Assembly: GCF_014654205.1 (NCBI RefSeq)
Contig: NZ_BNAW01000012.1
Location: 1 to 64,000 of the forward strand
DNA length: 64,000 nt
Reading direction: 5' to 3'
Source of the DNA: Amycolatopsis bullii
GTDB taxonomy: Bacteria; Actinomycetota; Actinomycetes; Mycobacteriales; Pseudonocardiaceae
Below the pieces are notes generated by a model that worked only from the letters and a program-made list of their open reading frames with translations, was not told the origin of the DNA and searched no databases. Both the position numbers and the translations under genes were made by a program. Each line of letters opens with the position of its first letter. Position 1 is the stretch's first letter. Positions 1-64,000 of this stretch are shown one piece after another.

Positions 1-1085
1 GATCTGCCGTCGCCGGCCAGGCCGGAGTGCGCCGCCGGGACTTCACCGGGACCGCTCAGGCCGCCGCCGACCGGGACGCCCCCGCCCCCGCCGCCGAGCG
101 AAGGCGCGTCCCCGCCGCCGATCGGGATGCCGCCACCGGAGCCACCCGCGACGCCGGCCCCACCGCCGCCGAGCTTCGTGCCCGGCGGTTGTTCCTTGTC
201 TTCCTTGGGATCCTTGCCGGTCGCCCACGACGGCACCTTCGGCATGATCGAGCCGAAGCGGCCGAACGCGGCGGCCGAAGCCGCGGCGAGCCCGGCGGTG
301 AACATGTCGCCGAACAGCGGGTTCGACGTCGGCACGGTCGTCCCGGGCTGCGTCGTCGTCGTGCCGCCGCCGGGCAGCGGGTGCCCGTCGGCCGGGGTGA
401 CGACGACACCGCCACCACCGGTCAGGCCGTTGCCGACGAGCCCCGGCGAACCGGCGCTCCCGGCGCCCCCACCGGCGGGCGGGGTCGAAGGGGTCTGGAC
501 GGCGTTCGGCGACGCCGGGATCGACTCCTCCGCGGCGGTGTACTCCCCGGCGAGCTGGGTCATGACCACGATCGCCAGCTCGCGCGCCGACCCGGCGGCG
601 TTCGCGGCGGCCTGCTGCGCTTCGACGTTCGCGATGGCCTGCTGACGCTGCTGCGCCGCGGCCTGCACGACGGCGGGCGAGGCGTCCGGCGGCAGCAGCG
701 GCGGGTTCACCGCGAGCGCGACGTCGGCCGGGGCGACGTCCGGCACCGGGACCGGCGGCGGCATCTCCTTCTTGGCCTTCACCAGCGCGTCGGCGGCGTC
801 GCCGAGCGTCACGTTCATCGCCTCCGCGGTCTGCGCCACCTTCGAGATGCCGTTCGCGAGGTCGGTGATCATCCGCTGGTACTGGTCGGCCGCGCCCCCG
901 GTCCACTGGCCGGAGAACTCGGTCAGTTCGGCGTTCAGGTTGTGGGCCTGCTCGTGCAGGTGCAGCGCGGCGGACTTCCACTTGTCGGCGGCGTGCCGCG
1001 CGCTGTTCGGGTCGCCGGCCTGCAGCATCGCGTAGAGCTGCTGGTGGCTGTACGCGGCGAAGTTCGTGTGCGCGGTGTTCGTCAT
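1..1085 (-). CDS. PPE-like ESX substrate with Gly-rich tail (C-terminus beyond window)
   Basis: The reading frame is open from the ATG at 1085 to the left edge, so about 361 residues are visible and the end is missing. The first ~170 residues are Ala/Gln-rich amphipathic helices. A WTGGAADQY motif at about residue 50 is the WXG-type turn of ESX substrates. After an acidic/lysine linker (KDPKEDKEQ) the tail becomes extremely Gly-rich with GGGIPIGGG- and GGVPVGGG-like repeats. This organisation resembles PPE or long WXG proteins exported by type VII systems. Its ATG overlaps the stop of the preceding gene, so the two are probably translated together and may form a secreted pair. The exact family is inferred. 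Confidence 0.75.
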   Translation of the reverse strand, partial: MTNTAHTNFAAYSHQQLYAMLQAGDPNSARHAADKWKSAALHLHEQAHNLNAELTEFSGQWTGGAADQYQRMITDLANGISKVAQTAEAMNVTLGDAADALVKAKKEMPPPVPVPDVAPADVALAVNPPLLPPDASPAVVQAAAQQRQQAIANVEAQQAAANAAGSARELAIVVMTQLAGEYTAAEESIPASPNAVQTPSTPPAGGGAGSAGSPGLVGNGLTGGGGVVVTPADGHPLPGGGTTTTQPGTTVPTSNPLFGDMFTAGLAAASAAAFGRFGSIMPKVPSWATGKDPKEDKEQPPGTKLGGGGAGVAGGSGGGIPIGGGDAPSLGGGGGGVPVGGGLSGPGEVPAAHSGLAGDGR

Positions 1086-1468
1086 CCCTTGCCGCTCCCG
1101 TTCGTGTTCCCGCCGCCCAGCAGGCCCAGCACCGGGTCGAGCAGGCCGGTGACGGCGCCCGAAGCGTGCAGGTCCCCGGCCACCGACTGGTCGGCGTGCT
1201 GGTAACCGTCGGCCACCGTCGTGGTGACGTCCTGGGCGAACCCGATCGCGCTGCGGACCTGGTCGAGCAGGCCCTGCATCTCCGAGACGGCGGCGCGGTG
1301 GGCCTCGGCCAGCGACCCGGCCTCGCCGAACTCGCCGAACAGCAGCGGCTCCTCGCCGAGGGTGAGCAGGAAGTCGTTCGGTTTCGACATCGCGTGGATC
1401 TGGGTTTCCAGCTCCCGCACGAAGTCCTTCAGCGATTCCAGGTGGACGTAGTACGACTGGTCTGGCAT
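1082..1468 (-). CDS. Small helical ESX-associated protein
   Basis: A 128-residue protein beginning MPDQSYYVHLESLKDFVREL. It is predicted to be mainly helical, with no signal peptide or membrane segment, and ends in a Gly/Asn-rich tail (GLLGGGNTNGSGKG). The size and helix-turn-helix layout resemble WXG100 or PE-like partners, but no clear WXG is present. A longer open frame extends upstream to 1720, but it overlaps ordinary intergenic sequence and looks like shadow; the ATG at 1468 fits the start of compositionally normal protein. Its TGA overlaps the ATG of the PPE-like gene (ATGA), which suggests a co-secreted pair. The function is inferred from context. Confidence 0.75.
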   Translation of the reverse strand: MPDQSYYVHLESLKDFVRELETQIHAMSKPNDFLLTLGEEPLLFGEFGEAGSLAEAHRAAVSEMQGLLDQVRSAIGFAQDVTTTVADGYQHADQSVAGDLHASGAVTGLLDPVLGLLGGGNTNGSGKG

Positions 1469-1571
1469 CGGTCCCGGCTCTCTGGGCGCGACTTGCGGAC
1501 AGGGGGAAAGCCGGTCGGCCGGTGCGAGCGGGGGGTTTCCCGCACCGGCCGACCGACGTCTGGGGCGCGGA

Positions 1572-1874
1572 TCAGCCCGCGAACAGTCCCTGGTTGCGGT
1601 TCTCCAGCGACTGCTGGAGGTCGTGCGCCTCGCCGACCTTCCCGCCGAACTGCGCGATGATCGCGACGATGTCCGCGGTGGCCTGGCGCAGGCGCGTCTC
1701 CGCCTGGCGGGCGGCGTCACCGGCGGAGCTGCCGGAGGCGTACCAGGTCGCGGTGATCGGCTGCAGGTTCTGGTGCAGCTGCTCCAGCTGCGAGGTGAGT
1801 GCCTTGGCCTTGGCGGCCAGGGATGCCGAGCTGTGCTGCAGCGCGGCGAAGTTGATTTCGACGACGTCGGCCAT
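1572..1874 (-). CDS. WXG100 family protein (EsxB-like)
   Basis: A 100-residue protein with the size and helical-hairpin pattern of WXG100/ESAT-6 proteins. The central turn reads TWYASGSS, so Trp and Gly are present but with a W-x3-G spacing. There is no signal peptide, as expected for ESX substrates that are folded in the cytosol and exported as dimers. It lies 17 bases downstream of a second WXG-type gene on the same strand, forming the usual tandem EsxA/EsxB-like pair. The partner for export is probably the EccB/C/D/E machinery encoded a few kb to the right. Confidence 0.85.
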   Translation of the reverse strand: MADVVEINFAALQHSSASLAAKAKALTSQLEQLHQNLQPITATWYASGSSAGDAARQAETRLRQATADIVAIIAQFGGKVGEAHDLQQSLENRNQGLFAG

Positions 1875-1891
1875 GGTGGGCGTCCTCTCGG

Positions 1892-2236
1892 TCAGGGGTT
1901 GAGGCGGGGGAGCACGCCCGAGCCCTCGAGGGTGTTGCCGACCCCCTGGAAGCTCTGGTGGACGTCGGCGTCGCCGCGGCCGTAGTTCGCGTGGCTGGTG
2001 TGCACGAGCTGCGACATCGTGTCGAGCTCCTTCACCGCCGCGGACATCTTTTCCTGCAGCCGCCGCTGGAGGTCCCAGAAGGCCACGGCCTGGTCACCCT
2101 TGTAGTTGCGCAGCGCCTCGGTCAGCTCGGACTCCAAGCTGGCCATCGTGGACTTGGCGTTCGTCGCGGTTTCCTCGAAACCCTGGACGGCGCGCGTCAT
2201 GGCAGCGGAATCTGCCTGGAATCCCGGACTGGACAT
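1892..2236 (-). CDS. WXG100-like protein with Tyr in place of the motif Trp
   Basis: A 114-residue protein starting MSSPGFQADSAAMTRAVQGF. The two long helices and the length fit the WXG100 family. The turn reads NYKGDQAVAFW, so the Trp of WXG is replaced by Tyr while the Gly and the hydrophobic residues after it remain. A GGAGG-type ribosome site lies just upstream of the ATG at 2236. It is the first gene of the leftward substrate cluster (this gene, EsxB-like, helical protein, PPE-like). The second half carries a coiled-coil-like segment (LQRRLQEKMSAAVKELDTM). It likely forms a heterodimer with the downstream EsxB-like protein. Confidence 0.8.
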   Translation of the reverse strand: MSSPGFQADSAAMTRAVQGFEETATNAKSTMASLESELTEALRNYKGDQAVAFWDLQRRLQEKMSAAVKELDTMSQLVHTSHANYGRGDADVHQSFQGVGNTLEGSGVLPRLNP

Positions 2237-2452
2237 CGACGGGCCACCTCCTTCCTGAAGCGAATTCCCCTGGCGCGGTGGTCCGCGCGGTGTGAAAGTC
2301 ACGCTAGAAAAGAGGCCAGTGTGGTCAAACGGCACAACTGCCGGTCGCGGTGACGGCACTATTACCCACGTGGACCGGGGTAGGGCGTTCCCCACCCCGG
2401 GACGGTGGTGCGCTCCAGTGCCTCCGCGGTGTCCCCGAGCCAGGCTCGAGCC

Positions 2453-3436
2453 ATGGCAGACAAGGGAAATCCGCTGGTCACGCTCCGCGCGTGGCACCGC
2501 CCGCTGGTGGTGCTCGCCGGGGCGATGGGGGTGCTGTGCGCGGCCTCGCTGCTCGGGCTCCTGGTCGATGATCGCACGCTGGTCAACGCGCCGATCTGGC
2601 TCAAGCCGTTCAAGTTCTCCGTGTCGATCGGACTGTACGCGCTGACGCTGGCGTGGCTGCTGACGCACGTGCGCCGCGGCCGCCGGGCCGGCTGGTGGTT
2701 CGGGACGCTGTTCGCCGCCGGCATCGGCCTGGACTTCGTGCTGCTGGTGTGGCAGATCGTCGTCCGCGGCCGCACGCTGCACTTCAACCAGTCGACGCCC
2801 ATCGACGCCGCGATCAACAACGTCGTCGCCGGCGGCGCGTACACGGCGTGGCTGATGACCGCGGCCGTCGCCGTCCTGCTGCTGTTCCAGCGCATCCCGG
2901 ACCGGGCCCTGAGGTCGGCCTTGCGCTGGGGCGCCGCTCTCGCCGTGGCGGGGATGTACGTCGCGACGCTGATGTTCTCGCCGACGCCGGCGCAGCAGGC
3001 GGTGCTCGAGGCGAACGGCAAGTACTCGACGTTCGGCGCGCACTCGGTCGGCGTCGACGACGGCGGCCCCGGCCTGCCGGTGCTCGGCTGGAGCACGACC
3101 GGCGGGGACCTGCGGATCCCGCACTTCATCGGCATCCACGCCCTGCAGGTGCTGCCGCTGGTCGCGTTCGGGCTGCTCCTGACGGCCCGCCGCCACCGGG
3201 TGCTCGAATCCGACGTCGTCCGCCGCCGGCTGGTCCGGACCACGGGCGCGGGCTACGCGGGCCTGCTCGCGCTGCTCACCTGGCAGGCCGAGCGCGGCCA
3301 GTCCGTCGTGCACCCGGACTTCTGGACGCTCGCGGCCGCCACCGGCCTGATCGCGGCGCTCGCCGTCGCGGTCAAGCTGTCCCTGCGGGTGCGGCCCCCG
3401 GTCGGCTCTGCCGAAATTCTGAGATCCGCCCGGTAG
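2453..3436 (+). CDS. Polytopic membrane protein of unknown function
   Basis: A 327-residue protein with about eight hydrophobic segments, for example VVLAGAMGVLCAASLLGLLV, WWFGTLFAAGIGLDFVLLVW and LQVLPLVAFGLLLTA. The N-terminal stretch MADKGNPLVTLRAWHRP is short and basic, giving a cytoplasmic start. Open frame continues upstream to 2405, but the ATG at 2453 sits at the beginning of the conserved-looking sequence. I do not recognise a catalytic motif; a His in the segment IPHFIGIHALQ and charged residues inside membrane segments are notable. It is followed after 32 bases by the acyl-CoA ligase and could be co-transcribed with it. The function is unknown. Confidence 0.7.
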   Translation: MADKGNPLVTLRAWHRPLVVLAGAMGVLCAASLLGLLVDDRTLVNAPIWLKPFKFSVSIGLYALTLAWLLTHVRRGRRAGWWFGTLFAAGIGLDFVLLVWQIVVRGRTLHFNQSTPIDAAINNVVAGGAYTAWLMTAAVAVLLLFQRIPDRALRSALRWGAALAVAGMYVATLMFSPTPAQQAVLEANGKYSTFGAHSVGVDDGGPGLPVLGWSTTGGDLRIPHFIGIHALQVLPLVAFGLLLTARRHRVLESDVVRRRLVRTTGAGYAGLLALLTWQAERGQSVVHPDFWTLAAATGLIAALAVAVKLSLRVRPPVGSAEILRSAR

Positions 3437-3468
3437 ACCGGGATCCCCCGGGCGAGAGGTGAGTCGCG

Positions 3469-4872
3469 ATGGTCCACCCGCAGGCACTGCTGGACGAGCT
3501 GGAGCGCGCTCCGGAGGTCCCCGCGTTCGAACACGGCGCGCGGGTGACCACCCGCGGTGAGCTGCGGGAGCTGATCGGCCGGTTCACCGCGGGCCTGCGG
3601 ACGGCGGGGCTCGGCCCGGGTGACGGCGTCGGCCTCGCCACCGCCGTCACCCCGGAGGGGTTCGCCGCGCTGATCGCGGTGCACGTGCTCGGCGCCCGCG
3701 CGGTCGCGGTGCGGCCCGGGCTGCCGGAGGCGCAGCTGCGGCACGTCCTCGGCGACGTCGCGGCGGTGGTCGCCGACGAGCCGTGGGAAGCCGGGGTGCC
3801 GGTGCTGCCGGTGGACTCCCTGGTGGCCCGCTTCACCGAGCCGGTGCCGCAGGGACGCCTCGACGACATCGCGACGGTCGTGTTCACCAGCGGCAGCACG
3901 GGTGTCCCGAAGGGGGTGGCCTACAGCTATCGCGCGCTGACCGAGGGCCGGGTCTGGCGGCCGCCGGTGCCGGGCTCGGCGCACGAGCGGCTGGGGGCGG
4001 GGTTCGGGCGGTACCTGCTGTTCGGGTCACTGGCCAGCGCGGTGATGGTCGAGCAGCTGGGCGTGTGCCTGCTCGCGGGCGGCACGGCGGTGATCCCGCA
4101 AGCGCCGCCGGACTTCCCGGCGGTGCTGCCGCGGCTGGGCATCACGGCGGCGCTGACGACCGTGCCCCGGCTGCACCGGATCCTCGACGTGCTCCGCTCC
4201 GAAGACGTCGACCTGAGCGCCTTGCGGACGCTGATCGTGGCCGGGTCGCCGGTGCCGCCGCACACGCTCGCCGAGGCGACCGAGCGGATCGGGCCCGCGA
4301 TGCACCACGCGTACGGCCAGACCGAGACCGGGATGCTGACCGTCTGCCGGGCCGACGAGGGCCTCGGCTCGGTCGGGAAGCCCTGCGACACAGTGGAAAT
4401 CTCGGTGCGCGAAGGCGAGGTGTGGGTGCGGACGCCGTCGGCCTTCTCGGGCTACTGGCGCGACGCGGCGGCCACGGCCGAGGTGCTGCGCGACGGCTGG
4501 GTGCGCACGCAGGACCTCGGGTTCCTGGACGCCGAGGGCTACCTGCACCTGTCCGGCCGCGCGCGGGACGTGGTGATCGTGAACGCGATCATCCACTACA
4601 CCGGCCCGATCGAGCGGGCGATCGCCGCGTGCCCGGACATCGACCAGGCGTACGTCGTGGCGGTGCCGGACTCCCTGACGGGCGAAGCGGCGCACGCGTT
4701 CGTGGTCCCGGTGCCGGGCCGGTCGCCGGACCTGGACGAGGTACGCAAGGCGGTGGCGGCCGAGCTGGGGGAGGCGGCGGTGCCGGCGCGGTTCAGCTTC
4801 GTGGGCGCGGTTCCGGTGGCGCCGTCCGGGAAACCGGACAAGGCCGCGCTGCGGGCGTCCATTGTGGACTGA
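3469..4872 (+). CDS. AMP-dependent acyl-CoA synthetase/ligase
   Basis: A 467-residue member of the ANL adenylating superfamily. It shows the phosphate-binding loop VFTSGSTGVPKGV near residue 145, the A5 motif YGQTETG near 285, the hinge aspartate in TQDLGFLDAEGYLHLSGRARD, and the C-terminal lysine in PSGKPDKAAL that usually completes adenylation. Such enzymes activate a carboxylic acid with ATP and transfer it to CoA. It is somewhat shorter than the usual ~500-540 residues because the N-terminal domain is compact. It starts after GAGAGGTGAG. The substrate cannot be told; no acyl-CoA metabolism genes are adjacent, and the neighbours are ESX genes and a secreted protease. Confidence 0.85.
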   Translation: MVHPQALLDELERAPEVPAFEHGARVTTRGELRELIGRFTAGLRTAGLGPGDGVGLATAVTPEGFAALIAVHVLGARAVAVRPGLPEAQLRHVLGDVAAVVADEPWEAGVPVLPVDSLVARFTEPVPQGRLDDIATVVFTSGSTGVPKGVAYSYRALTEGRVWRPPVPGSAHERLGAGFGRYLLFGSLASAVMVEQLGVCLLAGGTAVIPQAPPDFPAVLPRLGITAALTTVPRLHRILDVLRSEDVDLSALRTLIVAGSPVPPHTLAEATERIGPAMHHAYGQTETGMLTVCRADEGLGSVGKPCDTVEISVREGEVWVRTPSAFSGYWRDAAATAEVLRDGWVRTQDLGFLDAEGYLHLSGRARDVVIVNAIIHYTGPIERAIAACPDIDQAYVVAVPDSLTGEAAHAFVVPVPGRSPDLDEVRKAVAAELGEAAVPARFSFVGAVPVAPSGKPDKAALRASIVD

Positions 4873-4877
4873 TCCGG

Positions 4878-4921
4878 TCGTGGGTGGTAAGGCTGGTTGG
4901 AACCCGCCTTACCACTCACGA
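4878..4921. terminator. Bidirectional hairpin terminator
   Basis: Two 16-base arms (TCGTGGGTGGTAAGGC and GCCTTACCACTCACGA) pair with a single mismatch around a 12-base loop. The hairpin fills the space between the convergent acyl-CoA ligase and the S1 protease gene, so it can serve both transcripts. Confidence 0.75.
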
Positions 4922-4937
4922 CAAGCCGCGGCAGGCT

Positions 4938-5642
4938 TCAGACGCCGGCGGTGGTGCGGATCCAGCTGCGGCTGAAGGCGATGCTGGCGTAGTTCTGCGT
5001 GCCCTGCGGGTTCGAACCGGAGTTGTTGCCCGTCGAGCACACCCCGACCTGGACGCCGTTGGAGAGCTGCGGGCCGCCCGAGTCGCCGTGCCAGGCCGAG
5101 CCGTTGATGCCCTGGCTGGCGATCGCCGTGCCGCCGTAGGCGTCCGAGCTCAGGCCCGTCACGCGAACGTTGGCCGTCTTGAGGGTGCTCGACGGCGGGC
5201 TGCTGCCCTGCGTGCGGCCCCAGCCGTAGATCTGGTTGGTCGACCCGGTCGGCGGGTTGCCGGTGCCGAGCTTCATGTACGTCGTATTGACCGCCGTCGA
5301 CAGGTGCAGCAGGGCGATGTCCCCGTTCGGGGACGCCTTCTGCTGGTCGACGTTCGCGTTCGTGCCCTGCTGGAGGGTCACGCTGCCGACCTTGACGTGC
5401 ATGCCCGGCGAGTTCAGGCAGTGCCGGGCGGTGAGCACCCACTGCGGGGCGATGATCGTGCCCGAGCACTCGAAGCCGCCGTAGGTCGTCACGTTGTTCC
5501 AGTAGATCTGGGCGCCCCAGGGCGCGGAGGAGACCGTGGTCCCGCCGATGATGTCCTGCTGGGCGTCCGCCACCCCCGCTGAGACCAGGCTCAGCGCCGC
5601 GGCGGCCGCGCCCACCGCGGCTACAGCCCTCGACATTCGCAT
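4938..5642 (-). CDS. Secreted S1-family serine protease (chymotrypsin fold)
   Basis: A 234-residue protein. A signal peptide of about 28 residues (MRMSRAV...AGVADA) is followed by a short QQD and the mature N-terminus IIGGT, typical of trypsin-like activation or mature sequence. The triad is visible: His74 in TARHC, Asp108 in NGDIALL, and Ser188 in GDSGGP. Paired cysteines are present around the His. The start at 5642 is chosen because AAGGG lies seven bases upstream; a longer frame upstream has no ribosome site. It is a chymotrypsin-type (S1) extracellular protease and not a mycosin, which would be subtilisin-like (S8), so it does not replace MycP. Confidence 0.9.
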   Translation of the reverse strand: MRMSRAVAAVGAAAAALSLVSAGVADAQQDIIGGTTVSSAPWGAQIYWNNVTTYGGFECSGTIIAPQWVLTARHCLNSPGMHVKVGSVTLQQGTNANVDQQKASPNGDIALLHLSTAVNTTYMKLGTGNPPTGSTNQIYGWGRTQGSSPPSSTLKTANVRVTGLSSDAYGGTAIASQGINGSAWHGDSGGPQLSNGVQVGVCSTGNNSGSNPQGTQNYASIAFSRSWIRTTAGV

Positions 5643-5676
5643 GAAAATGCCCTTCGGCCAAGGTGATCCGGGTACC

Positions 5677-5692
5677 CGTCCCGAACGGGACG
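5677..5692. promoter_or_regulatory. Inverted repeat upstream of the protease gene
   Basis: CGTCCCG and CGGGACG arms, seven bases each and perfectly complementary, flank AA. The site is 35 bases upstream of the protease ATG, in the probable 5' untranslated region. It may be an operator or an mRNA hairpin; no regulator can be named. Confidence 0.35.
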
Positions 5693-5854
5693 TCCAGCTC
5701 AACGTAAGAGCCGTGAAGGATTTTCGGAACCTACCGAAGTCGGTTACCCGTGGGGGTTCGATGTCCGGCGGTGCGGAAGTTCGCCGTCGAGCTCGAAAAG
5801 GTGGCGAAGTCCTGGGCCGGCCCCCGCTAGGCTCCCGGCGCGGGAGGGGAAGAC

Positions 5855-6475
5855 ATGACAGCACCACAGCACGATCCCGAGCTCTTCGACGAGCTCATGC
5901 GCACCGAGCTCCGCAACCAGCCGGTGAGCCGCTACGCGGTCGCCACGCTCGTGTCGGGGTTGCTGGGCGGCCTGCTCGCGCCGGTGTTCGGCGCCATCGC
6001 GATCGCCCGGATCAGGAAGCAGCGGCAGCGGGGGCTGGTGCTGGTGATCTGCGGGCTGGTGGCCTTCACGGCGTGGATGGGCGTGCTCGGGTACAAGATC
6101 GCCCACGGGACGGCGTGGTGGCAGCAGATCGGCCGGGACCGGCTGCCCGAGAGCGTGGTGCACGGGCTCGACCTGGCCGCGGGCGAATGTTTCTGGTCCC
6201 CGTCCACCTCGGGCGAGGCCGACGTGCTCCGGACGTCGTGCACCGAGCGGCACACCGGCGAGGCGTTCGGGGTCATCCCGCTGGGCGAGGGCCCGATGCC
6301 CGACATCCTGGAGCTCTACCGGACCACCCTGGCCCGGTGCGAGGCCGGCGCGGGCCCGGTGCCCGGCGTCCGCGTCCAGGTCGTGACGCCGACGTCGTCG
6401 AGCTGGGCGCAGGGCAAGCACCGGGTGGTCTGCTACTACCACTTCGACGCCGAGAAGACCGGGCCGGTGCGATGA
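5855..6475 (+). CDS. DUF4190-like membrane protein with septum-formation-like domain
   Basis: A 206-residue protein. The N-terminal ~35 cytoplasmic residues precede two membrane segments (LVSGLLGGLLAPVFGAIAIA and LVLVICGLVAFTAWMGVLGY) typical of DUF4190 proteins. The extracytoplasmic part has paired Cys residues (GECFW, RTSCTERH, ARCEAG, VVCYYHF), like the Septum_form (PF13845) extracellular domain found in actinobacterial membrane proteins. A -10-like TAGGCT and a GGGAGGGGAAG ribosome site precede the ATG. It lies between the protease and eccC on the opposite strand from both. A role in the cell envelope is likely; a specific function is not known. Confidence 0.75.
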   Translation: MTAPQHDPELFDELMRTELRNQPVSRYAVATLVSGLLGGLLAPVFGAIAIARIRKQRQRGLVLVICGLVAFTAWMGVLGYKIAHGTAWWQQIGRDRLPESVVHGLDLAAGECFWSPSTSGEADVLRTSCTERHTGEAFGVIPLGEGPMPDILELYRTTLARCEAGAGPVPGVRVQVVTPTSSSWAQGKHRVVCYYHFDAEKTGPVR

Positions 6476-6569
6476 CCACGGCTTCCGTCGTGGCACTGTC
6501 CGATGTGGACGGCTCCGGAGATCTTGACGCCGGGCGGATGTCCTCGAACGGCTCGTGCCGCGCCGGAGA

Positions 6570-9500
6570 CTAGGATTCCGCCGGTTTCGTCCACGCCACC
6601 TGCACGAGCCCCGTCCCGTGCCGCCGCGACACGAGCGTTCCGCGGCCCGGCGGCTGCGGTGACGGCTTCACGTCCGCCAGCAGCGCGCCTTCGTCCTTCG
6701 CCCCCGACATGATCAACCCCGGCGAGCCCAGCTCCCGCAGCCGCTGCAGCACCGGCTCGAACAACGCCCGCCCGGCACCACCGGCCCCGCGGACGATCAC
6801 CAGGTGCAACCCGATGTCCCGGGCCTGCGGCAGGAACTCCAGCAGCGGCTGCAGCGGGTTGCGGCCCACCGTGGCCACCAGCTCGTAGTCGTCCACCAGC
6901 ACGAACAGCTCCGGCCCGCGCCACCAGGACCGGTTCCGCAGCTGCTCGGGCGTCACCGACGGGCCGGGCAGGCGGTTGCGCATCGCCTGCGCGCACTCCG
7001 CGATCAGGTCGGTCAGCTTGCCCTCCGCACCCGCGTACCCCAGCAGGTGCGGCTCGGACACCGCACCCAGCAGACCCCGCCGGTAGTCCGCGACGATGAT
7101 CGCCGCTTCCTCCGGCGGGTACGCCGAAGTGATCCCGGACGCGATCGCGCGCAGCAGCGACGACTTGCCGGACTCCACGTCGCCGAACGCGACGAAGTGC
7201 GGGTCCGCCGCGAAGTCCAGGTACACCGGGCGCAACGTCGACTCCGCGATACCCAAGGTGATCTGCCGCGAAGGCGCGGGCGGCAAGGTGTCCAGCGGCA
7301 CTTCCGGCGGCAGCAGCCGGACCTGCGGGGCGCGCGGCCCCTGCCACGCCTCGGAAATCCGCCGCACCAGGTCGACGCCGCCCGCGCCGATCGTCTCCGG
7401 GCGCTGGTCGGAGTCGATGCGGGGCAACGCCGCCAGGAAGTGGAGCTTCTCCGCCGTGATGCCGCGGCCCGGGCGGTCGGCGGGGACGTTGGCCGCCACC
7501 TTGCGGTCGATCGAGGAGTCCATCGGGTCGCCCAGGCGCAGCTCGAAGCGCGTCCCGATGGCGTCGCGCAGCTGGGCGCGGACGCCGATCCACTGGTTGA
7601 GCGAGACGATGACGTGGATGCCGAAGCCGAGCCCGCGCGCGGCCAGGCCGGTGATCTGCTCCTCCAGCTGCTCGTACTCCTGGCGGATCGTGGTCCAGTT
7701 GTCCACGAACAGGAACACGTCGCCGAACTCGCGCTCGTCCGTGCTCTCCACGTACTCCGCACGGCGGGCGCGGAACGCGGCCATCGACTCGATGCCCTGC
7801 GCGGCGAAGAACTCCTCGCGCTGCTCCAGCAACGTCGTCAGCTCGGCGACGACCCGGCGGCAGCGCTGCGCGTCCCGGCGCGTGGCGTACCCGGACACGT
7901 GCGGCAGCCCGGCGATCGGGGCCAGCGCGCCACCGCCCATGTCGAGCACGAAGATCTGCACCTCGGCCGGCGTGTGCGTCAGCGCGAGCACGCCCGCGAT
8001 GTCCTTCATCAGCGTCGACTTCCCGCTCTGCGGCGCGCCGACGATCAACGCGTGCCCGGCCGCGCCGGAGAAGTCGGCCCACAGCAGGTCGCGGCGCTGC
8101 TCGAACGGCTTGTCCACCAGCGCCACCGGGATCGTCAGCTTCCCGTTGCCGCCCCAGCCGAGCGGGCAGAGGCCGCGCGCGGCGTCCTCGCCGAGCGGGG
8201 GCAGCAGCTGGTCCAGCGTCGGTGGTTCGGCCAGCGGCGGCAGCCAGATCTGGTGCGCGGCCGGGCCGCGGCCCTCCAGGCGGGACAGCATCGCGCCGAT
8301 GATCGTCTCGCCGGTGCCCTCGGCTTCCGAAACGGAAGACACCTCGGTCGTCACCGGGATCTCCACCGGCGCCAGGGAAAACGGCAGCACGCCCAGTTCC
8401 CGCCCGTCCTCGCGCACGACCGTGCTGCGCGGCGGCAGCTCTCCGGAGACGTAGGCCGCCTTGAGCCGGATCAGCGTCTCGGTGTCGGACTTGAGGTACG
8501 CCGAGCCCGGCACCGGCGGCAGGTGGTAGGCGTCCGCGACCCCCAGCACCGCCCGGCTTTCCGCGGCGGAGAACGTCCGGAGCCCGATCCGGTACGACAG
8601 GTGGGAGTCGAGCCCGCGCAGCCGGCCCTCTTCCAGCCGTTGCGAGGCCAGCAGCAGGTGGATCCCGAGCGACCGCCCGAGCCTGCCGATCGCGACGAAC
8701 AGGTCGATGAACTCCGGGCGCGAGGACAGCAGCTCGCTGAACTCGTCGATGATGACCAGCAGCGACGGCAGCGGGTCCAGCGGCGCGCCGTCCGCGCGGG
8801 CCTTCTCGTAGTCGCGCACCGACGCGTAGTTCCCGGCCGCGTGCAGCAGTTCCTGCCGCCGCAGCAGCTCGCCGTTGAGTGCGTCCGCCATGCGGTCGAC
8901 CAGCGCGAGGTCGTCGGAGAGATTGGTGATGACGGCGCACGTGTGCGGCAGCCCGGTCATCCCGGCGAAGGTCGCGCCGCCCTTGAAGTCGATGAGCGCC
9001 AGGTTGAGCGTCTCCGAGCTGTGCATCACGGCCAGCGCCGTCACCAGCGTCCGCAGCAGCTCGCTCTTGCCCGACCCGGTCGCGCCGATGACCAGGCCGT
9101 GCGGGCCCATCCCGCCCTCGGCCGACTCCTTGAGGTCCAGCTCGACCGGCCGCCCTTCCGGGTTGACGCCCAGCGGGATCCGCAGCCGGTCGCGGGCCGG
9201 CCGGGGCGCCCAGGTGACGGCGGTGTCGGTGTCGCGCGGGTCGCCGATGCCGAGCAGCCCGGCCAGCCCGAACGTCGACGACATCGGCTTCTCGCCGACG
9301 ACCGCGGCCGGGGTGTGCAACGGCGTCAGCATCCTGGCCAGTGCTTCCGCGGCCCCGCGGTCGAGGACGTCCGGGCGGCCGAGGAAGCCGAGCCGCTGCT
9401 CGCCGCCTTCGCCGACGACCATGCCGAGGGACTCCGGTGCGGTGTGCAGGCTCAGCAGCTTTTCGGACGACGACGCCCGCGGGTGCTCCTGCCCGACTTC

Positions 9501-10496
9501 GAGGACCGTGACGCCGAGCCTGCCGTCCGGGCCGACCAGCCGGGGCTCGCCGTGGGCGTTGCCGCCATCGACCAGGACCACCAGGTGGGGCAGGTCGAGT
9601 TCGGCGGCCGCGCGCCGGCTGAACGCCGGGCGTTCGCCGAGGTCGGCACCCAGGAGCTCGGCCAGCCCGGCCGCGGTCTCGGCGGCCAGCCGCCGCGAGC
9701 CGACGGCGTCGGCCGCGCCGGCCGCGGTCGCGTGCGGCAGCCACTTCGCCCATTCCCAGTCGTGCTGCCGGTCCGGCGACACGCAGAGCGCGATCCGCAG
9801 GTCCGCGGGGGAGTGGAAGGTGACGAGCTGGCACAGCAGCGCCCGCACCAGGCCGAGCACGGCCGGCCGCCGCCCGGCCACGGTGACCGCGGCGAACGAC
9901 CGCAGCGACAGCGCGACCGGCAGGCCGTCCACCGTCGAGTAGGTGCGGATGAAGTGCTTGAGGCTGGTGGAGGACACCGGGTCCAGGTCCTCCAGCGGTA
10001 CGGTCTGCGGTGCCTTCAGCGGGGTCGCGAGCCGCTGCGGCCCGGTGCCCGCGCGCACCTGCGCGAACTGCGGCTCGCCGCGGCGGCGGTCCCACAGCTT
10101 CCCGGTCTCGACGTAGGCCCACAGGTCGGCCGGGTCGGGCTGGACGGCGACCATGGCCGCGCGCTGGCCGTCGGCGATGTCGCGGACCTGGGTGCGCAGC
10201 CCGGAGAGGTAGCGCTGGTAGTCCCGGCGTTCGTCGTTGATCTGCGCCTTCTTCGCCATCCCGCCGCGGCCCAGCGACATCACCACCATGCCGCCCATGG
10301 CGCAGAGGAACAGGGCGCCGAAGATCCACGTCATCACGCCGCCGTCGCGTCCGATGTAGACGAACGACATCGCGCCCATGCCGAGCATCATCGGCAGGAA
10401 CATCATCAGCTGCACCATGCCGCCGGAGGAGCTCTTCGGGAGCATCGGCGGCGACTGCAGCACGATCTCGGACGGGCGCTCGGGGATGAGGCTCAT
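6570..10496 (-). CDS. eccC: Type VII secretion ATPase EccC (fused EccCa/EccCb)
   Basis: A 1308-residue FtsK/SpoIIIE-type motor of the ESX membrane complex. Two N-terminal membrane segments (MMFLPMMLGMGAMSFVY and WIFGALFLCAMGGMVVM) precede a DUF region and three ATPase modules. Their Walker A loops are GATGSGKSELL (~residue 470), GAPQSGKSTLM (~820) and GDVESGKSSLL (~1103). A complete Walker B is visible in the first module (LLVIIDEFSEL, ~580); those of modules 2 and 3 are less canonical, as in characterised EccC. The protein recognises substrate signal sequences and energises export. It is a single polypeptide, unlike the split EccCa/EccCb of mycobacterial ESX-1. It is divergent from the substrate-containing operon at 10640. 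Confidence 0.95.
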   Translation of the reverse strand: MSLIPERPSEIVLQSPPMLPKSSSGGMVQLMMFLPMMLGMGAMSFVYIGRDGGVMTWIFGALFLCAMGGMVVMSLGRGGMAKKAQINDERRDYQRYLSGLRTQVRDIADGQRAAMVAVQPDPADLWAYVETGKLWDRRRGEPQFAQVRAGTGPQRLATPLKAPQTVPLEDLDPVSSTSLKHFIRTYSTVDGLPVALSLRSFAAVTVAGRRPAVLGLVRALLCQLVTFHSPADLRIALCVSPDRQHDWEWAKWLPHATAAGAADAVGSRRLAAETAAGLAELLGADLGERPAFSRRAAAELDLPHLVVLVDGGNAHGEPRLVGPDGRLGVTVLEVGQEHPRASSSEKLLSLHTAPESLGMVVGEGGEQRLGFLGRPDVLDRGAAEALARMLTPLHTPAAVVGEKPMSSTFGLAGLLGIGDPRDTDTAVTWAPRPARDRLRIPLGVNPEGRPVELDLKESAEGGMGPHGLVIGATGSGKSELLRTLVTALAVMHSSETLNLALIDFKGGATFAGMTGLPHTCAVITNLSDDLALVDRMADALNGELLRRQELLHAAGNYASVRDYEKARADGAPLDPLPSLLVIIDEFSELLSSRPEFIDLFVAIGRLGRSLGIHLLLASQRLEEGRLRGLDSHLSYRIGLRTFSAAESRAVLGVADAYHLPPVPGSAYLKSDTETLIRLKAAYVSGELPPRSTVVREDGRELGVLPFSLAPVEIPVTTEVSSVSEAEGTGETIIGAMLSRLEGRGPAAHQIWLPPLAEPPTLDQLLPPLGEDAARGLCPLGWGGNGKLTIPVALVDKPFEQRRDLLWADFSGAAGHALIVGAPQSGKSTLMKDIAGVLALTHTPAEVQIFVLDMGGGALAPIAGLPHVSGYATRRDAQRCRRVVAELTTLLEQREEFFAAQGIESMAAFRARRAEYVESTDEREFGDVFLFVDNWTTIRQEYEQLEEQITGLAARGLGFGIHVIVSLNQWIGVRAQLRDAIGTRFELRLGDPMDSSIDRKVAANVPADRPGRGITAEKLHFLAALPRIDSDQRPETIGAGGVDLVRRISEAWQGPRAPQVRLLPPEVPLDTLPPAPSRQITLGIAESTLRPVYLDFAADPHFVAFGDVESGKSSLLRAIASGITSAYPPEEAAIIVADYRRGLLGAVSEPHLLGYAGAEGKLTDLIAECAQAMRNRLPGPSVTPEQLRNRSWWRGPELFVLVDDYELVATVGRNPLQPLLEFLPQARDIGLHLVIVRGAGGAGRALFEPVLQRLRELGSPGLIMSGAKDEGALLADVKPSPQPPGRGTLVSRRHGTGLVQVAWTKPAES

Positions 10497-10639
10497 GCGG
10501 CAATGCTCCAGCGGATCGGGGCGGCTCTGACCGGTATTTTGGCCACTTGCCGCCCGGGCACGGTGGGTACTTTTGCCGTCCGCCCGCTTCCGGGGCCGAA
10601 CTTACGCTCGGGCCGTGCAAGCCACCCGGAAGGAGAGCC

Positions 10640-11410
10640 ATGGCCGGCGAGTACCGGGCTGAGCCCGAGGCGATGCGCTCCGCCGTGGGCAACGTCGGGG
10701 GCATCATCGCGCACGGCATCAACGCCGTGGCCGACCTCGAACGGCTCGTCGTGCCGCCGATGTCGTTCGCGACGTTCGGCAGCGCGGTCGCCGCCGCGAA
10801 CGCGGCCCTGCACTCCGGCCAGATCACCGCCGTCCGGACGCTGCTGCAGCTGCTGCAGCAGATCAACGGGCTGGTCAAGGCCAGCGCCGATGCCTACCAG
10901 GCGGCCGACCGGGACGTGGCCTCCGGCTACGGCGGCGGGCACGCGCCGAGCGGCACCGCGTCGTCGATCTGGGGCAGCTCGCACGCGTCCGAGCTGGCCA
11001 CCCTGGCCATCAACGACAGCGCGGGCGCCCACGGCGAGCCGTCGTCGGTCGGGAACGTGCTGCGCTACCTGGGGGACGCGCGGCTGGGCCGGCTCGGCGA
11101 CCACCCGATCACCGACACGCGCTTCCACGGCGTCGCCGACTTCAACGACTGGCTCGCCGGTGACGCCGACAACCAGGCGCGGGTCGGGCTGATCGAGGTC
11201 TACGCGGGCACCGCGCGGACGTTCTCCGACGTGCCCGGCGGCGTGCACAGCGGCGACGTCGTGGTCGTGGAGCCGCTGCTGTTCTCCGACCGCCAGCCGG
11301 TCATCGGCGTCGCCGGCGACGGCGGCCGCCTCTACAACCACGGGCTGCTCGACGCCCGCACCGGCGGGCTGGCGAAGGTCAGCGTCTACCGGCCCGCCTC
11401 CGTCGTCTGA
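10640..11410 (+). CDS. EspC-like type VII secretion target with unknown C-terminal domain
   Basis: A 256-residue protein starting MAGEYRAEPEAMRSAVGNVG behind AAGGAGAG. Residues ~1-100 are two long helices in the style of the ESX-1 EspC/WXG-like family (EAMRSAVGNVGGIIAHGINA... LLQQINGLVKASADAYQAAD). The C-terminal ~130 residues are a compact soluble domain with conserved-looking GDVVVVEPLLF and GDGGRLYNHG. It has some NlpC/P60-like flavour, but no catalytic Cys is evident. A -10-like TACGCT at 10603 gives a short untranslated leader. It is the first gene of the rightward ESX operon. It is probably exported, and the C-terminal domain may be the working part. Confidence 0.7.
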   Translation: MAGEYRAEPEAMRSAVGNVGGIIAHGINAVADLERLVVPPMSFATFGSAVAAANAALHSGQITAVRTLLQLLQQINGLVKASADAYQAADRDVASGYGGGHAPSGTASSIWGSSHASELATLAINDSAGAHGEPSSVGNVLRYLGDARLGRLGDHPITDTRFHGVADFNDWLAGDADNQARVGLIEVYAGTARTFSDVPGGVHSGDVVVVEPLLFSDRQPVIGVAGDGGRLYNHGLLDARTGGLAKVSVYRPASVV

Positions 11411-11442
11411 TCGTCCGCCCCTCGAACTTCATGTGAGGACCG

Positions 11443-12477
11443 ATGCTGACTTTCCCGAACTCCAGCGCGATGGACGCGACCGCGTCCTCGGGCGGGCCGA
11501 TCACCATCCTCCCGCAGATCGTCACGGGCCAGCCGGAGCAGATCGCGAAGCACGTGGCGGACCTGGTCCGCAAGGCCGAGCAGTTCCTCTCGATGTACCA
11601 AGAGCTGACCAAGGCGGCCGACCAGCTGGGCAAGATCTGGTCCGGGGCGGCGAGCGAGTCGGCGCTGAAGAAGATCAGCGACTCGCTCGACCAGCTGACG
11701 AAGATCATCACCGTCGTCCAGAAGGGCGCCGAGCTGCTCGGTGTCTCCGGGACGCTGATCAAGACCGCGCAGGAGGCCTACCGCGCGGTCGTCTCCGCGG
11801 TGAACCCCACGGTCGCCGCGCTGATGTCGAACTGGTGGACCTACGGCGCCGCGGTCGCTTTGTCGACCGCGACGAGTGCGTCGCTGCGGGCGTTCATCAC
11901 CGCGATCGGCGCGTTGCTCAAGGCGCTCGGTGCGGTCGACCTCGCCCAGCAGGTGACCACGCTCGCGCAGGTCATCGGCGAGATCGAGAAGCTCTTCCAC
12001 CACGGCTCCGGCAGTTCGGGTGCGACATCGCAGTCGTCGATCGGGACCACCCCGGTCACCGCGCCGCAGACCCCGCCGCCGGTGGCGAGCCCGTCGGGGC
12101 AGCAGGCGGTGGCAGGCGGGAGCGGCGGGGGGATCCCGCAGCAACCCTCGTTCACCGACTACACCCCGCCCGCGCTCGCCGCCGGCGGCGGTTCCAGCGG
12201 CGGCGCCGCGGTGACCGGCAACGGCTCCCCGCTGAACCCGGCCGACAGCTGGATCGCCGTCGACCACCCAGGGACGACGCCGTCGATCCCCGCACCCGCA
12301 CCCGCGCCGGTGCCCGCGGCCGGGCACGCCGACGAGGTCGTCATCCACACCAACCTCACCACCGGTGAGTCCACTGTGGAGGCTCCGGGCGGGCAGGACT
12401 TCGACCTCGACATCGACCTGGACTACAACGGCAAGCACTTCAGCCAGCACGTCGGCTACGACGCGGCCGGGAACTGA
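11443..12477 (+). CDS. Long WXG-like ESX substrate
   Basis: A 344-residue protein. Residues ~30-110 form a WXG100-like helical hairpin with LGKIWSGAASESAL at the turn. Residues ~120-185 hold hydrophobic helices (ALMSNWWTYGAAVALSTATS and LRAFITAIGALLKALGAVDL). A long Pro/Gly/Ser-rich low-complexity linker (~200-305) follows. The last ~35 residues (DEVVIHTNLTTGESTVE... YNGKHFSQHVGYDAAGN) form a small acidic strand-rich tail. Such architecture is typical of long ESX or LXG-type secreted proteins. It follows the EspC-like gene by 32 bases and ends three bases before the next start, so the operon is tightly packed. Confidence 0.7.
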   Translation: MLTFPNSSAMDATASSGGPITILPQIVTGQPEQIAKHVADLVRKAEQFLSMYQELTKAADQLGKIWSGAASESALKKISDSLDQLTKIITVVQKGAELLGVSGTLIKTAQEAYRAVVSAVNPTVAALMSNWWTYGAAVALSTATSASLRAFITAIGALLKALGAVDLAQQVTTLAQVIGEIEKLFHHGSGSSGATSQSSIGTTPVTAPQTPPPVASPSGQQAVAGGSGGGIPQQPSFTDYTPPALAAGGGSSGGAAVTGNGSPLNPADSWIAVDHPGTTPSIPAPAPAPVPAAGHADEVVIHTNLTTGESTVEAPGGQDFDLDIDLDYNGKHFSQHVGYDAAGN

Positions 12478-12480
12478 CCG

Positions 12481-13842
12481 GTGGCGGGCTCGGGGGTGGT
12501 CGACGCGTCCGGGGTGGTCAGCTCCGTGCTGTCCGGGTACCGGCGGGTGCTCGTCGAGTGCCGCCGCCGCGTCACCGGCGATCCCGGGGCGCTGAGCGCC
12601 GCTTCGCACCGCGTCGCCACCCGGGCGTCGGCGGTTTCGGGGCGGGCGCGGGAAATCGACGAGTCCGCGAAGACGCTGCACGCGGACTGGGACGGTGACG
12701 CCTACACCGCGTTCGCGACGGCCGCGGGCGAACTCGGCAAGGACCTCGCCGAAACGGCCGCGAAACTCGGCGACCAGGCGAACCGGCTCGCCACCGCGGC
12801 CCGGCTCGTGCAGTCCGCGGAAGCAGCCGTCGACTCGGTGCTCGCGCAGTTCGACTCCTACGCCGCCCAGCTGACCGCCCAGGCCCGCGCGGTGAACTCC
12901 GCTTCGGTCGGCGCGTTCATCCAGGCCGCGCGGCAGCTCGGGGAACAGAGCGTCGCCGCGGCCCGCCAGGTCGTCGACGAGTTCGCCGACGCGCTCGCCG
13001 AGCTGTTCCCGCCCGAAGGCGTCGGCCGCCTGGAACACGAGCTCGGCAAGTGGGCCCGCGGGCCGCTGCACTGGCTCAACGGCGAGCCACTGGACGGCCG
13101 GAAGCGGCCGCGGACCGTGCCGTCGTGGTTCGGCAACTCCGGCTGGAAGAAACTCACCTGGGACGGCCTCGAAGGCACCCGCGCGCCGAAGAAGGCCGAC
13201 ACGCCGTTCGGGCAGCCGGAAGCCGAAGGCCTGAAGAACAAGATCGGCCGCAACACCGAGATCACCTACTACAAGTTCCAGCACGAGCAGGACGGCTGGT
13301 CCCCGGAGTACGACGGGAAGATCACCTCGAAGGGCTGGGACGCGTCGGCCTCCGGGCACGCGGAACTCGCGGCACTGCACGGCGAAGCCGAAGCCAAGAA
13401 GGCGTGGGGCGTGGCCGAAGCCCACGCCAAGGGCACGGTGTTGGCCGGCGGCGAGGCGAGCGCGTCCGGCACGATCGGCGCCCACGGCGTCGGCGCGCAC
13501 GCGAACGCCTTCGTGGGCGGGAAGGTCGAGGGCGAGGTCGCCGCGGACGTCGCGGGCATCGGCGTCGGCGCGAACGGCACGCTGCAGTACGGCCTCGGCG
13601 CGCAGCTCGACGCCCAAGCCGTCTACGACGCCGGGCACCTCAAGGTCAACTTCAAGGCGGGCGCGGCGCTCGGCCTCGGCCTGGGCGTCGGCGCGAAGAT
13701 CGACATCGACCTGCCGAAACTCGGCCACACGATCGGCGAGTACGGCGGTGCGGCGGTCGACGCGGTCAGCCACGCGGCAACGGAGGCGGCCGACGCCGCC
13801 GGCGCCGCTTGGGACGACGCCGTGGCGTACGTGGGGCTGTGA
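12481..13842 (+). CDS. Large WXG/LXG-type ESX effector candidate with Gly/Ala-rich C-terminus
   Basis: A 453-residue protein starting at GTG 12481, three bases after the previous stop. Residues ~1-165 are an LXG/WXG-like helical bundle with HADWDGDAYTAF at about 68-79. Residues ~190-290 are a mixed soluble region rich in Trp and charged residues. Residues ~300-425 alternate Ala/Gly with hydrophobic residues (HAKGTVLAGGEASASGTIGA, VGANGTLQYGLGAQLDAQAV, AGAALGLGLGVGAKIDIDLP), a pattern compatible with beta-strand membrane insertion. No known toxin catalytic motif is seen, and no immunity gene is obvious. The next ORF overlaps by one base and could be a chaperone or immunity partner. The effector role is an inference. 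Confidence 0.7.
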   Translation: MAGSGVVDASGVVSSVLSGYRRVLVECRRRVTGDPGALSAASHRVATRASAVSGRAREIDESAKTLHADWDGDAYTAFATAAGELGKDLAETAAKLGDQANRLATAARLVQSAEAAVDSVLAQFDSYAAQLTAQARAVNSASVGAFIQAARQLGEQSVAAARQVVDEFADALAELFPPEGVGRLEHELGKWARGPLHWLNGEPLDGRKRPRTVPSWFGNSGWKKLTWDGLEGTRAPKKADTPFGQPEAEGLKNKIGRNTEITYYKFQHEQDGWSPEYDGKITSKGWDASASGHAELAALHGEAEAKKAWGVAEAHAKGTVLAGGEASASGTIGAHGVGAHANAFVGGKVEGEVAADVAGIGVGANGTLQYGLGAQLDAQAVYDAGHLKVNFKAGAALGLGLGVGAKIDIDLPKLGHTIGEYGGAAVDAVSHAATEAADAAGAAWDDAVAYVGL

Positions 13843-14312
13843 TGACCCTTCCCCTCGACTTCGTCATCCCGGATGGCTGGACCGCCGTCGACCCGGGCGA
13901 CTCCGGCGCGGTGTTCGTCGCCGTGCACGACGCCGCACCGGGCGAGTTCGTCCCGAACATCACCGTGAGCGTCCAGCAGCGACCCGACGACACGACGATC
14001 GATGCGATCGCGGCGGAAGCGGTCGAACGTCTCTCGCGGACGCTGGCCGGGCTCGACGTGCTGAGCCGCCGCGACGTCGGCGACGCGGCCGCCCCCGCCG
14101 TGATGCAGCTGCTGCGCCTGCGCACCGGCGAAGGCACCGAGCTGATCCAGACCCAGGTGCACCTGACGGTCCCCGGCGCCACGCCGGCGGAGCGCCTGGT
14201 GCTCGAGCTCGCCTGCACGGCCGCACCCGCGACCGCCCGGCGGCTCTCGCCCGGTTTCCAGCGGTTCGTGGCCAGTGTCCACGTCCGGCAGCAAGAAGGG
14301 AAAGCACAGTGA
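13842..14312 (+). CDS. Small ESX-locus protein, possibly DUF1795/PsbP-like
   Basis: A 156-residue soluble protein starting MTLPLDFVIPDGWTAVDPGD. The opening strand with an IPDGW element and the later alternating strands (FVPNITVSVQQR ... LIQTQVHLTVPG) resemble the DUF1795/Mog1/PsbP or LpqN-type fold, without a lipobox or signal peptide. The ATG shares one base with the stop of the large WXG effector (TGATG), so expression is coupled. The 3' end overlaps the YbaB start by four bases. Position suggests a chaperone, adaptor or immunity-like partner for the effector, which is not provable from sequence. Confidence 0.7.
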   Translation: MTLPLDFVIPDGWTAVDPGDSGAVFVAVHDAAPGEFVPNITVSVQQRPDDTTIDAIAAEAVERLSRTLAGLDVLSRRDVGDAAAPAVMQLLRLRTGEGTELIQTQVHLTVPGATPAERLVLELACTAAPATARRLSPGFQRFVASVHVRQQEGKAQ

Positions 14313-14629
14313 CCGATCCGTACGCGGTGCCCGACATGGACGAGCTGCTGGCGCAGGTGCGCAAGCAGACCGAAGAGGTCCAGCGGATCCAGCGCACGGT
14401 CGAGGCGATGGAGGTCAAGGCGCACTCGCGGCAGAACGAGGTCACCGTCACCCTCCGCGGCGACGGCCGCTTCACCTCGATCGACATCGACCCCCGCGCG
14501 ATCCGCGAGTACGACGCCCGCAACCTCTCGGAGATCGTGCTGGAGGCGGTGAACGCCGGGCTGCAGAAGCTCGCCGAGGCGTCTTCCGCCAAGTTCGCCC
14601 CGATGATCGCGGCCGCGAAAGACGTGTGA
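14309..14629 (+). CDS. YbaB/EbfC family DNA-binding protein
   Basis: A 106-residue protein starting at GTG 14309 behind AGAAGGG. Residues ~8-45 are a coiled helix (DELLAQVRKQTEEVQRIQRT), and the following strands (NEVTVTLRGDGRFTSIDIDP) and C-terminal helix match the YbaB/EbfC nucleoid-associated fold. Members of this family recur inside actinobacterial type VII loci, where their role is not settled; they may be regulators or structural partners. It has GTGA coupling to the preceding gene and TGATG coupling to eccD. Lack of a signal peptide argues for a cytoplasmic role. Confidence 0.85.
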   Translation: MTDPYAVPDMDELLAQVRKQTEEVQRIQRTVEAMEVKAHSRQNEVTVTLRGDGRFTSIDIDPRAIREYDARNLSEIVLEAVNAGLQKLAEASSAKFAPMIAAAKDV

Positions 14630-15999
14630 TGACGGCTTCTCTTACCGGCACCACCCGGCGGGTCACGGTGGTCACGCCGCGGGCCCGCGTCGACGTCGCT
14701 CTCCCGCAGCAGTCGACGTTCGCCGAACTGGTGCCCCAGCTGGTGCGGCTGGCCGGAGCGTCCGGGCAGGCGTCGGCGGAGCACCCGGGCTGGGTGCTGT
14801 CGAGGCTCGGCGGCGCGCCACTGGCACTGGGCCTGAGCGTCGCCGCGGCCCAGATCCGGGACGGCGAAGTGCTGCACCTGACCCCGCGGGAGCGCCCGCG
14901 GGGTCCGCTGCTGTTCGACGACGTCGTCGACTCGATCGCCAGCGTCGCCGACACGTCCGGCGGCTGGGGCCCCTCGGTGGCCCGGCGGTCCGGCCTGGTC
15001 GCCGCGGTGGTCCTGCTGCTGGCGGGCGGCCTGCTGGTCCAGGCGGCGGCCTCGGGCAGTGTCCTGGCCCCGATCGGGACCGGGCTGCTCGCCCTCGTAC
15101 TCCTGCTCGGCGGCGGCGCGCTGAGCCGCGCGTACGGCGACGCAGAGGCGGGTGCGGCGGGCTCGCTGGCCGGCGTCGGCGTGGCGTTGCTGGCCGGGAT
15201 GTCGGTGCTCCCACCGCATCCGCTGTTCTCGCTATCGGCGGGCCCGCTCGCCGCGGGCCTGGCGGCGGTGACGGTGTACGGCGTCCTGGCGGCGGTTTCG
15301 GTGGCCGACCGCCTGCCGTGGTTCGTGGCGATCACCGGCGCGGCGGGTTTCGGCGCGCTGACCTGCGGGGTCGTCCTGCTGGCGGGGGTGTCCCCGCTCT
15401 CGGCGGCGGCGGTGGCCGCGGTGCTGTGCACGGCACTGGCCGCGGTGGCGCCGATGCTGGCGTTGCGCCTCGCCCGCCTGCCGCTGCCGCGCGTCCCGGA
15501 CGACATGGAGGCGTTCCGCGCGGACGAACAGCCGTCGCTGGGCACGGAGATGATCGGCCGGACGTCCCGGGCGCAGGCGGTGCTGACCGGGTTGCTGGTG
15601 GCACTGGGGTCGGTGGTGCTGGCCGGTTCCGTCGTGCTGGCCTCGGGCGGGCCGTGGGAAGCCGGGCTCGCGGGTTTGCTGGGGCTGGCGTGGACCCTGC
15701 GGTCGCGGTCGTACGCGGGCCGGGCGCAGCGGCTGGTGCTGATCGGCTTCGGCGTCGCCACGCTGGTGTCCGCCGGCGTGTGGCTGGTCGCGTCGGGCCA
15801 GCGCACGGCGGTGTTCGCGGTGGGCTGCGCGGTCGTGTGCGCGGCGGTGCTCTGCCTGGTGTACGCCACGCGGGTGGCGCGCGGGCTGCGGTCGCCGTAC
15901 TGGTCGCGGCTGCTGGACGTGACGGAGTTTCTCGTGCTGCTGTCGCTGGTGCCGGTGGTGGCGATGATCGCCGGGGTGTACGAAGCCGTCCGCGGCTGA
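14629..15999 (+). CDS. eccD: Type VII secretion integral membrane protein EccD
   Basis: A 456-residue protein. Residues ~10-85 form the YukD/ubiquitin-like cytoplasmic domain (RVTVVTPRARVDVALPQQ ... RDGEVLHLTPRERP). From about residue 120 there are some eleven membrane segments, such as LVAAVVLLLAGGLLVQAA, LLALVLLLGGGALS and FLVLLSLVPVVAMIAGVY, ending the protein. This is the classic EccD layout forming the core membrane ring of the ESX channel together with EccB, EccC and EccE. The real ATG at 14629 overlaps the YbaB stop. Open frame upstream of it is the YbaB gene in another frame. Confidence 0.93.
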   Translation: MTASLTGTTRRVTVVTPRARVDVALPQQSTFAELVPQLVRLAGASGQASAEHPGWVLSRLGGAPLALGLSVAAAQIRDGEVLHLTPRERPRGPLLFDDVVDSIASVADTSGGWGPSVARRSGLVAAVVLLLAGGLLVQAAASGSVLAPIGTGLLALVLLLGGGALSRAYGDAEAGAAGSLAGVGVALLAGMSVLPPHPLFSLSAGPLAAGLAAVTVYGVLAAVSVADRLPWFVAITGAAGFGALTCGVVLLAGVSPLSAAAVAAVLCTALAAVAPMLALRLARLPLPRVPDDMEAFRADEQPSLGTEMIGRTSRAQAVLTGLLVALGSVVLAGSVVLASGGPWEAGLAGLLGLAWTLRSRSYAGRAQRLVLIGFGVATLVSAGVWLVASGQRTAVFAVGCAVVCAAVLCLVYATRVARGLRSPYWSRLLDVTEFLVLLSLVPVVAMIAGVYEAVRG

Positions 16000-16013
16000 G
16001 TGGGATTGCCCGG

Positions 16014-16364
16014 TCATGTCCGGAAGCGCGGGGCAGGGCGCCGCAGCGGCAGGGCGATGAGCTTGTCCGTCGGGCGGATGTCGGCTTCGCGGAGAGGACG
16101 ATCGTCGCCGTGCTGGACACGCCGATCGCGGTCGGCGACCTGGACCAGCTGCTGCACCGTGGTCGTGTCGTCGACGAGCAGCTCCGCGACCGCGTCGGTG
16201 TCCCGGACGATCTCGTCGAGCTTGACGTGGACGACGTTGTTCCGGATCGCGTTGGCGATGCAGTGACTCCAACGTCGATCGGATGCCCGATTCGGCAGCC
16301 TTCTTGCACCACAGCAGGATGAAGAAACGATCGCGGTCACGAGCGGGAATCCGGTGGCGAACAC
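16014..16364 (-). pseudogene. Decayed gene remnant in the eccD-xylanase gap
   Basis: The 16000-16581 stretch has no convincing intact gene. On the minus strand, codons about 16130-16260 end almost only in G or C and read NAIRNNVVHVKLDEIVRDTD then AVAELLVDDTTTVQQLVQVA, which looks like real coding sequence. A KLDEIVR element followed by small helices is reminiscent of the C-terminus of low-affinity iron permease-type membrane proteins, but the match is weak. Third-position bias then moves to another frame (AIGVSSTATIVLSAK), and an upstream hydrophobic stretch (GSLFLGLSETIVTVVQLQAP) has no good start. I read this as a frameshifted remnant. Base composition falls toward 16300-16520. Confidence 0.35.
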
Positions 16365-16535
16365 AGCGAGCAGACCCTGGATCCACCCCGGCGCCTGAAG
16401 CTGGACAACGGTGACGATCGTCTCCGAGAGGCCGAGGAAGAGCGAGCCCAGGAGTGCGCCGCGGTTTCCGGCGGTCGATATATTCGACTGAACGTTTCAT
16501 TGACCGTGTCGCACGGGCACTGTTAGGACTGTTTC

Positions 16536-16547
16536 GGGAGCGCTCCC
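16536..16547. promoter_or_regulatory. LacI-family (CebR-like) operator
   Basis: A perfect 12-base palindrome GGGAGCGCTCCC lies 35 bases before the GH30 xylanase ATG. It matches the core of the TGGGAGCGCTCCCA element bound by CebR-type LacI repressors that control polysaccharide hydrolases in actinobacteria. Sugar-dependent derepression of the xylanase is inferred. Confidence 0.7.
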
Positions 16548-16581
16548 AGGCTGTTCGTCCAGACGACTCCAGGGAGATGCC

Positions 16582-17856
16582 ATGACCGCACGTCCACAGC
16601 AGTCCGAAATCGAGGGTTCGCCGCTCCTGCGCCGGCGGACCGTGCTGGCGGCCGGTGCCGCCCTGCCGGTGGTGCTGGCGGCGACCGCGTCCCCGGCCGC
16701 GGCGGCCGCCGCGGTGGTCGTCGAGCCGTCGAACGTGCAGCAGACGATCCAGGGCTTCGGCGGGATGAACCACACCGTCTGGATCGGCGATCTCACCGCC
16801 GCCCAGCGCGAGACGGCGTTCGGCAACGGCACGAACCAGCTGGGGTTCAGCGTGCTGCGCATCCCAGTCCACGAGGACCGCAACAACTGGAGCCGCGAGG
16901 TCGCCACGGCCAAGCGGGCGAGTGACCTCGGGGCCAAGGTCTTCGCCTCGCCGTGGAACCCGCCCGCCTCGATGACCGAGAGCTTCTCCGGCGGCAAGCG
17001 GCTGAAGTACGGCTCCTACGGCGCCTATGCCCAGCACCTGAACGACTTCACCGCGTTCATGAAGAACAACGGCGTGAACCTGTACGGGATCTCGGTCCAG
17101 AACGAGCCGGACTACGCGCACGACTGGACGGCGTGGACCGCCGCCGAGATCGTCAAGTTCCTGCGCGAAAACGCCGGCTCGCTCACCACCCGGGTGATCG
17201 CTCCCGAGTCGTTCCAGTACCGCAAGAACATGTCCGACCCGATCCTCAACGATCCTGCCGCACTGGCCAATGTGGACATCATCGGCGCGCACCTCTACGG
17301 CACCTCGTTCGCGGACCTGCCCTACCCGCTCTTCCAGCAAAAGGGTGCCGGCAAGGAACTGTGGATGACCGAGGTCTACTACCCCAACAGCACCGATTCG
17401 GCCGACCTGTGGCCGCAGGCGCTCGACGTCGGTGAGCACATGCACCGCGCCTTGGTGGACGGCCGGTTCCAGACCTACGTGTGGTGGTACATCCGCCGCT
17501 CGTACGGCCCGATGCGCGAAGACGGCCAGATCAGCAAGCGCGGCGCCTGCATGGCGCACTTCGCGAAGTGGGTCCGCCCCGACTACCAGCGGATCACCGC
17601 GACCGCGAACCCGCAGGCGAACGTCTACATCTCGGCGTACAAGAGCGGGGCCAGGATCGTCATCGTCGCCATCAACAAGAACACCGCGGCGGCCGACCTC
17701 GCGTTCACCCTCCGGGACACCGGTTCCGCGACCGCGCAGACCTGGTTGACCAACCAGAGCGCGAACCTCGCGCCCTCCACCGGCATCACCATCTCGAACG
17801 GAGCTTTCAACGCCCAGCTGCCGGCCCGCAGCATCCGGACGTTCGTCGTGAACTGA
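16582..17856 (+). CDS. GH30 (subfamily 8-like) glucuronoxylanase, Tat-exported
   Basis: A 424-residue protein. The twin-arginine-like signal LLRRRTVLAAGAA leads to a mature start after PAAAAA. The TIM-barrel part resembles glucuronoxylan endo-1,4-beta-xylanases such as Bacillus XynC. Acid/base Glu175 sits in ISVQNEPDYA and nucleophile Glu264 in WMTEVYYPN. The WWYIRRSYGPMREDG segment (~301-315) carries arginines of the type used to bind the glucuronic acid side group. The last ~100 residues form the beta side domain. It degrades plant xylan outside the cell. It interrupts the ESX locus between eccD and eccE, has its own LacI-type operator, and is probably an independent transcription unit. Confidence 0.92.
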   Translation: MTARPQQSEIEGSPLLRRRTVLAAGAALPVVLAATASPAAAAAAVVVEPSNVQQTIQGFGGMNHTVWIGDLTAAQRETAFGNGTNQLGFSVLRIPVHEDRNNWSREVATAKRASDLGAKVFASPWNPPASMTESFSGGKRLKYGSYGAYAQHLNDFTAFMKNNGVNLYGISVQNEPDYAHDWTAWTAAEIVKFLRENAGSLTTRVIAPESFQYRKNMSDPILNDPAALANVDIIGAHLYGTSFADLPYPLFQQKGAGKELWMTEVYYPNSTDSADLWPQALDVGEHMHRALVDGRFQTYVWWYIRRSYGPMREDGQISKRGACMAHFAKWVRPDYQRITATANPQANVYISAYKSGARIVIVAINKNTAAADLAFTLRDTGSATAQTWLTNQSANLAPSTGITISNGAFNAQLPARSIRTFVVN

Positions 17857-17857
17857 G

Positions 17858-18898
17858 TCAGGAATCCAGGGCGAGGGGCAGCGTCCGGCGCACCCCGGCC
17901 CCGTGCCGCCCGTGCAGCGGGACCACCGCGGGCGGCACGGGGACGTCGGCGCCCGCCCGCGCGCCCACCCGGATCGTCACCACCGCTTTCTCCTGGCCGC
18001 CGGCCGTCCGCGTCAGCGTGTACGACGTCGCCGTGAACGCCGCCCCGGGCACCGCCACGTCCAGCACCCGGGCGGACCGCGGCGTGAAGCACATCTGCGT
18101 GGACTCACCCCACACCCACGACTTCCACCGGTCCGGCGGCCCGGCCGCCGTCCCCTGGACGCCCAACGCCACCCGGAGCTCCTTCGCCAGCTCGCCGGCC
18201 TCCAGCACCGTGCTCTGGTACCCGGCTTCCGCCACCGCGCCCATCAGGCTCAACGCCGCCGACGCCGTGCTCCGCAGCGCGCCGAGCTCACCCCCGCCGC
18301 GGGCCAGCGCCGCGACCGGCGCGAGGTCCGGGCGGTAGCGCACCGCCAGCCACCGCACCCGCAGCACCTGGTCGCCGTGCGGGATCGCCCAGGTCAGCAG
18401 CTGGGCCGAGGCCAGCGGGATGTCCGCCCGCATGTAGGCCGAGCGCAGGGCGTCGACCAGCGGCCCCGGCGCACCCGGGCCGGGTGTCAGGCGGATCAGC
18501 GCGCTCCACCCGCCGTCGATCTCCGCGACGCCGAAGCGGTTGCCCGCGCGGTCGACGTGCTGGCGGACCTTCACCGGCCCGGCCACGTGCAGCAGCGGGT
18601 CCGGGCCGTCGCGGCGGGTGTCGTGGCGGCGCAACCGGAACGCCGTCCACGTCAGCGCCCAGCCGGCCGGGTGCCGCCCGGCGAAGCGCACCGACGTCAG
18701 CAGCACCACCAGCCCCGCGACGGCGCTCACGGCGATCTTCACCGGCTGCGTGACGCCGTCGACCAGCCACGCGAGCAGCACGGCGATCGCGGCGAGCTCC
18801 CACACCGCGGCCTGCAGGGGGCGGATCGGCAGCAGCCACGGCAGCGGCGTGAGCGCCGGCCGGGACGGTGGCGGGTGGACGGCGGTATCGACGGACAC
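17858..18898 (-). CDS. eccE: Type VII secretion protein EccE
   Basis: A 346-residue protein with two N-terminal membrane segments (AVWELAAIAVLLAWLVDGV at ~30-48 and VKIAVSAVAGLVVLLTSVRF at ~52-71) and a long soluble domain, the standard EccE layout. EccE caps the periphery of the ESX membrane complex. It is divergent from eccB across a 141-base promoter region. Its 3' end lies one base from the end of the convergent xylanase gene, so no terminator separates them. EccE is absent from ESX-4-type systems, so its presence places this locus with the more complete ESX types. Confidence 0.85.
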   Translation of the reverse strand: MSVDTAVHPPPSRPALTPLPWLLPIRPLQAAVWELAAIAVLLAWLVDGVTQPVKIAVSAVAGLVVLLTSVRFAGRHPAGWALTWTAFRLRRHDTRRDGPDPLLHVAGPVKVRQHVDRAGNRFGVAEIDGGWSALIRLTPGPGAPGPLVDALRSAYMRADIPLASAQLLTWAIPHGDQVLRVRWLAVRYRPDLAPVAALARGGGELGALRSTASAALSLMGAVAEAGYQSTVLEAGELAKELRVALGVQGTAAGPPDRWKSWVWGESTQMCFTPRSARVLDVAVPGAAFTATSYTLTRTAGGQEKAVVTIRVGARAGADVPVPPAVVPLHGRHGAGVRRTLPLALDS

Positions 18899-18989
18899 GG
18901 GCTCCCCTTTCCCCGGCCTCCGACGCTACTGCCTGCCCGGATAGGGCGTGGGCGTAAAAATTACCCTCGCCGCACCCTCCTCCGGTGCC

Positions 18990-18995
18990 TAGCAT
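18990..18995 (+). promoter_or_regulatory. Probable -10 element of eccB
   Basis: TAGCAT in the eccE-eccB divergent region would start transcription about 35 bases before the eccB GTG. The -35 region is not clear. Confidence 0.35.
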
Positions 18996-19039
18996 CGGCT
19001 GCTCGGGAGGATGACGCACACATCCGGGGGCACAGCAGC

Positions 19040-20461
19040 GTGTGGACGCAGCGGGACCAGATCCAGGCGTACCAGTTCCTCCGCCGCAGGCTCGTCTCCG
19101 CGCTCGTCGCCGCCGACGCCAACCACCCCGTCTCGCCCAGCCGCCGTCTCGTGCTCGGCACGGTGCTCGGGGTCGTGGCCGCCCTCCTGGTCACCGCCGT
19201 CTTCGGCATCATCGGCCTGCTGAACCCCTCCGGCGGCAAGGACTGGCTGGCCGGCGGCAAGGTGATCGTCGAGGAGGGCACCGGCGCCCGGTTCGTGCTC
19301 GGCGCCGACGGCGTCCTGCACCCGGTGCTCAACTACGCCTCCGCGCGGCTGCTGGCCGGCGGCAACGGCAGCGCGACGGTGTCCGTGTCGCCGGAGAACC
19401 TCGGCAAGGCCGGCCGCGGCACCCAGATCGGCATCCCCGGCGCGCCCGACTCGCTGCCTTCGCCGAACGCGCTCGTGACCGTTCCCTGGACGAGCTGCAG
19501 CCGGACCACCCAGGACGCGCCCGCGTCGGCCGAGCCGCGCACCGCGGTCCTGCTGGCCGCGCCCGCGTCCGGCGTCGAACTGCCGCGCGACCAGGGCGTG
19601 ATCGTGCGGCTGCCGCAGGGGGAGCGTTTCCTGCTCGCCGGCGGACGGCGGCACAAGCTGAGCGACGAAGCCGCGACCGCCCTGCAGTTCGACAGCTACC
19701 CGACGATCGCGGTGGCCTCGCGGTGGCTCGACACCGTCCCGGCCGGCCGCGACCTGACCGCACTGCCGGTCGCCGGTGCCGGGAACCCGGGACCGGCCGT
19801 GGGCGGCCGCGGCACCCGCGTCGGCGAAGTCCTCGCGGTCGTCGACGCGATGGCCGCGCCCGGCACCGCGACGTCGTACTACCTGGTCCGCCGCGAGGGT
19901 CTCGAACCGGTCGGGCAGACCGAGGCGAGCCTGCTGGTGACGACGGAGGCCAACGCCGCCGCCTACTCCGGGCCGCCCGCGCCGGTGGAGGTGCGCGCGG
20001 CCGACGTCGCCGCGGTCGCGAAGGTCGCCGCGCCGCGCGCGGGCGGTGCCGACCCGGCCGGCTACCCCGACCGCATCCCCGGCAAGGCCGCGATCACCGG
20101 CAGCTCCGTCGCGCTGTGCGTTCAGGGCAGCCGGCTGCTCGTTTCGGCCGAATTCCCGCTTCCCGTTGGCGCCAAAGCCATCCAGGTCGCCACCCGGACC
20201 GAAGCAAGGGTGGCGGACGAGGTGTTCGTGCCTCCCTCGGGGGGAGCCGTCGTCGTCGAAGCCGGTTCGGCCACCGCGTACCTGGTGACCGACACGGGCC
20301 GGAAGTACCCGGTGGTGAACGCGCAGGCCCTGGCCTCGCTCGGCTACGGAGGCGTTGCCGGACCGCCGGTCGCAGGTAGTTTGCTGGCATTGGTGCCGAC
20401 GGGCCCCGCGCTGGACCCGGCCACGGCCGGGCGGCCGGCTCCGTCGGGTGGAACGGGGTGA
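19040..20461 (+). CDS. eccB: Type VII secretion protein EccB
   Basis: A 473-residue protein starting at GTG 19040 (VWTQRDQIQAYQFLRRRL, the usual EccB N-terminus). One membrane segment at ~37-60 (VLGTVLGVVAALLVTAVFGI) anchors a large extracytoplasmic domain containing repeated strand units and a Cys pair (SCSRTT, ALCVQGS). EccB forms the outward-facing part of the ESX complex. No in-frame ATG fits upstream. The stop overlaps the start of the first response regulator (GTGA), tying secretion structure and regulator expression. It is divergent from eccE. Confidence 0.92.
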   Translation: MWTQRDQIQAYQFLRRRLVSALVAADANHPVSPSRRLVLGTVLGVVAALLVTAVFGIIGLLNPSGGKDWLAGGKVIVEEGTGARFVLGADGVLHPVLNYASARLLAGGNGSATVSVSPENLGKAGRGTQIGIPGAPDSLPSPNALVTVPWTSCSRTTQDAPASAEPRTAVLLAAPASGVELPRDQGVIVRLPQGERFLLAGGRRHKLSDEAATALQFDSYPTIAVASRWLDTVPAGRDLTALPVAGAGNPGPAVGGRGTRVGEVLAVVDAMAAPGTATSYYLVRREGLEPVGQTEASLLVTTEANAAAYSGPPAPVEVRAADVAAVAKVAAPRAGGADPAGYPDRIPGKAAITGSSVALCVQGSRLLVSAEFPLPVGAKAIQVATRTEARVADEVFVPPSGGAVVVEAGSATAYLVTDTGRKYPVVNAQALASLGYGGVAGPPVAGSLLALVPTGPALDPATAGRPAPSGGTG

Positions 20462-21168
20462 AAGTCGTGCACATGACAGAAGAGCGTCCGACCGAGGGTG
20501 AGCTGGGCCAGGGGCGGGTCCGGGTCGCGGTCATCGAAGACCACCCGCTGTACCGCGTCTCCGTCGAACGCGTGCTGGCCGAAGCCGACTTCGTCGAGCT
20601 CGGCGCGGTCGTCGATTCGGTCGCCCGGTTCCACGTGCACCGGCAGCCGCCGGGCAGCGTGGTCCTGCTCGACCTGGGCCTGCCGGGCGTCGCGGGGGCG
20701 GCGGCCGTGCTGGAGGTGTGCGAGCTCGGGCACCATGTGCTCGTGGTGTCCGCGCAGGCGGAACCGGAGGTCGTGCTCGGCGCGATCGCGGCGGGGGCGC
20801 GGGGGTTCCTGTCGAAGGACGTCGACGCCGACGAGCTGCTGATCGCGATCAAGACGGTCGCCGGCGGCGGCGCGTACGTCTCGGCGGTGGTCGCCGGGAT
20901 GATCATGAAGGACAACGCCGACCGGCCCGCCGTGTCGGCCGAAGCGGAGCTGTCCCCGCGCGAGGAGCAGGTGCTGCGGCTGGTGGCGGCGGGGGAGCGG
21001 GACGTCGACATCGCGCTGATCCTCGGCATCGGCGTCCGGACGGTCCGCGGTTACCTCGACCGCATCCGCGACAAGACGGGCGAGCGGCGGCGGCCGGGCC
21101 TGGTCAAGGAGGCCATCCGGCGCGGCCTGATCGGTGAGGCCGGCCCCCGGCGCGGCGGCCGCAAATGA
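20458..21168 (+). CDS. LuxR-type response regulator (first of tandem pair)
   Basis: A 236-residue NarL/FixJ-type regulator. The receiver domain shows the acidic pocket in VIEDHPLYR, phospho-acceptor Asp72 in VLLDLGLPG, and Lys120 in FLSKDVDADE. The C-terminal HTH reads LSPREEQVLRLVAAGERDVD ... IGVRTVRGYLDRIRDK. Candidate starts are GTG 20458, which overlaps the eccB stop, or the in-frame ATG 20473; the overlap favours the former. No histidine kinase is adjacent. It and the next gene share the DIALILGIGVRTVR / DVAEILNISVRTVR recognition-helix region and clearly arose by duplication. Control of the ESX locus is inferred from position only. Confidence 0.88.
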   Translation: MKVVHMTEERPTEGELGQGRVRVAVIEDHPLYRVSVERVLAEADFVELGAVVDSVARFHVHRQPPGSVVLLDLGLPGVAGAAAVLEVCELGHHVLVVSAQAEPEVVLGAIAAGARGFLSKDVDADELLIAIKTVAGGGAYVSAVVAGMIMKDNADRPAVSAEAELSPREEQVLRLVAAGERDVDIALILGIGVRTVRGYLDRIRDKTGERRRPGLVKEAIRRGLIGEAGPRRGGRK

Positions 21169-21794
21169 GCGGGCGCATCGCGGTCGGGGTCATCGAGGAC
21201 CACCCGCTCTACCGGTACGCCCTGACCCGCGTGCTCACCGAGGCCCCGGACATCGAGCTCGGCGCGGTGGCGGATTCGGTGGCCCGGTTCGCGGTCCAGG
21301 ACCAGCCCGCGGGCAGTGTCGTCGTCCTCGACCTCAAGCTGCGCGGTGTCCAGGACGCGGCCGCGGTCCTGGAAGTGGGGCAGATGGGGCACAAGGTGCT
21401 GGTGGTGTCCGCGCACGCGGAACAGCCGGAGGTCCTGGGCGCGATGCAGGCGGGCGCGAAGGGCTTCCTGTCCAAGGACGTCGACGGCGACGAGCTCCTG
21501 CGCGCGATCCGCACGATCGCCGACGACAACGCGTACGTGTCGCCGACGCTGGCCGGGATGATCATCCAGGACAGCGAGGAGCGGCACGCGGGCCCGAAGA
21601 TCGTGCTGTCGGAACGGGAGAAGCAGGTCCTCCGCCTGGTGGCGGCGGGGGAGCGGGACGTCGACGTCGCGGAGATCCTGAACATCAGCGTCCGCACGGT
21701 CCGGTCGTACCTGGACCGCATCCGCGACAAGACGGGCGAACGCCGTCGCGCGGGCTTCGTCCGCGTCGCCATCCGGGAAGGCCTCCTCCGCTGA
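21165..21794 (+). CDS. LuxR-type response regulator (second of tandem pair)
   Basis: A 209-residue paralogue of the preceding regulator, with Asp56 in VVLDLKLRG, Lys104 in GFLSKDVDGDE and a LuxR HTH (LSEREKQVLRLVAAGERDVD). Its ATG overlaps the previous stop by four bases (ATGA). Both proteins have VIEDHPLY at the acidic pocket, so the first acidic residue is Glu rather than Asp. The two DNA-binding regions differ slightly, so they may bind overlapping sites or form heterodimers. A strong hairpin terminator follows, ending the eccB transcript. Confidence 0.88.
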   Translation: MSGRIAVGVIEDHPLYRYALTRVLTEAPDIELGAVADSVARFAVQDQPAGSVVVLDLKLRGVQDAAAVLEVGQMGHKVLVVSAHAEQPEVLGAMQAGAKGFLSKDVDGDELLRAIRTIADDNAYVSPTLAGMIIQDSEERHAGPKIVLSEREKQVLRLVAAGERDVDVAEILNISVRTVRSYLDRIRDKTGERRRAGFVRVAIREGLLR

Positions 21795-21802
21795 CCCGGC
21801 CC

Positions 21803-21828
21803 GGGGCACTTTCACGTGAAAGTGCCCC
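21803..21828. terminator. Perfect palindromic bidirectional terminator
   Basis: A 26-base perfect palindrome: arm GGGGCACTTTCAC and its exact complement GTGAAAGTGCCCC. It sits between the convergent response regulator and nitrilase genes and is followed by TTTG on the plus strand. Confidence 0.85.
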
Positions 21829-21836
21829 TTTGCGGT

Positions 21837-22631
21837 TCAGAGGCGGCGGTTGGCGAGGGCGCCCGTGGCCGTGCGGGCCTGGGCCGAGATAGCCGGGTCC
21901 ACGTCCACCAGGAGGGTCTCGGGAGCGGCGCCCGCCTGAGCGACCACCCGGCCGAAGCCGTCCGCGACCAGCGAGTACCCGATTCCCGTCGGCGCCTTCG
22001 GGTTGACCGTGACCCCCGTCGCCGCGGGGTCGGCCTGGCCGCAGGCCAGCACCCAGCAGCCCGAATCGAGCGCCCGCGCCCGCGCCAGGACCTCCCACTG
22101 CTCGCGCTTTCCCTCGCCCGCGCCCCACGACGCCGGCAGCAGCACGACGTCGGCGCCGTCGTCGGCCAGCGCGCGGAACAGCTCCGGGAACCGCACGTCG
22201 TAGCAGGTCGCGACGCCGTAGACGACGCCGTCCAGCTCGAACGTCATCGGGGCGGTGCCCGGCGCGACCGTGTCGGACTCGGCGAACCCGAACGCGTCGT
22301 AGAGGTGGATCTTGTCGTAGCCGCGGTGGTGCCCGCCACCGGTGATCAGGAGCGTGTTGCGGACCCGCCCGGCGTCCGCCGGCGTGAACATCCCGGCGAC
22401 GACGACCACGTCGTGCTCGGCGGCGACCGCGGCCACGGCCGACGCCCACGGGCCGTCGAGGGGCTCCGCGACCGGCTCCAGGGGCCGCCCGAACCGCGCC
22501 ATGGCCGCTTCGGGGAACACGACGATCCGCGCGCCGTCGGCCACCGCGGCCTCGACGCCTTCGCGAACGAGCTTCAGGTTCGCCTCCGGATCGTCACCCG
22601 AGTTGACCTGGCACAACGCGATTCGCGCCAC
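21837..22631 (-). CDS. Carbon-nitrogen hydrolase (nitrilase superfamily, Nit2-like)
   Basis: A 264-residue enzyme with the Glu-Lys-Cys triad of the nitrilase superfamily: Glu in VVFPEAAM, Lys in YDKIHLYD and Cys in GVATCYDVRFPEL. It hydrolyses non-peptide C-N bonds. The size and motifs resemble omega-amidase/Nit-like deaminated-glutathione or related amidases. The start is set at GTG 22631 because AGGAGG sits just upstream of it; the in-frame ATG at 22646 actually overlaps that ribosome site. It is divergent from hisD. The substrate is unknown. Confidence 0.88.
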   Translation of the reverse strand: MARIALCQVNSGDDPEANLKLVREGVEAAVADGARIVVFPEAAMARFGRPLEPVAEPLDGPWASAVAAVAAEHDVVVVAGMFTPADAGRVRNTLLITGGGHHRGYDKIHLYDAFGFAESDTVAPGTAPMTFELDGVVYGVATCYDVRFPELFRALADDGADVVLLPASWGAGEGKREQWEVLARARALDSGCWVLACGQADPAATGVTVNPKAPTGIGYSLVADGFGRVVAQAGAAPETLLVDVDPAISAQARTATGALANRRL

Positions 22632-22702
22632 CGCTGCCTCCTGCATGCTGGGATCGGCCGTCACCGGGGAGTATCGCTGAAAAGGTGCTGGACGTGACCT
22701 CG

Positions 22703-22708
22703 TACCCT
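22703..22708 (+). promoter_or_regulatory. -10 element for leaderless hisD transcript
   Basis: TACCCT with exactly seven bases to the ATG at 22716, the spacing of leaderless actinobacterial transcripts. No strong ribosome site is needed. Confidence 0.55.
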
Positions 22709-22715
22709 GGTGGTC

Positions 22716-25730
<3,015 letters not shown>

Positions 25731-25734
<4 letters not shown>

Positions 25735-25889
25735 ACAGCGGAGTCGTCGGCGTGTTGTTGCTCGCGCTCGGGGGATTCCTGGTGGGCGGAGTCTGGTCGA
25801 CTTGGAAGACGGCCAAGTTCATGGCGGTGGTCCTGGGGATCGCAGCCCTGCTCGCCATCGGCGGCGCGATCTTCTGGTTCTCGAGCTGA
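25731..25889 (+). CDS. Small two-segment membrane protein in the his operon
   Basis: A 52-residue protein starting at GTG 25731, overlapping the hisB stop by four bases. Two hydrophobic stretches ([19 protein letters not shown] and [19 protein letters not shown]) are separated by a short polar turn STWKTAK, so it is a hairpin membrane protein. It ends immediately before a strong terminator. Its role is unknown; coupling to hisB suggests co-expression with histidine biosynthesis. Confidence 0.75.
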
Positions 25890-25893
25890 GCGT

Positions 25894-25931
25894 GGAAAAG
25901 GGCCCCTCGATACGCCGAGGGGCCCTTTTCC
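25894..25931. terminator. Strong bidirectional hairpin terminator
   Basis: A 16-base perfect stem (GGAAAAGGGCCCCTCG and its complement) with a 6-base loop and terminal TTTTCC lies between the convergent his operon and the MMPL gene. Confidence 0.9.
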
Positions 25932-25938
25932 GTGCTTG

Positions 25939-28122
25939 TCAGCGGCTCGCGCCGACCAGTTCCCGCCCGTCGTCGCCAGGGGCGTCGTCAAGCTGCTTCG
26001 TCAGCTTCTCGCCCTCCACGTCCACGTCCGGCAGGATCCGGTCCAGCCACTTCGGCAGCCACCACGCGCTGCGGCCGAGCAGGGACATCACCGCCGGCAC
26101 CAGCGTCATGCGGACCACGAACGCGTCCACCAGCACACCGAACGCCAGCGCGAAGCCGATCGACTGGATCAGCGACGACTCGGCCAGCACGAACCCGGCG
26201 AACACGCTGATCATGATCAGCGCCGCCGCGACCACCACGCGTGCTCCGTGCCGGAAGCCCGTGACCATCGCTTCCTGCGGCTCCGCGCCGTGGACGTGCT
26301 CTTCGCGCATCCGCGTCACCAGGAACACCTGGTAGTCCATCGCCAGCCCGAACAGCACGCCGATCAGCAGGATCGGCAGCATGCTCATGATCGGGCCGGT
26401 CGACTCGACGCCGAGCAGGTCCGTGAGCCAGCCCCACTGGAACACCGCGACCACCGCACCGAACGTCGCCGCGACCGAGCCGAGGAAGCCGATCGTCGCC
26501 TTCAGCGGCACCACCACCGAGCGGAACACCAGCATCAGCAGCACGAACGCCAGCCCGACGATCAGCGCCAGGTACGGCAGCATCGCGTCCGACAGCTTCT
26601 CGGAGACGTCGATGTTCGCCGCCGTCTGGCCGGTGACGGCCAGTTTCGCGTCCAGCGACCCCGATTCGGCGCGGATCGCGGCCACCAGGTCCTCGGTCTG
26701 CGTGCTGCTCGGGCCGCTCTTCGGGATCACCGTGAGCAACGCCGTGTCGCCGGCCTGGTTGAGCCGCGGCGGCGTGACGGCGGCGACGTCCGGCAGCTTC
26801 TGGATGCCGGCCGCGGCCTGGCCGAGCGCGGCCTGGCGGTTGGCGCTCCCGGAGACGTCGACGACGACCAGCAGCGGCCCGTTCGAGCCTTCGCCGAAGC
26901 TGCGGCTCGCGATCTCGTACGCCTTGCGCTGCGTCGACTCCGGCGCCGCGGTGCTGTCGTTGGGCAGGCCGAGCTGCATGCTCAGCGCGGGCAGCGCGAC
27001 GACGGCCATCCCGGCCAGCGCGACCAGCAGCACGGCGATCCGGTGGCGGCCGACGAACCGCGCCCAGCGTTCGCCGTGCGTCGGTTCGACCGGCTTGCGG
27101 CGCAGCCGGATGCGGCCGCCGGCGACCCGGGCCCCGGCGAAACCGAGGATCGCGGGCAGCAGCGTCAGGGCGATGAGCACGGCGATCGCGACGGTGGCGG
27201 CCGCCGCGACGCCCATCTGGCCGAGGAACGGGATGCCGATCACGGTGAGGCCGGCCAGCGCGATGATGACGGTGAGCCCGGCGAAGACCACGGCGGACCC
27301 GGCGGTGCCTGCGGCCCGTCCGGCGGCTTCTTCCGGGTCGCGGCCGATGCTCAGTTCGTGGCGATAGCGCGACACGATGAACAGCGCGTAGTCGATGCCG
27401 ACGGCCAGGCCGATCATCAGCGCCAGGACCGGCGTGTTCGAGTTCAGCTCGAGGAACCCGGACGCGAGGAAGATGCCCGCCATCCCGGTGCCGACGCCGA
27501 TCAGCGCGGTGAGCAGCGGGATCCCGGCCGCGAGCAGCGAACCGAACGTGATGATCAGCACGACGGCGGCGACCGCGACGCCCAGGCCTTCGGTGGCGCC
27601 GGTCGCGGGCACACCCTGCACGGCGTCCCCGCCGAACTCGACGGTGAACCCGGCGGCGCGGGCGGTGTTCGCGGTGTCCAGCAGTGCCTGACGGTCTTCG
27701 TCGGTCAGTTCGTACGCTTTCGCTCCGTAACTGACCTGGGCGAGGGCGACGCGTCGATCGGGTGAGACCGCCTGCGCCTGGAACGGGTCGACCACGGCCG
27801 CGACCTTCGGCGCCGTCTTCAACTGCCCGACGAGGGCTTCGACGGCCGCCTTGCCCTTGGCGTCGGCCACCGTGGTCCCGGCGGGGGCCTCGATGACCAC
27901 GCGCGCGGTCGCGCCACCGGCGTTGGCCTGCGGAAACTTCTCGGTGAGCTGGTCGGTCGCCCGCTGCGACTCGGTGCCGGGGATCGTCACCGAGTTCGAC
28001 AGCTGGCTGGAGAGCGTCAACGCGCCCAGGCCCAGTGCCACCAGGACCGCCGCCCAGACGGCCGCGACCAGCGCTCTGCGCCGGAAGGAAAACCGGCCGA
28101 GCCGGTACAGGAAGGTCGCCAC
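25939..28122 (-). CDS. MMPL-family membrane transporter
   Basis: A 727-residue RND/MMPL-type protein starting at GTG 28122. There is one N-terminal membrane segment (ALVAAVWAAVLVALGLGALT), a first extracytoplasmic domain, and five further segments including GIDYALFIVSRYRHELSIGR, the classic MMPL motif. A second copy of this arrangement contains FGLAMDYQVFLVTRMREEHV. There are about twelve segments in total. Proteins of this family export lipids, drugs or other amphiphiles using the proton gradient. It is divergent from a TetR regulator across a 205-base region that carries five palindromic sites, so it is almost certainly repressed by that TetR. Confidence 0.9.
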   Translation of the reverse strand: MATFLYRLGRFSFRRRALVAAVWAAVLVALGLGALTLSSQLSNSVTIPGTESQRATDQLTEKFPQANAGGATARVVIEAPAGTTVADAKGKAAVEALVGQLKTAPKVAAVVDPFQAQAVSPDRRVALAQVSYGAKAYELTDEDRQALLDTANTARAAGFTVEFGGDAVQGVPATGATEGLGVAVAAVVLIITFGSLLAAGIPLLTALIGVGTGMAGIFLASGFLELNSNTPVLALMIGLAVGIDYALFIVSRYRHELSIGRDPEEAAGRAAGTAGSAVVFAGLTVIIALAGLTVIGIPFLGQMGVAAAATVAIAVLIALTLLPAILGFAGARVAGGRIRLRRKPVEPTHGERWARFVGRHRIAVLLVALAGMAVVALPALSMQLGLPNDSTAAPESTQRKAYEIASRSFGEGSNGPLLVVVDVSGSANRQAALGQAAAGIQKLPDVAAVTPPRLNQAGDTALLTVIPKSGPSSTQTEDLVAAIRAESGSLDAKLAVTGQTAANIDVSEKLSDAMLPYLALIVGLAFVLLMLVFRSVVVPLKATIGFLGSVAATFGAVVAVFQWGWLTDLLGVESTGPIMSMLPILLIGVLFGLAMDYQVFLVTRMREEHVHGAEPQEAMVTGFRHGARVVVAAALIMISVFAGFVLAESSLIQSIGFALAFGVLVDAFVVRMTLVPAVMSLLGRSAWWLPKWLDRILPDVDVEGEKLTKQLDDAPGDDGRELVGASR

Positions 28123-28179
28123 GAGTCAGCTCCGTTTCGCCCGAACGGGGTCAGTTCACTCCATAGGGTCCTTTCCAAG

Positions 28180-28290
28180 CTAGCCGATCGGCAAGGACGA
28201 CTCCAAGCCGATCGGCAAGTATGTGACTTGCCGAACAGCAAGGTTTATTCCTTGCCGTTCGGCTAGTAAGGCGGTTTGCCGATCGACAGG
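28180..28290. promoter_or_regulatory. Array of five TetR-type operators
   Basis: Five 16-base copies of the palindrome CTTGCCGATCGGCAAG or its variants begin at 28180, 28204, 28227, 28251 and 28275. The spacing is 24, 23, 24 and 24 bases, about 2.3 helical turns. They read CTAGCCGATCGGCAAG, CAAGCCGATCGGCAAG, CTTGCCGAACAGCAAG, CTTGCCGTTCGGCTAG and TTTGCCGATCGACAGG. They cover the divergent promoters of the MMPL and TetR genes. Confidence 0.85.
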
Positions 28291-28298
28291 GCGTGACG

Positions 28299-28304
28299 TA
28301 GGCT
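28299..28304 (+). promoter_or_regulatory. -10 element of the TetR gene
   Basis: TAGGCT lies 24 bases before the tetR ATG, which has GAGGAGGAAG as ribosome site. The last two operators overlap the expected -35 region, consistent with autorepression. Confidence 0.5.
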
Positions 28305-28327
28305 CCGACGGCTGCTGAGGAGGAAGA

Positions 28328-28921
28328 ATGACCGCCGGCCCGGCCGAGGACACCCGGACCCGACTGCTGCAGACCGCGCTGCGCCTGTTCACCGAACACG
28401 GGGTCGAGGGCACGTCGCTGCAGATGATCGCCGACGCGCTGGGCATCACCAAGGCGGCTGTGTACTACCACTTCAAGACGAAGGCGGAGATCACCGAGGC
28501 TGTTGCCGAGCCCGGTGTCCGCGACCTGGACGAGCTCGTGCGCCGGGCCGCGGCGCAGAAGCGCCGGGGCGCGCAGGTGGACCTGCTGCTGGAGGGGTTC
28601 GTCGACCTGGTGATCCGCCACCGCGCGCTGGTGGCGCTGTTTTCGAGCGACCCGGGCATCGCCCGCGCGATCGAGAAGTCCGCCCACGGCGGTATGGAGG
28701 GCTTCGGCCGCGCGTTGCTGGGCATTCTGTCGGGCCCCGAACCGGACACGACGGCCCGCGTCAACGCCCTGGTGACGTTGACGGGCATCGCCATGGCGGG
28801 CGGCTCCCCGGACCTCGCCGGCCTGGGGGATGAAGAGTTGCGCGCGGAGCTCCTGGACGTGGGCCGCCGCCTCCTGGGCCGCCCCCGCCGCCGAGCCGCC
28901 ACCCCGCTCGCCACCCTCTGA
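28328..28921 (+). CDS. TetR-family repressor of the MMPL transporter
   Basis: A 197-residue protein. The N-terminal HTH (DTRTRLLQTALRLFTEHGVE ... IADALGITKAAVYYHFKTKA) is a standard TetR DNA-binding domain; the rest is a helical ligand-binding domain. It ends in an Arg-rich tail (GRPRRRAATPLATL). It is divergent from the MMPL exporter with the operator array between them, so it most likely senses the exported compound or a related ligand. GAGGAGG precedes the ATG. Confidence 0.88.
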   Translation: MTAGPAEDTRTRLLQTALRLFTEHGVEGTSLQMIADALGITKAAVYYHFKTKAEITEAVAEPGVRDLDELVRRAAAQKRRGAQVDLLLEGFVDLVIRHRALVALFSSDPGIARAIEKSAHGGMEGFGRALLGILSGPEPDTTARVNALVTLTGIAMAGGSPDLAGLGDEELRAELLDVGRRLLGRPRRRAATPLATL

Positions 28922-28926
28922 CCCCG

Positions 28927-28967
28927 AGCCGACCCTCCAGGTACGCAAGCCGACCCGCCAGGTACGC
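28927..28967. repeat. Tandem 20-base direct repeat, 21-base period
   Basis: AGCCGACCCTCCAGGTACGC at 28927 is followed by AGCCGACCCGCCAGGTACGC at 28948, one mismatch apart. The repeat lies in the 57-base gap between tetR and the convergent kptA. Confidence 0.7.
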
Positions 28968-28978
28968 GCGGGCGCCGG

Positions 28979-29512
28979 TCAGCTGGTGAAGGTCAAGTAC
29001 TCCGGCGGTACCGCCGAGGTCAGCCAGACTTTGTTGGCGCTTACCTGGAAGGCGTGACCTTCCGCGGCCATCGCGGCGGCGTCGACCCGGAGAATCACCG
29101 GCTTGCCGCGGCGGGCGCCGACGATTCTCGCCGTCTCCATCGTCGCCGACAGGTGGACCGCGTGGCGGTTCATCGGGCGCAGGCCCTCGCGGAAGATCGC
29201 GTCGAGGTACTTCGCGGCCGTGCCGTGGTACAGCACGTCCGGCGGCGTCGCGTCCGGCAGGCCCAAGTCGACCGCGACGCTGTGACTCTGGCTCGCGCGG
29301 ATGCGCGTGCCCGTTTCGTCGAAGGCGAAGCGGCGCTTGTTGTTCTTCTCGACCACCTCGTCCAACTCCGAGCGGGTGATCGCGAGCGCGCGCAGGAGCG
29401 CGTCGACCGGCGCCCAGCCACCGGGGGCGAGGGTGAGGCCGAGGGCGGCGGGGTCGTGGCGGAGGTGCCGGGACAGCCGCTTCGAGATGCGGATGATTTC
29501 CTTGTCGTTCAT
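28979..29512 (-). CDS. kptA: RNA 2'-phosphotransferase (Tpt1/KptA)
   Basis: A 177-residue protein beginning with the N-terminal winged domain motif SKRLSRHLRHDP. The catalytic domain shows VLYHGTAAKYLDAIFREGL and NRHAVHLSATMETA, the His-Gly-Thr and Arg-His residues that bind NAD and the RNA 2'-phosphate. The enzyme transfers an internal RNA 2'-phosphate to NAD, producing ADP-ribose cyclic phosphate. It lies 34 bases downstream of soxR on the same strand and may be co-transcribed. Its physiological role in bacteria lacking tRNA splicing is not settled. Confidence 0.9.
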   Translation of the reverse strand: MNDKEIIRISKRLSRHLRHDPAALGLTLAPGGWAPVDALLRALAITRSELDEVVEKNNKRRFAFDETGTRIRASQSHSVAVDLGLPDATPPDVLYHGTAAKYLDAIFREGLRPMNRHAVHLSATMETARIVGARRGKPVILRVDAAAMAAEGHAFQVSANKVWLTSAVPPEYLTFTS

Positions 29513-29546
29513 TGCCTTCCCAGCATCCTCGCCGAGCGCAAGCGGT

Positions 29547-30008
29547 TTAGATGCCGCCTTCGACCGCCGGCCGCAGCTTGCTCGCGCCCGGCCCGAAGCG
29601 GGCCAGCTCGTCGTCGTTGTTGTACAGCGCGCAGCTGCGCAGCGACAGGCAACCGCAGCCGACGCAGCCGGTGAGCCGGTCGCGCAGCCGTTGCAGGGCG
29701 TCGATCCGCGCGTCGAGTTCGTGCTGCCAGTCGCGGGAAAGGCGCGCCCAGTCCGCCTTCGTCGGGGCGTGGTCCGCCGGCAGCGTCGCCAGCGCCGAGC
29801 TGATGTCCTCGAGGGAGAGCCCGACCCGTTGCGCGGCGCGGATGAACGCGATCCGGCGCAGCACCGAGCGCGCGTAACGGCGCTGGTTGCCCGCCGACCG
29901 CTCCGAGCTGATCAGCCCCTTCTCCTCGTAGAACCGCAGTGCCGTGTGCGGAACCCCGCTGCGTTCCGCCACCTGTCCGATGCTGAGATGTTCAGCGAGC
30001 CTGGTCAC
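29547..30008 (-). CDS. soxR: Redox-sensing MerR-family regulator SoxR
   Basis: A 153-residue protein. The MerR HTH (SIGQVAERSGVPHTALRFYE) is followed by a dimerisation helix and the [2Fe-2S] motif Cys115-x2-Cys118-x-Cys120-x5-Cys126 in GCVGCGCLSLRSC, the exact SoxR spacing. In actinobacteria SoxR usually responds to redox-active metabolites. It starts at GTG 30008 six bases after a TAGCCT -10, so it is leaderless. A MerR-type operator lies just upstream, in the region shared with the divergent transketolase genes. Confidence 0.93.
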   Translation of the reverse strand: MTRLAEHLSIGQVAERSGVPHTALRFYEEKGLISSERSAGNQRRYARSVLRRIAFIRAAQRVGLSLEDISSALATLPADHAPTKADWARLSRDWQHELDARIDALQRLRDRLTGCVGCGCLSLRSCALYNNDDELARFGPGASKLRPAVEGGI

Positions 30009-30021
30009 CTGGTCAGGCTAT

Positions 30022-30045
30022 CCTTGACTTCGAGTTTAGTCGAGG
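30022..30045. promoter_or_regulatory. soxR: MerR/SoxR-type operator
   Basis: Arms CCTTGACT and AGTCGAGG, inverted with one mismatch, flank an 8-base centre. The site lies between the soxR TAGCCT -10 (30015-30020, minus strand) and its -35 position, the location MerR-family activators use. It serves soxR itself and possibly the divergent transketolase. Confidence 0.6.
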
Positions 30046-30060
30046 TTGCATCGTCGGGTC

Positions 30061-30750
30061 ATGACCACTGTGACCGCACCGGGCCACGCCGATCTGCCCC
30101 GGCTGATTTCGCTGATGACCGGCGACGAAAAGCACAGCGCCGCCGCGGAGTCCACATTGGACGTCTTGTGGGTGCTCTACGACCGCGTGCTCGACGTCAC
30201 GCCCGAGAACTTCCGTGATCCCGGCCGTGACCGGTTCCTGCTGTCCAAAGGGCACGGGCCGATGGCGTACTACGCCGTGCTCACCGCGAAAGGCTTCATC
30301 GACGAGGCGGAACTGGCGACGTGGTCCGACGCGGTGTCGCGGCTGGGCTACCACCCCGACCGGCGCCGCATCCCCGGCGTCGAAATCTCCAGCGGCTCCC
30401 TCGGCCACGGCCTGCCGATCGCGTTCGGCACCGCGCTCGGCCTGCGCGCCCGCGGCCTGACCGCGAAGGTCGTGACGCTGGTCGGCGACGCCGAGCTGGA
30501 CGAAGGCTCGAACCACGAGGCGATCGTCGTCGCGGCGCGCGAAGGCCTCGAAAACCTGACCACCGTGGTGATCGACAACCAGTCGTCGACGCGCGGCTGG
30601 CCGGGCGGCATCGCGCGCCGCTTCGCCGTCGAAGGCTGGGAGACGCGCACGGTGTCCGGCCGCGACCACGCCGCGTTATACGACGCCTTCACCGCCGCCC
30701 ACCCCGGCCGGCCGCTGGCCGTGGTCGCCGTCGTCGAACCGAAAGGCTGA
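30061..30750 (+). CDS. Transketolase-like enzyme, N-terminal (ThDP diphosphate-binding) subunit
   Basis: A 229-residue protein with KGHGPMAYYAVLTAKGF and GSLGHGLPIAFGTALGLRAR, the usual active-site helices of split transketolases. The ThDP-magnesium motif reads VGDAELDEGSNHEA, with Ala replacing Gly of the canonical GDGE. It is shorter than usual split-transketolase N subunits (~270). Together with the next gene it forms a two-subunit enzyme that transfers two-carbon units between sugars. The ATG at 30061 is chosen; a TTG 15 bases upstream is possible. It is divergent from soxR and may be under redox control. Confidence 0.85.
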   Translation: MTTVTAPGHADLPRLISLMTGDEKHSAAAESTLDVLWVLYDRVLDVTPENFRDPGRDRFLLSKGHGPMAYYAVLTAKGFIDEAELATWSDAVSRLGYHPDRRRIPGVEISSGSLGHGLPIAFGTALGLRARGLTAKVVTLVGDAELDEGSNHEAIVVAAREGLENLTTVVIDNQSSTRGWPGGIARRFAVEGWETRTVSGRDHAALYDAFTAAHPGRPLAVVAVVEPKG

Positions 30751-30752
30751 AC

Positions 30753-31646
30753 ATGCTGCCGATGCGGGAAACCTTCCTCGCCACCACCGAACGGATCGTC
30801 GACGCCGACCCGGACGTCGCGGTGGTCCTCGCCGACATCTCGGCCGCGCAGCTCGCCGGCGCCGCGCGGCGGCACCCGGACCGGGTGATCAACGTCGGGA
30901 TCCGCGAGCAGCTGCTGGTCAGCACGGGCGCCGGGCTGGCGCTGGCCGGACTGCGGCCGATCGTGCACACGTTCCCGCCATTCCTGGTCGAGCGCGCCTT
31001 CGAGCAGATCAAGCTGGATTTTTCGCACCAGGAGGTGGGCGGCGTCCTGGTGTCGTGGGGAGCGTCGTACGACATGCCGACGGCGGGCCGCACGCACCAG
31101 TCCCCGGGCGACGTCGCGCTGATCGATTCCCTGCCGGGCTGGACGGTCCACGTGCCGGGCCACCCGGCCGAGGCCGAACGCCTGCTGCTGGAGTCGATCC
31201 CCGGAGACGGCCGCGTCTACCTGCGGCTTTCGGCGCAGGAGAACGCTTCCCCGCACCTGGGGGTGGGGTTCACGCGGCTGCGGCAGGGAGCGCGCGGCGT
31301 GGTGGTGGCGGTGGGCCCGGTCCTGGACCGCGTCCTGCGCGCAACGGCGGGCCTGGACGTGACGGTGCTGTACGCCTCGACGATCCGCCCATTCGACGGC
31401 GCCGGCTTGCGGTCGGCGGCGCTGGCGGCCGCGGCCGACGTGGTGCTGGTGGAGCCGTACCTGGCGGGGACGTCGGCTCACTGGGTGGCGGAGGCGCTTT
31501 CCGGCGTGCCGCACCGGTTGCGGTCGCTGGGCGTGCGGCGGGACGCGGAGATCCGGACGTACGGGGGGATCGGGGATCACGATCTGGCGCACGGGCTGGA
31601 CGCCGGGTCGCTGGGGCTGTCGATCAGGGAGTTTTTGGGGGAGTAG
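30753..31646 (+). CDS. Transketolase-like enzyme, C-terminal (pyrimidine-binding) subunit
   Basis: A 297-residue protein carrying the pyrimidine-binding domain (VINVGIREQLLVSTGAGLAL with the catalytic Glu, and IVHTFPPFLVERAFEQIKLD) and the C-terminal transketolase domain (VVVAVGPVLDRVLRAT ... DVVLVEPY). It starts two bases after the first subunit stop. Its 3' end overlaps the convergent membrane gene by 23 bases. The pair could belong to a secondary pathway rather than the central pentose phosphate route, given its SoxR neighbour and short N subunit. Housekeeping transketolase is normally a single long chain. Confidence 0.85.
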   Translation: MLPMRETFLATTERIVDADPDVAVVLADISAAQLAGAARRHPDRVINVGIREQLLVSTGAGLALAGLRPIVHTFPPFLVERAFEQIKLDFSHQEVGGVLVSWGASYDMPTAGRTHQSPGDVALIDSLPGWTVHVPGHPAEAERLLLESIPGDGRVYLRLSAQENASPHLGVGFTRLRQGARGVVVAVGPVLDRVLRATAGLDVTVLYASTIRPFDGAGLRSAALAAAADVVLVEPYLAGTSAHWVAEALSGVPHRLRSLGVRRDAEIRTYGGIGDHDLAHGLDAGSLGLSIREFLGE

Positions 31647-32712
31647 GCGGGGAGTCGCCGGCCGCGGGTGGTTTCCGGTACCGGAGGTGGACCTGCTCGC
31701 CGTCCAGCAGGTCCATCAGCTTGGCGTTGGTCCGGCGTTCTTCTCGCGTGTCGTGCGGGCGCTCGGCGTTGAGACCTTCGTAAAGGGCGAACCGGTTCAG
31801 GTCGATCACAGTCTTCACCGCCGTGGTGTATTCGTCGGCGGCCGCCACCGCGGCACGGTAGGCGAGATAGGCCAGCGTGTAGGGCGCGAGGCTGGCCAGC
31901 AACCACCAGCCATCGGTGAGCAGGCAGGCGACGGCTTCCAGGCAGCCGAGCAGGGAGACCACACACAGGCGGACCGACGTGTCCATCTGCTGCCGGGTGT
32001 CCCGGAGGTACTGCACGTGCTTGTCCGGCGCGACCAGCGTGAAATGCGGCGCGGTGAGCACCGCGTCGAGACCGTATTGCTTGCCGGCGCGGTCTTCTTC
32101 GCGTCGCAGTGCGTTTCCCAGCCGGGTCGGCATGATCCGATCGATGTCGGGATAGCGTTCGGTTGCGTGCGCCGCGGCGTCGGCGGCCGCGAGCAGCCCA
32201 CCGAGGTGGTTGCCGTGCGCGGACCTGAGCACGACGGCTCGGCACTGCTCGTCCGTTTGCCCGGCCAGGAACGCCGGGTCCACGCGTCGGATATCGGCCA
32301 CGGTCTCTTCGATCCCGGCCTCCAATCGAGCTTCGAGACGGGTGGCGACGTCGTTCGCCCGGAGCGCTCGGGCGCGGTGGTGGCGGATCCGCGCACCCAG
32401 GACGACCCGGGCCGCTCGGGAGTATCCCCAATAACCTTCGAGGACTTGCGTCATCGCGAACTGCAGCGGGTGCAGGAACAATCCGGTGGCCAGGCTGGCC
32501 AGCAGGATCCAGGCGACGCCGGTGAGCGACCAGCCGCCGATGCGGGGGCCGATCCACTCCGGGTGCGGTGGCCCGTACCAAGCTCCGCTCGCGGCCAGCG
32601 CCGCCGACCAGAGCACGAGGAACAGTGCGGGCAGCATGCTGACGAGCCCGAAGTAGCGGCCCACCCGGCTTCCGAGGTTCAGCGTGCTTTCGGCGAACGA
32701 CGGTGCGCTCAC
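31624..32712 (-). CDS. Membrane protein with central helical cytoplasmic domain
   Basis: A 362-residue protein starting at GTG 32712, overlapping the zinc-ribbon stop by four bases; an ATG at 32742 would overlap more. Two N-terminal membrane segments (YFGLVSMLPALFLVLWSAAL, GVAWILLASLATGLFLHPLQ) and two later ones (RLCVVSLLGCLEAVACLLTD, WWLLASLAPYTLAYLAYRAA) surround a long helical region with heptad-like charge patterns (LEARLEAGIEETVADIRRVD). The Pro-rich tail is PPTPPKTP. I recognise no family. Coupling to the zinc-ribbon protein suggests a functional unit. Confidence 0.7.
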   Translation of the reverse strand: MSAPSFAESTLNLGSRVGRYFGLVSMLPALFLVLWSAALAASGAWYGPPHPEWIGPRIGGWSLTGVAWILLASLATGLFLHPLQFAMTQVLEGYWGYSRAARVVLGARIRHHRARALRANDVATRLEARLEAGIEETVADIRRVDPAFLAGQTDEQCRAVVLRSAHGNHLGGLLAAADAAAHATERYPDIDRIMPTRLGNALRREEDRAGKQYGLDAVLTAPHFTLVAPDKHVQYLRDTRQQMDTSVRLCVVSLLGCLEAVACLLTDGWWLLASLAPYTLAYLAYRAAVAAADEYTTAVKTVIDLNRFALYEGLNAERPHDTREERRTNAKLMDLLDGEQVHLRYRKPPAAGDSPPTPPKTP

Positions 32713-32930
32713 CGGTTCGGCCTGCTGGTCTGGAAGCCGCACCGTGTGCAGCTGTACGTGCCGTCGCCGTTGCGGCGCAGGCTGCCGCCGCAGCCGTCAC
32801 GCGGGCACGGCCCGCCTCCTCCCGGGCGGCGGCGACGGCCGGGCATGCGCGAGGGCGGGTCGTTGAAGCCGAGCGCGGCGATCGGGCGGATGAGGACCAG
32901 GACGAGCCGAAGCCTGCGCATGCGCCTCAC
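32709..32930 (-). CDS. Small zinc-ribbon protein
   Basis: A 73-residue protein with a basic N-terminus and a C-terminal zinc ribbon: PCPRDGCGG then YSCTRCGF, four Cys in two knuckle-like pairs. GTG 32930 is chosen because GGAGGGC sits five bases upstream; ATG 32966 or ATG 32921 are alternatives. A hydrophobic stretch LRLVLVLIRPIAALG near the start could be a short anchor. It has a GTGA overlap with the downstream membrane gene. The zinc-binding role is inferred from the Cys pattern. Confidence 0.6.
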   Translation of the reverse strand: MRRMRRLRLVLVLIRPIAALGFNDPPSRMPGRRRRPGGGGPCPRDGCGGSLRRNGDGTYSCTRCGFQTSRPNR

Positions 32931-33172
32931 CCCGCCCTCCAGGATCCGACCATGGTAGGTCAGCATTCAGGCCCAGTCGAGGAGTGTGGGACGAGGTCAG
33001 GATGGGGTTTTCACCCTGGGCGGTGCCTGCCGTGGGGATCGTCGTCGTGGCGGTGGCCGGGGTTTTCGGGGGTGGGTGGGCGTGGCTGACCGTCGGGGTG
33101 CTCGTCGTCGCCGGGGTCGGGTGGCTCGGGCGGGGCGTGCTTCGGGAGCCGCGGGTCGATAGCGTGATCGCC

Positions 33173-33598
33173 ATGCCAGCGATCCGGCCGATCGTCCTTG
33201 CCGTCATCCGGCGGGGGAGTGCCCTCCTTGTCTTCGAAGCGCGCGATGACGTCAAAGGCGAGACCTTCTGCCGGCCGCTCGGGGGTGGGATCGAGTTCGG
33301 GGAGACCAGCCAGGACGCCCTCGTGCGGGAGTTCCGGGAAGAGCTCGACGCCGAGATCGAAGTCGAGCAGCTGCTCGGCGTGCTCGAGAACGTCTTCACC
33401 TGGCAGGACCGGCCCGGGCACGAAATCGTCTTCCTCTACGCCGCCGAGTTCGCCGACCGCAGCCGGTACGAGCGCGACGAAATGAAGATCCTCGACGATC
33501 CCGCCACCGCGCGCTGGGTCGACCTCGCCGAGTTCCGCGAGGGCCGCAAGGTCCTCTACCCCACCGGGCTCATCGAACTCCTCTCAGCGGATCAGTGA
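33173..33598 (+). CDS. Nudix hydrolase
   Basis: A 141-residue protein with a complete Nudix box: GGGIEFGETSQDALVREFRE with ELDAEIEV following. Nudix enzymes cleave nucleoside diphosphates linked to other groups. The ATG at 33173 is preferred because TAGCGT lies exactly seven bases before it, giving a leaderless transcript. The same frame is open upstream to 33002 with two hydrophobic stretches (VPAVGIVVVAVAGVFGGGWA), so a membrane-anchored longer form cannot be excluded. The end overlaps the convergent NIPSNAP gene by 15 bases. Confidence 0.85.
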   Translation: MPAIRPIVLAVIRRGSALLVFEARDDVKGETFCRPLGGGIEFGETSQDALVREFREELDAEIEVEQLLGVLENVFTWQDRPGHEIVFLYAAEFADRSRYERDEMKILDDPATARWVDLAEFREGRKVLYPTGLIELLSADQ

Positions 33599-34129
33599 CC
33601 GCGAAGTCGGCACGAGCTCGAACGACGACTCCGAAGCGACCCGGCTGAACGACACCGAGAACGGCCCGTCCGTGCGGACCGGCAGCTGCGGGAAGGTGTT
33701 CGGGGACGGCTCCGTCTCGAACGCCGCGAACGCCTGCTCCGGCGGCGGTGCCGGCGCAGCGGAAACCGTCACGTGCACCCCCGTGCCCGGCGGTGGTGAA
33801 GCCAGGCCGCGGCGCACCGGGCGCAGCAACAGCACGTTGTCGGAGTCGATCATCGTGGCGTTCGCCGCCGAGCGGTGTTCCTTCCAGACCGGGCCGAAGT
33901 AGAACTCCTCGAGCGCCTGCTTGCGGGCCTCCATCGAGCGGAACCCGCGCAGCCACACGAACTCGTCCGGCGACGCCCGCGCGCGGAACAGCCCGAACAA
34001 GTGCGCGCCCGCCGCCTCCTGCGGCTCGACGAACTCGCGCTCGAACAGCTCGATCAGCTCATCGCGCCGGCCTGGGTGCAGGGTGTATCGCCGCAGCTCC
34101 ACCACGGTCTCGAACTCGGAAAACGTCAT
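33584..34129 (-). CDS. NIPSNAP-family protein
   Basis: A 181-residue protein. The N-terminal ~100 residues (VVELRRYTLHPGRRDELIEL, FGLFRARASPDEFVWLRGFR) match the NIPSNAP ferredoxin-like alpha/beta fold seen in small dimeric proteins, often of uncharacterised role. The remainder continues as strands with a Pro-rich linker. A TAGCTT element seven bases before the ATG at 34129 marks a leaderless start; the upstream ORF extension lies before this promoter. It is 36 bases downstream of the acyl-CoA dehydrogenase. Confidence 0.8.
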   Translation of the reverse strand: MTFSEFETVVELRRYTLHPGRRDELIELFEREFVEPQEAAGAHLFGLFRARASPDEFVWLRGFRSMEARKQALEEFYFGPVWKEHRSAANATMIDSDNVLLLRPVRRGLASPPPGTGVHVTVSAAPAPPPEQAFAAFETEPSPNTFPQLPVRTDGPFSVSFSRVASESSFELVPTSRSLIR

Positions 34130-34165
34130 GCCGCAGAAGCTAGCGGGTACCACCGACAAAACCGA

Positions 34166-35338
34166 TCAGCGGAACGCCGCCAGCCCCGTGACCGCCTGGC
34201 CGAGCGACAGCGCGTGCATCTCTTCGGTGCCCTCGTACGTCAGCACCGTCTCGAGGTTCGCCATGTGCCGCATCACCGGGTACTCCAGCGAAATCCCGTT
34301 CGCGCCCAGCATGGAACGGGCCTCGCGCGCCACCGAAAGCGCCGACCGGACGTTCGCCATCTTCCCGAAGCTGACGTGGTTGTGGTGCAGGGCGCCGGCG
34401 TCCTTCAGCCGCCCGATCTGCAGCGCCACCAGCCCGGCCCGGTTGACCTCGACGACCAAGTCGGCGAGCTTGCGCTGGGTCAGCTGGAACCCCGCGAGCG
34501 GCTTGCCGAACTGCGACCGCGAGAGCGTGTACTCCAACGCGGCCTCGTAACACGCCCGCGCCGCGCCGACGACCCCGAACAGGATCCCGTAGCGGGCCTC
34601 GTTCAGGCAGGACAGCGGCCCGCGCAGCCCGCGGACCTCGGGGAACGCCGCCGACGACGGCAGCCGGACGCCGTCGAGCACCAGTTCCGCCGTCAGGGAC
34701 GCCCGCAGCGACAGCTTGTGCTTGACCTCGTTCGCGGTGAAACCCGGCGTCGACGTCGGGACGACGAAGCCGCGGATCCCGTCGTCGGTCTGGGCCCAGA
34801 CGACTGCGACGTCGGCGACGGTTCCGTTGGTGATCCACATCTTCGTGCCGGACAGCACCCAGTCGCCGCCGTCGCGCACCGCGCGCGTCCGCATCGAGCC
34901 CGGGTCGCTGCCCGCGTCCGGTTCGGTCAGGCCGAAGCAGCCCAGCGCGTCCCCGGTGGCCATCCGCGGCAGCCACTCCTGGCGCTGCTCTTCGCTGCCC
35001 CACCGGTGGATCGCGTACATCGCCAGCGAGCCCTGCACCGAGACGAAGCTGCGCAGTCCCGAGTCGACGGCCTCGAGTTCGCGGCAGGCGATGCCGTACG
35101 CGACGGCGCTGGTGCCGGCGCAGCCGTAGCCCTCCAGGTGCATGCCGAGCAGGCCGAGCGAGCCGAAGCCCTTCGCCAGTTCCGCGGCGGGGAGTGCGCC
35201 CGTTTCGTACCACTCGGCGACGTGGTCGAGCAGCTGGTCCTTCGCGTACGCGCGAACGGCGTCGCGGATGGCGCGGTCCTCCTCGGCGAGCCCGGCGTCG
35301 AGGTCGAGGAAGTCGTGAGGGTCAGGGTTGCTGCTCAT
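34166..35338 (-). CDS. Acyl-CoA dehydrogenase, glutaryl-CoA dehydrogenase type
   Basis: A 390-residue flavoenzyme. FAD and substrate regions are GCFGLTEPDAGSDPGSMRTR and WITNGTVADVAVVWAQ, and the catalytic base Glu lies in TYEGTEEMH near the C-terminus. SCLNEARYGI matches the Arg-containing segment typical of glutaryl-CoA dehydrogenases, which oxidise and decarboxylate glutaryl-CoA to crotonyl-CoA in lysine and tryptophan degradation. The other steps of that pathway are not adjacent. It may be co-transcribed with the small gene upstream at 35387. Confidence 0.88.
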   Translation of the reverse strand: MSSNPDPHDFLDLDAGLAEEDRAIRDAVRAYAKDQLLDHVAEWYETGALPAAELAKGFGSLGLLGMHLEGYGCAGTSAVAYGIACRELEAVDSGLRSFVSVQGSLAMYAIHRWGSEEQRQEWLPRMATGDALGCFGLTEPDAGSDPGSMRTRAVRDGGDWVLSGTKMWITNGTVADVAVVWAQTDDGIRGFVVPTSTPGFTANEVKHKLSLRASLTAELVLDGVRLPSSAAFPEVRGLRGPLSCLNEARYGILFGVVGAARACYEAALEYTLSRSQFGKPLAGFQLTQRKLADLVVEVNRAGLVALQIGRLKDAGALHHNHVSFGKMANVRSALSVAREARSMLGANGISLEYPVMRHMANLETVLTYEGTEEMHALSLGQAVTGLAAFR

Positions 35339-35386
35339 GAGGACTCCCGGGGGACGCGTCGATGCGGCCCCCGCAGGAAACCACAG

Positions 35387-35563
35387 TCAGGCTTCTGTTC
35401 TCCGCGTGGCGTTCGTCACGCGCGCAGCAGGTGCGCCCGGCGTGCACCGCGGGCGGGTCTGCTGGCGGGGGATCAGCAGCTCGCTGAACTGCGGAAACGG
35501 CACGCTTTCGATGTCTTCGCGCCAGGCGTGCAGCATCTGGGACAGCAGATCGTCCTCGGCCAT
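35387..35563 (-). CDS. Conserved-looking small protein of 58 residues
   Basis: Begins MAEDDLLSQMLHAWREDIES at 35563 behind GGGAGG, a strong ribosome site with five-base spacing. No membrane segment, signal or Cys motif is present apart from one Cys in the tail, which is basic (RQQTRPRCTPGAPAARVTNA). It is leftward, 48 bases before the acyl-CoA dehydrogenase ATG, so it may be in the same transcript. A longer frame from 35605 has no ribosome site. Its function is unknown; the start signal argues that it is real. Confidence 0.55.
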   Translation of the reverse strand: MAEDDLLSQMLHAWREDIESVPFPQFSELLIPRQQTRPRCTPGAPAARVTNATRRTEA

Positions 35564-35733
35564 CTTCGCCTCCCTGGCGTCCGGTCGCGCAGCATCAAGG
35601 CACACGATCGAGTGAAGTGATACCCGGCAAGCGGGACGGTCAAACGGGTGTCTTCAAGATTTTTTCGGGAAGTGCGTGCTCTGTGGCAGGATGACGTCGC
35701 CGCCGCCAAGGCCTCAACTCCCGAGGAGCGCAC

Positions 35734-36597
35734 ATGCGCGCACTGCGGACGGCAAGTCTGCTCGCCCTCACCACCGCCACCCTGCTCGCCGCCACCGGCG
35801 TGGCCGCTGCGCACGGCGCCCGCTGGCAGCAGGTCGGCCACACCACCGCCGAGAACCGGATCAGCGGGGAAGGCCTCGCGACCCTCCGGCTGCCCGGCCA
35901 CGCCCCCGAGATCGTCTACCGCAACGGCGCCACCATCCCGCAGCCGCTCAAGGACAAGGGCTGGGGCCACGTCGGCGACCCCGACTCCCTGCGCGGCTAC
36001 GTCTTCGACGTCTACCAGGACACCCGCACCGCGACGCCCACGACCAAGATGTACCTGGTCACCCAGCCCGACGGGACGACGACGGAGTTCGTCCACCCGC
36101 TGCAGCCCGACGAGCCCGCCGCCAACGCGAACGCCCAGGTCGCGGCCACCCCCGACGGGCAGTGGCTCGTCTCCGGCCCGCTGGGCGAGGTCGACCGTCT
36201 CTTCGTCTCGCCGACGCCCTTCCTGAACCCGCGCGGCCCGCGGCAGGCGGGCGATCTCCCGGTCGCCGCGCGCATCCACCTCGACCACCACATCCGCAGC
36301 GCCCAGGGGTGCGACTTCGTCGGCGCGACCCGCCTGATCTGCGCCACCAGCGACCCGTACAACGACCTGTACCCGACGAACCTGCAGCTCCTGCAGATCG
36401 ACCTCGCGCGACCGCTGACCGGCCGCGACGTCACCGCGCGGGTGCACGAGCTCGGCCAGGTCCCGCTGGTCAGCACCTGCACGGGGACCTTCACGCCGGA
36501 AGGCGTCGACTACGACGACGGCGTGCTGCGCGTCGAGGTCGTGCCGCCGTCACCCTGCAACACGGTGACCGACGTCTATTCGTTCGAACGCCGCTGA
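35734..36597 (+). CDS. Secreted protein of unknown function
   Basis: A 287-residue protein with a typical Sec signal ([20 protein letters not shown], cleavage after AHGA or AAA). The mature part is strand-rich with repeated blade-like motifs ([45 protein letters not shown]), compatible with a beta-propeller. Three conserved-looking Cys pairs ([19 protein letters not shown]) suggest disulphides outside the cell. GAGGAGCGC precedes the ATG. It is 23 bases before hisH but hisH has its own -10 element, so it is a separate unit. Confidence 0.75.
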
Positions 36598-36607
36598 GCG
36601 CGACGGC

Positions 36608-36613
36608 TACGCT
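36608..36613 (+). promoter_or_regulatory. -10 element for leaderless hisH transcript
   Basis: TACGCT followed by seven bases and GTG 36621. Confidence 0.5.
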
Positions 36614-36620
36614 GGGTGGC

Positions 36621-37247
36621 GTGTCTCGTGTGGTGATCCTCGACTACGGTTCCGGCAACCTCCGCTCCGCCGAACGCGCTGTGACGCGCGCCGGGGCCGA
36701 CGTCGAGGTCACCGCCGACCCGCATGCCGCCGTCGAAGCCGATGGGCTGGTCGTGCCCGGCGTCGGCGCCTACTCCGCCTGCATGGCCGGGCTGCTCGAC
36801 GTGCAGGGCCACCGGATCATCGGGAAGCGGCTGGCCGGCGGGCGTCCCGTGCTCGGCATCTGCGTCGGCATGCAGATCCTCTTCTCCCGCGGGGTCGAGC
36901 ACGGCGAGGAGACCGAGGGCACCGGGGAATGGCCCGGCGTCGTCGACCGGCTGCACGCCGACGTCCTGCCGCACATGGGGTGGAACACCGTGCGCGCGCC
37001 CGCGGACTCGCAGCTGTTCGCCGGGCTCGACCCGGAGGAGCGGTTCTACTTCGTGCACTCCTACGCGGCGCGCAAGTGGGAGCTCGACGGCCTGGCGGGG
37101 CAGGAACCGAAGGTCACCTGGGCCCACCACGGCGAGGACTTCGTCGCCGCGGTCGAGAACGGGCCGCTGTGGGCCACCCAGTTCCACCCGGAGAAGTCCG
37201 GGGACGCCGGGGCGCAGCTGCTGCGCAACTGGCTGGCGACCCTCTGA
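36621..37247 (+). CDS. hisH: Imidazole glycerol phosphate synthase glutaminase subunit
   Basis: A 208-residue class I glutamine amidotransferase. The nucleophile Cys lies in [10 protein letters not shown] and the His/Glu pair in [20 protein letters not shown] is the HisH N-terminal signature. It releases ammonia from glutamine for the cyclase HisF, which is encoded 9.4 kb away at 46.7 kb rather than next to it. It starts at GTG with a leaderless -10 seven bases upstream. hisA follows after 36 bases with its own leaderless promoter. Confidence 0.95.
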
Positions 37248-37270
37248 CCGGGTGATCCGGGGCGCCGCCC

Positions 37271-37276
37271 TAGAGT
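37271..37276 (+). promoter_or_regulatory. -10 element for leaderless hisA transcript
   Basis: TAGAGT followed by seven bases and GTG 37284. Confidence 0.5.
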
Positions 37277-37283
37277 TACCCGC

Positions 37284-38021
37284 GTGACTTTCACGCTGCT
37301 TCCCGCCGTTGATGTGGCCGATGGCCAGGCCGTGCGACTCGTCCAGGGCGAGGCCGGCACCGAGACCTCCTATGGCAGCCCGCTCGAGGCCGCGCTCGCC
37401 TGGCAGCGCGACGGCGCCGAGTGGATCCACCTGGTCGACCTCGACGCCGCCTTCGGCAAGGGCAGCAACCGCGAGCTGCTCGCCGAGGTCGTCGGACGGC
37501 TCGACGTGCAGGTCGAGCTCTCCGGCGGCATCCGCGACGACGCGTCGCTGAAAGCCGCCCTGGACACCGGGGCCCGCCGGGTCAACCTCGGCACCGCCGC
37601 GCTCGAGGACCCGGAGTGGACGGCCCGGGTCATCGGCGAGTACGGCGACCGCGTCGCGATCGGCCTCGACGTGCGGATCACCGAGGCCGGCCACCGGCTC
37701 TCCGCCCGCGGCTGGACCTCCGACGGCGGCGACCTCTGGGACGTCCTGGAGCGCCTGGACCGCGACGGCGCGTCCCGGTACGTCGTCACCGACGTCAGCA
37801 AGGACGGCACGCTGCGCGGCCCGAACCTCGACCTCCTGCGCGACGTCGTCGCCCGCACCGACGCGCCGGTGATCGCCTCCGGCGGGGTGTCGAGCGTGGC
37901 GGACCTCGTCGCGCTCGCGGGCTTGGCCGCCGACGGTGTCGAAGGCTCGATCGTCGGGAAGGCGCTCTACGCCGGCGCGTTCACGCTGCCGGAAGCCCTT
38001 GCGGCGGTCGCGAAGGCCTAG
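37284..38021 (+). CDS. priA: Phosphoribosyl isomerase A (bifunctional HisA/TrpF, PriA)
   Basis: A 245-residue TIM-barrel isomerase. Catalytic Asp residues appear in [13 protein letters not shown] and [14 protein letters not shown]. In actinobacteria this HisA-type enzyme also isomerises phosphoribosylanthranilate, replacing TrpF. That fits the trp genes at 53-58 kb, where trpF is missing. It starts at GTG with a seven-base leaderless spacing. Its stop and the stop of the convergent SDR share the tetranucleotide CTAG. Dual substrate use is inferred from family and context. Confidence 0.93.
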
Positions 38022-38731
38022 GCGAGCAGGGACACCGCGGTCCGGCGGGGCAGCAGCCCCGCGGCCGCGGTGAACACGGCGTTCGCGCGCCCTGAAACGA
38101 TCGTGGGGCCTTCACGGCGGCGGACCGCTCGCAGGGCCCGTGCTGCGACGTCTTCCGGGGTCTGCACCAGCCACGAGGGAACGCCGTCCGCGCCCTGGGA
38201 CTCGGTCCTGGTCACTCCCGGGCACAGCGCCAGCACGTGCACGCCACGGGCTTTCTGTTCGTGCCACAGAGTTTCGGAGAACGACGTCACGAACGCCTTG
38301 GTGGCGCTGTAGACGCCGAGTCCCGGCTTGGGCGTGCGCCCCAGTGTCGACGAGACGTTCACCAGCGCGGCGCCCGGCTGCGCCGAGGCGAGGAACGCGT
38401 GGGCGAGCGTCACCACCGCGCGGCAGTTGAGGTCCAGCACGGTCAGCGAGTCCTCGAGTGAGGTCTCCGCGAAGCCGCCGTGCACCGCGACGCCCGCGTT
38501 GTTCACCAGCAGCGTGTACGGCTCGGTCAACCGCTCGACGGTGGCCTGCAGGCCTCCGCGGGTGGTCAGGTCCGCGGCCAGGTGGTCGTGGCCCGGCCCG
38601 AGTTCGGCCAGGAGACCGGCGAGGCGGTCTTCGCGGCGCGCCACGGCCGTCACCGCGTAGCCCGCCGCGGCCAGCGTTGTCGCGAACGCCCGGCCGATGC
38701 CCGCGCTCGCTCCCGTCACCAGCGCCTTCAC
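38018..38731 (-). CDS. SDR-family oxidoreductase
   Basis: A 237-residue short-chain dehydrogenase. The nucleotide loop [23 protein letters not shown] and the catalytic YSATKAF (Tyr-x3-Lys) with Ser in NVSSTLG are all present, so the active site is complete. The start is GTG 38731, four bases inside the end of the SnoaL-like gene. The pair is divergent from a MarR regulator, which probably controls both. The substrate is unknown. Confidence 0.88.
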
Positions 38732-39165
38732 CGCTTCGGCTTCGTTTCCGGCGCGAACGCGAACGAGACGCGCTCCATCAGCGGCTTGCGCCGGGTGTTG
38801 TGGAAGGCCGCGACGAGCCAGCGGCCGCCGTCGCGGACCAGCGTGTACGTCTGCACCTTGGACAGCTTCTTCGGCGCGTCGCCCTTGTATGTGTCGCCGT
38901 TGGTGCTCACTACCGCGACGTCCGCGCCGAGGAACCGCACGTCCAGGACCTCGTGCGCGAGCCGGGTGCCCTTGAGGAACTTCTCGAACAGGACGCGGTG
39001 GCTGCCCGCGATGTCGTCGCGGCCCGAGTACCGCGTACCGACGAAGGTCACGTACGTCGCGTCTTCGGTGAAGTGCGCGCCGTACGCGTCGGCGTCGCCA
39101 CGGCCCCATGCGTCGGCGAGCGAGTCGAGCACGGCGGTGACGGCTGTCCGGTCGGTGGTCATCAT
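38728..39165 (-). CDS. SnoaL-like / SgcJ-type small enzyme
   Basis: A 145-residue protein of the SnoaL-like NTF2 fold family (MTTDRTAVTAVLDSLADAWG, DAYGAHFTEDATYVTFVGTR, GGRWLVAAFHNTR). SgcJ/EcaC-like members catalyse small steps in metabolite pathways or have no known activity. Its TGA overlaps the SDR start (GTGA), forming a two-gene operon. It is divergent from the MarR gene with the operator in the 73-base gap. Confidence 0.8.
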   Translation of the reverse strand: MMTTDRTAVTAVLDSLADAWGRGDADAYGAHFTEDATYVTFVGTRYSGRDDIAGSHRVLFEKFLKGTRLAHEVLDVRFLGADVAVVSTNGDTYKGDAPKKLSKVQTYTLVRDGGRWLVAAFHNTRRKPLMERVSFAFAPETKPKR

Positions 39166-39198
39166 GGTCGTCTCCTATACTTAGCTTCATGTGTGCAG

Positions 39199-39218
39199 TA
39201 TCTGCACGCATGCAGATA
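39199..39218. promoter_or_regulatory. MarR-type operator
   Basis: Eight-base perfect arms TATCTGCA and TGCAGATA around CGCA lie in the gap between the divergent SnoaL/SDR operon and the MarR gene. Shape and position fit a MarR-family site controlling both directions. Confidence 0.7.
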
Positions 39219-39238
39219 TTATCCAGGAGGAGGATCCG

Positions 39239-39691
39239 GTGGCAAGGGAACGGCACGTGGTGTTCCGGCGGTACCTGGACGCGGTGGGGCTGCACGGCCT
39301 GGCCGGCGCGGAGGCGGCCGGGCTGCACGCCACCGAGTGGTACGCGCTCAGCCTGCTCGATCTCGAAGGCGCACTGACCTCGGGCGAGCTGTCCGCGCGC
39401 ACGGGGCTCACCACGGGCGCGACGACCCGGCTGATCGACCGGCTGGAGCGCGCCGGCTACGTCCGCCGCGCGGCCGACCCGGCCGACCGCCGCAAGGTGG
39501 TGGTGGAGCCGGTGCCGGACGCGCTCGCCGACATCGAAGCGATCGTCGGGCCGGCGCGCGGGCGGATCGCCGAGGTCATCGGCCGGTATTCACCGGCGGA
39601 GCAGGAGGTGCTGTTCGACTACTTCGCGCGGGCGGCGCCGGCTTACCGGGAAGCGTCGGAGGAGATCCGGGCGGCGACGCGGGGGCGGTAG
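39239..39691 (+). CDS. MarR-family regulator
   Basis: A 150-residue protein with a winged-helix domain: LTSGELSARTGLTTGATTRL then IDRLERAGYVRRAADPADRR, the MarR recognition helix and wing. It starts at GTG 39239 behind AGGAGGAGG. It is divergent from the SnoaL/SDR pair. Its last 49 bases overlap the convergent reductase gene, which is an unusually long overlap. The ligand is unknown. Confidence 0.88.
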   Translation: MARERHVVFRRYLDAVGLHGLAGAEAAGLHATEWYALSLLDLEGALTSGELSARTGLTTGATTRLIDRLERAGYVRRAADPADRRKVVVEPVPDALADIEAIVGPARGRIAEVIGRYSPAEQEVLFDYFARAAPAYREASEEIRAATRGR

Positions 39692-40248
39692 GTGGTGATC
39701 GTGCCGCCGTGGCCGAACGTCAGGACCTCCACGGGCGTGAACGCGCGCGGCCCGAAGCCGTCGCGGAACATCGGCACGCCGCCGCCCGCGGCCACCGGGT
39801 AGGACTTGACCACCAGTTCGTCGATCTCCGGCAGCAGCTGCCCGGCCAGGTCCGCGCCGCCGCACAGCCAGATGTCCAAGCCGTCCTCGGCCTTGAGCTG
39901 CCGCGCGAGCGCCAGCGGGTCGCCGGGCACGAGGGTGACGGCCGGGTCGGCCTCGGTCAGCGACCGCGAGACGACGTACTGCCGCAGGTGCGGGTACGGG
40001 TCGGGCACGCCTTCGGCCAGCGGGATCGAGTAGGTGGTCCGGCCCATGATCACCGTGTCGTACCGCTTGTTCGGGGTGTCCACGGCCATTCCGATGAGTG
40101 GCCGGATGTGCGCCGGCATGGTCTCCGGGAATTCCGCGCGCACATGGGTCACCATGTCCGGGTCGAGCGGGTGGAAATCCGTCTCCCCGCCCGGTCCGGC
40201 GATCATGCCGTCGATGCTGACGCCGATGAAGTACACGAGCTTGCGCAT
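39643..40248 (-). CDS. DHFR/RibD C-terminal-family reductase
   Basis: A 201-residue protein beginning MRKLVYFIGVSIDGMIAGPG. TVIMGRTTYSIPL and DIWLCGGADLAGQLLPEIDE are the nucleotide- and substrate-binding blocks of the RibD C-terminal/dihydrofolate-reductase-like family. These actinobacterial homologues are often single-domain NADPH reductases of unknown substrate. It is divergent from a TetR regulator. Its 3' end overlaps the MarR gene by 49 bases. Confidence 0.85.
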   Translation of the reverse strand: MRKLVYFIGVSIDGMIAGPGGETDFHPLDPDMVTHVRAEFPETMPAHIRPLIGMAVDTPNKRYDTVIMGRTTYSIPLAEGVPDPYPHLRQYVVSRSLTEADPAVTLVPGDPLALARQLKAEDGLDIWLCGGADLAGQLLPEIDELVVKSYPVAAGGGVPMFRDGFGPRAFTPVEVLTFGHGGTITTYRPRVAARISSDASR

Positions 40249-40304
40249 GCTGCCCCCTGCCGGATGAACTCCGGATGTAGTACTTTGAACGAAGTGGTTG
40301 GAAC

Positions 40305-40316
40305 CGTAGTACTACG
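40305..40316. promoter_or_regulatory. TetR-type operator
   Basis: A perfect 12-base palindrome CGTAGTACTACG lies in the 88-base divergent region, with a half-copy GTAGTAC at 40277. It most likely binds the TetR encoded at 40337 and controls both genes. Confidence 0.65.
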
Positions 40317-40336
40317 TTTGGAGTGGTGTCAACGTC

Positions 40337-40930
40337 ATGGTGCGACGCAATCCCGAGCGGCGGGCCGCCCTGCTCGACGCCGCGATCGAAGTCCTCGCCC
40401 ACGAAGGCGCGCGGGGCCTGACCTTCCGCGCGGTCGACCAGCAGGCCGGGGTGCCGGTCGGCACGGCCTCCAACTACTTCTCCAGCCGCGGCGAAATCCT
40501 CAAGCACGCGGGGGAGCGGGTCTACGAACGGCTGGTGGACGACGCGGTGATCGCGGGCGGCCTCGAAGGGCCGCGCGACCGGGCTCGCGTCACGCAGCTG
40601 ATGCACGAACTCGTCGACCGCGTCGCCGCGTTCCCCACGGGGTTCCTCGCGCTGCTGGAACTGCGGCTCGAAGCCGCGCGCCGTCCGGAGCTGCGGGAGG
40701 TGCTGACCCGCCGGATCCGCGCGGACGTCGACTTCAACGTCGAGTACCACGAGAAGTCCGGCCTGCCCGGCGACGGCACGATGGTGGTCCTGCTGTGGCT
40801 GGCGCTGAACTGGCTGATCATGGAACGGCTGACGCTGCCGGACCTGTTCACCGACGAGCAGCGCCGCGACCTCGTCACGGCGCTGGTCGAGCGGCTGCTG
40901 GCCGGGCAGCCGGCATTACCTCCGGCGTAA
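40337..40930 (+). CDS. TetR-family regulator
   Basis: A 197-residue protein. HTH: ALLDAAIEVLAHEGARGLTF then AVDQQAGVPVGTASNYFSSR. The ligand-binding domain is helical (LLELRLEAARRPELREVLTR). It is divergent from the DHFR-like reductase with a palindrome between them. The ATG follows GGAGTGGTG. The downstream DUF1330 gene may be in the same transcript. Confidence 0.88.
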   Translation: MVRRNPERRAALLDAAIEVLAHEGARGLTFRAVDQQAGVPVGTASNYFSSRGEILKHAGERVYERLVDDAVIAGGLEGPRDRARVTQLMHELVDRVAAFPTGFLALLELRLEAARRPELREVLTRRIRADVDFNVEYHEKSGLPGDGTMVVLLWLALNWLIMERLTLPDLFTDEQRRDLVTALVERLLAGQPALPPA

Positions 40931-40986
40931 TCGACGCCGAGCACGCGAGCGGCGAGGATTTCCTTACGCCAGACGAAAGGAACGCC

Positions 40987-41328
40987 ATGACCGCCTACGG
41001 ACTCGCCCACCTGCGCCCGCCCGCCGTACTGCCGGAGGAGGTCTTCGAGTACCTGGAGCGCATCCAGGCGACACTCGACCCGTACGGCGGCAGGTTCCTC
41101 GTGCACGGCGCGCCGGTGCAGGTCAAGGAGGGCGAGTGGGCTGGTGGGCTCGTGCTCATCGAGTTCCCGAGCCTCGCTGCGGCGCACGAGTGGTACGACT
41201 CGCCCGCCTACCGTGAGATTCTGCGGCTGCGCGCGGACCACATCCCCGGTGACCTGATCGTCGTCGAGGGCTGCGGACCCGACCACGACTCCGCCGCGAT
41301 GGCCGCGGCCCTGCGCGCCGCCGCTTGA
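40987..41328 (+). CDS. DUF1330-family small protein
   Basis: A 113-residue protein with the DUF1330 ferredoxin-like fold (FEYLERIQATLDPYGGRFLV, AGGLVLIEFPSLAAAHEWYD, YREILRLRADHIPGDLIVVE). AAAGGA lies six bases before the ATG. Members of this family are small dimeric proteins of unclear role. It lies 56 bases after tetR, so it could be an independent unit. Confidence 0.8.
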   Translation: MTAYGLAHLRPPAVLPEEVFEYLERIQATLDPYGGRFLVHGAPVQVKEGEWAGGLVLIEFPSLAAAHEWYDSPAYREILRLRADHIPGDLIVVEGCGPDHDSAAMAAALRAAA

Positions 41329-41377
41329 GGCCGAAAAGCGGCTGACAGCGGCCCGTGACCGTCGTAGGTTGCCGCGG

Positions 41378-41851
41378 GTGGAGGAGATCGTCACCCAGCT
41401 CGAAATGACCGCCGCGAGTCAGCTCAACCCCGCGCCGCTCGTCGACGGCGTTGCGCTGCGGACCACCGGGCCGGGGCCGCTGATCCGCGAGCTGCACGTC
41501 CGGATCGGGACGCCGTACCGGTGGCCGAGCGCCACGCGCGGGGACGGCGAATGGGCGCGCTGGCTCGCCGAGCCCCGCGAATACCGGCTGATCGAGTACC
41601 GCGGCGAAATCGCCGGCGTCGCGGATTTCGCGGCGCAGCCCGGCGGTGACGTCGAGATCACCACGTTCGGCCTGGTGCCGGAGTTCGTCGGCAAAGGACT
41701 CGGCGGGTTCGCGCTCACCCTCGTCGTCGCCGACGCCTGGGCGCTGCCGGGGACGCGGCGCGTCTGGCTGCACACCTCGACCCTCGACCACCCGAACGCG
41801 CTGCCGAACTACCTGCGGCGCGGTTTCCGCAGCTTCAGCCGTCCAGTTTGA
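41378..41851 (+). CDS. GNAT-family acetyltransferase
   Basis: A 157-residue protein with acetyl-CoA binding loop VPEFVGKGLGGFALTLVV and the beta-bulge strand VEITTFGLVP. It transfers an acetyl group to an amine substrate that cannot be identified. It starts at GTG 41378, exactly seven bases after TAGGTT, so it is leaderless. Its end overlaps the convergent PPOX gene by 17 bases. Confidence 0.85.
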   Translation: MEEIVTQLEMTAASQLNPAPLVDGVALRTTGPGPLIRELHVRIGTPYRWPSATRGDGEWARWLAEPREYRLIEYRGEIAGVADFAAQPGGDVEITTFGLVPEFVGKGLGGFALTLVVADAWALPGTRRVWLHTSTLDHPNALPNYLRRGFRSFSRPV

Positions 41852-42221
41852 CCGCGATGCCGACGGTCCGGTCCGCCGGCCCGCGCAGCTTCGAGAAGAA
41901 CATCGTGACGCGCCCGACGATGCCGTACTTGCGGGCGATCGCCCGGCGGACCCGCTCGGTTTCGGCGGCGTCCAGCAGCCGGGCCTGCCCGGACACCTTC
42001 GCGCCGTGCGTCTTCTGCCCGCGCAGGTCGCACGCCTGGACCTCGACCCGGCCGTCGTTGCGGATGCGCTTGACCTTGCCGGCCTTCCGCTCCGACCACA
42101 GCACGAGCTCGCCGTCCTGGCCGGCCACCCAGAGCGGGGTCGGCACGGCCCGCCCGTCGCGCCGGAACGTGGTCAGGACGACGTAGCGCTCGGCGGCGAG
42201 GCGGTCGGTCTCGGAGGTCAT
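41835..42221 (-). CDS. PPOX-class F420-dependent oxidoreductase
   Basis: A 128-residue protein with the split beta-barrel of the PNP/PPOX family (ERYVVLTTFRRDGRAVPTPL, VEVQACDLRGQKTHGAKVSG). Small actinobacterial members use coenzyme F420 (e.g. FDOR-type). A TACGGT element six bases upstream of the ATG suggests its own leaderless promoter. Its ATG also overlaps the end of the upstream glycolipid-binding gene (ATGA), so both modes of expression are possible. Confidence 0.85.
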   Translation of the reverse strand: MTSETDRLAAERYVVLTTFRRDGRAVPTPLWVAGQDGELVLWSERKAGKVKRIRNDGRVEVQACDLRGQKTHGAKVSGQARLLDAAETERVRRAIARKYGIVGRVTMFFSKLRGPADRTVGIAVKLDG

Positions 42222-42784
42222 GCGCCCACCGTAGCCGGGTGGCGGACGGCGATGCCGGGGTAGCGGGTGATCAGGCCCGTGTCGTCGTATTCGAGGACGC
42301 AGGCGAAGCCGAACGCCGGCGCCGCGTAGCCGTACCGGCCCGGGCCCAGGCGCTCGTAGGTCTGCTCGAGCCGGTCGACGCCGAGATCGGCCGCCCGGAC
42401 GTAGGCGGCCGGCGCCTCGGCCCGGCCGCCGTCCGCCAGGGCGAGCCGGTGCACCGGGAAGGTGTTCGTCATCGCGGACGCCTCCAGGTCGAGGTCGAGG
42501 CAGCCGTCCAGGTGCGGCGCGGGCCGCCCGTCGAGCCGCCAGTGCCCGCGGCCGTCCGCTTCGACCGTCAGATCCGGCCCGCCGAGACCACCGATCCGCG
42601 CCGCGCGCAGTGTCCACTGTGGACTTACCGTGAGGGAGTACCGCACCGCCCACGCGACGCCGTCCTCGACCGCGGTCGTGGCGCCTTCGACCAGCCAGCC
42701 GCCTTCGTGGCGGCGGAAGCGGGTCACTTCGAAGCCGGTGCGGGCGTCTTCGTGCCGCCAGGCGGCGCTGCCCGGAAAAGTCAT
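42218..42784 (-). CDS. Putative glycolipid-binding domain protein (DUF1089-like)
   Basis: A 188-residue protein with strand-rich sequence (RRHEGGWLVEGATTAVEDGV, WTLRAARIGGLGGPDLTVEA) and DLDLEASAMTNTFPVHRL, typical of the glycolipid_bind family (PF06475). Ligand binding is inferred from family; no membrane segment or signal is seen. The ATG at 42784 follows a TACGGT -10 by five bases. It is coupled to the F420 enzyme downstream. Confidence 0.8.
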   Translation of the reverse strand: MTFPGSAAWRHEDARTGFEVTRFRRHEGGWLVEGATTAVEDGVAWAVRYSLTVSPQWTLRAARIGGLGGPDLTVEADGRGHWRLDGRPAPHLDGCLDLDLEASAMTNTFPVHRLALADGGRAEAPAAYVRAADLGVDRLEQTYERLGPGRYGYAAPAFGFACVLEYDDTGLITRYPGIAVRHPATVGA

Positions 42785-42917
42785 GTTCCACCGTAACCCC
42801 GGCCCGGGACTGCTTACGCCTTTTGGCGCCGAAACCCCACTCGCCCGGCCGAAGCGTTTCAACACCTGTGCCTGCAACGCTTTACCTGCTGGATTTCCCG
42901 CACACTGGAGGGCGTAG

Positions 42918-43854
42918 ATGGCGGTCGGACAGCAGGTACCGGTTCATCCTCGAGCAAGTTTCTTCGGCGCCGGGCCATACCCCGCGCGCCGGGCGGCCAT
43001 CGCGGTCGCCGCGGTCGTGGCGGGCTTCGTGCTGACCGCGATCTGGTCGGCGCCGTTCGTCGACTCCGTGATCGGGGACAGCGTCGCCAACGGACTCCTC
43101 GGCCACGACGCCAAAGCCACCCCGATCAGCGGGGTTCTCGCTGGGACCCTCTTCGCGTTCGTCTCGGGCCTCGCAGGCTCCTTCACCGCCTGCAACATCG
43201 CCGCTTTCGGCGCCGTCGCGCCGCTGGTGGGCGAGCAAACGAACGAAAAGCGCAGCGCGCTCAAGCCGCTCGGCTGGATCGCGGCCGGCATGCTCACCGT
43301 GTCGATCGTCTACGGCGTCATCGTCGCGCTCGTCGGCACGCGGATGCCGCAGTTCGACACCTCCAAGACCACCGGGCTCCCCGCGCAGCATCCAGTCCAT
43401 GATCGCCTTCGGCGTCGTCGGCCTGGTCTTCCTGCTGATGGGCCTGATCGCCCTCGGCATCCTCCGGAACCCGTTCGAAAGCTTCACCCGCCGCCACCCC
43501 GCCGCGCCGCTGGTGCTGATGGGCGCGCTCATCGGCGGGTTCCTCATCGGGCGGCCGTACCCGCTGTTCCGGATCATGTTCCGCGACGCCGCCGAGCAGC
43601 ACAACGTGCTCTACGGCGCCGCCGCGTTCGCGCTGCAGTCGCTCGGCAACATCGTCGTCATGGCGGTGCTGTTCCTGGTCCTGACCTACGCCACGGGCGG
43701 CCGCGTACAGCGCTGGCTGGCCGCGAAACCGGCGCGGATCGCGACGGTGACCGGCGCGGCCCTGCTCGTCGGCGGCACGTTCACGCTGCTCTACTGGGAC
43801 GTCCGCGTGCTGGGCAGGCTCGGGTACATCTGGTTTCCGATGATCAACTGGTAG
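42918..43854 (+). pseudogene. Frameshifted membrane protein, DsbD/CcdA-like
   Basis: The frame from ATG 42918 reads a membrane protein (YPARRAAIAVAAVVAGFVLT ... FAFVSGLAGSFTACNIAAFG ... GWIAAGMLTVSIVYGVIVAL) up to about TGLPAQ, then loses sense at 43390. The next frame continues it as SIQSMIAFGVVGLVFLLMGL to FPMINW, stop 43854. One base is missing or extra in CCCGCGCAGCATCC. The joined product would be about 310 residues with seven or more membrane segments. A GGAGGG ribosome site precedes the ATG. The frameshift may be real decay or a sequencing error. Confidence 0.75.
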
Positions 43855-44818
43855 TCCCGAGCCAGCGGTAGTCGGGCGCCGGGTCGAGCTGGACGCCGTT
43901 CGCGACGGCGATCAGCTCGGCCTCCGGCCGTGCCCCCGACACCCGCAGCCAGCGTCCCGACGGCAGCCGCACGAAGACCATCGCCTCCCGCCCGTTCGCC
44001 GGCGCGACGAAGAAGCCCTCACCACCGCGGACGGTCACCGACACCGCCTTGTCCGGACTGGGCGGGTTCGGGCCCGCCACCACCCGCACCACCGGGACCG
44101 ACGGCCGGGCCGGGTCGGCCGCGGTCAGCTCGGTGCTCGCGGTGCCGGCCCCGGTGCCCTGCACCGCGGCCGAACGTTCGGCCAGCCCCGCCGGCAGCGG
44201 GCCGAACCGCACCTCACCGCGGACACCGACCGGCTCGGCGGTGACCGAGTCCGCGATCCGCTGGGCGACCGTGCGGGCGTCCCGGAGCCCGGCGACGGAC
44301 ACGACGAGCACGTGCCGGTCGTCGGCCAGCCAGGTCAGCTGCGCGGCCTCGCCGGAGCCGGTGAGCATGGCGACCCGGCCGTGCACCAGCGCCTGGTCCT
44401 TGATCGACGCGATCTTCAGCGCGGTCTGCGACCACTCCGGGTCGGCGGTGGAGTAGGCCTGCAGCGTGATCGACGCGGGGCCGTCGAGCCACCGCCGGAC
44501 CTGCGGGGCGGTCCCGGGCCCGCCTTCGCGGTGCTGCTCGGTGAAGCCGTCCGGCAGCCACTCCGGGCCGTAGCCGAGCACCGGGCGGCCCGCGGCCGGC
44601 GTCAGGTCCGTGCTGGTCAGCAGCTGGATGCCGGAGAAGGCGCCGACCACCACCACGACCACCGCGGCGGCGACCAGGGCCAGCCGGGTCGCCGGACGGC
44701 GCTTGCGCCCGGCGCGGGCGAGCGCGTCGCGCACCGCGTGGCCCTCCGGGGCACGGGCGGCGAGGCGGTCCAGGCTGTCCCGGATCAGCGTCTCGGTCTC
44801 GGACTCGCTGCGGGTCAT
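43844..44818 (-). CDS. Single-pass membrane protein, sigma-factor partner
   Basis: A 324-residue protein. The N-terminal ~50 residues are acidic and cytoplasmic (SESETETLIRDSLDRLAARA); one membrane segment follows (LALVAAAVVVVVVGAFSGI), then a large extracytoplasmic domain with strand repeats. The ATG overlaps the sigma factor stop (ATGA). This is the usual arrangement of an ECF/SigE-family sigma factor and its anti-sigma-like or regulatory membrane protein. Sequestration is inferred, since no zinc-binding anti-sigma motif is visible. The end overlaps the frameshifted gene by 11 bases. Confidence 0.75.
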   Translation of the reverse strand: MTRSESETETLIRDSLDRLAARAPEGHAVRDALARAGRKRRPATRLALVAAAVVVVVVGAFSGIQLLTSTDLTPAAGRPVLGYGPEWLPDGFTEQHREGGPGTAPQVRRWLDGPASITLQAYSTADPEWSQTALKIASIKDQALVHGRVAMLTGSGEAAQLTWLADDRHVLVVSVAGLRDARTVAQRIADSVTAEPVGVRGEVRFGPLPAGLAERSAAVQGTGAGTASTELTAADPARPSVPVVRVVAGPNPPSPDKAVSVTVRGGEGFFVAPANGREAMVFVRLPSGRWLRVSGARPEAELIAVANGVQLDPAPDYRWLGTTS

Positions 44819-45315
44819 TCGGGGGCTCCGGTGGTGACGGCGGTGTGGTTCAACCCGGCTTCGCGCAGGGTGGCCAGTGCACGCGAGATCTGGCTGCGCA
44901 CGGTGGACGCGCCGCACCGCAGGACCGCGGCGATCTCGGTGTCGGTGTAGTTCTCGTAGTACCGCAGCACGACGGCCGCGCGCTGCTTGCGGGGCAGCGT
45001 GGCGAGCAGGCCGAGCATGGCGTCCCGCTCGTCGTAGGCGGCCGACGGGTCGGGTTCGGGCGGGCCGAGCGCGTCGAGGACGTCGTGGCTGCTGGCCACC
45101 ATCCGCCGCACCGCGCGCCGCCGCCACGAGAGGTACTCGTTGGTGATCATCCGCCGCACGTAGGTCGACGGTGCGGCGATGCCGTCCCACCGCAGCTGGG
45201 CGCGCAGGAGCACGTCCTGGACGACGTCCTGGGCCAGGTGCGGGTCGTTCGTCAGGACGGTGGCGTAGCGGAGCAGCCCGTCCAGCCGCTCCGCCACGAA
45301 CTCTTCGAAGGTCAC
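44815..45315 (-). CDS. SigE-family ECF RNA polymerase sigma factor
   Basis: A 166-residue sigma-70 family factor. Region 2 reads LLRYATVLTNDPHLAQDVVQ ... YVRRMITNEYLSWRRR, and region 4 is LPRKQRAAVVLRYYENYTDT then AVLRCGASTVRSQISRAL. It matches the actinobacterial SigE family (TIGR02983-type). The linker is short and contains DALGPPEPDPSAAYDERDAM. It precedes and overlaps a membrane partner gene, which probably controls its activity. Targets cannot be predicted. Confidence 0.9.
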   Translation of the reverse strand: MTFEEFVAERLDGLLRYATVLTNDPHLAQDVVQDVLLRAQLRWDGIAAPSTYVRRMITNEYLSWRRRAVRRMVASSHDVLDALGPPEPDPSAAYDERDAMLGLLATLPRKQRAAVVLRYYENYTDTEIAAVLRCGASTVRSQISRALATLREAGLNHTAVTTGAPE

Positions 45316-45384
45316 ACGCGTCCTCTCGTCACCACTGTGGACGCGTGAGGGGGCCGTGCCGCTGCACGGCGGACGAGACTTTTT

Positions 45385-46575
45385 TCACCGCCCGAGGACG
45401 TCCTCCAGCCGGACGAAGGCGAACCCGGTGGTCGGGAGGTCGCCGGCCGCGGGACGGCGCTCGCCGTCGTGCACCACCAGGAGGCCGTGCGGGAAGCGGC
45501 GGCCCAGGGACGCGGTGCTGATCGCCGAGCCGTCGGAGTGTTCGACCGAGTCCGTCCCGCGGCCCGCGACGATCCGCAGGTCACGGACGTGCTTGCCGTA
45601 CACGACGAACCGCGAGTCGCCCTGGCTGGAGGCGAACAGCGTGCCGTTCGCCACGGCGAGGCCCTCCGCGTCGGCCGTCAGCCACCGGCCGCCGAAGCCG
45701 GGGTCGGCGCCGTCCGGGACGCACTCTTCCGAAGCCGCGTCCCAGCGCGAGGGGACGCCGAAGGAGCGCACGCGGTCGATCAGCTCGGGCCGCCCGAAGC
45801 CGGTCGAAGTCAGCGGGATCCGCCAGATCCCGACGTCCTCCTGGGCGGTGTAGAGCACGCGCCCGTCGATCACCGAGCCTTCCAGCTGCGGCCGCTCGCC
45901 GGGCTCCTCGCACGGCGACCACGGCGTTCCGTCCGGCAGGCGGAACCGCGACGGCAGGTCCACGGTGGCGATCGGCGCGGTACCGACGGTCCCGCCCGGC
46001 CGGTCGACGAGCCGCAGCAGCGCCACCCGCGTCTCGTGCCGCCGGGTCACCGCCACCCACCGGACGCCGGTGCGCGGGTCCCGGCCCGCGGCCAGGCCGT
46101 AGGCGGTCCGCTGCTCGTCCACTTCGGACTCCGACGCCGAGAACACCGGCGCGGCGGCGGGGTCGGTGACGTCACGCAGCACGTGCGCCCCGGCCGCCGC
46201 GCCCGCGGGGTCGATCCGGTAGACGCGGACGCGGTCCCGGCCCCGGTCGCTGACCACGGCCAGGTCCCCGACGACGTCGACGTTGTTGAACCGCCCGCCC
46301 GGCCCGGCCGGCACCAGCTGCAGGGTCCGCGCGCCCAGGTCGAACGCGGCGAGGCCGCCCTCCTTGAGGGTGCCGAGGACGACGCTGCGTTCCGGGTCGC
46401 CCGGGTGCACCCAGACGGCGGGGTCGTCGGCGTCGGCGTTGGCGGGGGAGGCGCCGGCGTCGTCGACGAAGGCCCGGGTCTGGAGGACGGGCGCCGGGTC
46501 GCGGGGAGCGGCCGAAGCGGGGACGGCGGTCAGGAGGGAGACGGCGGCCACGGCCACCGGGAGGAGTCTGCGCAC
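45385..46575 (-). CDS. Secreted phytase-like beta-propeller protein
   Basis: A 396-residue protein starting at GTG 46575 with a signal peptide ([20 protein letters not shown], cleavage after SA). [20 protein letters not shown], the FNNVDVVGD block and [18 protein letters not shown] match beta-propeller (3-phytase-type) enzymes that release phosphate from inositol phosphates with calcium. The calcium-binding acidic cluster is present. TAGTTT six bases before the GTG suggests a leaderless transcript. Cys residues in [10 protein letters not shown] and SEECVPDG may form a disulphide. Confidence 0.85.
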
Positions 46576-46651
46576 GGGCGGAAACTAGACGAATCGGGTG
46601 GCCGGGACGTGAACGGTGCGTGCCATCCGCGGAGGTCCGGACGCTCTTGAC

Positions 46652-46657
46652 TACGCT
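46652..46657 (+). promoter_or_regulatory. -10 element for leaderless hisF transcript
   Basis: TACGCT followed by seven bases and ATG 46665. Confidence 0.5.
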
Positions 46658-46664
46658 GGTGGGC

Positions 46665-47438
46665 ATGTCTGTCGCGGTGCGGGTGATCCCCTGTCTCGAC
46701 GTCGACGCGGGCCGGGTCGTGAAGGGTGTCAACTTCGCCGGCCTCCGCGACGCCGGTGACCCCGTCGAGCTGGCCCGGCGCTACGACGCCGAGGGCGCCG
46801 ACGAGCTCACCTTCCTCGACGTCACGGCCTCTTCCGGCGACCGCGAAACGACGTACGACGTCGTCCGCCGGACCGCCGAACAGGTCTTCATCCCGCTCAC
46901 CGTCGGCGGGGGCGTCCGCAGCAACGACGACGTCAACCGGCTGCTGCGGACCGGCGCCGACAAGGTCAGCATCAACACCGCCGCCATCGCGCGGCCCGAG
47001 TTCCTCAGCGAGGCGTCGCGGCGGTTCGGCGCCCAGTGCATCGTGCTGTCCGTCGACGCCCGGCGCGTGCCCGAGGGCGGCGAGCCGACCGCCTCCGGCT
47101 TCGAGGTCACCACCCACGGCGGCCGCCGGGGGACCGGCATCGACGCCGTCGAGTGGGCCGCCCGCGGCGAGGAACTGGGGGTCGGCGAGATCCTGCTGAA
47201 CTCCATGGACGCCGACGGCACGAAGAACGGCTTCGACCTCGAACTCCTCGAACTGGTGCGCAAGGCCGTGCGCGTCCCGGTGATCGCCAGCGGCGGGGCC
47301 GGCGCCGTCGAGCACTTCCTGCCCGCGGTGCGGACCGGGGCCGACGCCGTGCTCGCCGCCAGCGTGTTCCACTTCGGACAGCTGAAGATCGGCGACGTCA
47401 AGGACGCCCTGCGCGAAGGCGGGGTCGAAGTCCGGTGA
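46665..47438 (+). CDS. hisF: Imidazole glycerol phosphate synthase cyclase subunit
   Basis: A 257-residue TIM-barrel. Catalytic Asp residues lie in [16 protein letters not shown] and [24 protein letters not shown] and [11 protein letters not shown] are phosphate-binding loops. It makes imidazole glycerol phosphate and AICAR using ammonia from HisH. A TACGCT -10 lies seven bases before the ATG. It is physically separated from hisH and hisA by about 8.6 kb. The next gene overlaps by four bases. Confidence 0.95.
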
Positions 47439-47812
47439 AGTCCTGGCAGGCACCCGTAGAGGTGAAAGTGACGGCCGGCCTGCTGGTCGGGCTGCCCGTC
47501 GCGTGGGCGCTGCTCGACCTGGTCCCGGTGCTGAGCGCCGGGGCCGGTCTGGCCATCTACCGGATGCCCGCGCTCGCGCTGATCCTCGGCGGCGTGGTCA
47601 CCACCGGGCTCGTGCTGAAGATGGGCAGCGCGCGGATCGGCGGCCTGGTCGTCGCCGTCCTCTTCGCGCTGTTGCACGCGTTCCTGCTGCTCGGCGCCGA
47701 GCTGTGGTTCAACAAGCTGTTCTCCGGCCTCTCGTTCGCCGGGTACGGCTACGCCTTCGTCCTGCTGAACTCGATGCCGCTCAAGCGGCACATCCTGGGA
47801 GCCAACGCATGA
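47435..47812 (+). CDS. Small membrane protein between hisF and hisI
   Basis: A 125-residue protein starting at GTG 47435 overlapping the hisF stop. Four hydrophobic segments ([77 protein letters not shown]). Its stop overlaps the hisI start (ATGA). Its role is unknown, but expression is locked to histidine biosynthesis. Confidence 0.8.
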
Positions 47813-48171
47813 CCCTGGACGCGGCCGTTTCGGCGCGCCTCAAGCGCAACGCCGACGGCCTGATCGCCGCGGTCGTCGTCGAGCACGCCACTTCGGACGT
47901 GCTGATGATGGCCTGGATGAACGACGACGCCCTCGCCGCGACCCTGGCCACCCGCCGCGGGACGTACTGGTCGCGCAGCCGGCAGAAGCTGTGGGTCAAG
48001 GGCGAGACGTCCGGCCACTACCAGCACGTTCGCGAAGTGCGGATCGACTGCGACGGCGATACGGTCCTGCTGCGCGTCGACCAGACCGGCCCGGCCTGTC
48101 ACACCGGCACGCACACCTGCTTCGACACCGAGGAACGCCTCCTCCTGGCCGATGAGAAAGAGCTCGCGTGA
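47809..48171 (+). CDS. hisI: Phosphoribosyl-AMP cyclohydrolase
   Basis: A 120-residue HisI without a fused HisE pyrophosphohydrolase. [20 protein letters not shown], the zinc/magnesium region [20 protein letters not shown] and HTGTHTCFD with the zinc-binding Cys are present. It opens the adenine ring of PR-AMP. It overlaps the preceding membrane gene and the following DUF1304 gene by four bases each. Confidence 0.95.
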
Positions 48172-48521
48172 CCATCGTCGCCGACATCCTGGTCGGGCTC
48201 GTCGCCCTGATCCACCTCTACATCCTCGTTCTCGAGATGTTCCTCTGGACCTCGCCGCGCGCTCGCGCCGGCTTCGGCACGACGAAGGAGTTCGCGGAGC
48301 AGACCAAGACGCTCGCAGCGAACCAGGGGCTGTACAACGGCTTCCTGGCGCTAGCGCTGATCTGGGGACTCATCGCCGGCGAGTTCCAGCTCCAGCTGTA
48401 CGGTCTGGTTTGCGTGATCATCGCGGGCCTCTACGGCGCGGCGACGGCCAGCAAGCGGATCCTGTTCGTGCAGGTGGTCCCGGGGGCGCTGGCGCTGATC
48501 GCGCTGCTGCTGGCGCGGTAG
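48168..48521 (+). CDS. DUF1304-family membrane protein
   Basis: A 117-residue protein starting at GTG 48168, coupled to the hisI stop. It has four membrane segments ([20 protein letters not shown] ... [18 protein letters not shown]) and the GLYNGFLA motif typical of DUF1304. Its function is unknown. It ends two bases before the convergent DUF397 gene, with no room for a terminator. Confidence 0.85.
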
Positions 48522-48522
48522 G

Positions 48523-48693
48523 TCAGCGCAGCCGGTCGAGGGCGGCGCGCCAGGCCCGGGCGGAGACGGTCAGGTGACCGGCCTGGCGGGCCTTGGTGTC
48601 CCGCACGCCCACGACCGGCCCCAGCGCCACCTCCACGCAGCTGTCATTGGCGCCGCTGTGCGACGACTTGCGCCAAACGGTCGAGCTCACCAT
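48523..48693 (-). CDS. DUF397 small regulatory protein
   Basis: A 56-residue protein reading MVSSTVWRKSSHSGANDSCV and EVALGPVVGVRDTKARQAGH, the DUF397 signature TWRKSSxSGxNxxCVEVA with VRDTK. Start: ATG 48693, or GTG 48690 if the GGAGG ribosome site dictates spacing. It lies nine bases downstream of an XRE/DUF5753-type regulator, the standard pairing in Streptomyces and relatives (WhiJ/AbaA-like). Small DUF397 partners modulate the regulator; some pairs resemble toxin-antitoxin systems. Confidence 0.85.
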   Translation of the reverse strand: MVSSTVWRKSSHSGANDSCVEVALGPVVGVRDTKARQAGHLTVSARAWRAALDRLR

Positions 48694-48702
48694 TGCCTCC
48701 GC

Positions 48703-49539
48703 TCACCGGGTGGCCTCCCTAAGCAGAGCCTGGGAAGCCTCTTCGCTCAGAGCTACCTTGTGAAGCAGCTTAGCAAGTTGCTGGTGTCCGGAGATCTGCG
48801 TTTCCTCGTGGAGGAAGGCTGTCGAGTAGGCGTGTTCGACCAAAGCGATCGCTGGTGAGCCGGGGAACTCGTAGATCTCGAAGGGGCCGATCAGGCCGGG
48901 GTGGTAGCCGGCTCCGGAGGGGACTATGCGGAGGCTGATGTTCGGCCGCGCGGACATCGCCACCAGGTGATCGATCTGGTCGGACATGATCCCGGGGTCG
49001 CCGATATTCTCGTGGAGCGAATGTTCGCCCAGCAAAGCGATGAATCGAATCGGGTCGTGGCGGGTGAGAATCTTCTGCCGTGCAAGCCTCACTCGCAGCC
49101 GCTTGTCGGCCTGCTCGATGGTCACCCCCGCGGAATTATCCATGATGGACCGGATGTAGTCCGCGGTCTGCAGCAGCCCGGGGACGATCAAAGGCGACCA
49201 CGCGGTGATGGCGGTCGCAGTCCTTTCCAGGTCCAGCCTGGTGGTGAGGGCGAAGGGAAGGTCGGTGTTGCTGGATGCCAGCCAGTTGGGCTCGCGGGCG
49301 TGCCGGGCGAGCGTCCGGATCCGGTCCCGCTTCTCCCCTTGGATGCCCAACAGTGCCAGAATCGCCGACACGTCCTCGACGCTTGGCAGGCGATGTCCCT
49401 TCTCCCACGCCGACAGCAGCTGGGGGAGGATCCCCAGTTCGTCGGCGAGAACGCGAAGACCGACATTGCGCCCTTCGCGTTCTTCGCGCAGTGAAGCGGC
49501 GAGAGTTCTCGCGGCGGGTCCCGAAGACGTTGGCTTCAT
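48703..49539 (-). CDS. XRE-family regulator with DUF5753 domain
   Basis: A 278-residue protein. N-terminal HTH: GLRVLADELGILPQLLSAWE. The C-terminal ~180 residues (FALTTRLDLERTATAITAWS, LIVPGLLQTADYIRSIMDNS, LRIVPSGAGYHPGLIGPFEI) are the DUF5753 domain seen in WhiJ-type regulators. TATTAT six bases before the ATG indicates a leaderless start. It is paired with the DUF397 gene. Such pairs influence development or antibiotic production in relatives; here the role is inferred. Confidence 0.88.
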   Translation of the reverse strand: MKPTSSGPAARTLAASLREEREGRNVGLRVLADELGILPQLLSAWEKGHRLPSVEDVSAILALLGIQGEKRDRIRTLARHAREPNWLASSNTDLPFALTTRLDLERTATAITAWSPLIVPGLLQTADYIRSIMDNSAGVTIEQADKRLRVRLARQKILTRHDPIRFIALLGEHSLHENIGDPGIMSDQIDHLVAMSARPNISLRIVPSGAGYHPGLIGPFEIYEFPGSPAIALVEHAYSTAFLHEETQISGHQQLAKLLHKVALSEEASQALLREATR

Positions 49540-49696
49540 GAGCCGATAATACGAATACCGTCGATTCCCCGAATGTGCGAATGGTGTCCACGAAATGCGA
49601 GAAATGGCCATTGCGTCCGGCATCCGGGTGACGAGCGCCTGCTCACTGGCACGCCGGGCGCGGGCGACCGGATTGTCACGGCCCTAAGCTCGGCTG

Positions 49697-50769
49697 ATGG
49701 TGCTCGACGATCCCCTCCGCGGTCTCACCCGGCGCCGGGCGAGGTGGCTGGCCGTGACGGCCGCCGGGATGGTCGTTTTCGTCTTTTCGTGGTGGCCGTG
49801 GCGGTTTACCGGCTCTCCGTCGCGGATCCCGTTTTCGATCGGGGGGACGTCATCGGCCTGATCGTCGTTTTTGCGGTTTCCCTCGCCTGCCTGGGACTGG
49901 GCGGCCGGTGCCTGCGGAAGACCGCCCACCGGATCCGCGCCACCGCGAGCGAAAACGGCTTCGGGAGCTGGCTTCCCGCGGCGACCGCCGACGACCACGA
50001 CCGCCGCGTCGACTTCGGTGCCGAGACCGGACGGCTGCGGCGGATCACCGGCCGCGCCGCCGCGCTGATCCTGGTCTGGATTGTGCTCTTCGCGAGCGGG
50101 CTCACCGGGATGAGCCTGCTCGACGCGGCCGCCGACGAGCTCCTCGCGACCGGTCGCCGGGTGCCCGGCGTGGTGGTGTCCGTGGACACCCCCGCCAAGG
50201 GCACGCCGTCGATGCAGGTGCGCTTCGGCGGCCGGACCGTGAAGATCGTCCGCGACTCCGGGCACCGCTACCAGGTCGGCGAGGCGGTCACCGTCGTCGT
50301 GGACCCGGCCGATCCGGCGCGCGTGCGGACCACCGAAGAGGAGAACGAGAACCAGTTCGTCTTCTTCCTCTGCCTCTTCGCCGTCCTGCTCGGCCTCGCC
50401 GGGGCACCGGTGGCGGCCGGGGCCGCGCTCGGCTGGCGGCGCCGGGCCCGGGCGGTCGCGGCCACCGGGTGGCGGGTCGCCACCGTCGACGTCGTGCCGG
50501 ACCGGTCCGTCACCCGCCGGAAGCGGCTGCCGCCGACCCTGCACGTCCGCTACCGGGACGGCACCGGGATCGTGCTGCGCGCGGTGCCGTCGACGCACGG
50601 CGCCAACGCCCTCGCCGACTTCACCGACCGGCTCGCGTGGGTCGGCGGCTGGGGCCGGGAGATGGTCGTCCTGTTCCCGCAGGGGCCGCGCCGGCCCGGG
50701 CCGTACGCGGTGCCCGCGGCCGCGAAGACCCCTCGGGCGGCCAGCGGGTTCCGCCGGTCCCGCCGATGA
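49697..50769 (+). CDS. DUF3592-like membrane protein with apparent frameshift
   Basis: A TAAGCT element six bases before ATG 49697 and a plausible start (MVLDDPLRGLTRRRARWLAV then TAAGMVVFVF) run into a different frame near 49780, at TTTTCGTCTTTTCG. The downstream frame continues VVAVAVYRLSVADPVFDRGD and then IGLIVVFAVSLACLGLGGRC to the stop at 50769. The long downstream part has DUF3592-like strands (GTPSMQVRFGGRTVKIVRDS, EAVTVVVDPADPARVRTT) and further segments. A one-base change in a T-rich run would join the halves; otherwise translation could start at GTG 49789. A real frameshift or a sequence error is possible. Confidence 0.65.
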
Positions 50770-50861
50770 CGCGCCGCGGGGTGGTGACCGCGGCGCACAG
50801 ACCGGACGACGGCCATCGGGATGTGCGGAGTGAACGTGATTTCGGCGACGCCCGGTCGCGC

Positions 50862-51476
50862 TCAGCCGATCTCGCCGGTCAGGTAGCGCTGCAGGTTCGG
50901 CGCGATCGCCCGCACCAGGACCTCGACCTCCTCGGTGGCGAGCGGCTCGAACTTCGCCACGTACCGGACCATGCCCAGGCCCACCATCTGGGTCGCGCAC
51001 AGGTTCATCCGCAGCGCGGTGCGGTCCGCGCCGATCGAGGTGATCACCGCGCTGAAGAACCGCTGGAAGAAGTCGCGCAGCACGTGGCCGGCCTGCTCGT
51101 GGCCGGTGATGCTGCGGATGAGCGCCACGAACTGGCCGCCGCCCGCGGTGTCCCAGCGGGTGACGAAGGTGCGGACGATCCGCTCGGCCAGCTCGTCGTC
51201 GGGGCCCTGGCGCAGGGCTTTCTGCAGTTCCATCGGGTCGAACGGCAGCTCGAGGACCGCCTGGGCGAACAGGCCTTCCTTGCTGCCGAACCAGTGGTTG
51301 ACCATCGCCGCGTCGACGCCGGCGCGGGTGGCGATCGCGCGCACGGTCGCGCCGTCGTAGCCCGTTTCGGCGAACACGGCCCGCGCGGCGTCGATCAGCG
51401 CCGTGCGGGTGTCCTGGCCGGCCGGCCGGCGCCCGCGGCGGCGGGCCGTAGGCTCGGTGTTCTCGGTGGTGCTCAC
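50862..51476 (-). CDS. TetR-family regulator
   Basis: A 204-residue protein starting at GTG 51476. HTH: ALIDAARAVFAETGYDGATV then RAIATRAGVDAAMVNHWFGS. The ligand-binding domain is typical TetR. An in-frame ATG at 51518 exists but lies inside the operator palindrome, so GTG 51476 is preferred. It is preceded on the same strand by a second TetR gene whose 3' end reaches the operator. The ligand is unknown. Confidence 0.85.
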   Translation of the reverse strand: MSTTENTEPTARRRGRRPAGQDTRTALIDAARAVFAETGYDGATVRAIATRAGVDAAMVNHWFGSKEGLFAQAVLELPFDPMELQKALRQGPDDELAERIVRTFVTRWDTAGGGQFVALIRSITGHEQAGHVLRDFFQRFFSAVITSIGADRTALRMNLCATQMVGLGMVRYVAKFEPLATEEVEVLVRAIAPNLQRYLTGEIG

Positions 51477-51504
51477 GGCCCCATCATGACGCACCACGCC
51501 ATCA

Positions 51505-51524
51505 AATTCAACAATCATTGAATT
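51505..51524. promoter_or_regulatory. TetR-type operator
   Basis: Perfect seven-base arms AATTCAA and TTGAATT around CAATCA lie between two TetR genes, upstream of GTG 51476. The AT-rich site contrasts with the surrounding GC-rich DNA. Confidence 0.65.
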
Positions 51525-52134
51525 AAGGCCGGGTGAGCCGCAGACCGTCCATCAGCAGGTCCAGCAGGCGGCCGGCCTTGGCTTCGTGCCGCGGCCGGGG
51601 GGCCACGGTGAAGATGCCGATGAGCGCGGCGGCGATGTCCTCGGCGCCGACGTCGGCGCGGAGCTCACCTGCCGCGCGGCCGGCGTCGAGGATCGCGGTG
51701 ATGGCCGCCAGGAGTTCGGTGCGGGTCCGGGCGTGGGCGATCTCGCCCGCCTCGATCATCGCGAGCAGCGTGTCGAGCATCCCGTTCTTGGTGGCGATCC
51801 AGTCCCCGAACAGGTCCATCCAGCGTCGCATCGCCGCGGCCGGGGGCAGCCGATCGAGCAGGTCGTGTGCGCCGGTGGTCAGCCGGGCGACCTGGTCGCG
51901 GTAGACGGCGTCGACCAGCGACTCGCGGGTCGGGAAGTGCCGGTACAGCGTGGCGATGCCGACCCCGGCCTCGCGGGCGATCGCGCGCAGGGACGGTTCG
52001 GTGTCCCCCGAGGCGAACAGCCGGGTCGCCACCGCGAGCAGCTGGTCGCGGTTGCGGGCCGCGTCCGCCCGCGCCGCGCGGCTGTCCGGCTCGGCCGAAA
52101 CGGATCGCGCTCCGGTTGTGCTACGGTCGTCCAT
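51523..52134 (-). CDS. TetR-family regulator
   Basis: A 203-residue protein. HTH: QLLAVATRLFASGDTEPSLR then AIAREAGVGIATLYRHFPTR. The rest is a TetR C-terminal helical domain (MRRWMDLFGDWIATKNGMLD). It starts at ATG 52134 and is divergent from the oxidoreductase, with an operator between them, so it probably represses that enzyme. Its TAA overlaps the operator of the neighbouring TetR. Confidence 0.88.
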   Translation of the reverse strand: MDDRSTTGARSVSAEPDSRAARADAARNRDQLLAVATRLFASGDTEPSLRAIAREAGVGIATLYRHFPTRESLVDAVYRDQVARLTTGAHDLLDRLPPAAAMRRWMDLFGDWIATKNGMLDTLLAMIEAGEIAHARTRTELLAAITAILDAGRAAGELRADVGAEDIAAALIGIFTVAPRPRHEAKAGRLLDLLMDGLRLTRP

Positions 52135-52135
52135 G

Positions 52136-52157
52136 GAAACGGAGCATAGTCCGTTTC
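52136..52157. promoter_or_regulatory. TetR-type operator
   Basis: Perfect eight-base arms GAAACGGA and TCCGTTTC around GCATAG lie one base from the tetR ATG and 29 bases before the oxidoreductase ATG. It likely autoregulates tetR and represses the oxidoreductase. Confidence 0.7.
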
Positions 52158-52186
52158 GTTGCGGTCCTCGGGTGAAGGAGACAGGC

Positions 52187-53110
52187 ATGGGCAAGGCGGT
52201 CCGGCTCGACGCGTTCGGCGGTCCCGAAGTCCTGGCCGTGCGGGAGGTGCCCGTTCCGCAGGCCGGCGCCGGACAGGTCCGGGTGCGGGTCACCGCGGCC
52301 GGGCTCAACCCGATGGACTGGATCATGACCGCCGACGCGGACACCGCCGCGCGGTTCGGCTTGAGCCTTCCCGCCGGGTTCGGCACCGACTACGCGGGGG
52401 TGGTCGACGAGGCCGGCGCGGGGGTGACCGGTTTCGCGCCCGGAGACCGGGTGTTCGGGAGTGCCCTCTCGCGGGCGGTGGCCGACTTCGTGGTGGTCGA
52501 CGCGGCCGGGGAAGCCGCGGCGAACGAGGTCCACCACACCCCCGGCGGCGTCGACGACCGCACCGCCGCCACCCTGGCGATCGCCGGCCGCACGGCAGCC
52601 GCTGCCCTCGCCGTCGTCGATCCGGGGCCGGACGACACCGTGCTGATCGGCGGCGCGGCGGGCGGGGTCGGGGTGTTCGCCGTCCAGCTCGCCCGGATCG
52701 CGGGAGCGCGCGTGCTCGGCACGGGATCGGCGGGCTCGGCCGGCTTCCTGCGTGAGCTCGGAGCCGAGCCGGTCACCTACGGCGACGGCCTGGCCGGCCG
52801 GGTCCGTGCCCTCGCGCCCGGCGGGGTCACCGCCGCCCTCGACCTGCACGGGACCGACACCGTGCACGCCGCCCGCGAACTCGGCGTCCCGGACGGCCGG
52901 ATCTGCACGATCGCCACGCAGGTCGACGGCGTGGCCGCGGCCAACGGCGCGAACGCGGCGCCCGGCGCACTGGACGAGATCGCCCGCTGGGTCGCGGCCG
53001 GCCGGGTGCGCGTGCCGATCGCGGCGAGTTTTCCGGTCGGGGAGATCCGCCGCGCGGTGGAGCTTCAGGCCCGTCGGCACGTGCACGGCAAGGTGGTCGT
53101 CGAGCTGTAG
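52187..53110 (+). CDS. NAD(P)-dependent quinone-oxidoreductase-type enzyme (MDR family)
   Basis: A 307-residue medium-chain dehydrogenase/reductase without zinc ligands. The substrate-domain motif [13 protein letters not shown] and nucleotide-binding loop [20 protein letters not shown] are present. Members reduce quinones or enones with NADPH. GGTGAAGGAGAC precedes the ATG. It is divergent from a TetR that probably controls it, a common detoxification arrangement. A hairpin terminator follows the gene. Confidence 0.88.
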
Positions 53111-53115
53111 CCGCC

Positions 53116-53151
53116 CCGGCCGATCGCCCGCGCCACCGGGCGGTCGGCCGG
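53116..53151. terminator. Hairpin terminator after the oxidoreductase
   Basis: Arms of 15 bases (CCGGCCGATCGCCCG and CGGGCGGTCGGCCGG) pair with one mismatch around CGCCAC. The hairpin lies upstream of the trpE transcription start, so it terminates the preceding gene. Confidence 0.7.
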
Positions 53152-53156
53152 AACGG

Positions 53157-53162
53157 CACAAT
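53157..53162 (+). promoter_or_regulatory. -10-like element for leaderless trpE transcript
   Basis: CACAAT followed by seven bases and ATG 53170, matching the spacing at the his promoters. Confidence 0.4.
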
Positions 53163-53169
53163 GAGGTGC

Positions 53170-54729
53170 ATGGTCAGCGCATCCGCCGGTTCGACCGGTC
53201 CCGGCACGGTCAGCCCGTCCCGCGAGGACTTCCGCGTCCTCGCCGAGAACCGCCGCGTGATCCCGGTCGTGCGCCGGGTCCTCGCCGACGGCGAGACGCC
53301 GATCGGGGTGTACCGCAAGCTCGCCGCCGACCGGCCCGGCACCTTCCTCTTCGAGTCCGCCGAAAACGGCGCGTCCTGGACCCGCTGGTCGTTCATCGGC
53401 GTCCGCAGCCCGGCCGCGCTCACCGTGCGCGACGGCGAAGCGGTCTGGACCGGCACCCCGCCGGTCGGGCTGCCGAGCGAGGGCAACCCGCTGACCGTGC
53501 TGCGCGAGACGATCGAGGCCCTGCACACCGAGCCGCTGCCCGGCATGCCGCCGCTGACCGGCGGCATGGTCGGCTACATCGGCTACGACGCCGTTCGCTG
53601 GCTGGAGAAGCTGCCGGAGCTGGCCGAACGCGACCTCGACGTCCCCGAGCTGACCATGCTCCTGGCCACCGACCTGGCCGCGTTCGACCACCACGAGGGC
53701 ACGGTCACGCTCATCGCGAACGCCGTCAACTGGGACGACTCGCCCGAGCGCGTGGACGCGGCCTACGACGACGCCGTCGCCCGGCTGAGCGCGATGACCG
53801 AGCAGCTGCAGGTGCCCGCGCCCGCCACCGTCGCGGCGTTCGAGCGGCCCGCGCCGGAATTCACCCGCAAGCGCTCCAAGGAAGACTTCCACACGGCCGT
53901 GGAGAAGGCCGTCGAGGCGATCAAGGCCGGCGAAGCGTTCCAGATCGTGCCGTCGCAACGGTTCGAGATCCCGACCGCGGCCGACGCGCTCGACATCTAC
54001 CGCGTGCTCCGGACGTCGAACCCGAGCCCGTACATGTACCTGCTGCGGCTCGAGGGCTTCGACATCGTCGGCTCCAGCCCCGAATCGCTGGTCACCGTGC
54101 GGGACGGCAAGGCGACCACGCACCCGATCGCGGGCACCCGCTGGCGGGGAGCCGACCCCGAAGAGGACGCGCAGCTGGCCAAGGACCTGCTGGCCGACGA
54201 GAAGGAGCGCGCCGAGCACCTGATGCTCGTCGACCTCGGCCGCAACGACCTCGGCAAGGTCTGCAAGCCGGGCACCGTGCGCGTGGTCGACTTCTTCCAG
54301 ATCGAGCGCTACAGCCACGTCATGCACATCGTGTCCACCGTCACCGGCGAGCTGGCCGAGGGCAAGACGGCGTTCGACGCGGTCACGGCGTGCTTCCCGG
54401 CCGGAACGCTCTCGGGTGCGCCCAAGGTCCGCGCGATGGAGCTGATCGAGGAGCTCGAGCCGGTCCGCCGCGCGCTGTACGGCGGGGTCGTCGGCTACCT
54501 CGACTTCGCCGGCGACGCCGACACTGCGATCGCGATCCGCACGGCACTGGTGAAGGACGGCATCGCGCACGTCCAGGCCGGGGGCGGGGTGGTCGCCGAC
54601 TCGGTGCCGGACTACGAGGACACCGAGTCGCTGAACAAGGCCCGCACCGTGCTCTCGGCCGTGGCCGCCGCGCAGACGATGGTGGCGGCGGGGGCCCTCG
54701 ACCCGGCCGCGGACGCCGCCCATGTCTGA
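53170..54729 (+). CDS. trpE: Anthranilate synthase component I
   Basis: A 519-residue chorismate-utilising enzyme without a fused glutaminase domain. The feedback-inhibition motif appears as [12 protein letters not shown] (LLES type). Chorismate-site motifs are [27 protein letters not shown] and [16 protein letters not shown]. It starts at ATG 53170, seven bases after a -10-like CACAAT, instead of ATG 53161. It needs TrpG, which is not in this window. Its end overlaps the membrane gene by eight bases. Confidence 0.93.
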
Positions 54730-55330
54730 CACGCCGGACGCGCCGCGCGCCGCCTCCCCGGCCGCTCCGGCGACGGCGACGGCGTCGAGGCGTCCACTGT
54801 GGATGATCGTGGTGGCGCTCCTGCTGGGCGCGCTGGCCCTGTGGGGTGCGTCACGGCTGACCTGGTTCGCGGAGTTCCGCGACGGCGGCGTCCGCGGGAC
54901 GGTCCTGTACCGCGAGATCGGCGAGCAGCGGGCCGGCGCGCTCGTGCCGCTGGCCCTGCTGGGCCTGGCCGGCATCGCCGGGCTGGTGGCCACGGGCGGC
55001 TGGGCGCGCCGAGTGCTCGGCGTGGTGCTCGCGCTGGCGGGCGCCGCGGCGATCTGGACCGGCGTGGCCGGGATCCGGTTCTCCGGCTACGCGGCCGGGC
55101 TGCCGGTGACGGAGATGCTGCTGGGCCGCGGGCTCGCCGTGGTCGCGGGAATTCTCGTCGCCGCCGGCGGGTTGGCAGCCGTCAAGGGCGCCGGCCGGGC
55201 CACCCGGCTCGGGGCGAAGTACTCGGCACCCGCCACCCGGAAAAAGGTCCGTGACCCCGACGCGGAGCTGTGGGAAGCCCTGTCCGACGGGGAAGATCCC
55301 ACGGACGTCCGCGGCAGGCATTCGGAGTAA
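54722..55330 (+). CDS. Trp-region conserved membrane protein (TIGR02234/PF09534 type)
   Basis: A 202-residue protein with four membrane segments ([80 protein letters not shown]) and a charged C-terminus. Proteins of this type sit between trpE and trpC in many actinobacteria; their function is unknown. The overlap with trpE couples translation. It ends 124 bases before trpC. Confidence 0.88.
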
Positions 55331-55401
55331 CGCGCACACCCGGAACCGGGCGTCTCGGATGCGGGGGTTAGCATCGTTTCGGCGGGAAGGGGAAGGTTTT
55401 T

Positions 55402-55458
55402 GTGAGCGACCTTGCGAGTGAATCCGTGAGCACGCGCCCTGGTGGGGGCGCCCGGTGA
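55402..55458 (+). CDS. Tiny leader ORF coupled to trpC
   Basis: An 18-codon frame reading [18 protein letters not shown] from GTG 55402, with a strong GGAAGGGGAAGG purine stretch upstream. Its TGA (55456-55458) overlaps the trpC GTG at 55455 (GTGA), so ribosomes finishing it could re-initiate on trpC. It contains no Trp codons, so it is not a classical attenuator peptide. It could be a translational coupling device, or an accidental frame. Confidence 0.45.
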
Positions 55459-56260
55459 GCGTGCTCGAAGACATCGTCGCCGGCGTGCGGGAAGATCTCG
55501 CCGTGCGGGAATCCGCGCTGCCGTTCGACGAGCTGAAGATCCGCGCGGCCGCCGCCCCGGCCCCGCGTGACGTGATGGCCGCCCTGCGCGAGTCCGGCAT
55601 CGGCGTGATCGCCGAAGTCAAGCGGCGCAGCCCGTCGAAGGGCGAGCTGGCCGACATCCCCGACCCGGCCGCGCTGGCGAAGGACTACGAAGCCGGCGGC
55701 GCGCGCGTGATCAGCGTGCTCACCGAGCAGCGCCGCTTCGGCGGCTCGCTGGCCGACCTGGACGCGGTCCGCGCGGCGGTGGACATCCCCATCCTGCGCA
55801 AGGACTTCATCGTCAGCCCGTACCAGGTGCACGAGGCCCGCCTGCACGGCGCCGACATGGTGCTGCTGATCGTCGCCGCCCTGGAGCAGAACGCGCTCGT
55901 CGCGCTGCTCGACCGCGTCGAATCGCTCGGCATGACCGCGCTGGTGGAGATCCACAACGCCGAGGAGGCCGACCGGGCCCTCGAGGCGGGCGCGAAGGTC
56001 ATCGGCGTCAACGCGCGCAACCTGCACACCCTCGAGGTGGACCGGGACGTCTTCTCGCGGCTGGCCCCCGGCCTGCCGATGGACGTCTACAAGGTCGCCG
56101 AGTCCGGTGTCCGCGGCCCGGGCGACCTGATGTCGTACGCCGGCCACGGCGCCGACGCGGTGCTGGTCGGCGAGGGCCTGGTCGCCTCCGGCGACCCGAA
56201 GGGCGCCCTGGTCAAGCTGGTCACCGCCGGCTCCCACCCCGCCTGCCCGAGGCCGTCGCG

Positions 56261-56264
<4 letters not shown>
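55455..56264 (+). CDS. trpC: Indole-3-glycerol phosphate synthase
   Basis: A 269-residue TIM-barrel enzyme, standalone (no TrpF fused). The catalytic region [13 protein letters not shown], the LRKDFIVS lysine, [13 protein letters not shown], and the phosphate loop [11 protein letters not shown] are present. It cyclises CdRP to indole glycerol phosphate. It starts at GTG 55455, overlapped by the leader ORF. Its end overlaps the trpB GTG by four bases. Confidence 0.95.
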
Positions 56265-57468
<1,204 letters not shown>

Positions 57469-57472
<4 letters not shown>

Positions 57473-58260
57473 GCGGGCTCGACGACCTCTTCGCGACGAC
57501 CCGCGCGGAGGGTCGCGGCGCGCTGATCGGCTACCTGCCGGCCGGGTTCCCCACGGTCGAGGGATCGAAGGACCTGATCGCGGCCTGCGTGGACGGCGGC
57601 GCGGACCTGATCGAGGTCGGCGTCCCGTATTCGGACCCGGTGATGGACGGCCCGACCATCCAGGCGGCCTCGGTGACGGCGCTGGACAACGGCTTCCGCC
57701 TCAAGCACCTGTTCGAGGTGGTCGAGTCGGTGTCGGCGCGGGGTGGCCGCGCGGTCGTGATGACGTACTGGAACCCGGTCAACCGCTACGGCGTCGACCG
57801 CTTCGCCCGCGACCTGGCGTCGGCGGGCGGGCTCGGCCTGATCACGCCGGACCTGATCCCGGACGAAGCCGGGGCGTGGCTTTCCGCGTCGGAGACCCAC
57901 GGCCTCGACCGGATCTTCCTGGTGGCCCCGTCGTCCTCGGAGGAGCGGCTGGCATTGACGGCGGCCGCGTCGTCGGGGTTCATCTACGCGACCGCGGTGA
58001 TGGGCGTGACGGGCGCGCGGGACCAGGTCGGCGCGGGGGCGGAGACGCTGGTCCGCCGCACCCGGGCGCACACGGACCTGCCGATCGGCGTGGGTCTGGG
58101 TGTCCGCTCGGGCGACCAGGCGGCCGAGGTGGCGTCCTTCGCGGACGCGGTGATCGTCGGATCGGCGCTGGTTACAGCGGCGGCGGAGGGCGCTGACGGC
58201 GTTCGCCGCCTGTCGGCGGAGCTGGCTGAAGGTGTGCGCCGGGCGGTCGCGACGGCCTAA
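57469..58260 (+). CDS. trpA: Tryptophan synthase alpha subunit
   Basis: A 263-residue TIM-barrel. Catalytic Glu in [11 protein letters not shown] and Asp in [10 protein letters not shown] are present, with the [12 protein letters not shown] loop closing over the active site. It cleaves indole glycerol phosphate and passes indole to TrpB. The ATG overlaps the trpB stop. A terminator hairpin follows at once. Confidence 0.95.
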
Positions 58261-58291
58261 GCCAAAGTGCCACATCCGTGTGGCACTTGGC
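58261..58291 (+). terminator. Terminator after trpA
   Basis: Arms GCCAAAGTGCCACA and TGTGGCACTTGGC pair with one bulged A around TCCG, directly after the trpA TAA. Confidence 0.75.
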
Positions 58292-58407
58292 CTTAGGGTA
58301 GAGCGACGAAACGGATATCGAGCTCACCCGCCTCTTCACCGCCACAATCCGCCTCACCTGACCGGCTTTGTACGAAAGCTATACGCCCCCGCGGCAAAGT
58401 CCGCCCC

Positions 58408-59061
58408 ATGGACATCGCACACCTCCCGCGGCGCAGCTTCCTCCGCGGTGCCGCCGGTCTCGCCGTCGCCGGGGCCGCCGGGCTCGTACTCCCGAGAGCC
58501 GCCCAGGCCGCGACCGAGCCGCGGATCTACAGCTGTGCCGAATGGGGCGCCCGGCCGCCCGCCGATGCGCTCACCACGCTCGACCACCCCGCCGACCGCA
58601 TCCTCATCCACCACATCGCCAGCGCCAACAGCACCGACTACTCCCTCGCCCACGCCTTCCAGGTCGCGCGGGACGACCAGCACGACCACATCGACAACAA
58701 CGGCTGGTCCGACACCGGCCAGCACTTCACCGTCAGCCGCGGCGGGTACCGGCTCGAAGGGCGGCACGGCAGCCTCGAGGCCCTGCGCGGCCGGACCACC
58801 ATGATCCAGGGCGCGCACTGCCCGGGGCAGAACACCAACGCCATCGGCATCGAAAACGAAGGCCTTTACACCAGCGTCGAACCACCCCGGCTGCAGTGGG
58901 AATCGCTCGTCGTCTTCTGCGCCTACATCTGCCGCCAGTACGGCATCCCGGTCGAGGAGATCAAGGGCCACCGCGACTTCTACAACACCGAATGCCCGGG
59001 CGACAAGCTCTACGCCAAGCTCCCGCAGCTCCGGAGCGAGGTCGCGAAAGCTCTAGTGTAG
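58408..59061 (+). CDS. Tat-exported PGRP-type amidase
   Basis: A 217-residue protein. The twin-arginine signal LPRRSFLRGAAGLAVAGAAG is followed by AAQAA and the mature domain. Zinc ligands of the peptidoglycan-recognition/amidase_2 family are seen in ILIHHIASAN, and the His and Cys in GHRDFYNTECPGD near the end. It cleaves the amide between MurNAc and L-Ala. Exported folded by Tat, it probably acts on the cell wall. It is an isolated gene, convergent with the GS-like gene by nine bases. Confidence 0.9.
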   Translation: MDIAHLPRRSFLRGAAGLAVAGAAGLVLPRAAQAATEPRIYSCAEWGARPPADALTTLDHPADRILIHHIASANSTDYSLAHAFQVARDDQHDHIDNNGWSDTGQHFTVSRGGYRLEGRHGSLEALRGRTTMIQGAHCPGQNTNAIGIENEGLYTSVEPPRLQWESLVVFCAYICRQYGIPVEEIKGHRDFYNTECPGDKLYAKLPQLRSEVAKALV

Positions 59062-60411
59062 GTACCGCATCACGGCGCACAGCTCGTCCGGCGGCAGCGC
59101 ACCGAGCCGGTCGAGCTCGCCGCGGCGGACGTCCATCAGCGTCGTCGCCAGCTCTGGGCCGAACGCCGACGTCAACGCCGAGTCCGCTTCGAACGCCGTC
59201 ACCGCTTCGGCCAGCGAGGTCGGCAGCCGTGTCGCCGAGGGGAGCGTTCCGGGGTCGACGTCGACCGGCTCCGGCAGCGTCGCCTCCTCCGAAACCCCGG
59301 CCAGGCCGGCGAAGATCAGCGCCGCCACCACCAGGTACGGGTTCGCCGTCAGGTCGAAGCACTTGACCTCGAAGTTCGCCGCCCGGTCGCGCTGCCCGGC
59401 CGGGCCCTGCACCAGCCGCAACGGTGCCTCGCGGTTCTCCAGGCCCCACGCGTGGAACGCCCCGGCCCAGTGGTGCGGCTCGAGCCGCAGGTAGCTGACC
59501 ACCGAAGGCGCGCCGATCGCCAGCAGCGCCGGCAGCCGCGAGAGGATGCCCGCGCCGAACGCCTCCGCCGTCTCCGTGAGGCCGAACCGCCGGTCGCCGC
59601 CCGCGCAGAGGTTGCGGTCGCCGTCCCAGAGGCTCAGGTGGACGTGCCCGCCGTTGCCGACGCCGTCCGGGGCGAACTTCGGCGTGAACGACGCCCGCAG
59701 CCCGTGGTGCTCGCTGACCGTCCGGATCGTTTCGCGCGTCAGCACGGCGACGTCGGCCGCGCGCACCGGGTCGCCGGCCGCCACCGACACCTCGAACTGC
59801 CCGGCCGCGTACTCGGGGTGGATCTGTTCGACCGCGACACCCTGGGCGGTCAACGCGGACACCAGCGCCCGCAGGTAGCGCGCCTGCGACGACAGCCGCG
59901 CGTAGCCGTAGGCCGGGCCCGCGGTGGCCGAGCGCGGGTCGTCCGGCGCGTCGGCCGCCGTGACCACCCACTCGATCTCGAACGCCGTCCGCGCGTTGTA
60001 ACCCAGTTCCGCGAGCCGGGCCGTCGCCGCAGCGGCCAGCGCCCGCGCGTCCTGCGGGTGCGGCTCGCCTTCCTGGTCGTACCGCCACGCCGGCGCCCAC
60101 GCCCAGCCCGGCTGCGCCGCCAGCGGCACGAGCGCGTCGAGGTCCGGGTGCAGCCGCAGGTCGCCGACCGGGCCGCGCGAATGCGTGCCGCCCGCGATGT
60201 CGTCGGTGGCCAGGAAGAAGTCGAAGGAGTTCGACGCGCCGACGCCCCACGCCGCCGCCGACCACAGCCGGTCCACCGGCACGGCTTTCACCCGCGCGAT
60301 CCCGCTGTTGTCCACGAAGGTCAGCGCGACCAGCTCCACGCCGGCGGCGCGCAGGCCGTCGGCCCGGAGTGCGCCCTGTTGCGCGAGTTCTGCCCGATCG
60401 AGCTGGCTCAT
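59053..60411 (-). CDS. Glutamine synthetase-like enzyme (FluG C-terminal type)
   Basis: A 452-residue class I glutamine-synthetase-fold protein. FEIEWV (metal Glu), NGGHVHLSL (glutamate/ATP site), NFEVKCFDLTANPYLVVAA and SEEATLPEP are the usual signature areas. The N-terminal SQLDRAELAQQGALRADGLR begins the beta-grasp domain. Rather than glutamine synthesis, such GS-like proteins ligate glutamate to amines in some pathways. Start ATG 60411; GTG 60432 is an alternative. It is divergent from the permease by a short gap. Confidence 0.88.
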   Translation of the reverse strand: MSQLDRAELAQQGALRADGLRAAGVELVALTFVDNSGIARVKAVPVDRLWSAAAWGVGASNSFDFFLATDDIAGGTHSRGPVGDLRLHPDLDALVPLAAQPGWAWAPAWRYDQEGEPHPQDARALAAAATARLAELGYNARTAFEIEWVVTAADAPDDPRSATAGPAYGYARLSSQARYLRALVSALTAQGVAVEQIHPEYAAGQFEVSVAAGDPVRAADVAVLTRETIRTVSEHHGLRASFTPKFAPDGVGNGGHVHLSLWDGDRNLCAGGDRRFGLTETAEAFGAGILSRLPALLAIGAPSVVSYLRLEPHHWAGAFHAWGLENREAPLRLVQGPAGQRDRAANFEVKCFDLTANPYLVVAALIFAGLAGVSEEATLPEPVDVDPGTLPSATRLPTSLAEAVTAFEADSALTSAFGPELATTLMDVRRGELDRLGALPPDELCAVMRYLH

Positions 60412-60466
60412 CCTGCCCCCGTCGCTGTTCACTGGATCCGCTCACCTGAGAAGAGAGGTGAAGATC

Positions 60467-61894
60467 GTGTCAGACACCGTCGAAACCCGTCCAGGGCTGC
60501 GCCGCTCCCTGACCGTCTGGCAGGCGGTCGGCCTGTCCGTGGCGCTGATGGCCCCGAGCATGGCCGCCAACATCAACCCCCAGCAGACCGCGGCGGCCGC
60601 CGGGCGTGCCGTGCCGCTCGCCTTCCTGCTCTCCGCGGTCGGCGTCCTGCTGGTCGCGTACGGCTTCGTCAAGCTCTGCCAGTACTACCAGCACGCCGGT
60701 TCGGTGTACGCCTTCGTCGGCGCGACCCTCGGCCCGCGCGCGGGTGTCGTCTCCGGCATCGGTCTTCTCGGGACGTACACGTTCTACGCCGTCGTCACGA
60801 GCTCGGCCGCGGGCACGCTGGGCACGGCTTTCCTGACCCAGACCGGGATCTGGCCCGATCCGCCGTCCTGGGGCCCGTTCGTGCTGACGGCCGTCGCGCT
60901 GATCGGCGCCTGGCTGCTGGCCGTGCTGCCCGCCCGCCGCGGCACGAGCACCCTGCTCGCCGTCGAAGGCGCGACGATCGCGGTGATCCTGCTGGTCACC
61001 GTGGTCATCGGCGTCCGGCTCGCCGCCGGGAACGCCCCGGGCGGCGCCCGGTTCACGATGGCCGTCTTCGTCCCGGAAACCGGGCTGTCCGGCGTGTTCC
61101 TCGGTGCGGTGTTCGGCTTCCTGTCCTTCGCCGGGTTCGAAGCCGCCGCGACGCTCGGCGAGGAAACCCGCGACCCGGAGCGCAACATCCCGCGCGCCAT
61201 CCTCGGCACGGCGATCTTCGGCGGCCTCTACTTCGTGGTGGTGACGGCCGTGGAGATGATGGCGTTCGGCAGCGACGCGGGCGCGTTCCACGACTCGCCG
61301 TCCCTGCTCGGCGACCTCGGCAGCCGGTACGCGGGGGCCTGGGCCGGCGACGTGATCAGCGTCGGCGCCGCGATCAGCGCGTTCGGCTGCTGCCTCGCCT
61401 GCGTCGTGGGCGGTTCGCGGCTGCTCTACGCCCTGGGCCGCGACGCGGGTGGCGGCCTCGGCCGGACGTCCTCGCGGGGCACGCCGGTGGCCGCGGTGAC
61501 GGCCGTGACCGCCATGGCGGCCCTGATCATCGTGGTGTGCGCGGTCTTCTTCGGCGCGACGGCCTCGGACACGTTCGCCTGGTCCGGCTCGATCGGGACG
61601 CTCATCCTGCTGGTCGTCTACCTGCTCACCACGATCGGCGCGATCCTGCTGCTGTTCGTGAAACGCCGGATGCGCGTGCCGGCCTGGCACCTCGTCTTCC
61701 CGGTCGGCGCGCTCGCCGTGCTCGGATACACCGTGTACGTCAACGTCGTGCCGTATCCGACCGAGGGCCCGGCGCGGTGGTTCCCGGTGGTGGCCGCGGC
61801 GGTGCTCGTGCTCGCGGTGATCTTCGTGCTGTCCGCGCCCGCCTACGCTCGTAGGGTGGGGGAGAAGCTCGGCACTGGGGACGGAGGCGCATGA
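60467..61894 (+). CDS. APC-family amino acid/amine permease
   Basis: A 475-residue permease with about twelve membrane segments. LSVALMAPSMAANINPQQTA and FGFLSFAGFEAAATLGEETR carry the unwound-helix Gly and conserved acidic motif of the APC family. It starts at GTG 60467 behind AGAGAGG. Its stop overlaps the amidohydrolase start (ATGA). It probably imports the substrate handled by the neighbouring ligase and hydrolases. Confidence 0.9.
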   Translation: MSDTVETRPGLRRSLTVWQAVGLSVALMAPSMAANINPQQTAAAAGRAVPLAFLLSAVGVLLVAYGFVKLCQYYQHAGSVYAFVGATLGPRAGVVSGIGLLGTYTFYAVVTSSAAGTLGTAFLTQTGIWPDPPSWGPFVLTAVALIGAWLLAVLPARRGTSTLLAVEGATIAVILLVTVVIGVRLAAGNAPGGARFTMAVFVPETGLSGVFLGAVFGFLSFAGFEAAATLGEETRDPERNIPRAILGTAIFGGLYFVVVTAVEMMAFGSDAGAFHDSPSLLGDLGSRYAGAWAGDVISVGAAISAFGCCLACVVGGSRLLYALGRDAGGGLGRTSSRGTPVAAVTAVTAMAALIIVVCAVFFGATASDTFAWSGSIGTLILLVVYLLTTIGAILLLFVKRRMRVPAWHLVFPVGALAVLGYTVYVNVVPYPTEGPARWFPVVAAAVLVLAVIFVLSAPAYARRVGEKLGTGDGGA

Positions 61895-63015
61895 GGAGCC
61901 TGCTCCCGTTCGTCGCGGACCTCCCGCTGGTGGACCACCACTGCCACGGCGTCGTCACCCGGGACGTCGCCCGCGGGGAGTTCGAGGCGATGCTGACCGA
62001 GGCCGACGCGCCCTCGCCGCTGGGCACGAGCCTGTTCGACTCGCTCATCGGGCTGGCCGTGCGCGAACGCTGCGCCCCCGTGCTCGACCTGCCGAAACAC
62101 GCGGACGCCGACGCCTACCTCGAGCGCCGCGCCGCACTGGGCGCCGCCGAGGTGACCCGGCGGTTCCTCCGGACCACCGGCACGACCGACTTCCTCCTCG
62201 ACGGCGGCTTCCTGCCGGACGCGCTCACCACCACGCCGGAATTCGCGGAGCTCGCGGGCACCCGCGCGCACGACGTCGTCCGGCTGGAACAGGTGGCCGA
62301 GGCGGTGATCCGCGGAACCACCGCGGCCGGGTTCGCCGCGGCTTTCGCCGACGAGCTGGGGAAACGCGCCGCCACCGCCGTCGGGCTCAAGTCGATCGCG
62401 GCCTACCGCGTCGGCCTGGAGCTGGCGGGAGAGCGGCCGACGCCGGCGGAGGTCGAGGCCGCCGCCGGACGCTGGCTGGCCGCGGGTGGCGGCCGGCTGG
62501 CCGACGAGGTGCTGCACCGCCACCTCGTGTTCACCGGCCTCGACCTGGGCCTGCCGGTGCAGTTCCACGTCGGCTACGGCGACGCCGACGTCGACCTGCA
62601 CCGCTGCGACCCGCTGCTGCTCACCGGGCTGCTGCGGGCCACGCGCGACCTCGGCGTGCCCGTCCTCCTGCTGCACAACTACCCGTTCCACCGCCATGCC
62701 GCGTATCTGGCGCAGGTCTTCGAGCACGTGTTCGTCGACGCCGGGCTCATCACGCACAACGCGGGGTTCCGGGCACCGGCCGTGCTGGCCGAGCTCCTGG
62801 AGCTCGCGCCGTTCGGGAAGGTGCTCTTCTCCACTGACGCCTTCGGCCTGGCCGAGCTGTACCACCTGGGCACGGCCCTGTTCCGGCAGGGACTGTCGGA
62901 CTTCCTGCGTGCCGCTCTGGCGGCCGACGCGATGTCCGAAAAGGACGCCGTCCGGCTGTGTGCTTTGGTGGGACACGAGAACGCGAAGAGGATCTACCGC
63001 TTGGAGCACGTGTGA
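61891..63015 (+). CDS. FluG N-terminal-like amidohydrolase
   Basis: A 374-residue metal-dependent hydrolase beginning MRSLLPFVADLPLVDHHCHG, with the His-x-His metal motif. Other ligands appear in PVQFHVGYGD, LLHNYPF and STDAFGLAELYHLG. In fungal FluG this domain is fused to a GS-like domain; here both halves are separate genes of one divergent cluster. The cleaved substrate is unknown; an amide or gamma-glutamyl bond is likely. The stop overlaps the M20 gene. Confidence 0.85.
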   Translation: MRSLLPFVADLPLVDHHCHGVVTRDVARGEFEAMLTEADAPSPLGTSLFDSLIGLAVRERCAPVLDLPKHADADAYLERRAALGAAEVTRRFLRTTGTTDFLLDGGFLPDALTTTPEFAELAGTRAHDVVRLEQVAEAVIRGTTAAGFAAAFADELGKRAATAVGLKSIAAYRVGLELAGERPTPAEVEAAAGRWLAAGGGRLADEVLHRHLVFTGLDLGLPVQFHVGYGDADVDLHRCDPLLLTGLLRATRDLGVPVLLLHNYPFHRHAAYLAQVFEHVFVDAGLITHNAGFRAPAVLAELLELAPFGKVLFSTDAFGLAELYHLGTALFRQGLSDFLRAALAADAMSEKDAVRLCALVGHENAKRIYRLEHV

Positions 63016-64000
63016 CTGATCTGTGGACCCGGTGGACGCAGGCGATCGCCGACGAACTGCCCGCCGCCGTCGAGCTGCGGCACGCCGTGCACGCCGACCC
63101 GCGCGGTTCCGGCGACGAGGAGGACACCGCCCGCCTGGTGGCCGGTGCGCTCGGTGCGGGTGACGGCACCCGCGTCGCCAAGACCGGCCGGGCCATCCCG
63201 CTGCCCGGCGGGGACGGCCCGGCCGTGGCGCTGCGGGCCGAGCTCGACGCCCTCCCGGTGCTGGAGGGCACCGGCGTGCCGTGGGCGTCCGGGAACGAGT
63301 TCATGCACGCCTGCGGCCACGACGTCCACCTCGCCGCGGTGGTCGCCGTCTGCCGGGCCGCGCGGCGCGTCGGCGTGCCGCGGCCGATCCTGGCGCTGCT
63401 GCAGCCGCGGGAGGAGACCTCCCCGCCCGGCGCGCTCGACGTCGTCGAGTCCGGGGTGCTGGCCGAGCACGGGGTGGACACGGTGATCGGCGCGCACGTC
63501 CAGCCGCGGATCGCGCACGGCGTCGTCTCGGCGGTGCCGGGCCCGGTGAACGCCTCCACCGACGAGTTCGAGGTCACCATGCACGGCCAGGGCGGCCACG
63601 CCGGCTACCCGCACCTGCTGCGCGACCCGATCCTGGCGCTGTCGCAGCTGGTGGTGAGCCTGCAGCAGCTCGCGTCCCGCCGGATCGACCCGGTGTTCGG
63701 CGCGGTCTGCTCGATCGGCCGCATCCAGGGCGGCTCGGCGGCCAACGTCGTCCCGAACAGCGCGAGCGCGTTCGGCTCACTGCGCCTGATGCGCACGAAG
63801 GACCGTGAGCGCGCCCTGGAGACCCTGGCCGACATCGTGCACGGCACCGCGCGGGCCCACGGCTGCACGGCCGAGCTGGAGATCAGCCCCTGCGAGCCGG
63901 TCCTGGACAACGACGCTTCCCTGGCCGCGGGGGCCCAGCGGTGGCTGCGGCACGCCGGCTTCACCGTCGACGACCAGTTCCGGTCCTTCGGCGCCGACGA
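63012..64000 (+). CDS. M20-family amidohydrolase (partial, runs off window)
   Basis: About 329 residues are visible; the end is outside the window. It starts at GTG 63012, overlapping the preceding stop. Metal-binding elements are MHACGHDVHLAAVVA and LQPREETSPPGALDVVESGV, typical of hippurate/aminoacylase-type amidohydrolases, with HGQGGHAGYPHLLRDPI in the dimerisation domain. The usual HxxPE start motif is altered to HAVHADPRGSGDEE. It would hydrolyse an N-acyl amino acid or amide, completing the catabolic cluster. Confidence 0.88.
   Translation, partial: MTDLWTRWTQAIADELPAAVELRHAVHADPRGSGDEEDTARLVAGALGAGDGTRVAKTGRAIPLPGGDGPAVALRAELDALPVLEGTGVPWASGNEFMHACGHDVHLAAVVAVCRAARRVGVPRPILALLQPREETSPPGALDVVESGVLAEHGVDTVIGAHVQPRIAHGVVSAVPGPVNASTDEFEVTMHGQGGHAGYPHLLRDPILALSQLVVSLQQLASRRIDPVFGAVCSIGRIQGGSAANVVPNSASAFGSLRLMRTKDRERALETLADIVHGTARAHGCTAELEISPCEPVLDNDASLAAGAQRWLRHAGFTVDDQFRSFGAD

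Follow-up and report, generated by a model that had tools for sequence, protein, structure and literature searches.

Multi-dimer binding to DNA already has precedents in the TetR family, namely EthR, QacR, CgmR and RolR (PMC9210681). In the excerpts of the sources used here, EthR of Mycobacterium tuberculosis is said to form a homo-octamer that binds cooperatively to a 55-bp operator containing direct as well as inverted repeats, whereas QacR, CgmR and RolR are described as pairs of dimers on one operator of 28-32 bp with a required spacing (PMC9210681). DarR, in the excerpt, places a second dimer on a pseudo-palindromic site overlapping the first (PMC10636190). For MAB_4384 of Mycobacterium abscessus, the text excerpted proposes that two dimers occupy a palindromic operator of 27 bp located between tetR and mmpS5/mmpL5 (PMC5895659). 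TetR itself is described with two operators between tetA and tetR, 11 bp apart (PMC9210681).

In this study, we analysed a 64-kb stretch of DNA (the window) in which the interval separating a TetR gene from a divergently oriented MMPL exporter gene holds five 16-bp palindromes. The likeness to EthR, as the excerpt presents it, is a TetR-family repressor with one operator and several dimers reported to be cooperative (PMC9210681); the difference is that here 16-bp palindromes stand apart from one another, recur every 23-24 bp and together span about 110 bp. QacR, CgmR and RolR are described with two dimers only, on operators of about 28-32 bp, and here there are up to five non-overlapping sites, 23-24 bp apart. 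MAB_4384 shares a TetR gene divergent from an MMPL-type efflux operon with the operator between them, but the excerpt describes a single 27-bp operator and no array (PMC5895659). In the tetA/tetR system, exporter and repressor are likewise divergent with operators over both promoters; these are two operators with 11 bp between them, compared with up to five here. The excerpted descriptions of EthR, QacR, CgmR, RolR, MAB_4384 and DarR contain no series of distinct operators repeated at a constant interval (PMC9210681, PMC5895659, PMC10636190). Six 14-base operator cores were not found in the open-licence literature searched, and among the literature matches listed for TetR systems that are cooperative or have many sites, and for TetR with MMPL in Amycolatopsis, none was recognisable as the present system. 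The literature search gave no match for 7EQE.

The palindromes and their neighbourhood

Site 1 (28180..28195, CTAGCCGATCGGCAAG) differs from CTTGCCGATCGGCAAG at one position, and site 2 (28204..28219, CAAGCCGATCGGCAAG), site 3 (28227..28242, CTTGCCGAACAGCAAG) and site 4 (28251..28266, CTTGCCGTTCGGCTAG) differ at two positions each. Site 5 (28275..28290, TTTGCCGATCGACAGG) is the weakest, with three mismatches. The list of motif matches in the window bears out the preliminary description of five variant sites with neighbouring steps of 24, 23, 24 and 24. That description also called the sites phased. The even spacing stands, but not a location on the same face of the helix: DNA makes one turn per 10.5 bp, and neighbouring sites must lie off the same face because 23-24 bp corresponds to 2.2-2.3 helical turns. 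Same-face helical phasing was therefore rejected, as the step is no whole number of turns.

When CTTGCCGATCGGCAAG was sought with up to three mismatches, the window held six matches against 0.43 expected, and none of 100 shuffles reached six; the sixth match is an isolated one at 58077. The same search over the whole genome (9.38 Mb) gave 281 matches, compared with 244 for the reversed control. Genome-wide enrichment is thus little or none, and what stands out is the clustering. The same comparison led us to reject a regulon of scattered sites.

The TetR-family regulator gene (28328..28921, plus strand) encodes 197 aa. The protein carries an N-terminal helix-turn-helix domain (TetR_N, PF00440, 58.1 bits against a cut-off of 24), and its predicted fold is the all-helical TetR fold along the whole chain. 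The majority of the helix-turn-helix residues are invariant in a 17-row alignment, whose rows exclude Catellatospora and myxobacteria; the loci of these organisms were found through the same helix-turn-helix peptides. The MMPL-family exporter gene (25939..28122, minus strand) has a GTG start and encodes 727 aa. It matches PF03176 in two stretches (336.5 bits) and falls below the curated cut-off of the ActII-type MMPL subfamily TIGR00833 (176.2 vs 874.7 bits). This pair is flanked on one side by genes for histidinol dehydrogenase and IGPD and on the other by Tpt1/KptA and MerR genes. The RNA 2'-phosphotransferase (Tpt1/KptA) gene at 28979-29512 is directly downstream of tetR on the opposite strand. 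Farther along, a transketolase-like enzyme (30046-31646) is split over two reading frames, with the thiamine-binding domain at 30046-30750 and the pyrimidine-binding domain in the next open reading frame. A paralogous TetR of the same genome (L049, contig C1 near 181537) and that of L048 have CTTAACGGTAGGTAAG and CTTACCTATCGTTAAG upstream, 30 bp apart.

From the conserved palindromes adjoining its gene, we infer that the TetR protein is the binder of the array. A terminator scan returned three terminator-like elements against 0.4 expected, with site 3 (28227-28242) among them and a tail that is T-rich but broken. Site 3 was rejected as a terminator, since the stem is the TetR palindrome itself, and the call is probably a by-product of the palindrome. 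An RNA element was also sought, and no Rfam match at gathering scores was obtained within 27900-28500.

An orthologous TetR is encoded in 35 of the 36 genomes of the genus, the window's own counted; the exception (G004) gave weaker matches only, the best with an E value of 3e-15. Sites 1-3 are present in all 35 upstream regions of the genus. In a sample of 150 family genomes, an ortholog (E 3e-61 or better) was found in 27 genomes of other genera, which makes it a minority gene outside the genus, and 16 of 46 genera had any match at E 1e-20. The 35 genus regions and 27 other-genus regions gave 62 orthologs (L052 was dropped as the same place as L037). Sites 1 and 2 occur in 62/62 of them, site 3 in 52/62, site 4 in 31/62 and site 5 in 15/62, where site 4 was counted only if site 3 exists and site 5 only if site 4 exists. 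The step from site 1 to site 2, sought at 23 and 24 bp only, is 23 in 41 and 24 in 21. Sites 3 to 5 were searched at 16 to 34-36 bp from the preceding site, so that other steps could be found. The step from 2 to 3 is 23 in 51 orthologs and 24 in one (ten lack site 3), that from 3 to 4 is 23 in 26 and 24 in five, and that from 4 to 5 is 24 in 13 and 23 in two. These orthologs share descent. Lack of conservation in relatives had been named as a finding that would refute the suggested cooperative or filament-like TetR binding; instead, sites 1 and 2 are universal among the 62 orthologs and the spacing is locked, as contact between neighbours would predict.

Candidate promoters and a Crp/GlxR-like box

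A candidate -10 element of the exporter, TAGCTT (28177..28182, minus strand), has three of its six letters inside site 1, and a candidate -35 element, TTGGAG (28201..28206, minus strand), lies 18 bp away. TAGNNT is found in 62/62 orthologs and the TTG start in 54/62, the latter three letters being inside site 2; in the orthologs, TAGNNT at the edge of site 1 and the TTG hexamer at the edge of site 2 are 17 or 18 bp apart. We take these to resemble actinobacterial -10 and -35 elements. Three letters of each element belong to palindromes, so their conservation is only partly independent evidence. For tetR, a -35 element, TTGCCG (28276..28281, plus strand), inside site 5, and a -10 element, TAGGCT (28299..28304, plus strand), with a spacer of 17, were read from the sequence. 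A strict sigma-70 scan gave no promoter on either strand; the evidence for the promoters is consequently their conservation, and half of the conserved letters fall within the sites. With these assignments, site 1 would overlap the exporter -10 and spacer, the left arm of site 2 would overlap the -35, and site 5 would cover the tetR -35. The earlier view that the sites extend over both promoters therefore holds as far as promoters can be inferred from sequence.

A Crp/GlxR-like box, TGTGA-N6-GAACA (28222..28237), begins 2 bp past site 2 and overlaps site 3. TGTGA occurs in 61/62 orthologs, and RMAC follows the N6 in 61/61. The right half reads GCACG in 36, GAACA in 18, AAACA in four, ACACG in two and GCACC in one of these 61. 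The linker between sites 2 and 3 is conserved, unlike those between sites 1 and 2 and between sites 3 and 4. The box is kept in 10/10 orthologs that lack site 3, which belong to three genus codes (g26, g46, g66). The centre of site 3 is CA in 37 and AA in 15 of the 52 orthologs having the site, whereas sites 1 and 2 have AT at the centre in 105 of 124 cases and CA in none. The distinct centre and the persistence of the box where site 3 is absent argue that at site 3 a TetR palindrome overlies another element. This separately conserved box under site 3 is new here and does not figure in the preliminary description.

About 58-61 bp separate the box centre from the predicted exporter start downstream, a distance often seen in class I activation. 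A Crp-type protein (L172:1060-1734, segment SRETVNKALADF), the best of 27 matches to PF13545, is encoded in the genome. The GlxR motif is given as GTG(N)8CAC in the excerpted source on actinobacterial sites (PMC10033298). GTG-N8-CAC is matched in 39/61 orthologous boxes, and the remaining 22, the window's copy among them, have AAC in the right half; the overlap with a TetR site is a further difference from the GlxR sites as excerpted. There is about an even chance that Crp would be the binder of the box. We give slightly less than an even chance to the alternative that TGTGA-N6-RMAC is an extra TetR contact or the site of another factor and no Crp/GlxR site. The window's GTG-N8-AAC, one letter off the reported motif, is in line with this alternative, as are Hamadaea (L163), which has TGTGA in the linker between sites 2 and 3 without the CAC half, and several myxobacterial loci with GTG-like letters after a site. 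The exact GTG-N8-CAC matches in most orthologs, the persistence of the box in all orthologs without site 3 and the presence of a Crp-type protein speak against it. In loci from outside the family, conservation of the box is not clear. If Crp does bind, the location of site 3 on this separately conserved box means that repressor and activator may compete there, and the embedded box would link the exporter's repressor to a global regulator.

Spacing of the sites and possible contact between dimers

We scanned 131 distinct loci for sites matching at least 12 of 14 positions and for neighbouring pairs within 60 bp; L092-L120 were included, and we left out L001-L006 as well as loci that duplicated another in their upstream or TetR sequence. 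Of 265 pairs, 254 are at 23 bp (n=197) or 24 bp (n=57). The other 11 are at 12 bp (n=4), 33 (n=2), 34 (n=1), 45 (n=2), 46 (n=1) and 49 (n=1), and the two 45-bp ones are loci missing site 3. As a control, we searched the remaining 435,665 bases of these loci, where 105 sites occur singly and none in pairs.

The run count, the tree and the linker analysis covered loci with TetR at least 43% identical to that of the window and more than 120 aligned residues. At the threshold of 12 of 14, the longest run with steps of 23 or 24 bp in the 110 loci has five sites in 17, four in 34, three in 31, two in 20 and one in two, with none in six. The window does have five sites as first described; the number is not a fixed one, since the runs of its relatives vary from five down to none.

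The linkers differ greatly between gaps. At gap 1, 86 of 104 are distinct with a mean pairwise identity of 0.33, and at gap 3, 41 of 55 are distinct with a mean identity of 0.36. Gap 4 (18/27 distinct, mean identity 0.51) and gap 2 (17/84 distinct, 0.72) are more conserved. In gaps 1 and 3 the letters are thus nearly random, while the length has switched between 7 and 8 bp repeatedly. A tree of the 110 TetRs requires at least 11 changes between 23 and 24 at the first step and at least five at the step from 3 to 4. The tree is a quick one in which 48 of 107 inner branches are weak; the well supported branches alone force six changes of the 24-bp label at the first step. Since the runs behind the tree labels admit no steps but 23 and 24, it is the 131-locus scan that shows other lengths to be rare.

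The retention of the 23-24 bp spacing across many genera and in some distant myxobacteria suggests that the repressors lie side by side on the DNA. We consider it fairly probable that the array would be the operator of the adjacent TetR, with neighbouring dimers touching, binding cooperatively and covering both promoters and the activator box. One TetR dimer would bind each 16-bp palindrome, and dimers 23-24 bp apart would touch through or near their DNA-binding domains to form a cooperative row of beads over about 110 bp. Occupation of sites 1 and 2 would cover the exporter -10, spacer and -35 and repress the exporter. At site 3, a dimer would block the Crp/GlxR-like box, which precedes the predicted exporter start by about 60 bp, and shut the activator out, and sites 4 and 5 would extend the row to the tetR promoter, leading to autorepression. 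A ligand, probably an exporter substrate, would release the row steeply and turn both genes on. At 10.5 bp per turn, each dimer is turned by about 69 degrees at 23 bp and about 103 degrees at 24 bp, and a contact would have to tolerate this range, most easily near the DNA-binding heads.

It could instead be that each dimer acts alone by occluding a promoter, with the spacing set by promoter geometry (-35/-10) and by the densest packing free of clashes, which we regard as unlikely. The step from site 1 to site 2 equals the inferred promoter spacer of 17 or 18 plus 6 and also sets that spacer, so this gap alone is no proof of contact; site 5 carries the inferred tetR -35 as well. However, the steps from 3 to 4 and from 4 to 5 are locked although the exporter promoter does not reach that far. 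Between the last site and the start of the aligned TetR, the distance takes 42 values from 29 to 238 bp (the start being extrapolated where the alignment begins later), and the register therefore follows the array and not the tetR gene. In four Catellatospora loci (L161, L167, L169 and L171; TetR 43-44% identical), five sites follow at 23, 23, 23 and 23 bp. About 23 bp is what a TetR dimer covers. Sterics would thus set a lower limit of the step; clash avoidance sets no upper limit, and the existence of one speaks for neighbouring dimers being in contact. That larger steps are rare calls for attraction, or for an equal pressure for dense cover, and neighbour contact is therefore favoured.

A functionless relic of a tandem duplicated 23-bp unit would account for the resemblance of neighbouring sites, and descent alone preserves many spacings, but we judge it very improbable, as the linkers at gaps 1 and 3 have diverged and moved repeatedly between 7 and 8 bp with other lengths rare, and sites 4 and 5 are absent from many of the 62 regions while the remaining ones retain palindrome and step.

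If touching dimers do form such a row, this would be a TetR subgroup whose operator length is readable from sequence alone, and a dimer-dimer contact held by evolution to within one base pair. The natural length variants (2, 3, 4 and 5 sites) would make cooperative multi-dimer repression in the TetR family testable, and the system would offer a ready-made steep switch for actinomycete genetics.

Distant relatives and other spacings

Among the best 80 of at least 580 related TetRs, the actinobacterial names include Amycolatopsis, Prauserella, Saccharomonospora, Actinophytocola, Haloechinothrix, Catellatospora, Hamadaea, Catelliglobosispora, Frankia, Actinocorallia and Thermomonospora, and the same 80 contain myxobacterial proteins, 51-55% identical, from Polyangium, Nannocystis and Sorangium. 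Hamadaea (L163) has steps of 23, 23 and 24, and Frankia and Catelliglobosispora (L156, L162) have steps of 23 and 23. All eight Polyangium and Nannocystis loci hold a site pair at 23 bp; Sorangium (L153) shows one at the looser threshold of 11 of 14 only. Eight of the 110 relatives lack a pair at the threshold of 12 of 14 (L042, L153, L159, L160, L164, L166, L168 and L170). The 23-bp pair appears under looser criteria in L159 and L153, and no array was found in L160, L164, L166, L168 and L170.

The divergent neighbour was checked in 12 loci. It is an MMPL gene in L156, L161, L162, L163 and L047 and a P450 gene in L136, L147, L153 and L043, with neighbours of other kinds in L159 and L165. L136 and L147 are the two of the eight Polyangium and Nannocystis loci that were checked, both with P450. 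For L136, L147 and L153 (Polyangium, Nannocystis and Sorangium), where the TetR is 51-55% identical, a P450 gene adjoins and the operator core is the same, transfer between phyla with a change of target gene is likely. Tentatively, and with some doubt, we put forward a more general proposal: an open-ended row of touching dimers with a 23-bp period, its length set by the number of sites, would bury two promoters and an embedded Crp site; ligand and cAMP status would be integrated by direct competition; and the spacing rule would have travelled with the protein to myxobacteria and P450 targets.

A motif-blind scan for palindrome pairs was made on 70 loci below 56% identity, which are 66 places (L043/L185, L046/L190, L049/L203 and L050/L194 were counted twice). 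In 21 loci a pair scored above all 40 shuffles: 14 pairs at 23 bp, two at 24, two at 19 (both from a single place) and single pairs at 22, 25 and 35. Pairs at other distances among distant TetRs indicate that other TetRs use other spacings and that 23-24 bp is a trait of the subfamily of the window's TetR. L187 is an exception, having the same motif with a TetR of 37% identity and a pair at 25 bp. L050 and L194 are one place, where the region upstream of a distant TetR carries the palindrome CTGACCGATCGGTCAG in two identical copies 19 bp apart. The distant TetRs of L080, L082, L083 and L088 (33-38% identical) have sites facing around a TGACTCA-like linker, and L083 and L088 form a 23-bp pair at 12 of 14 and L080 at 11.
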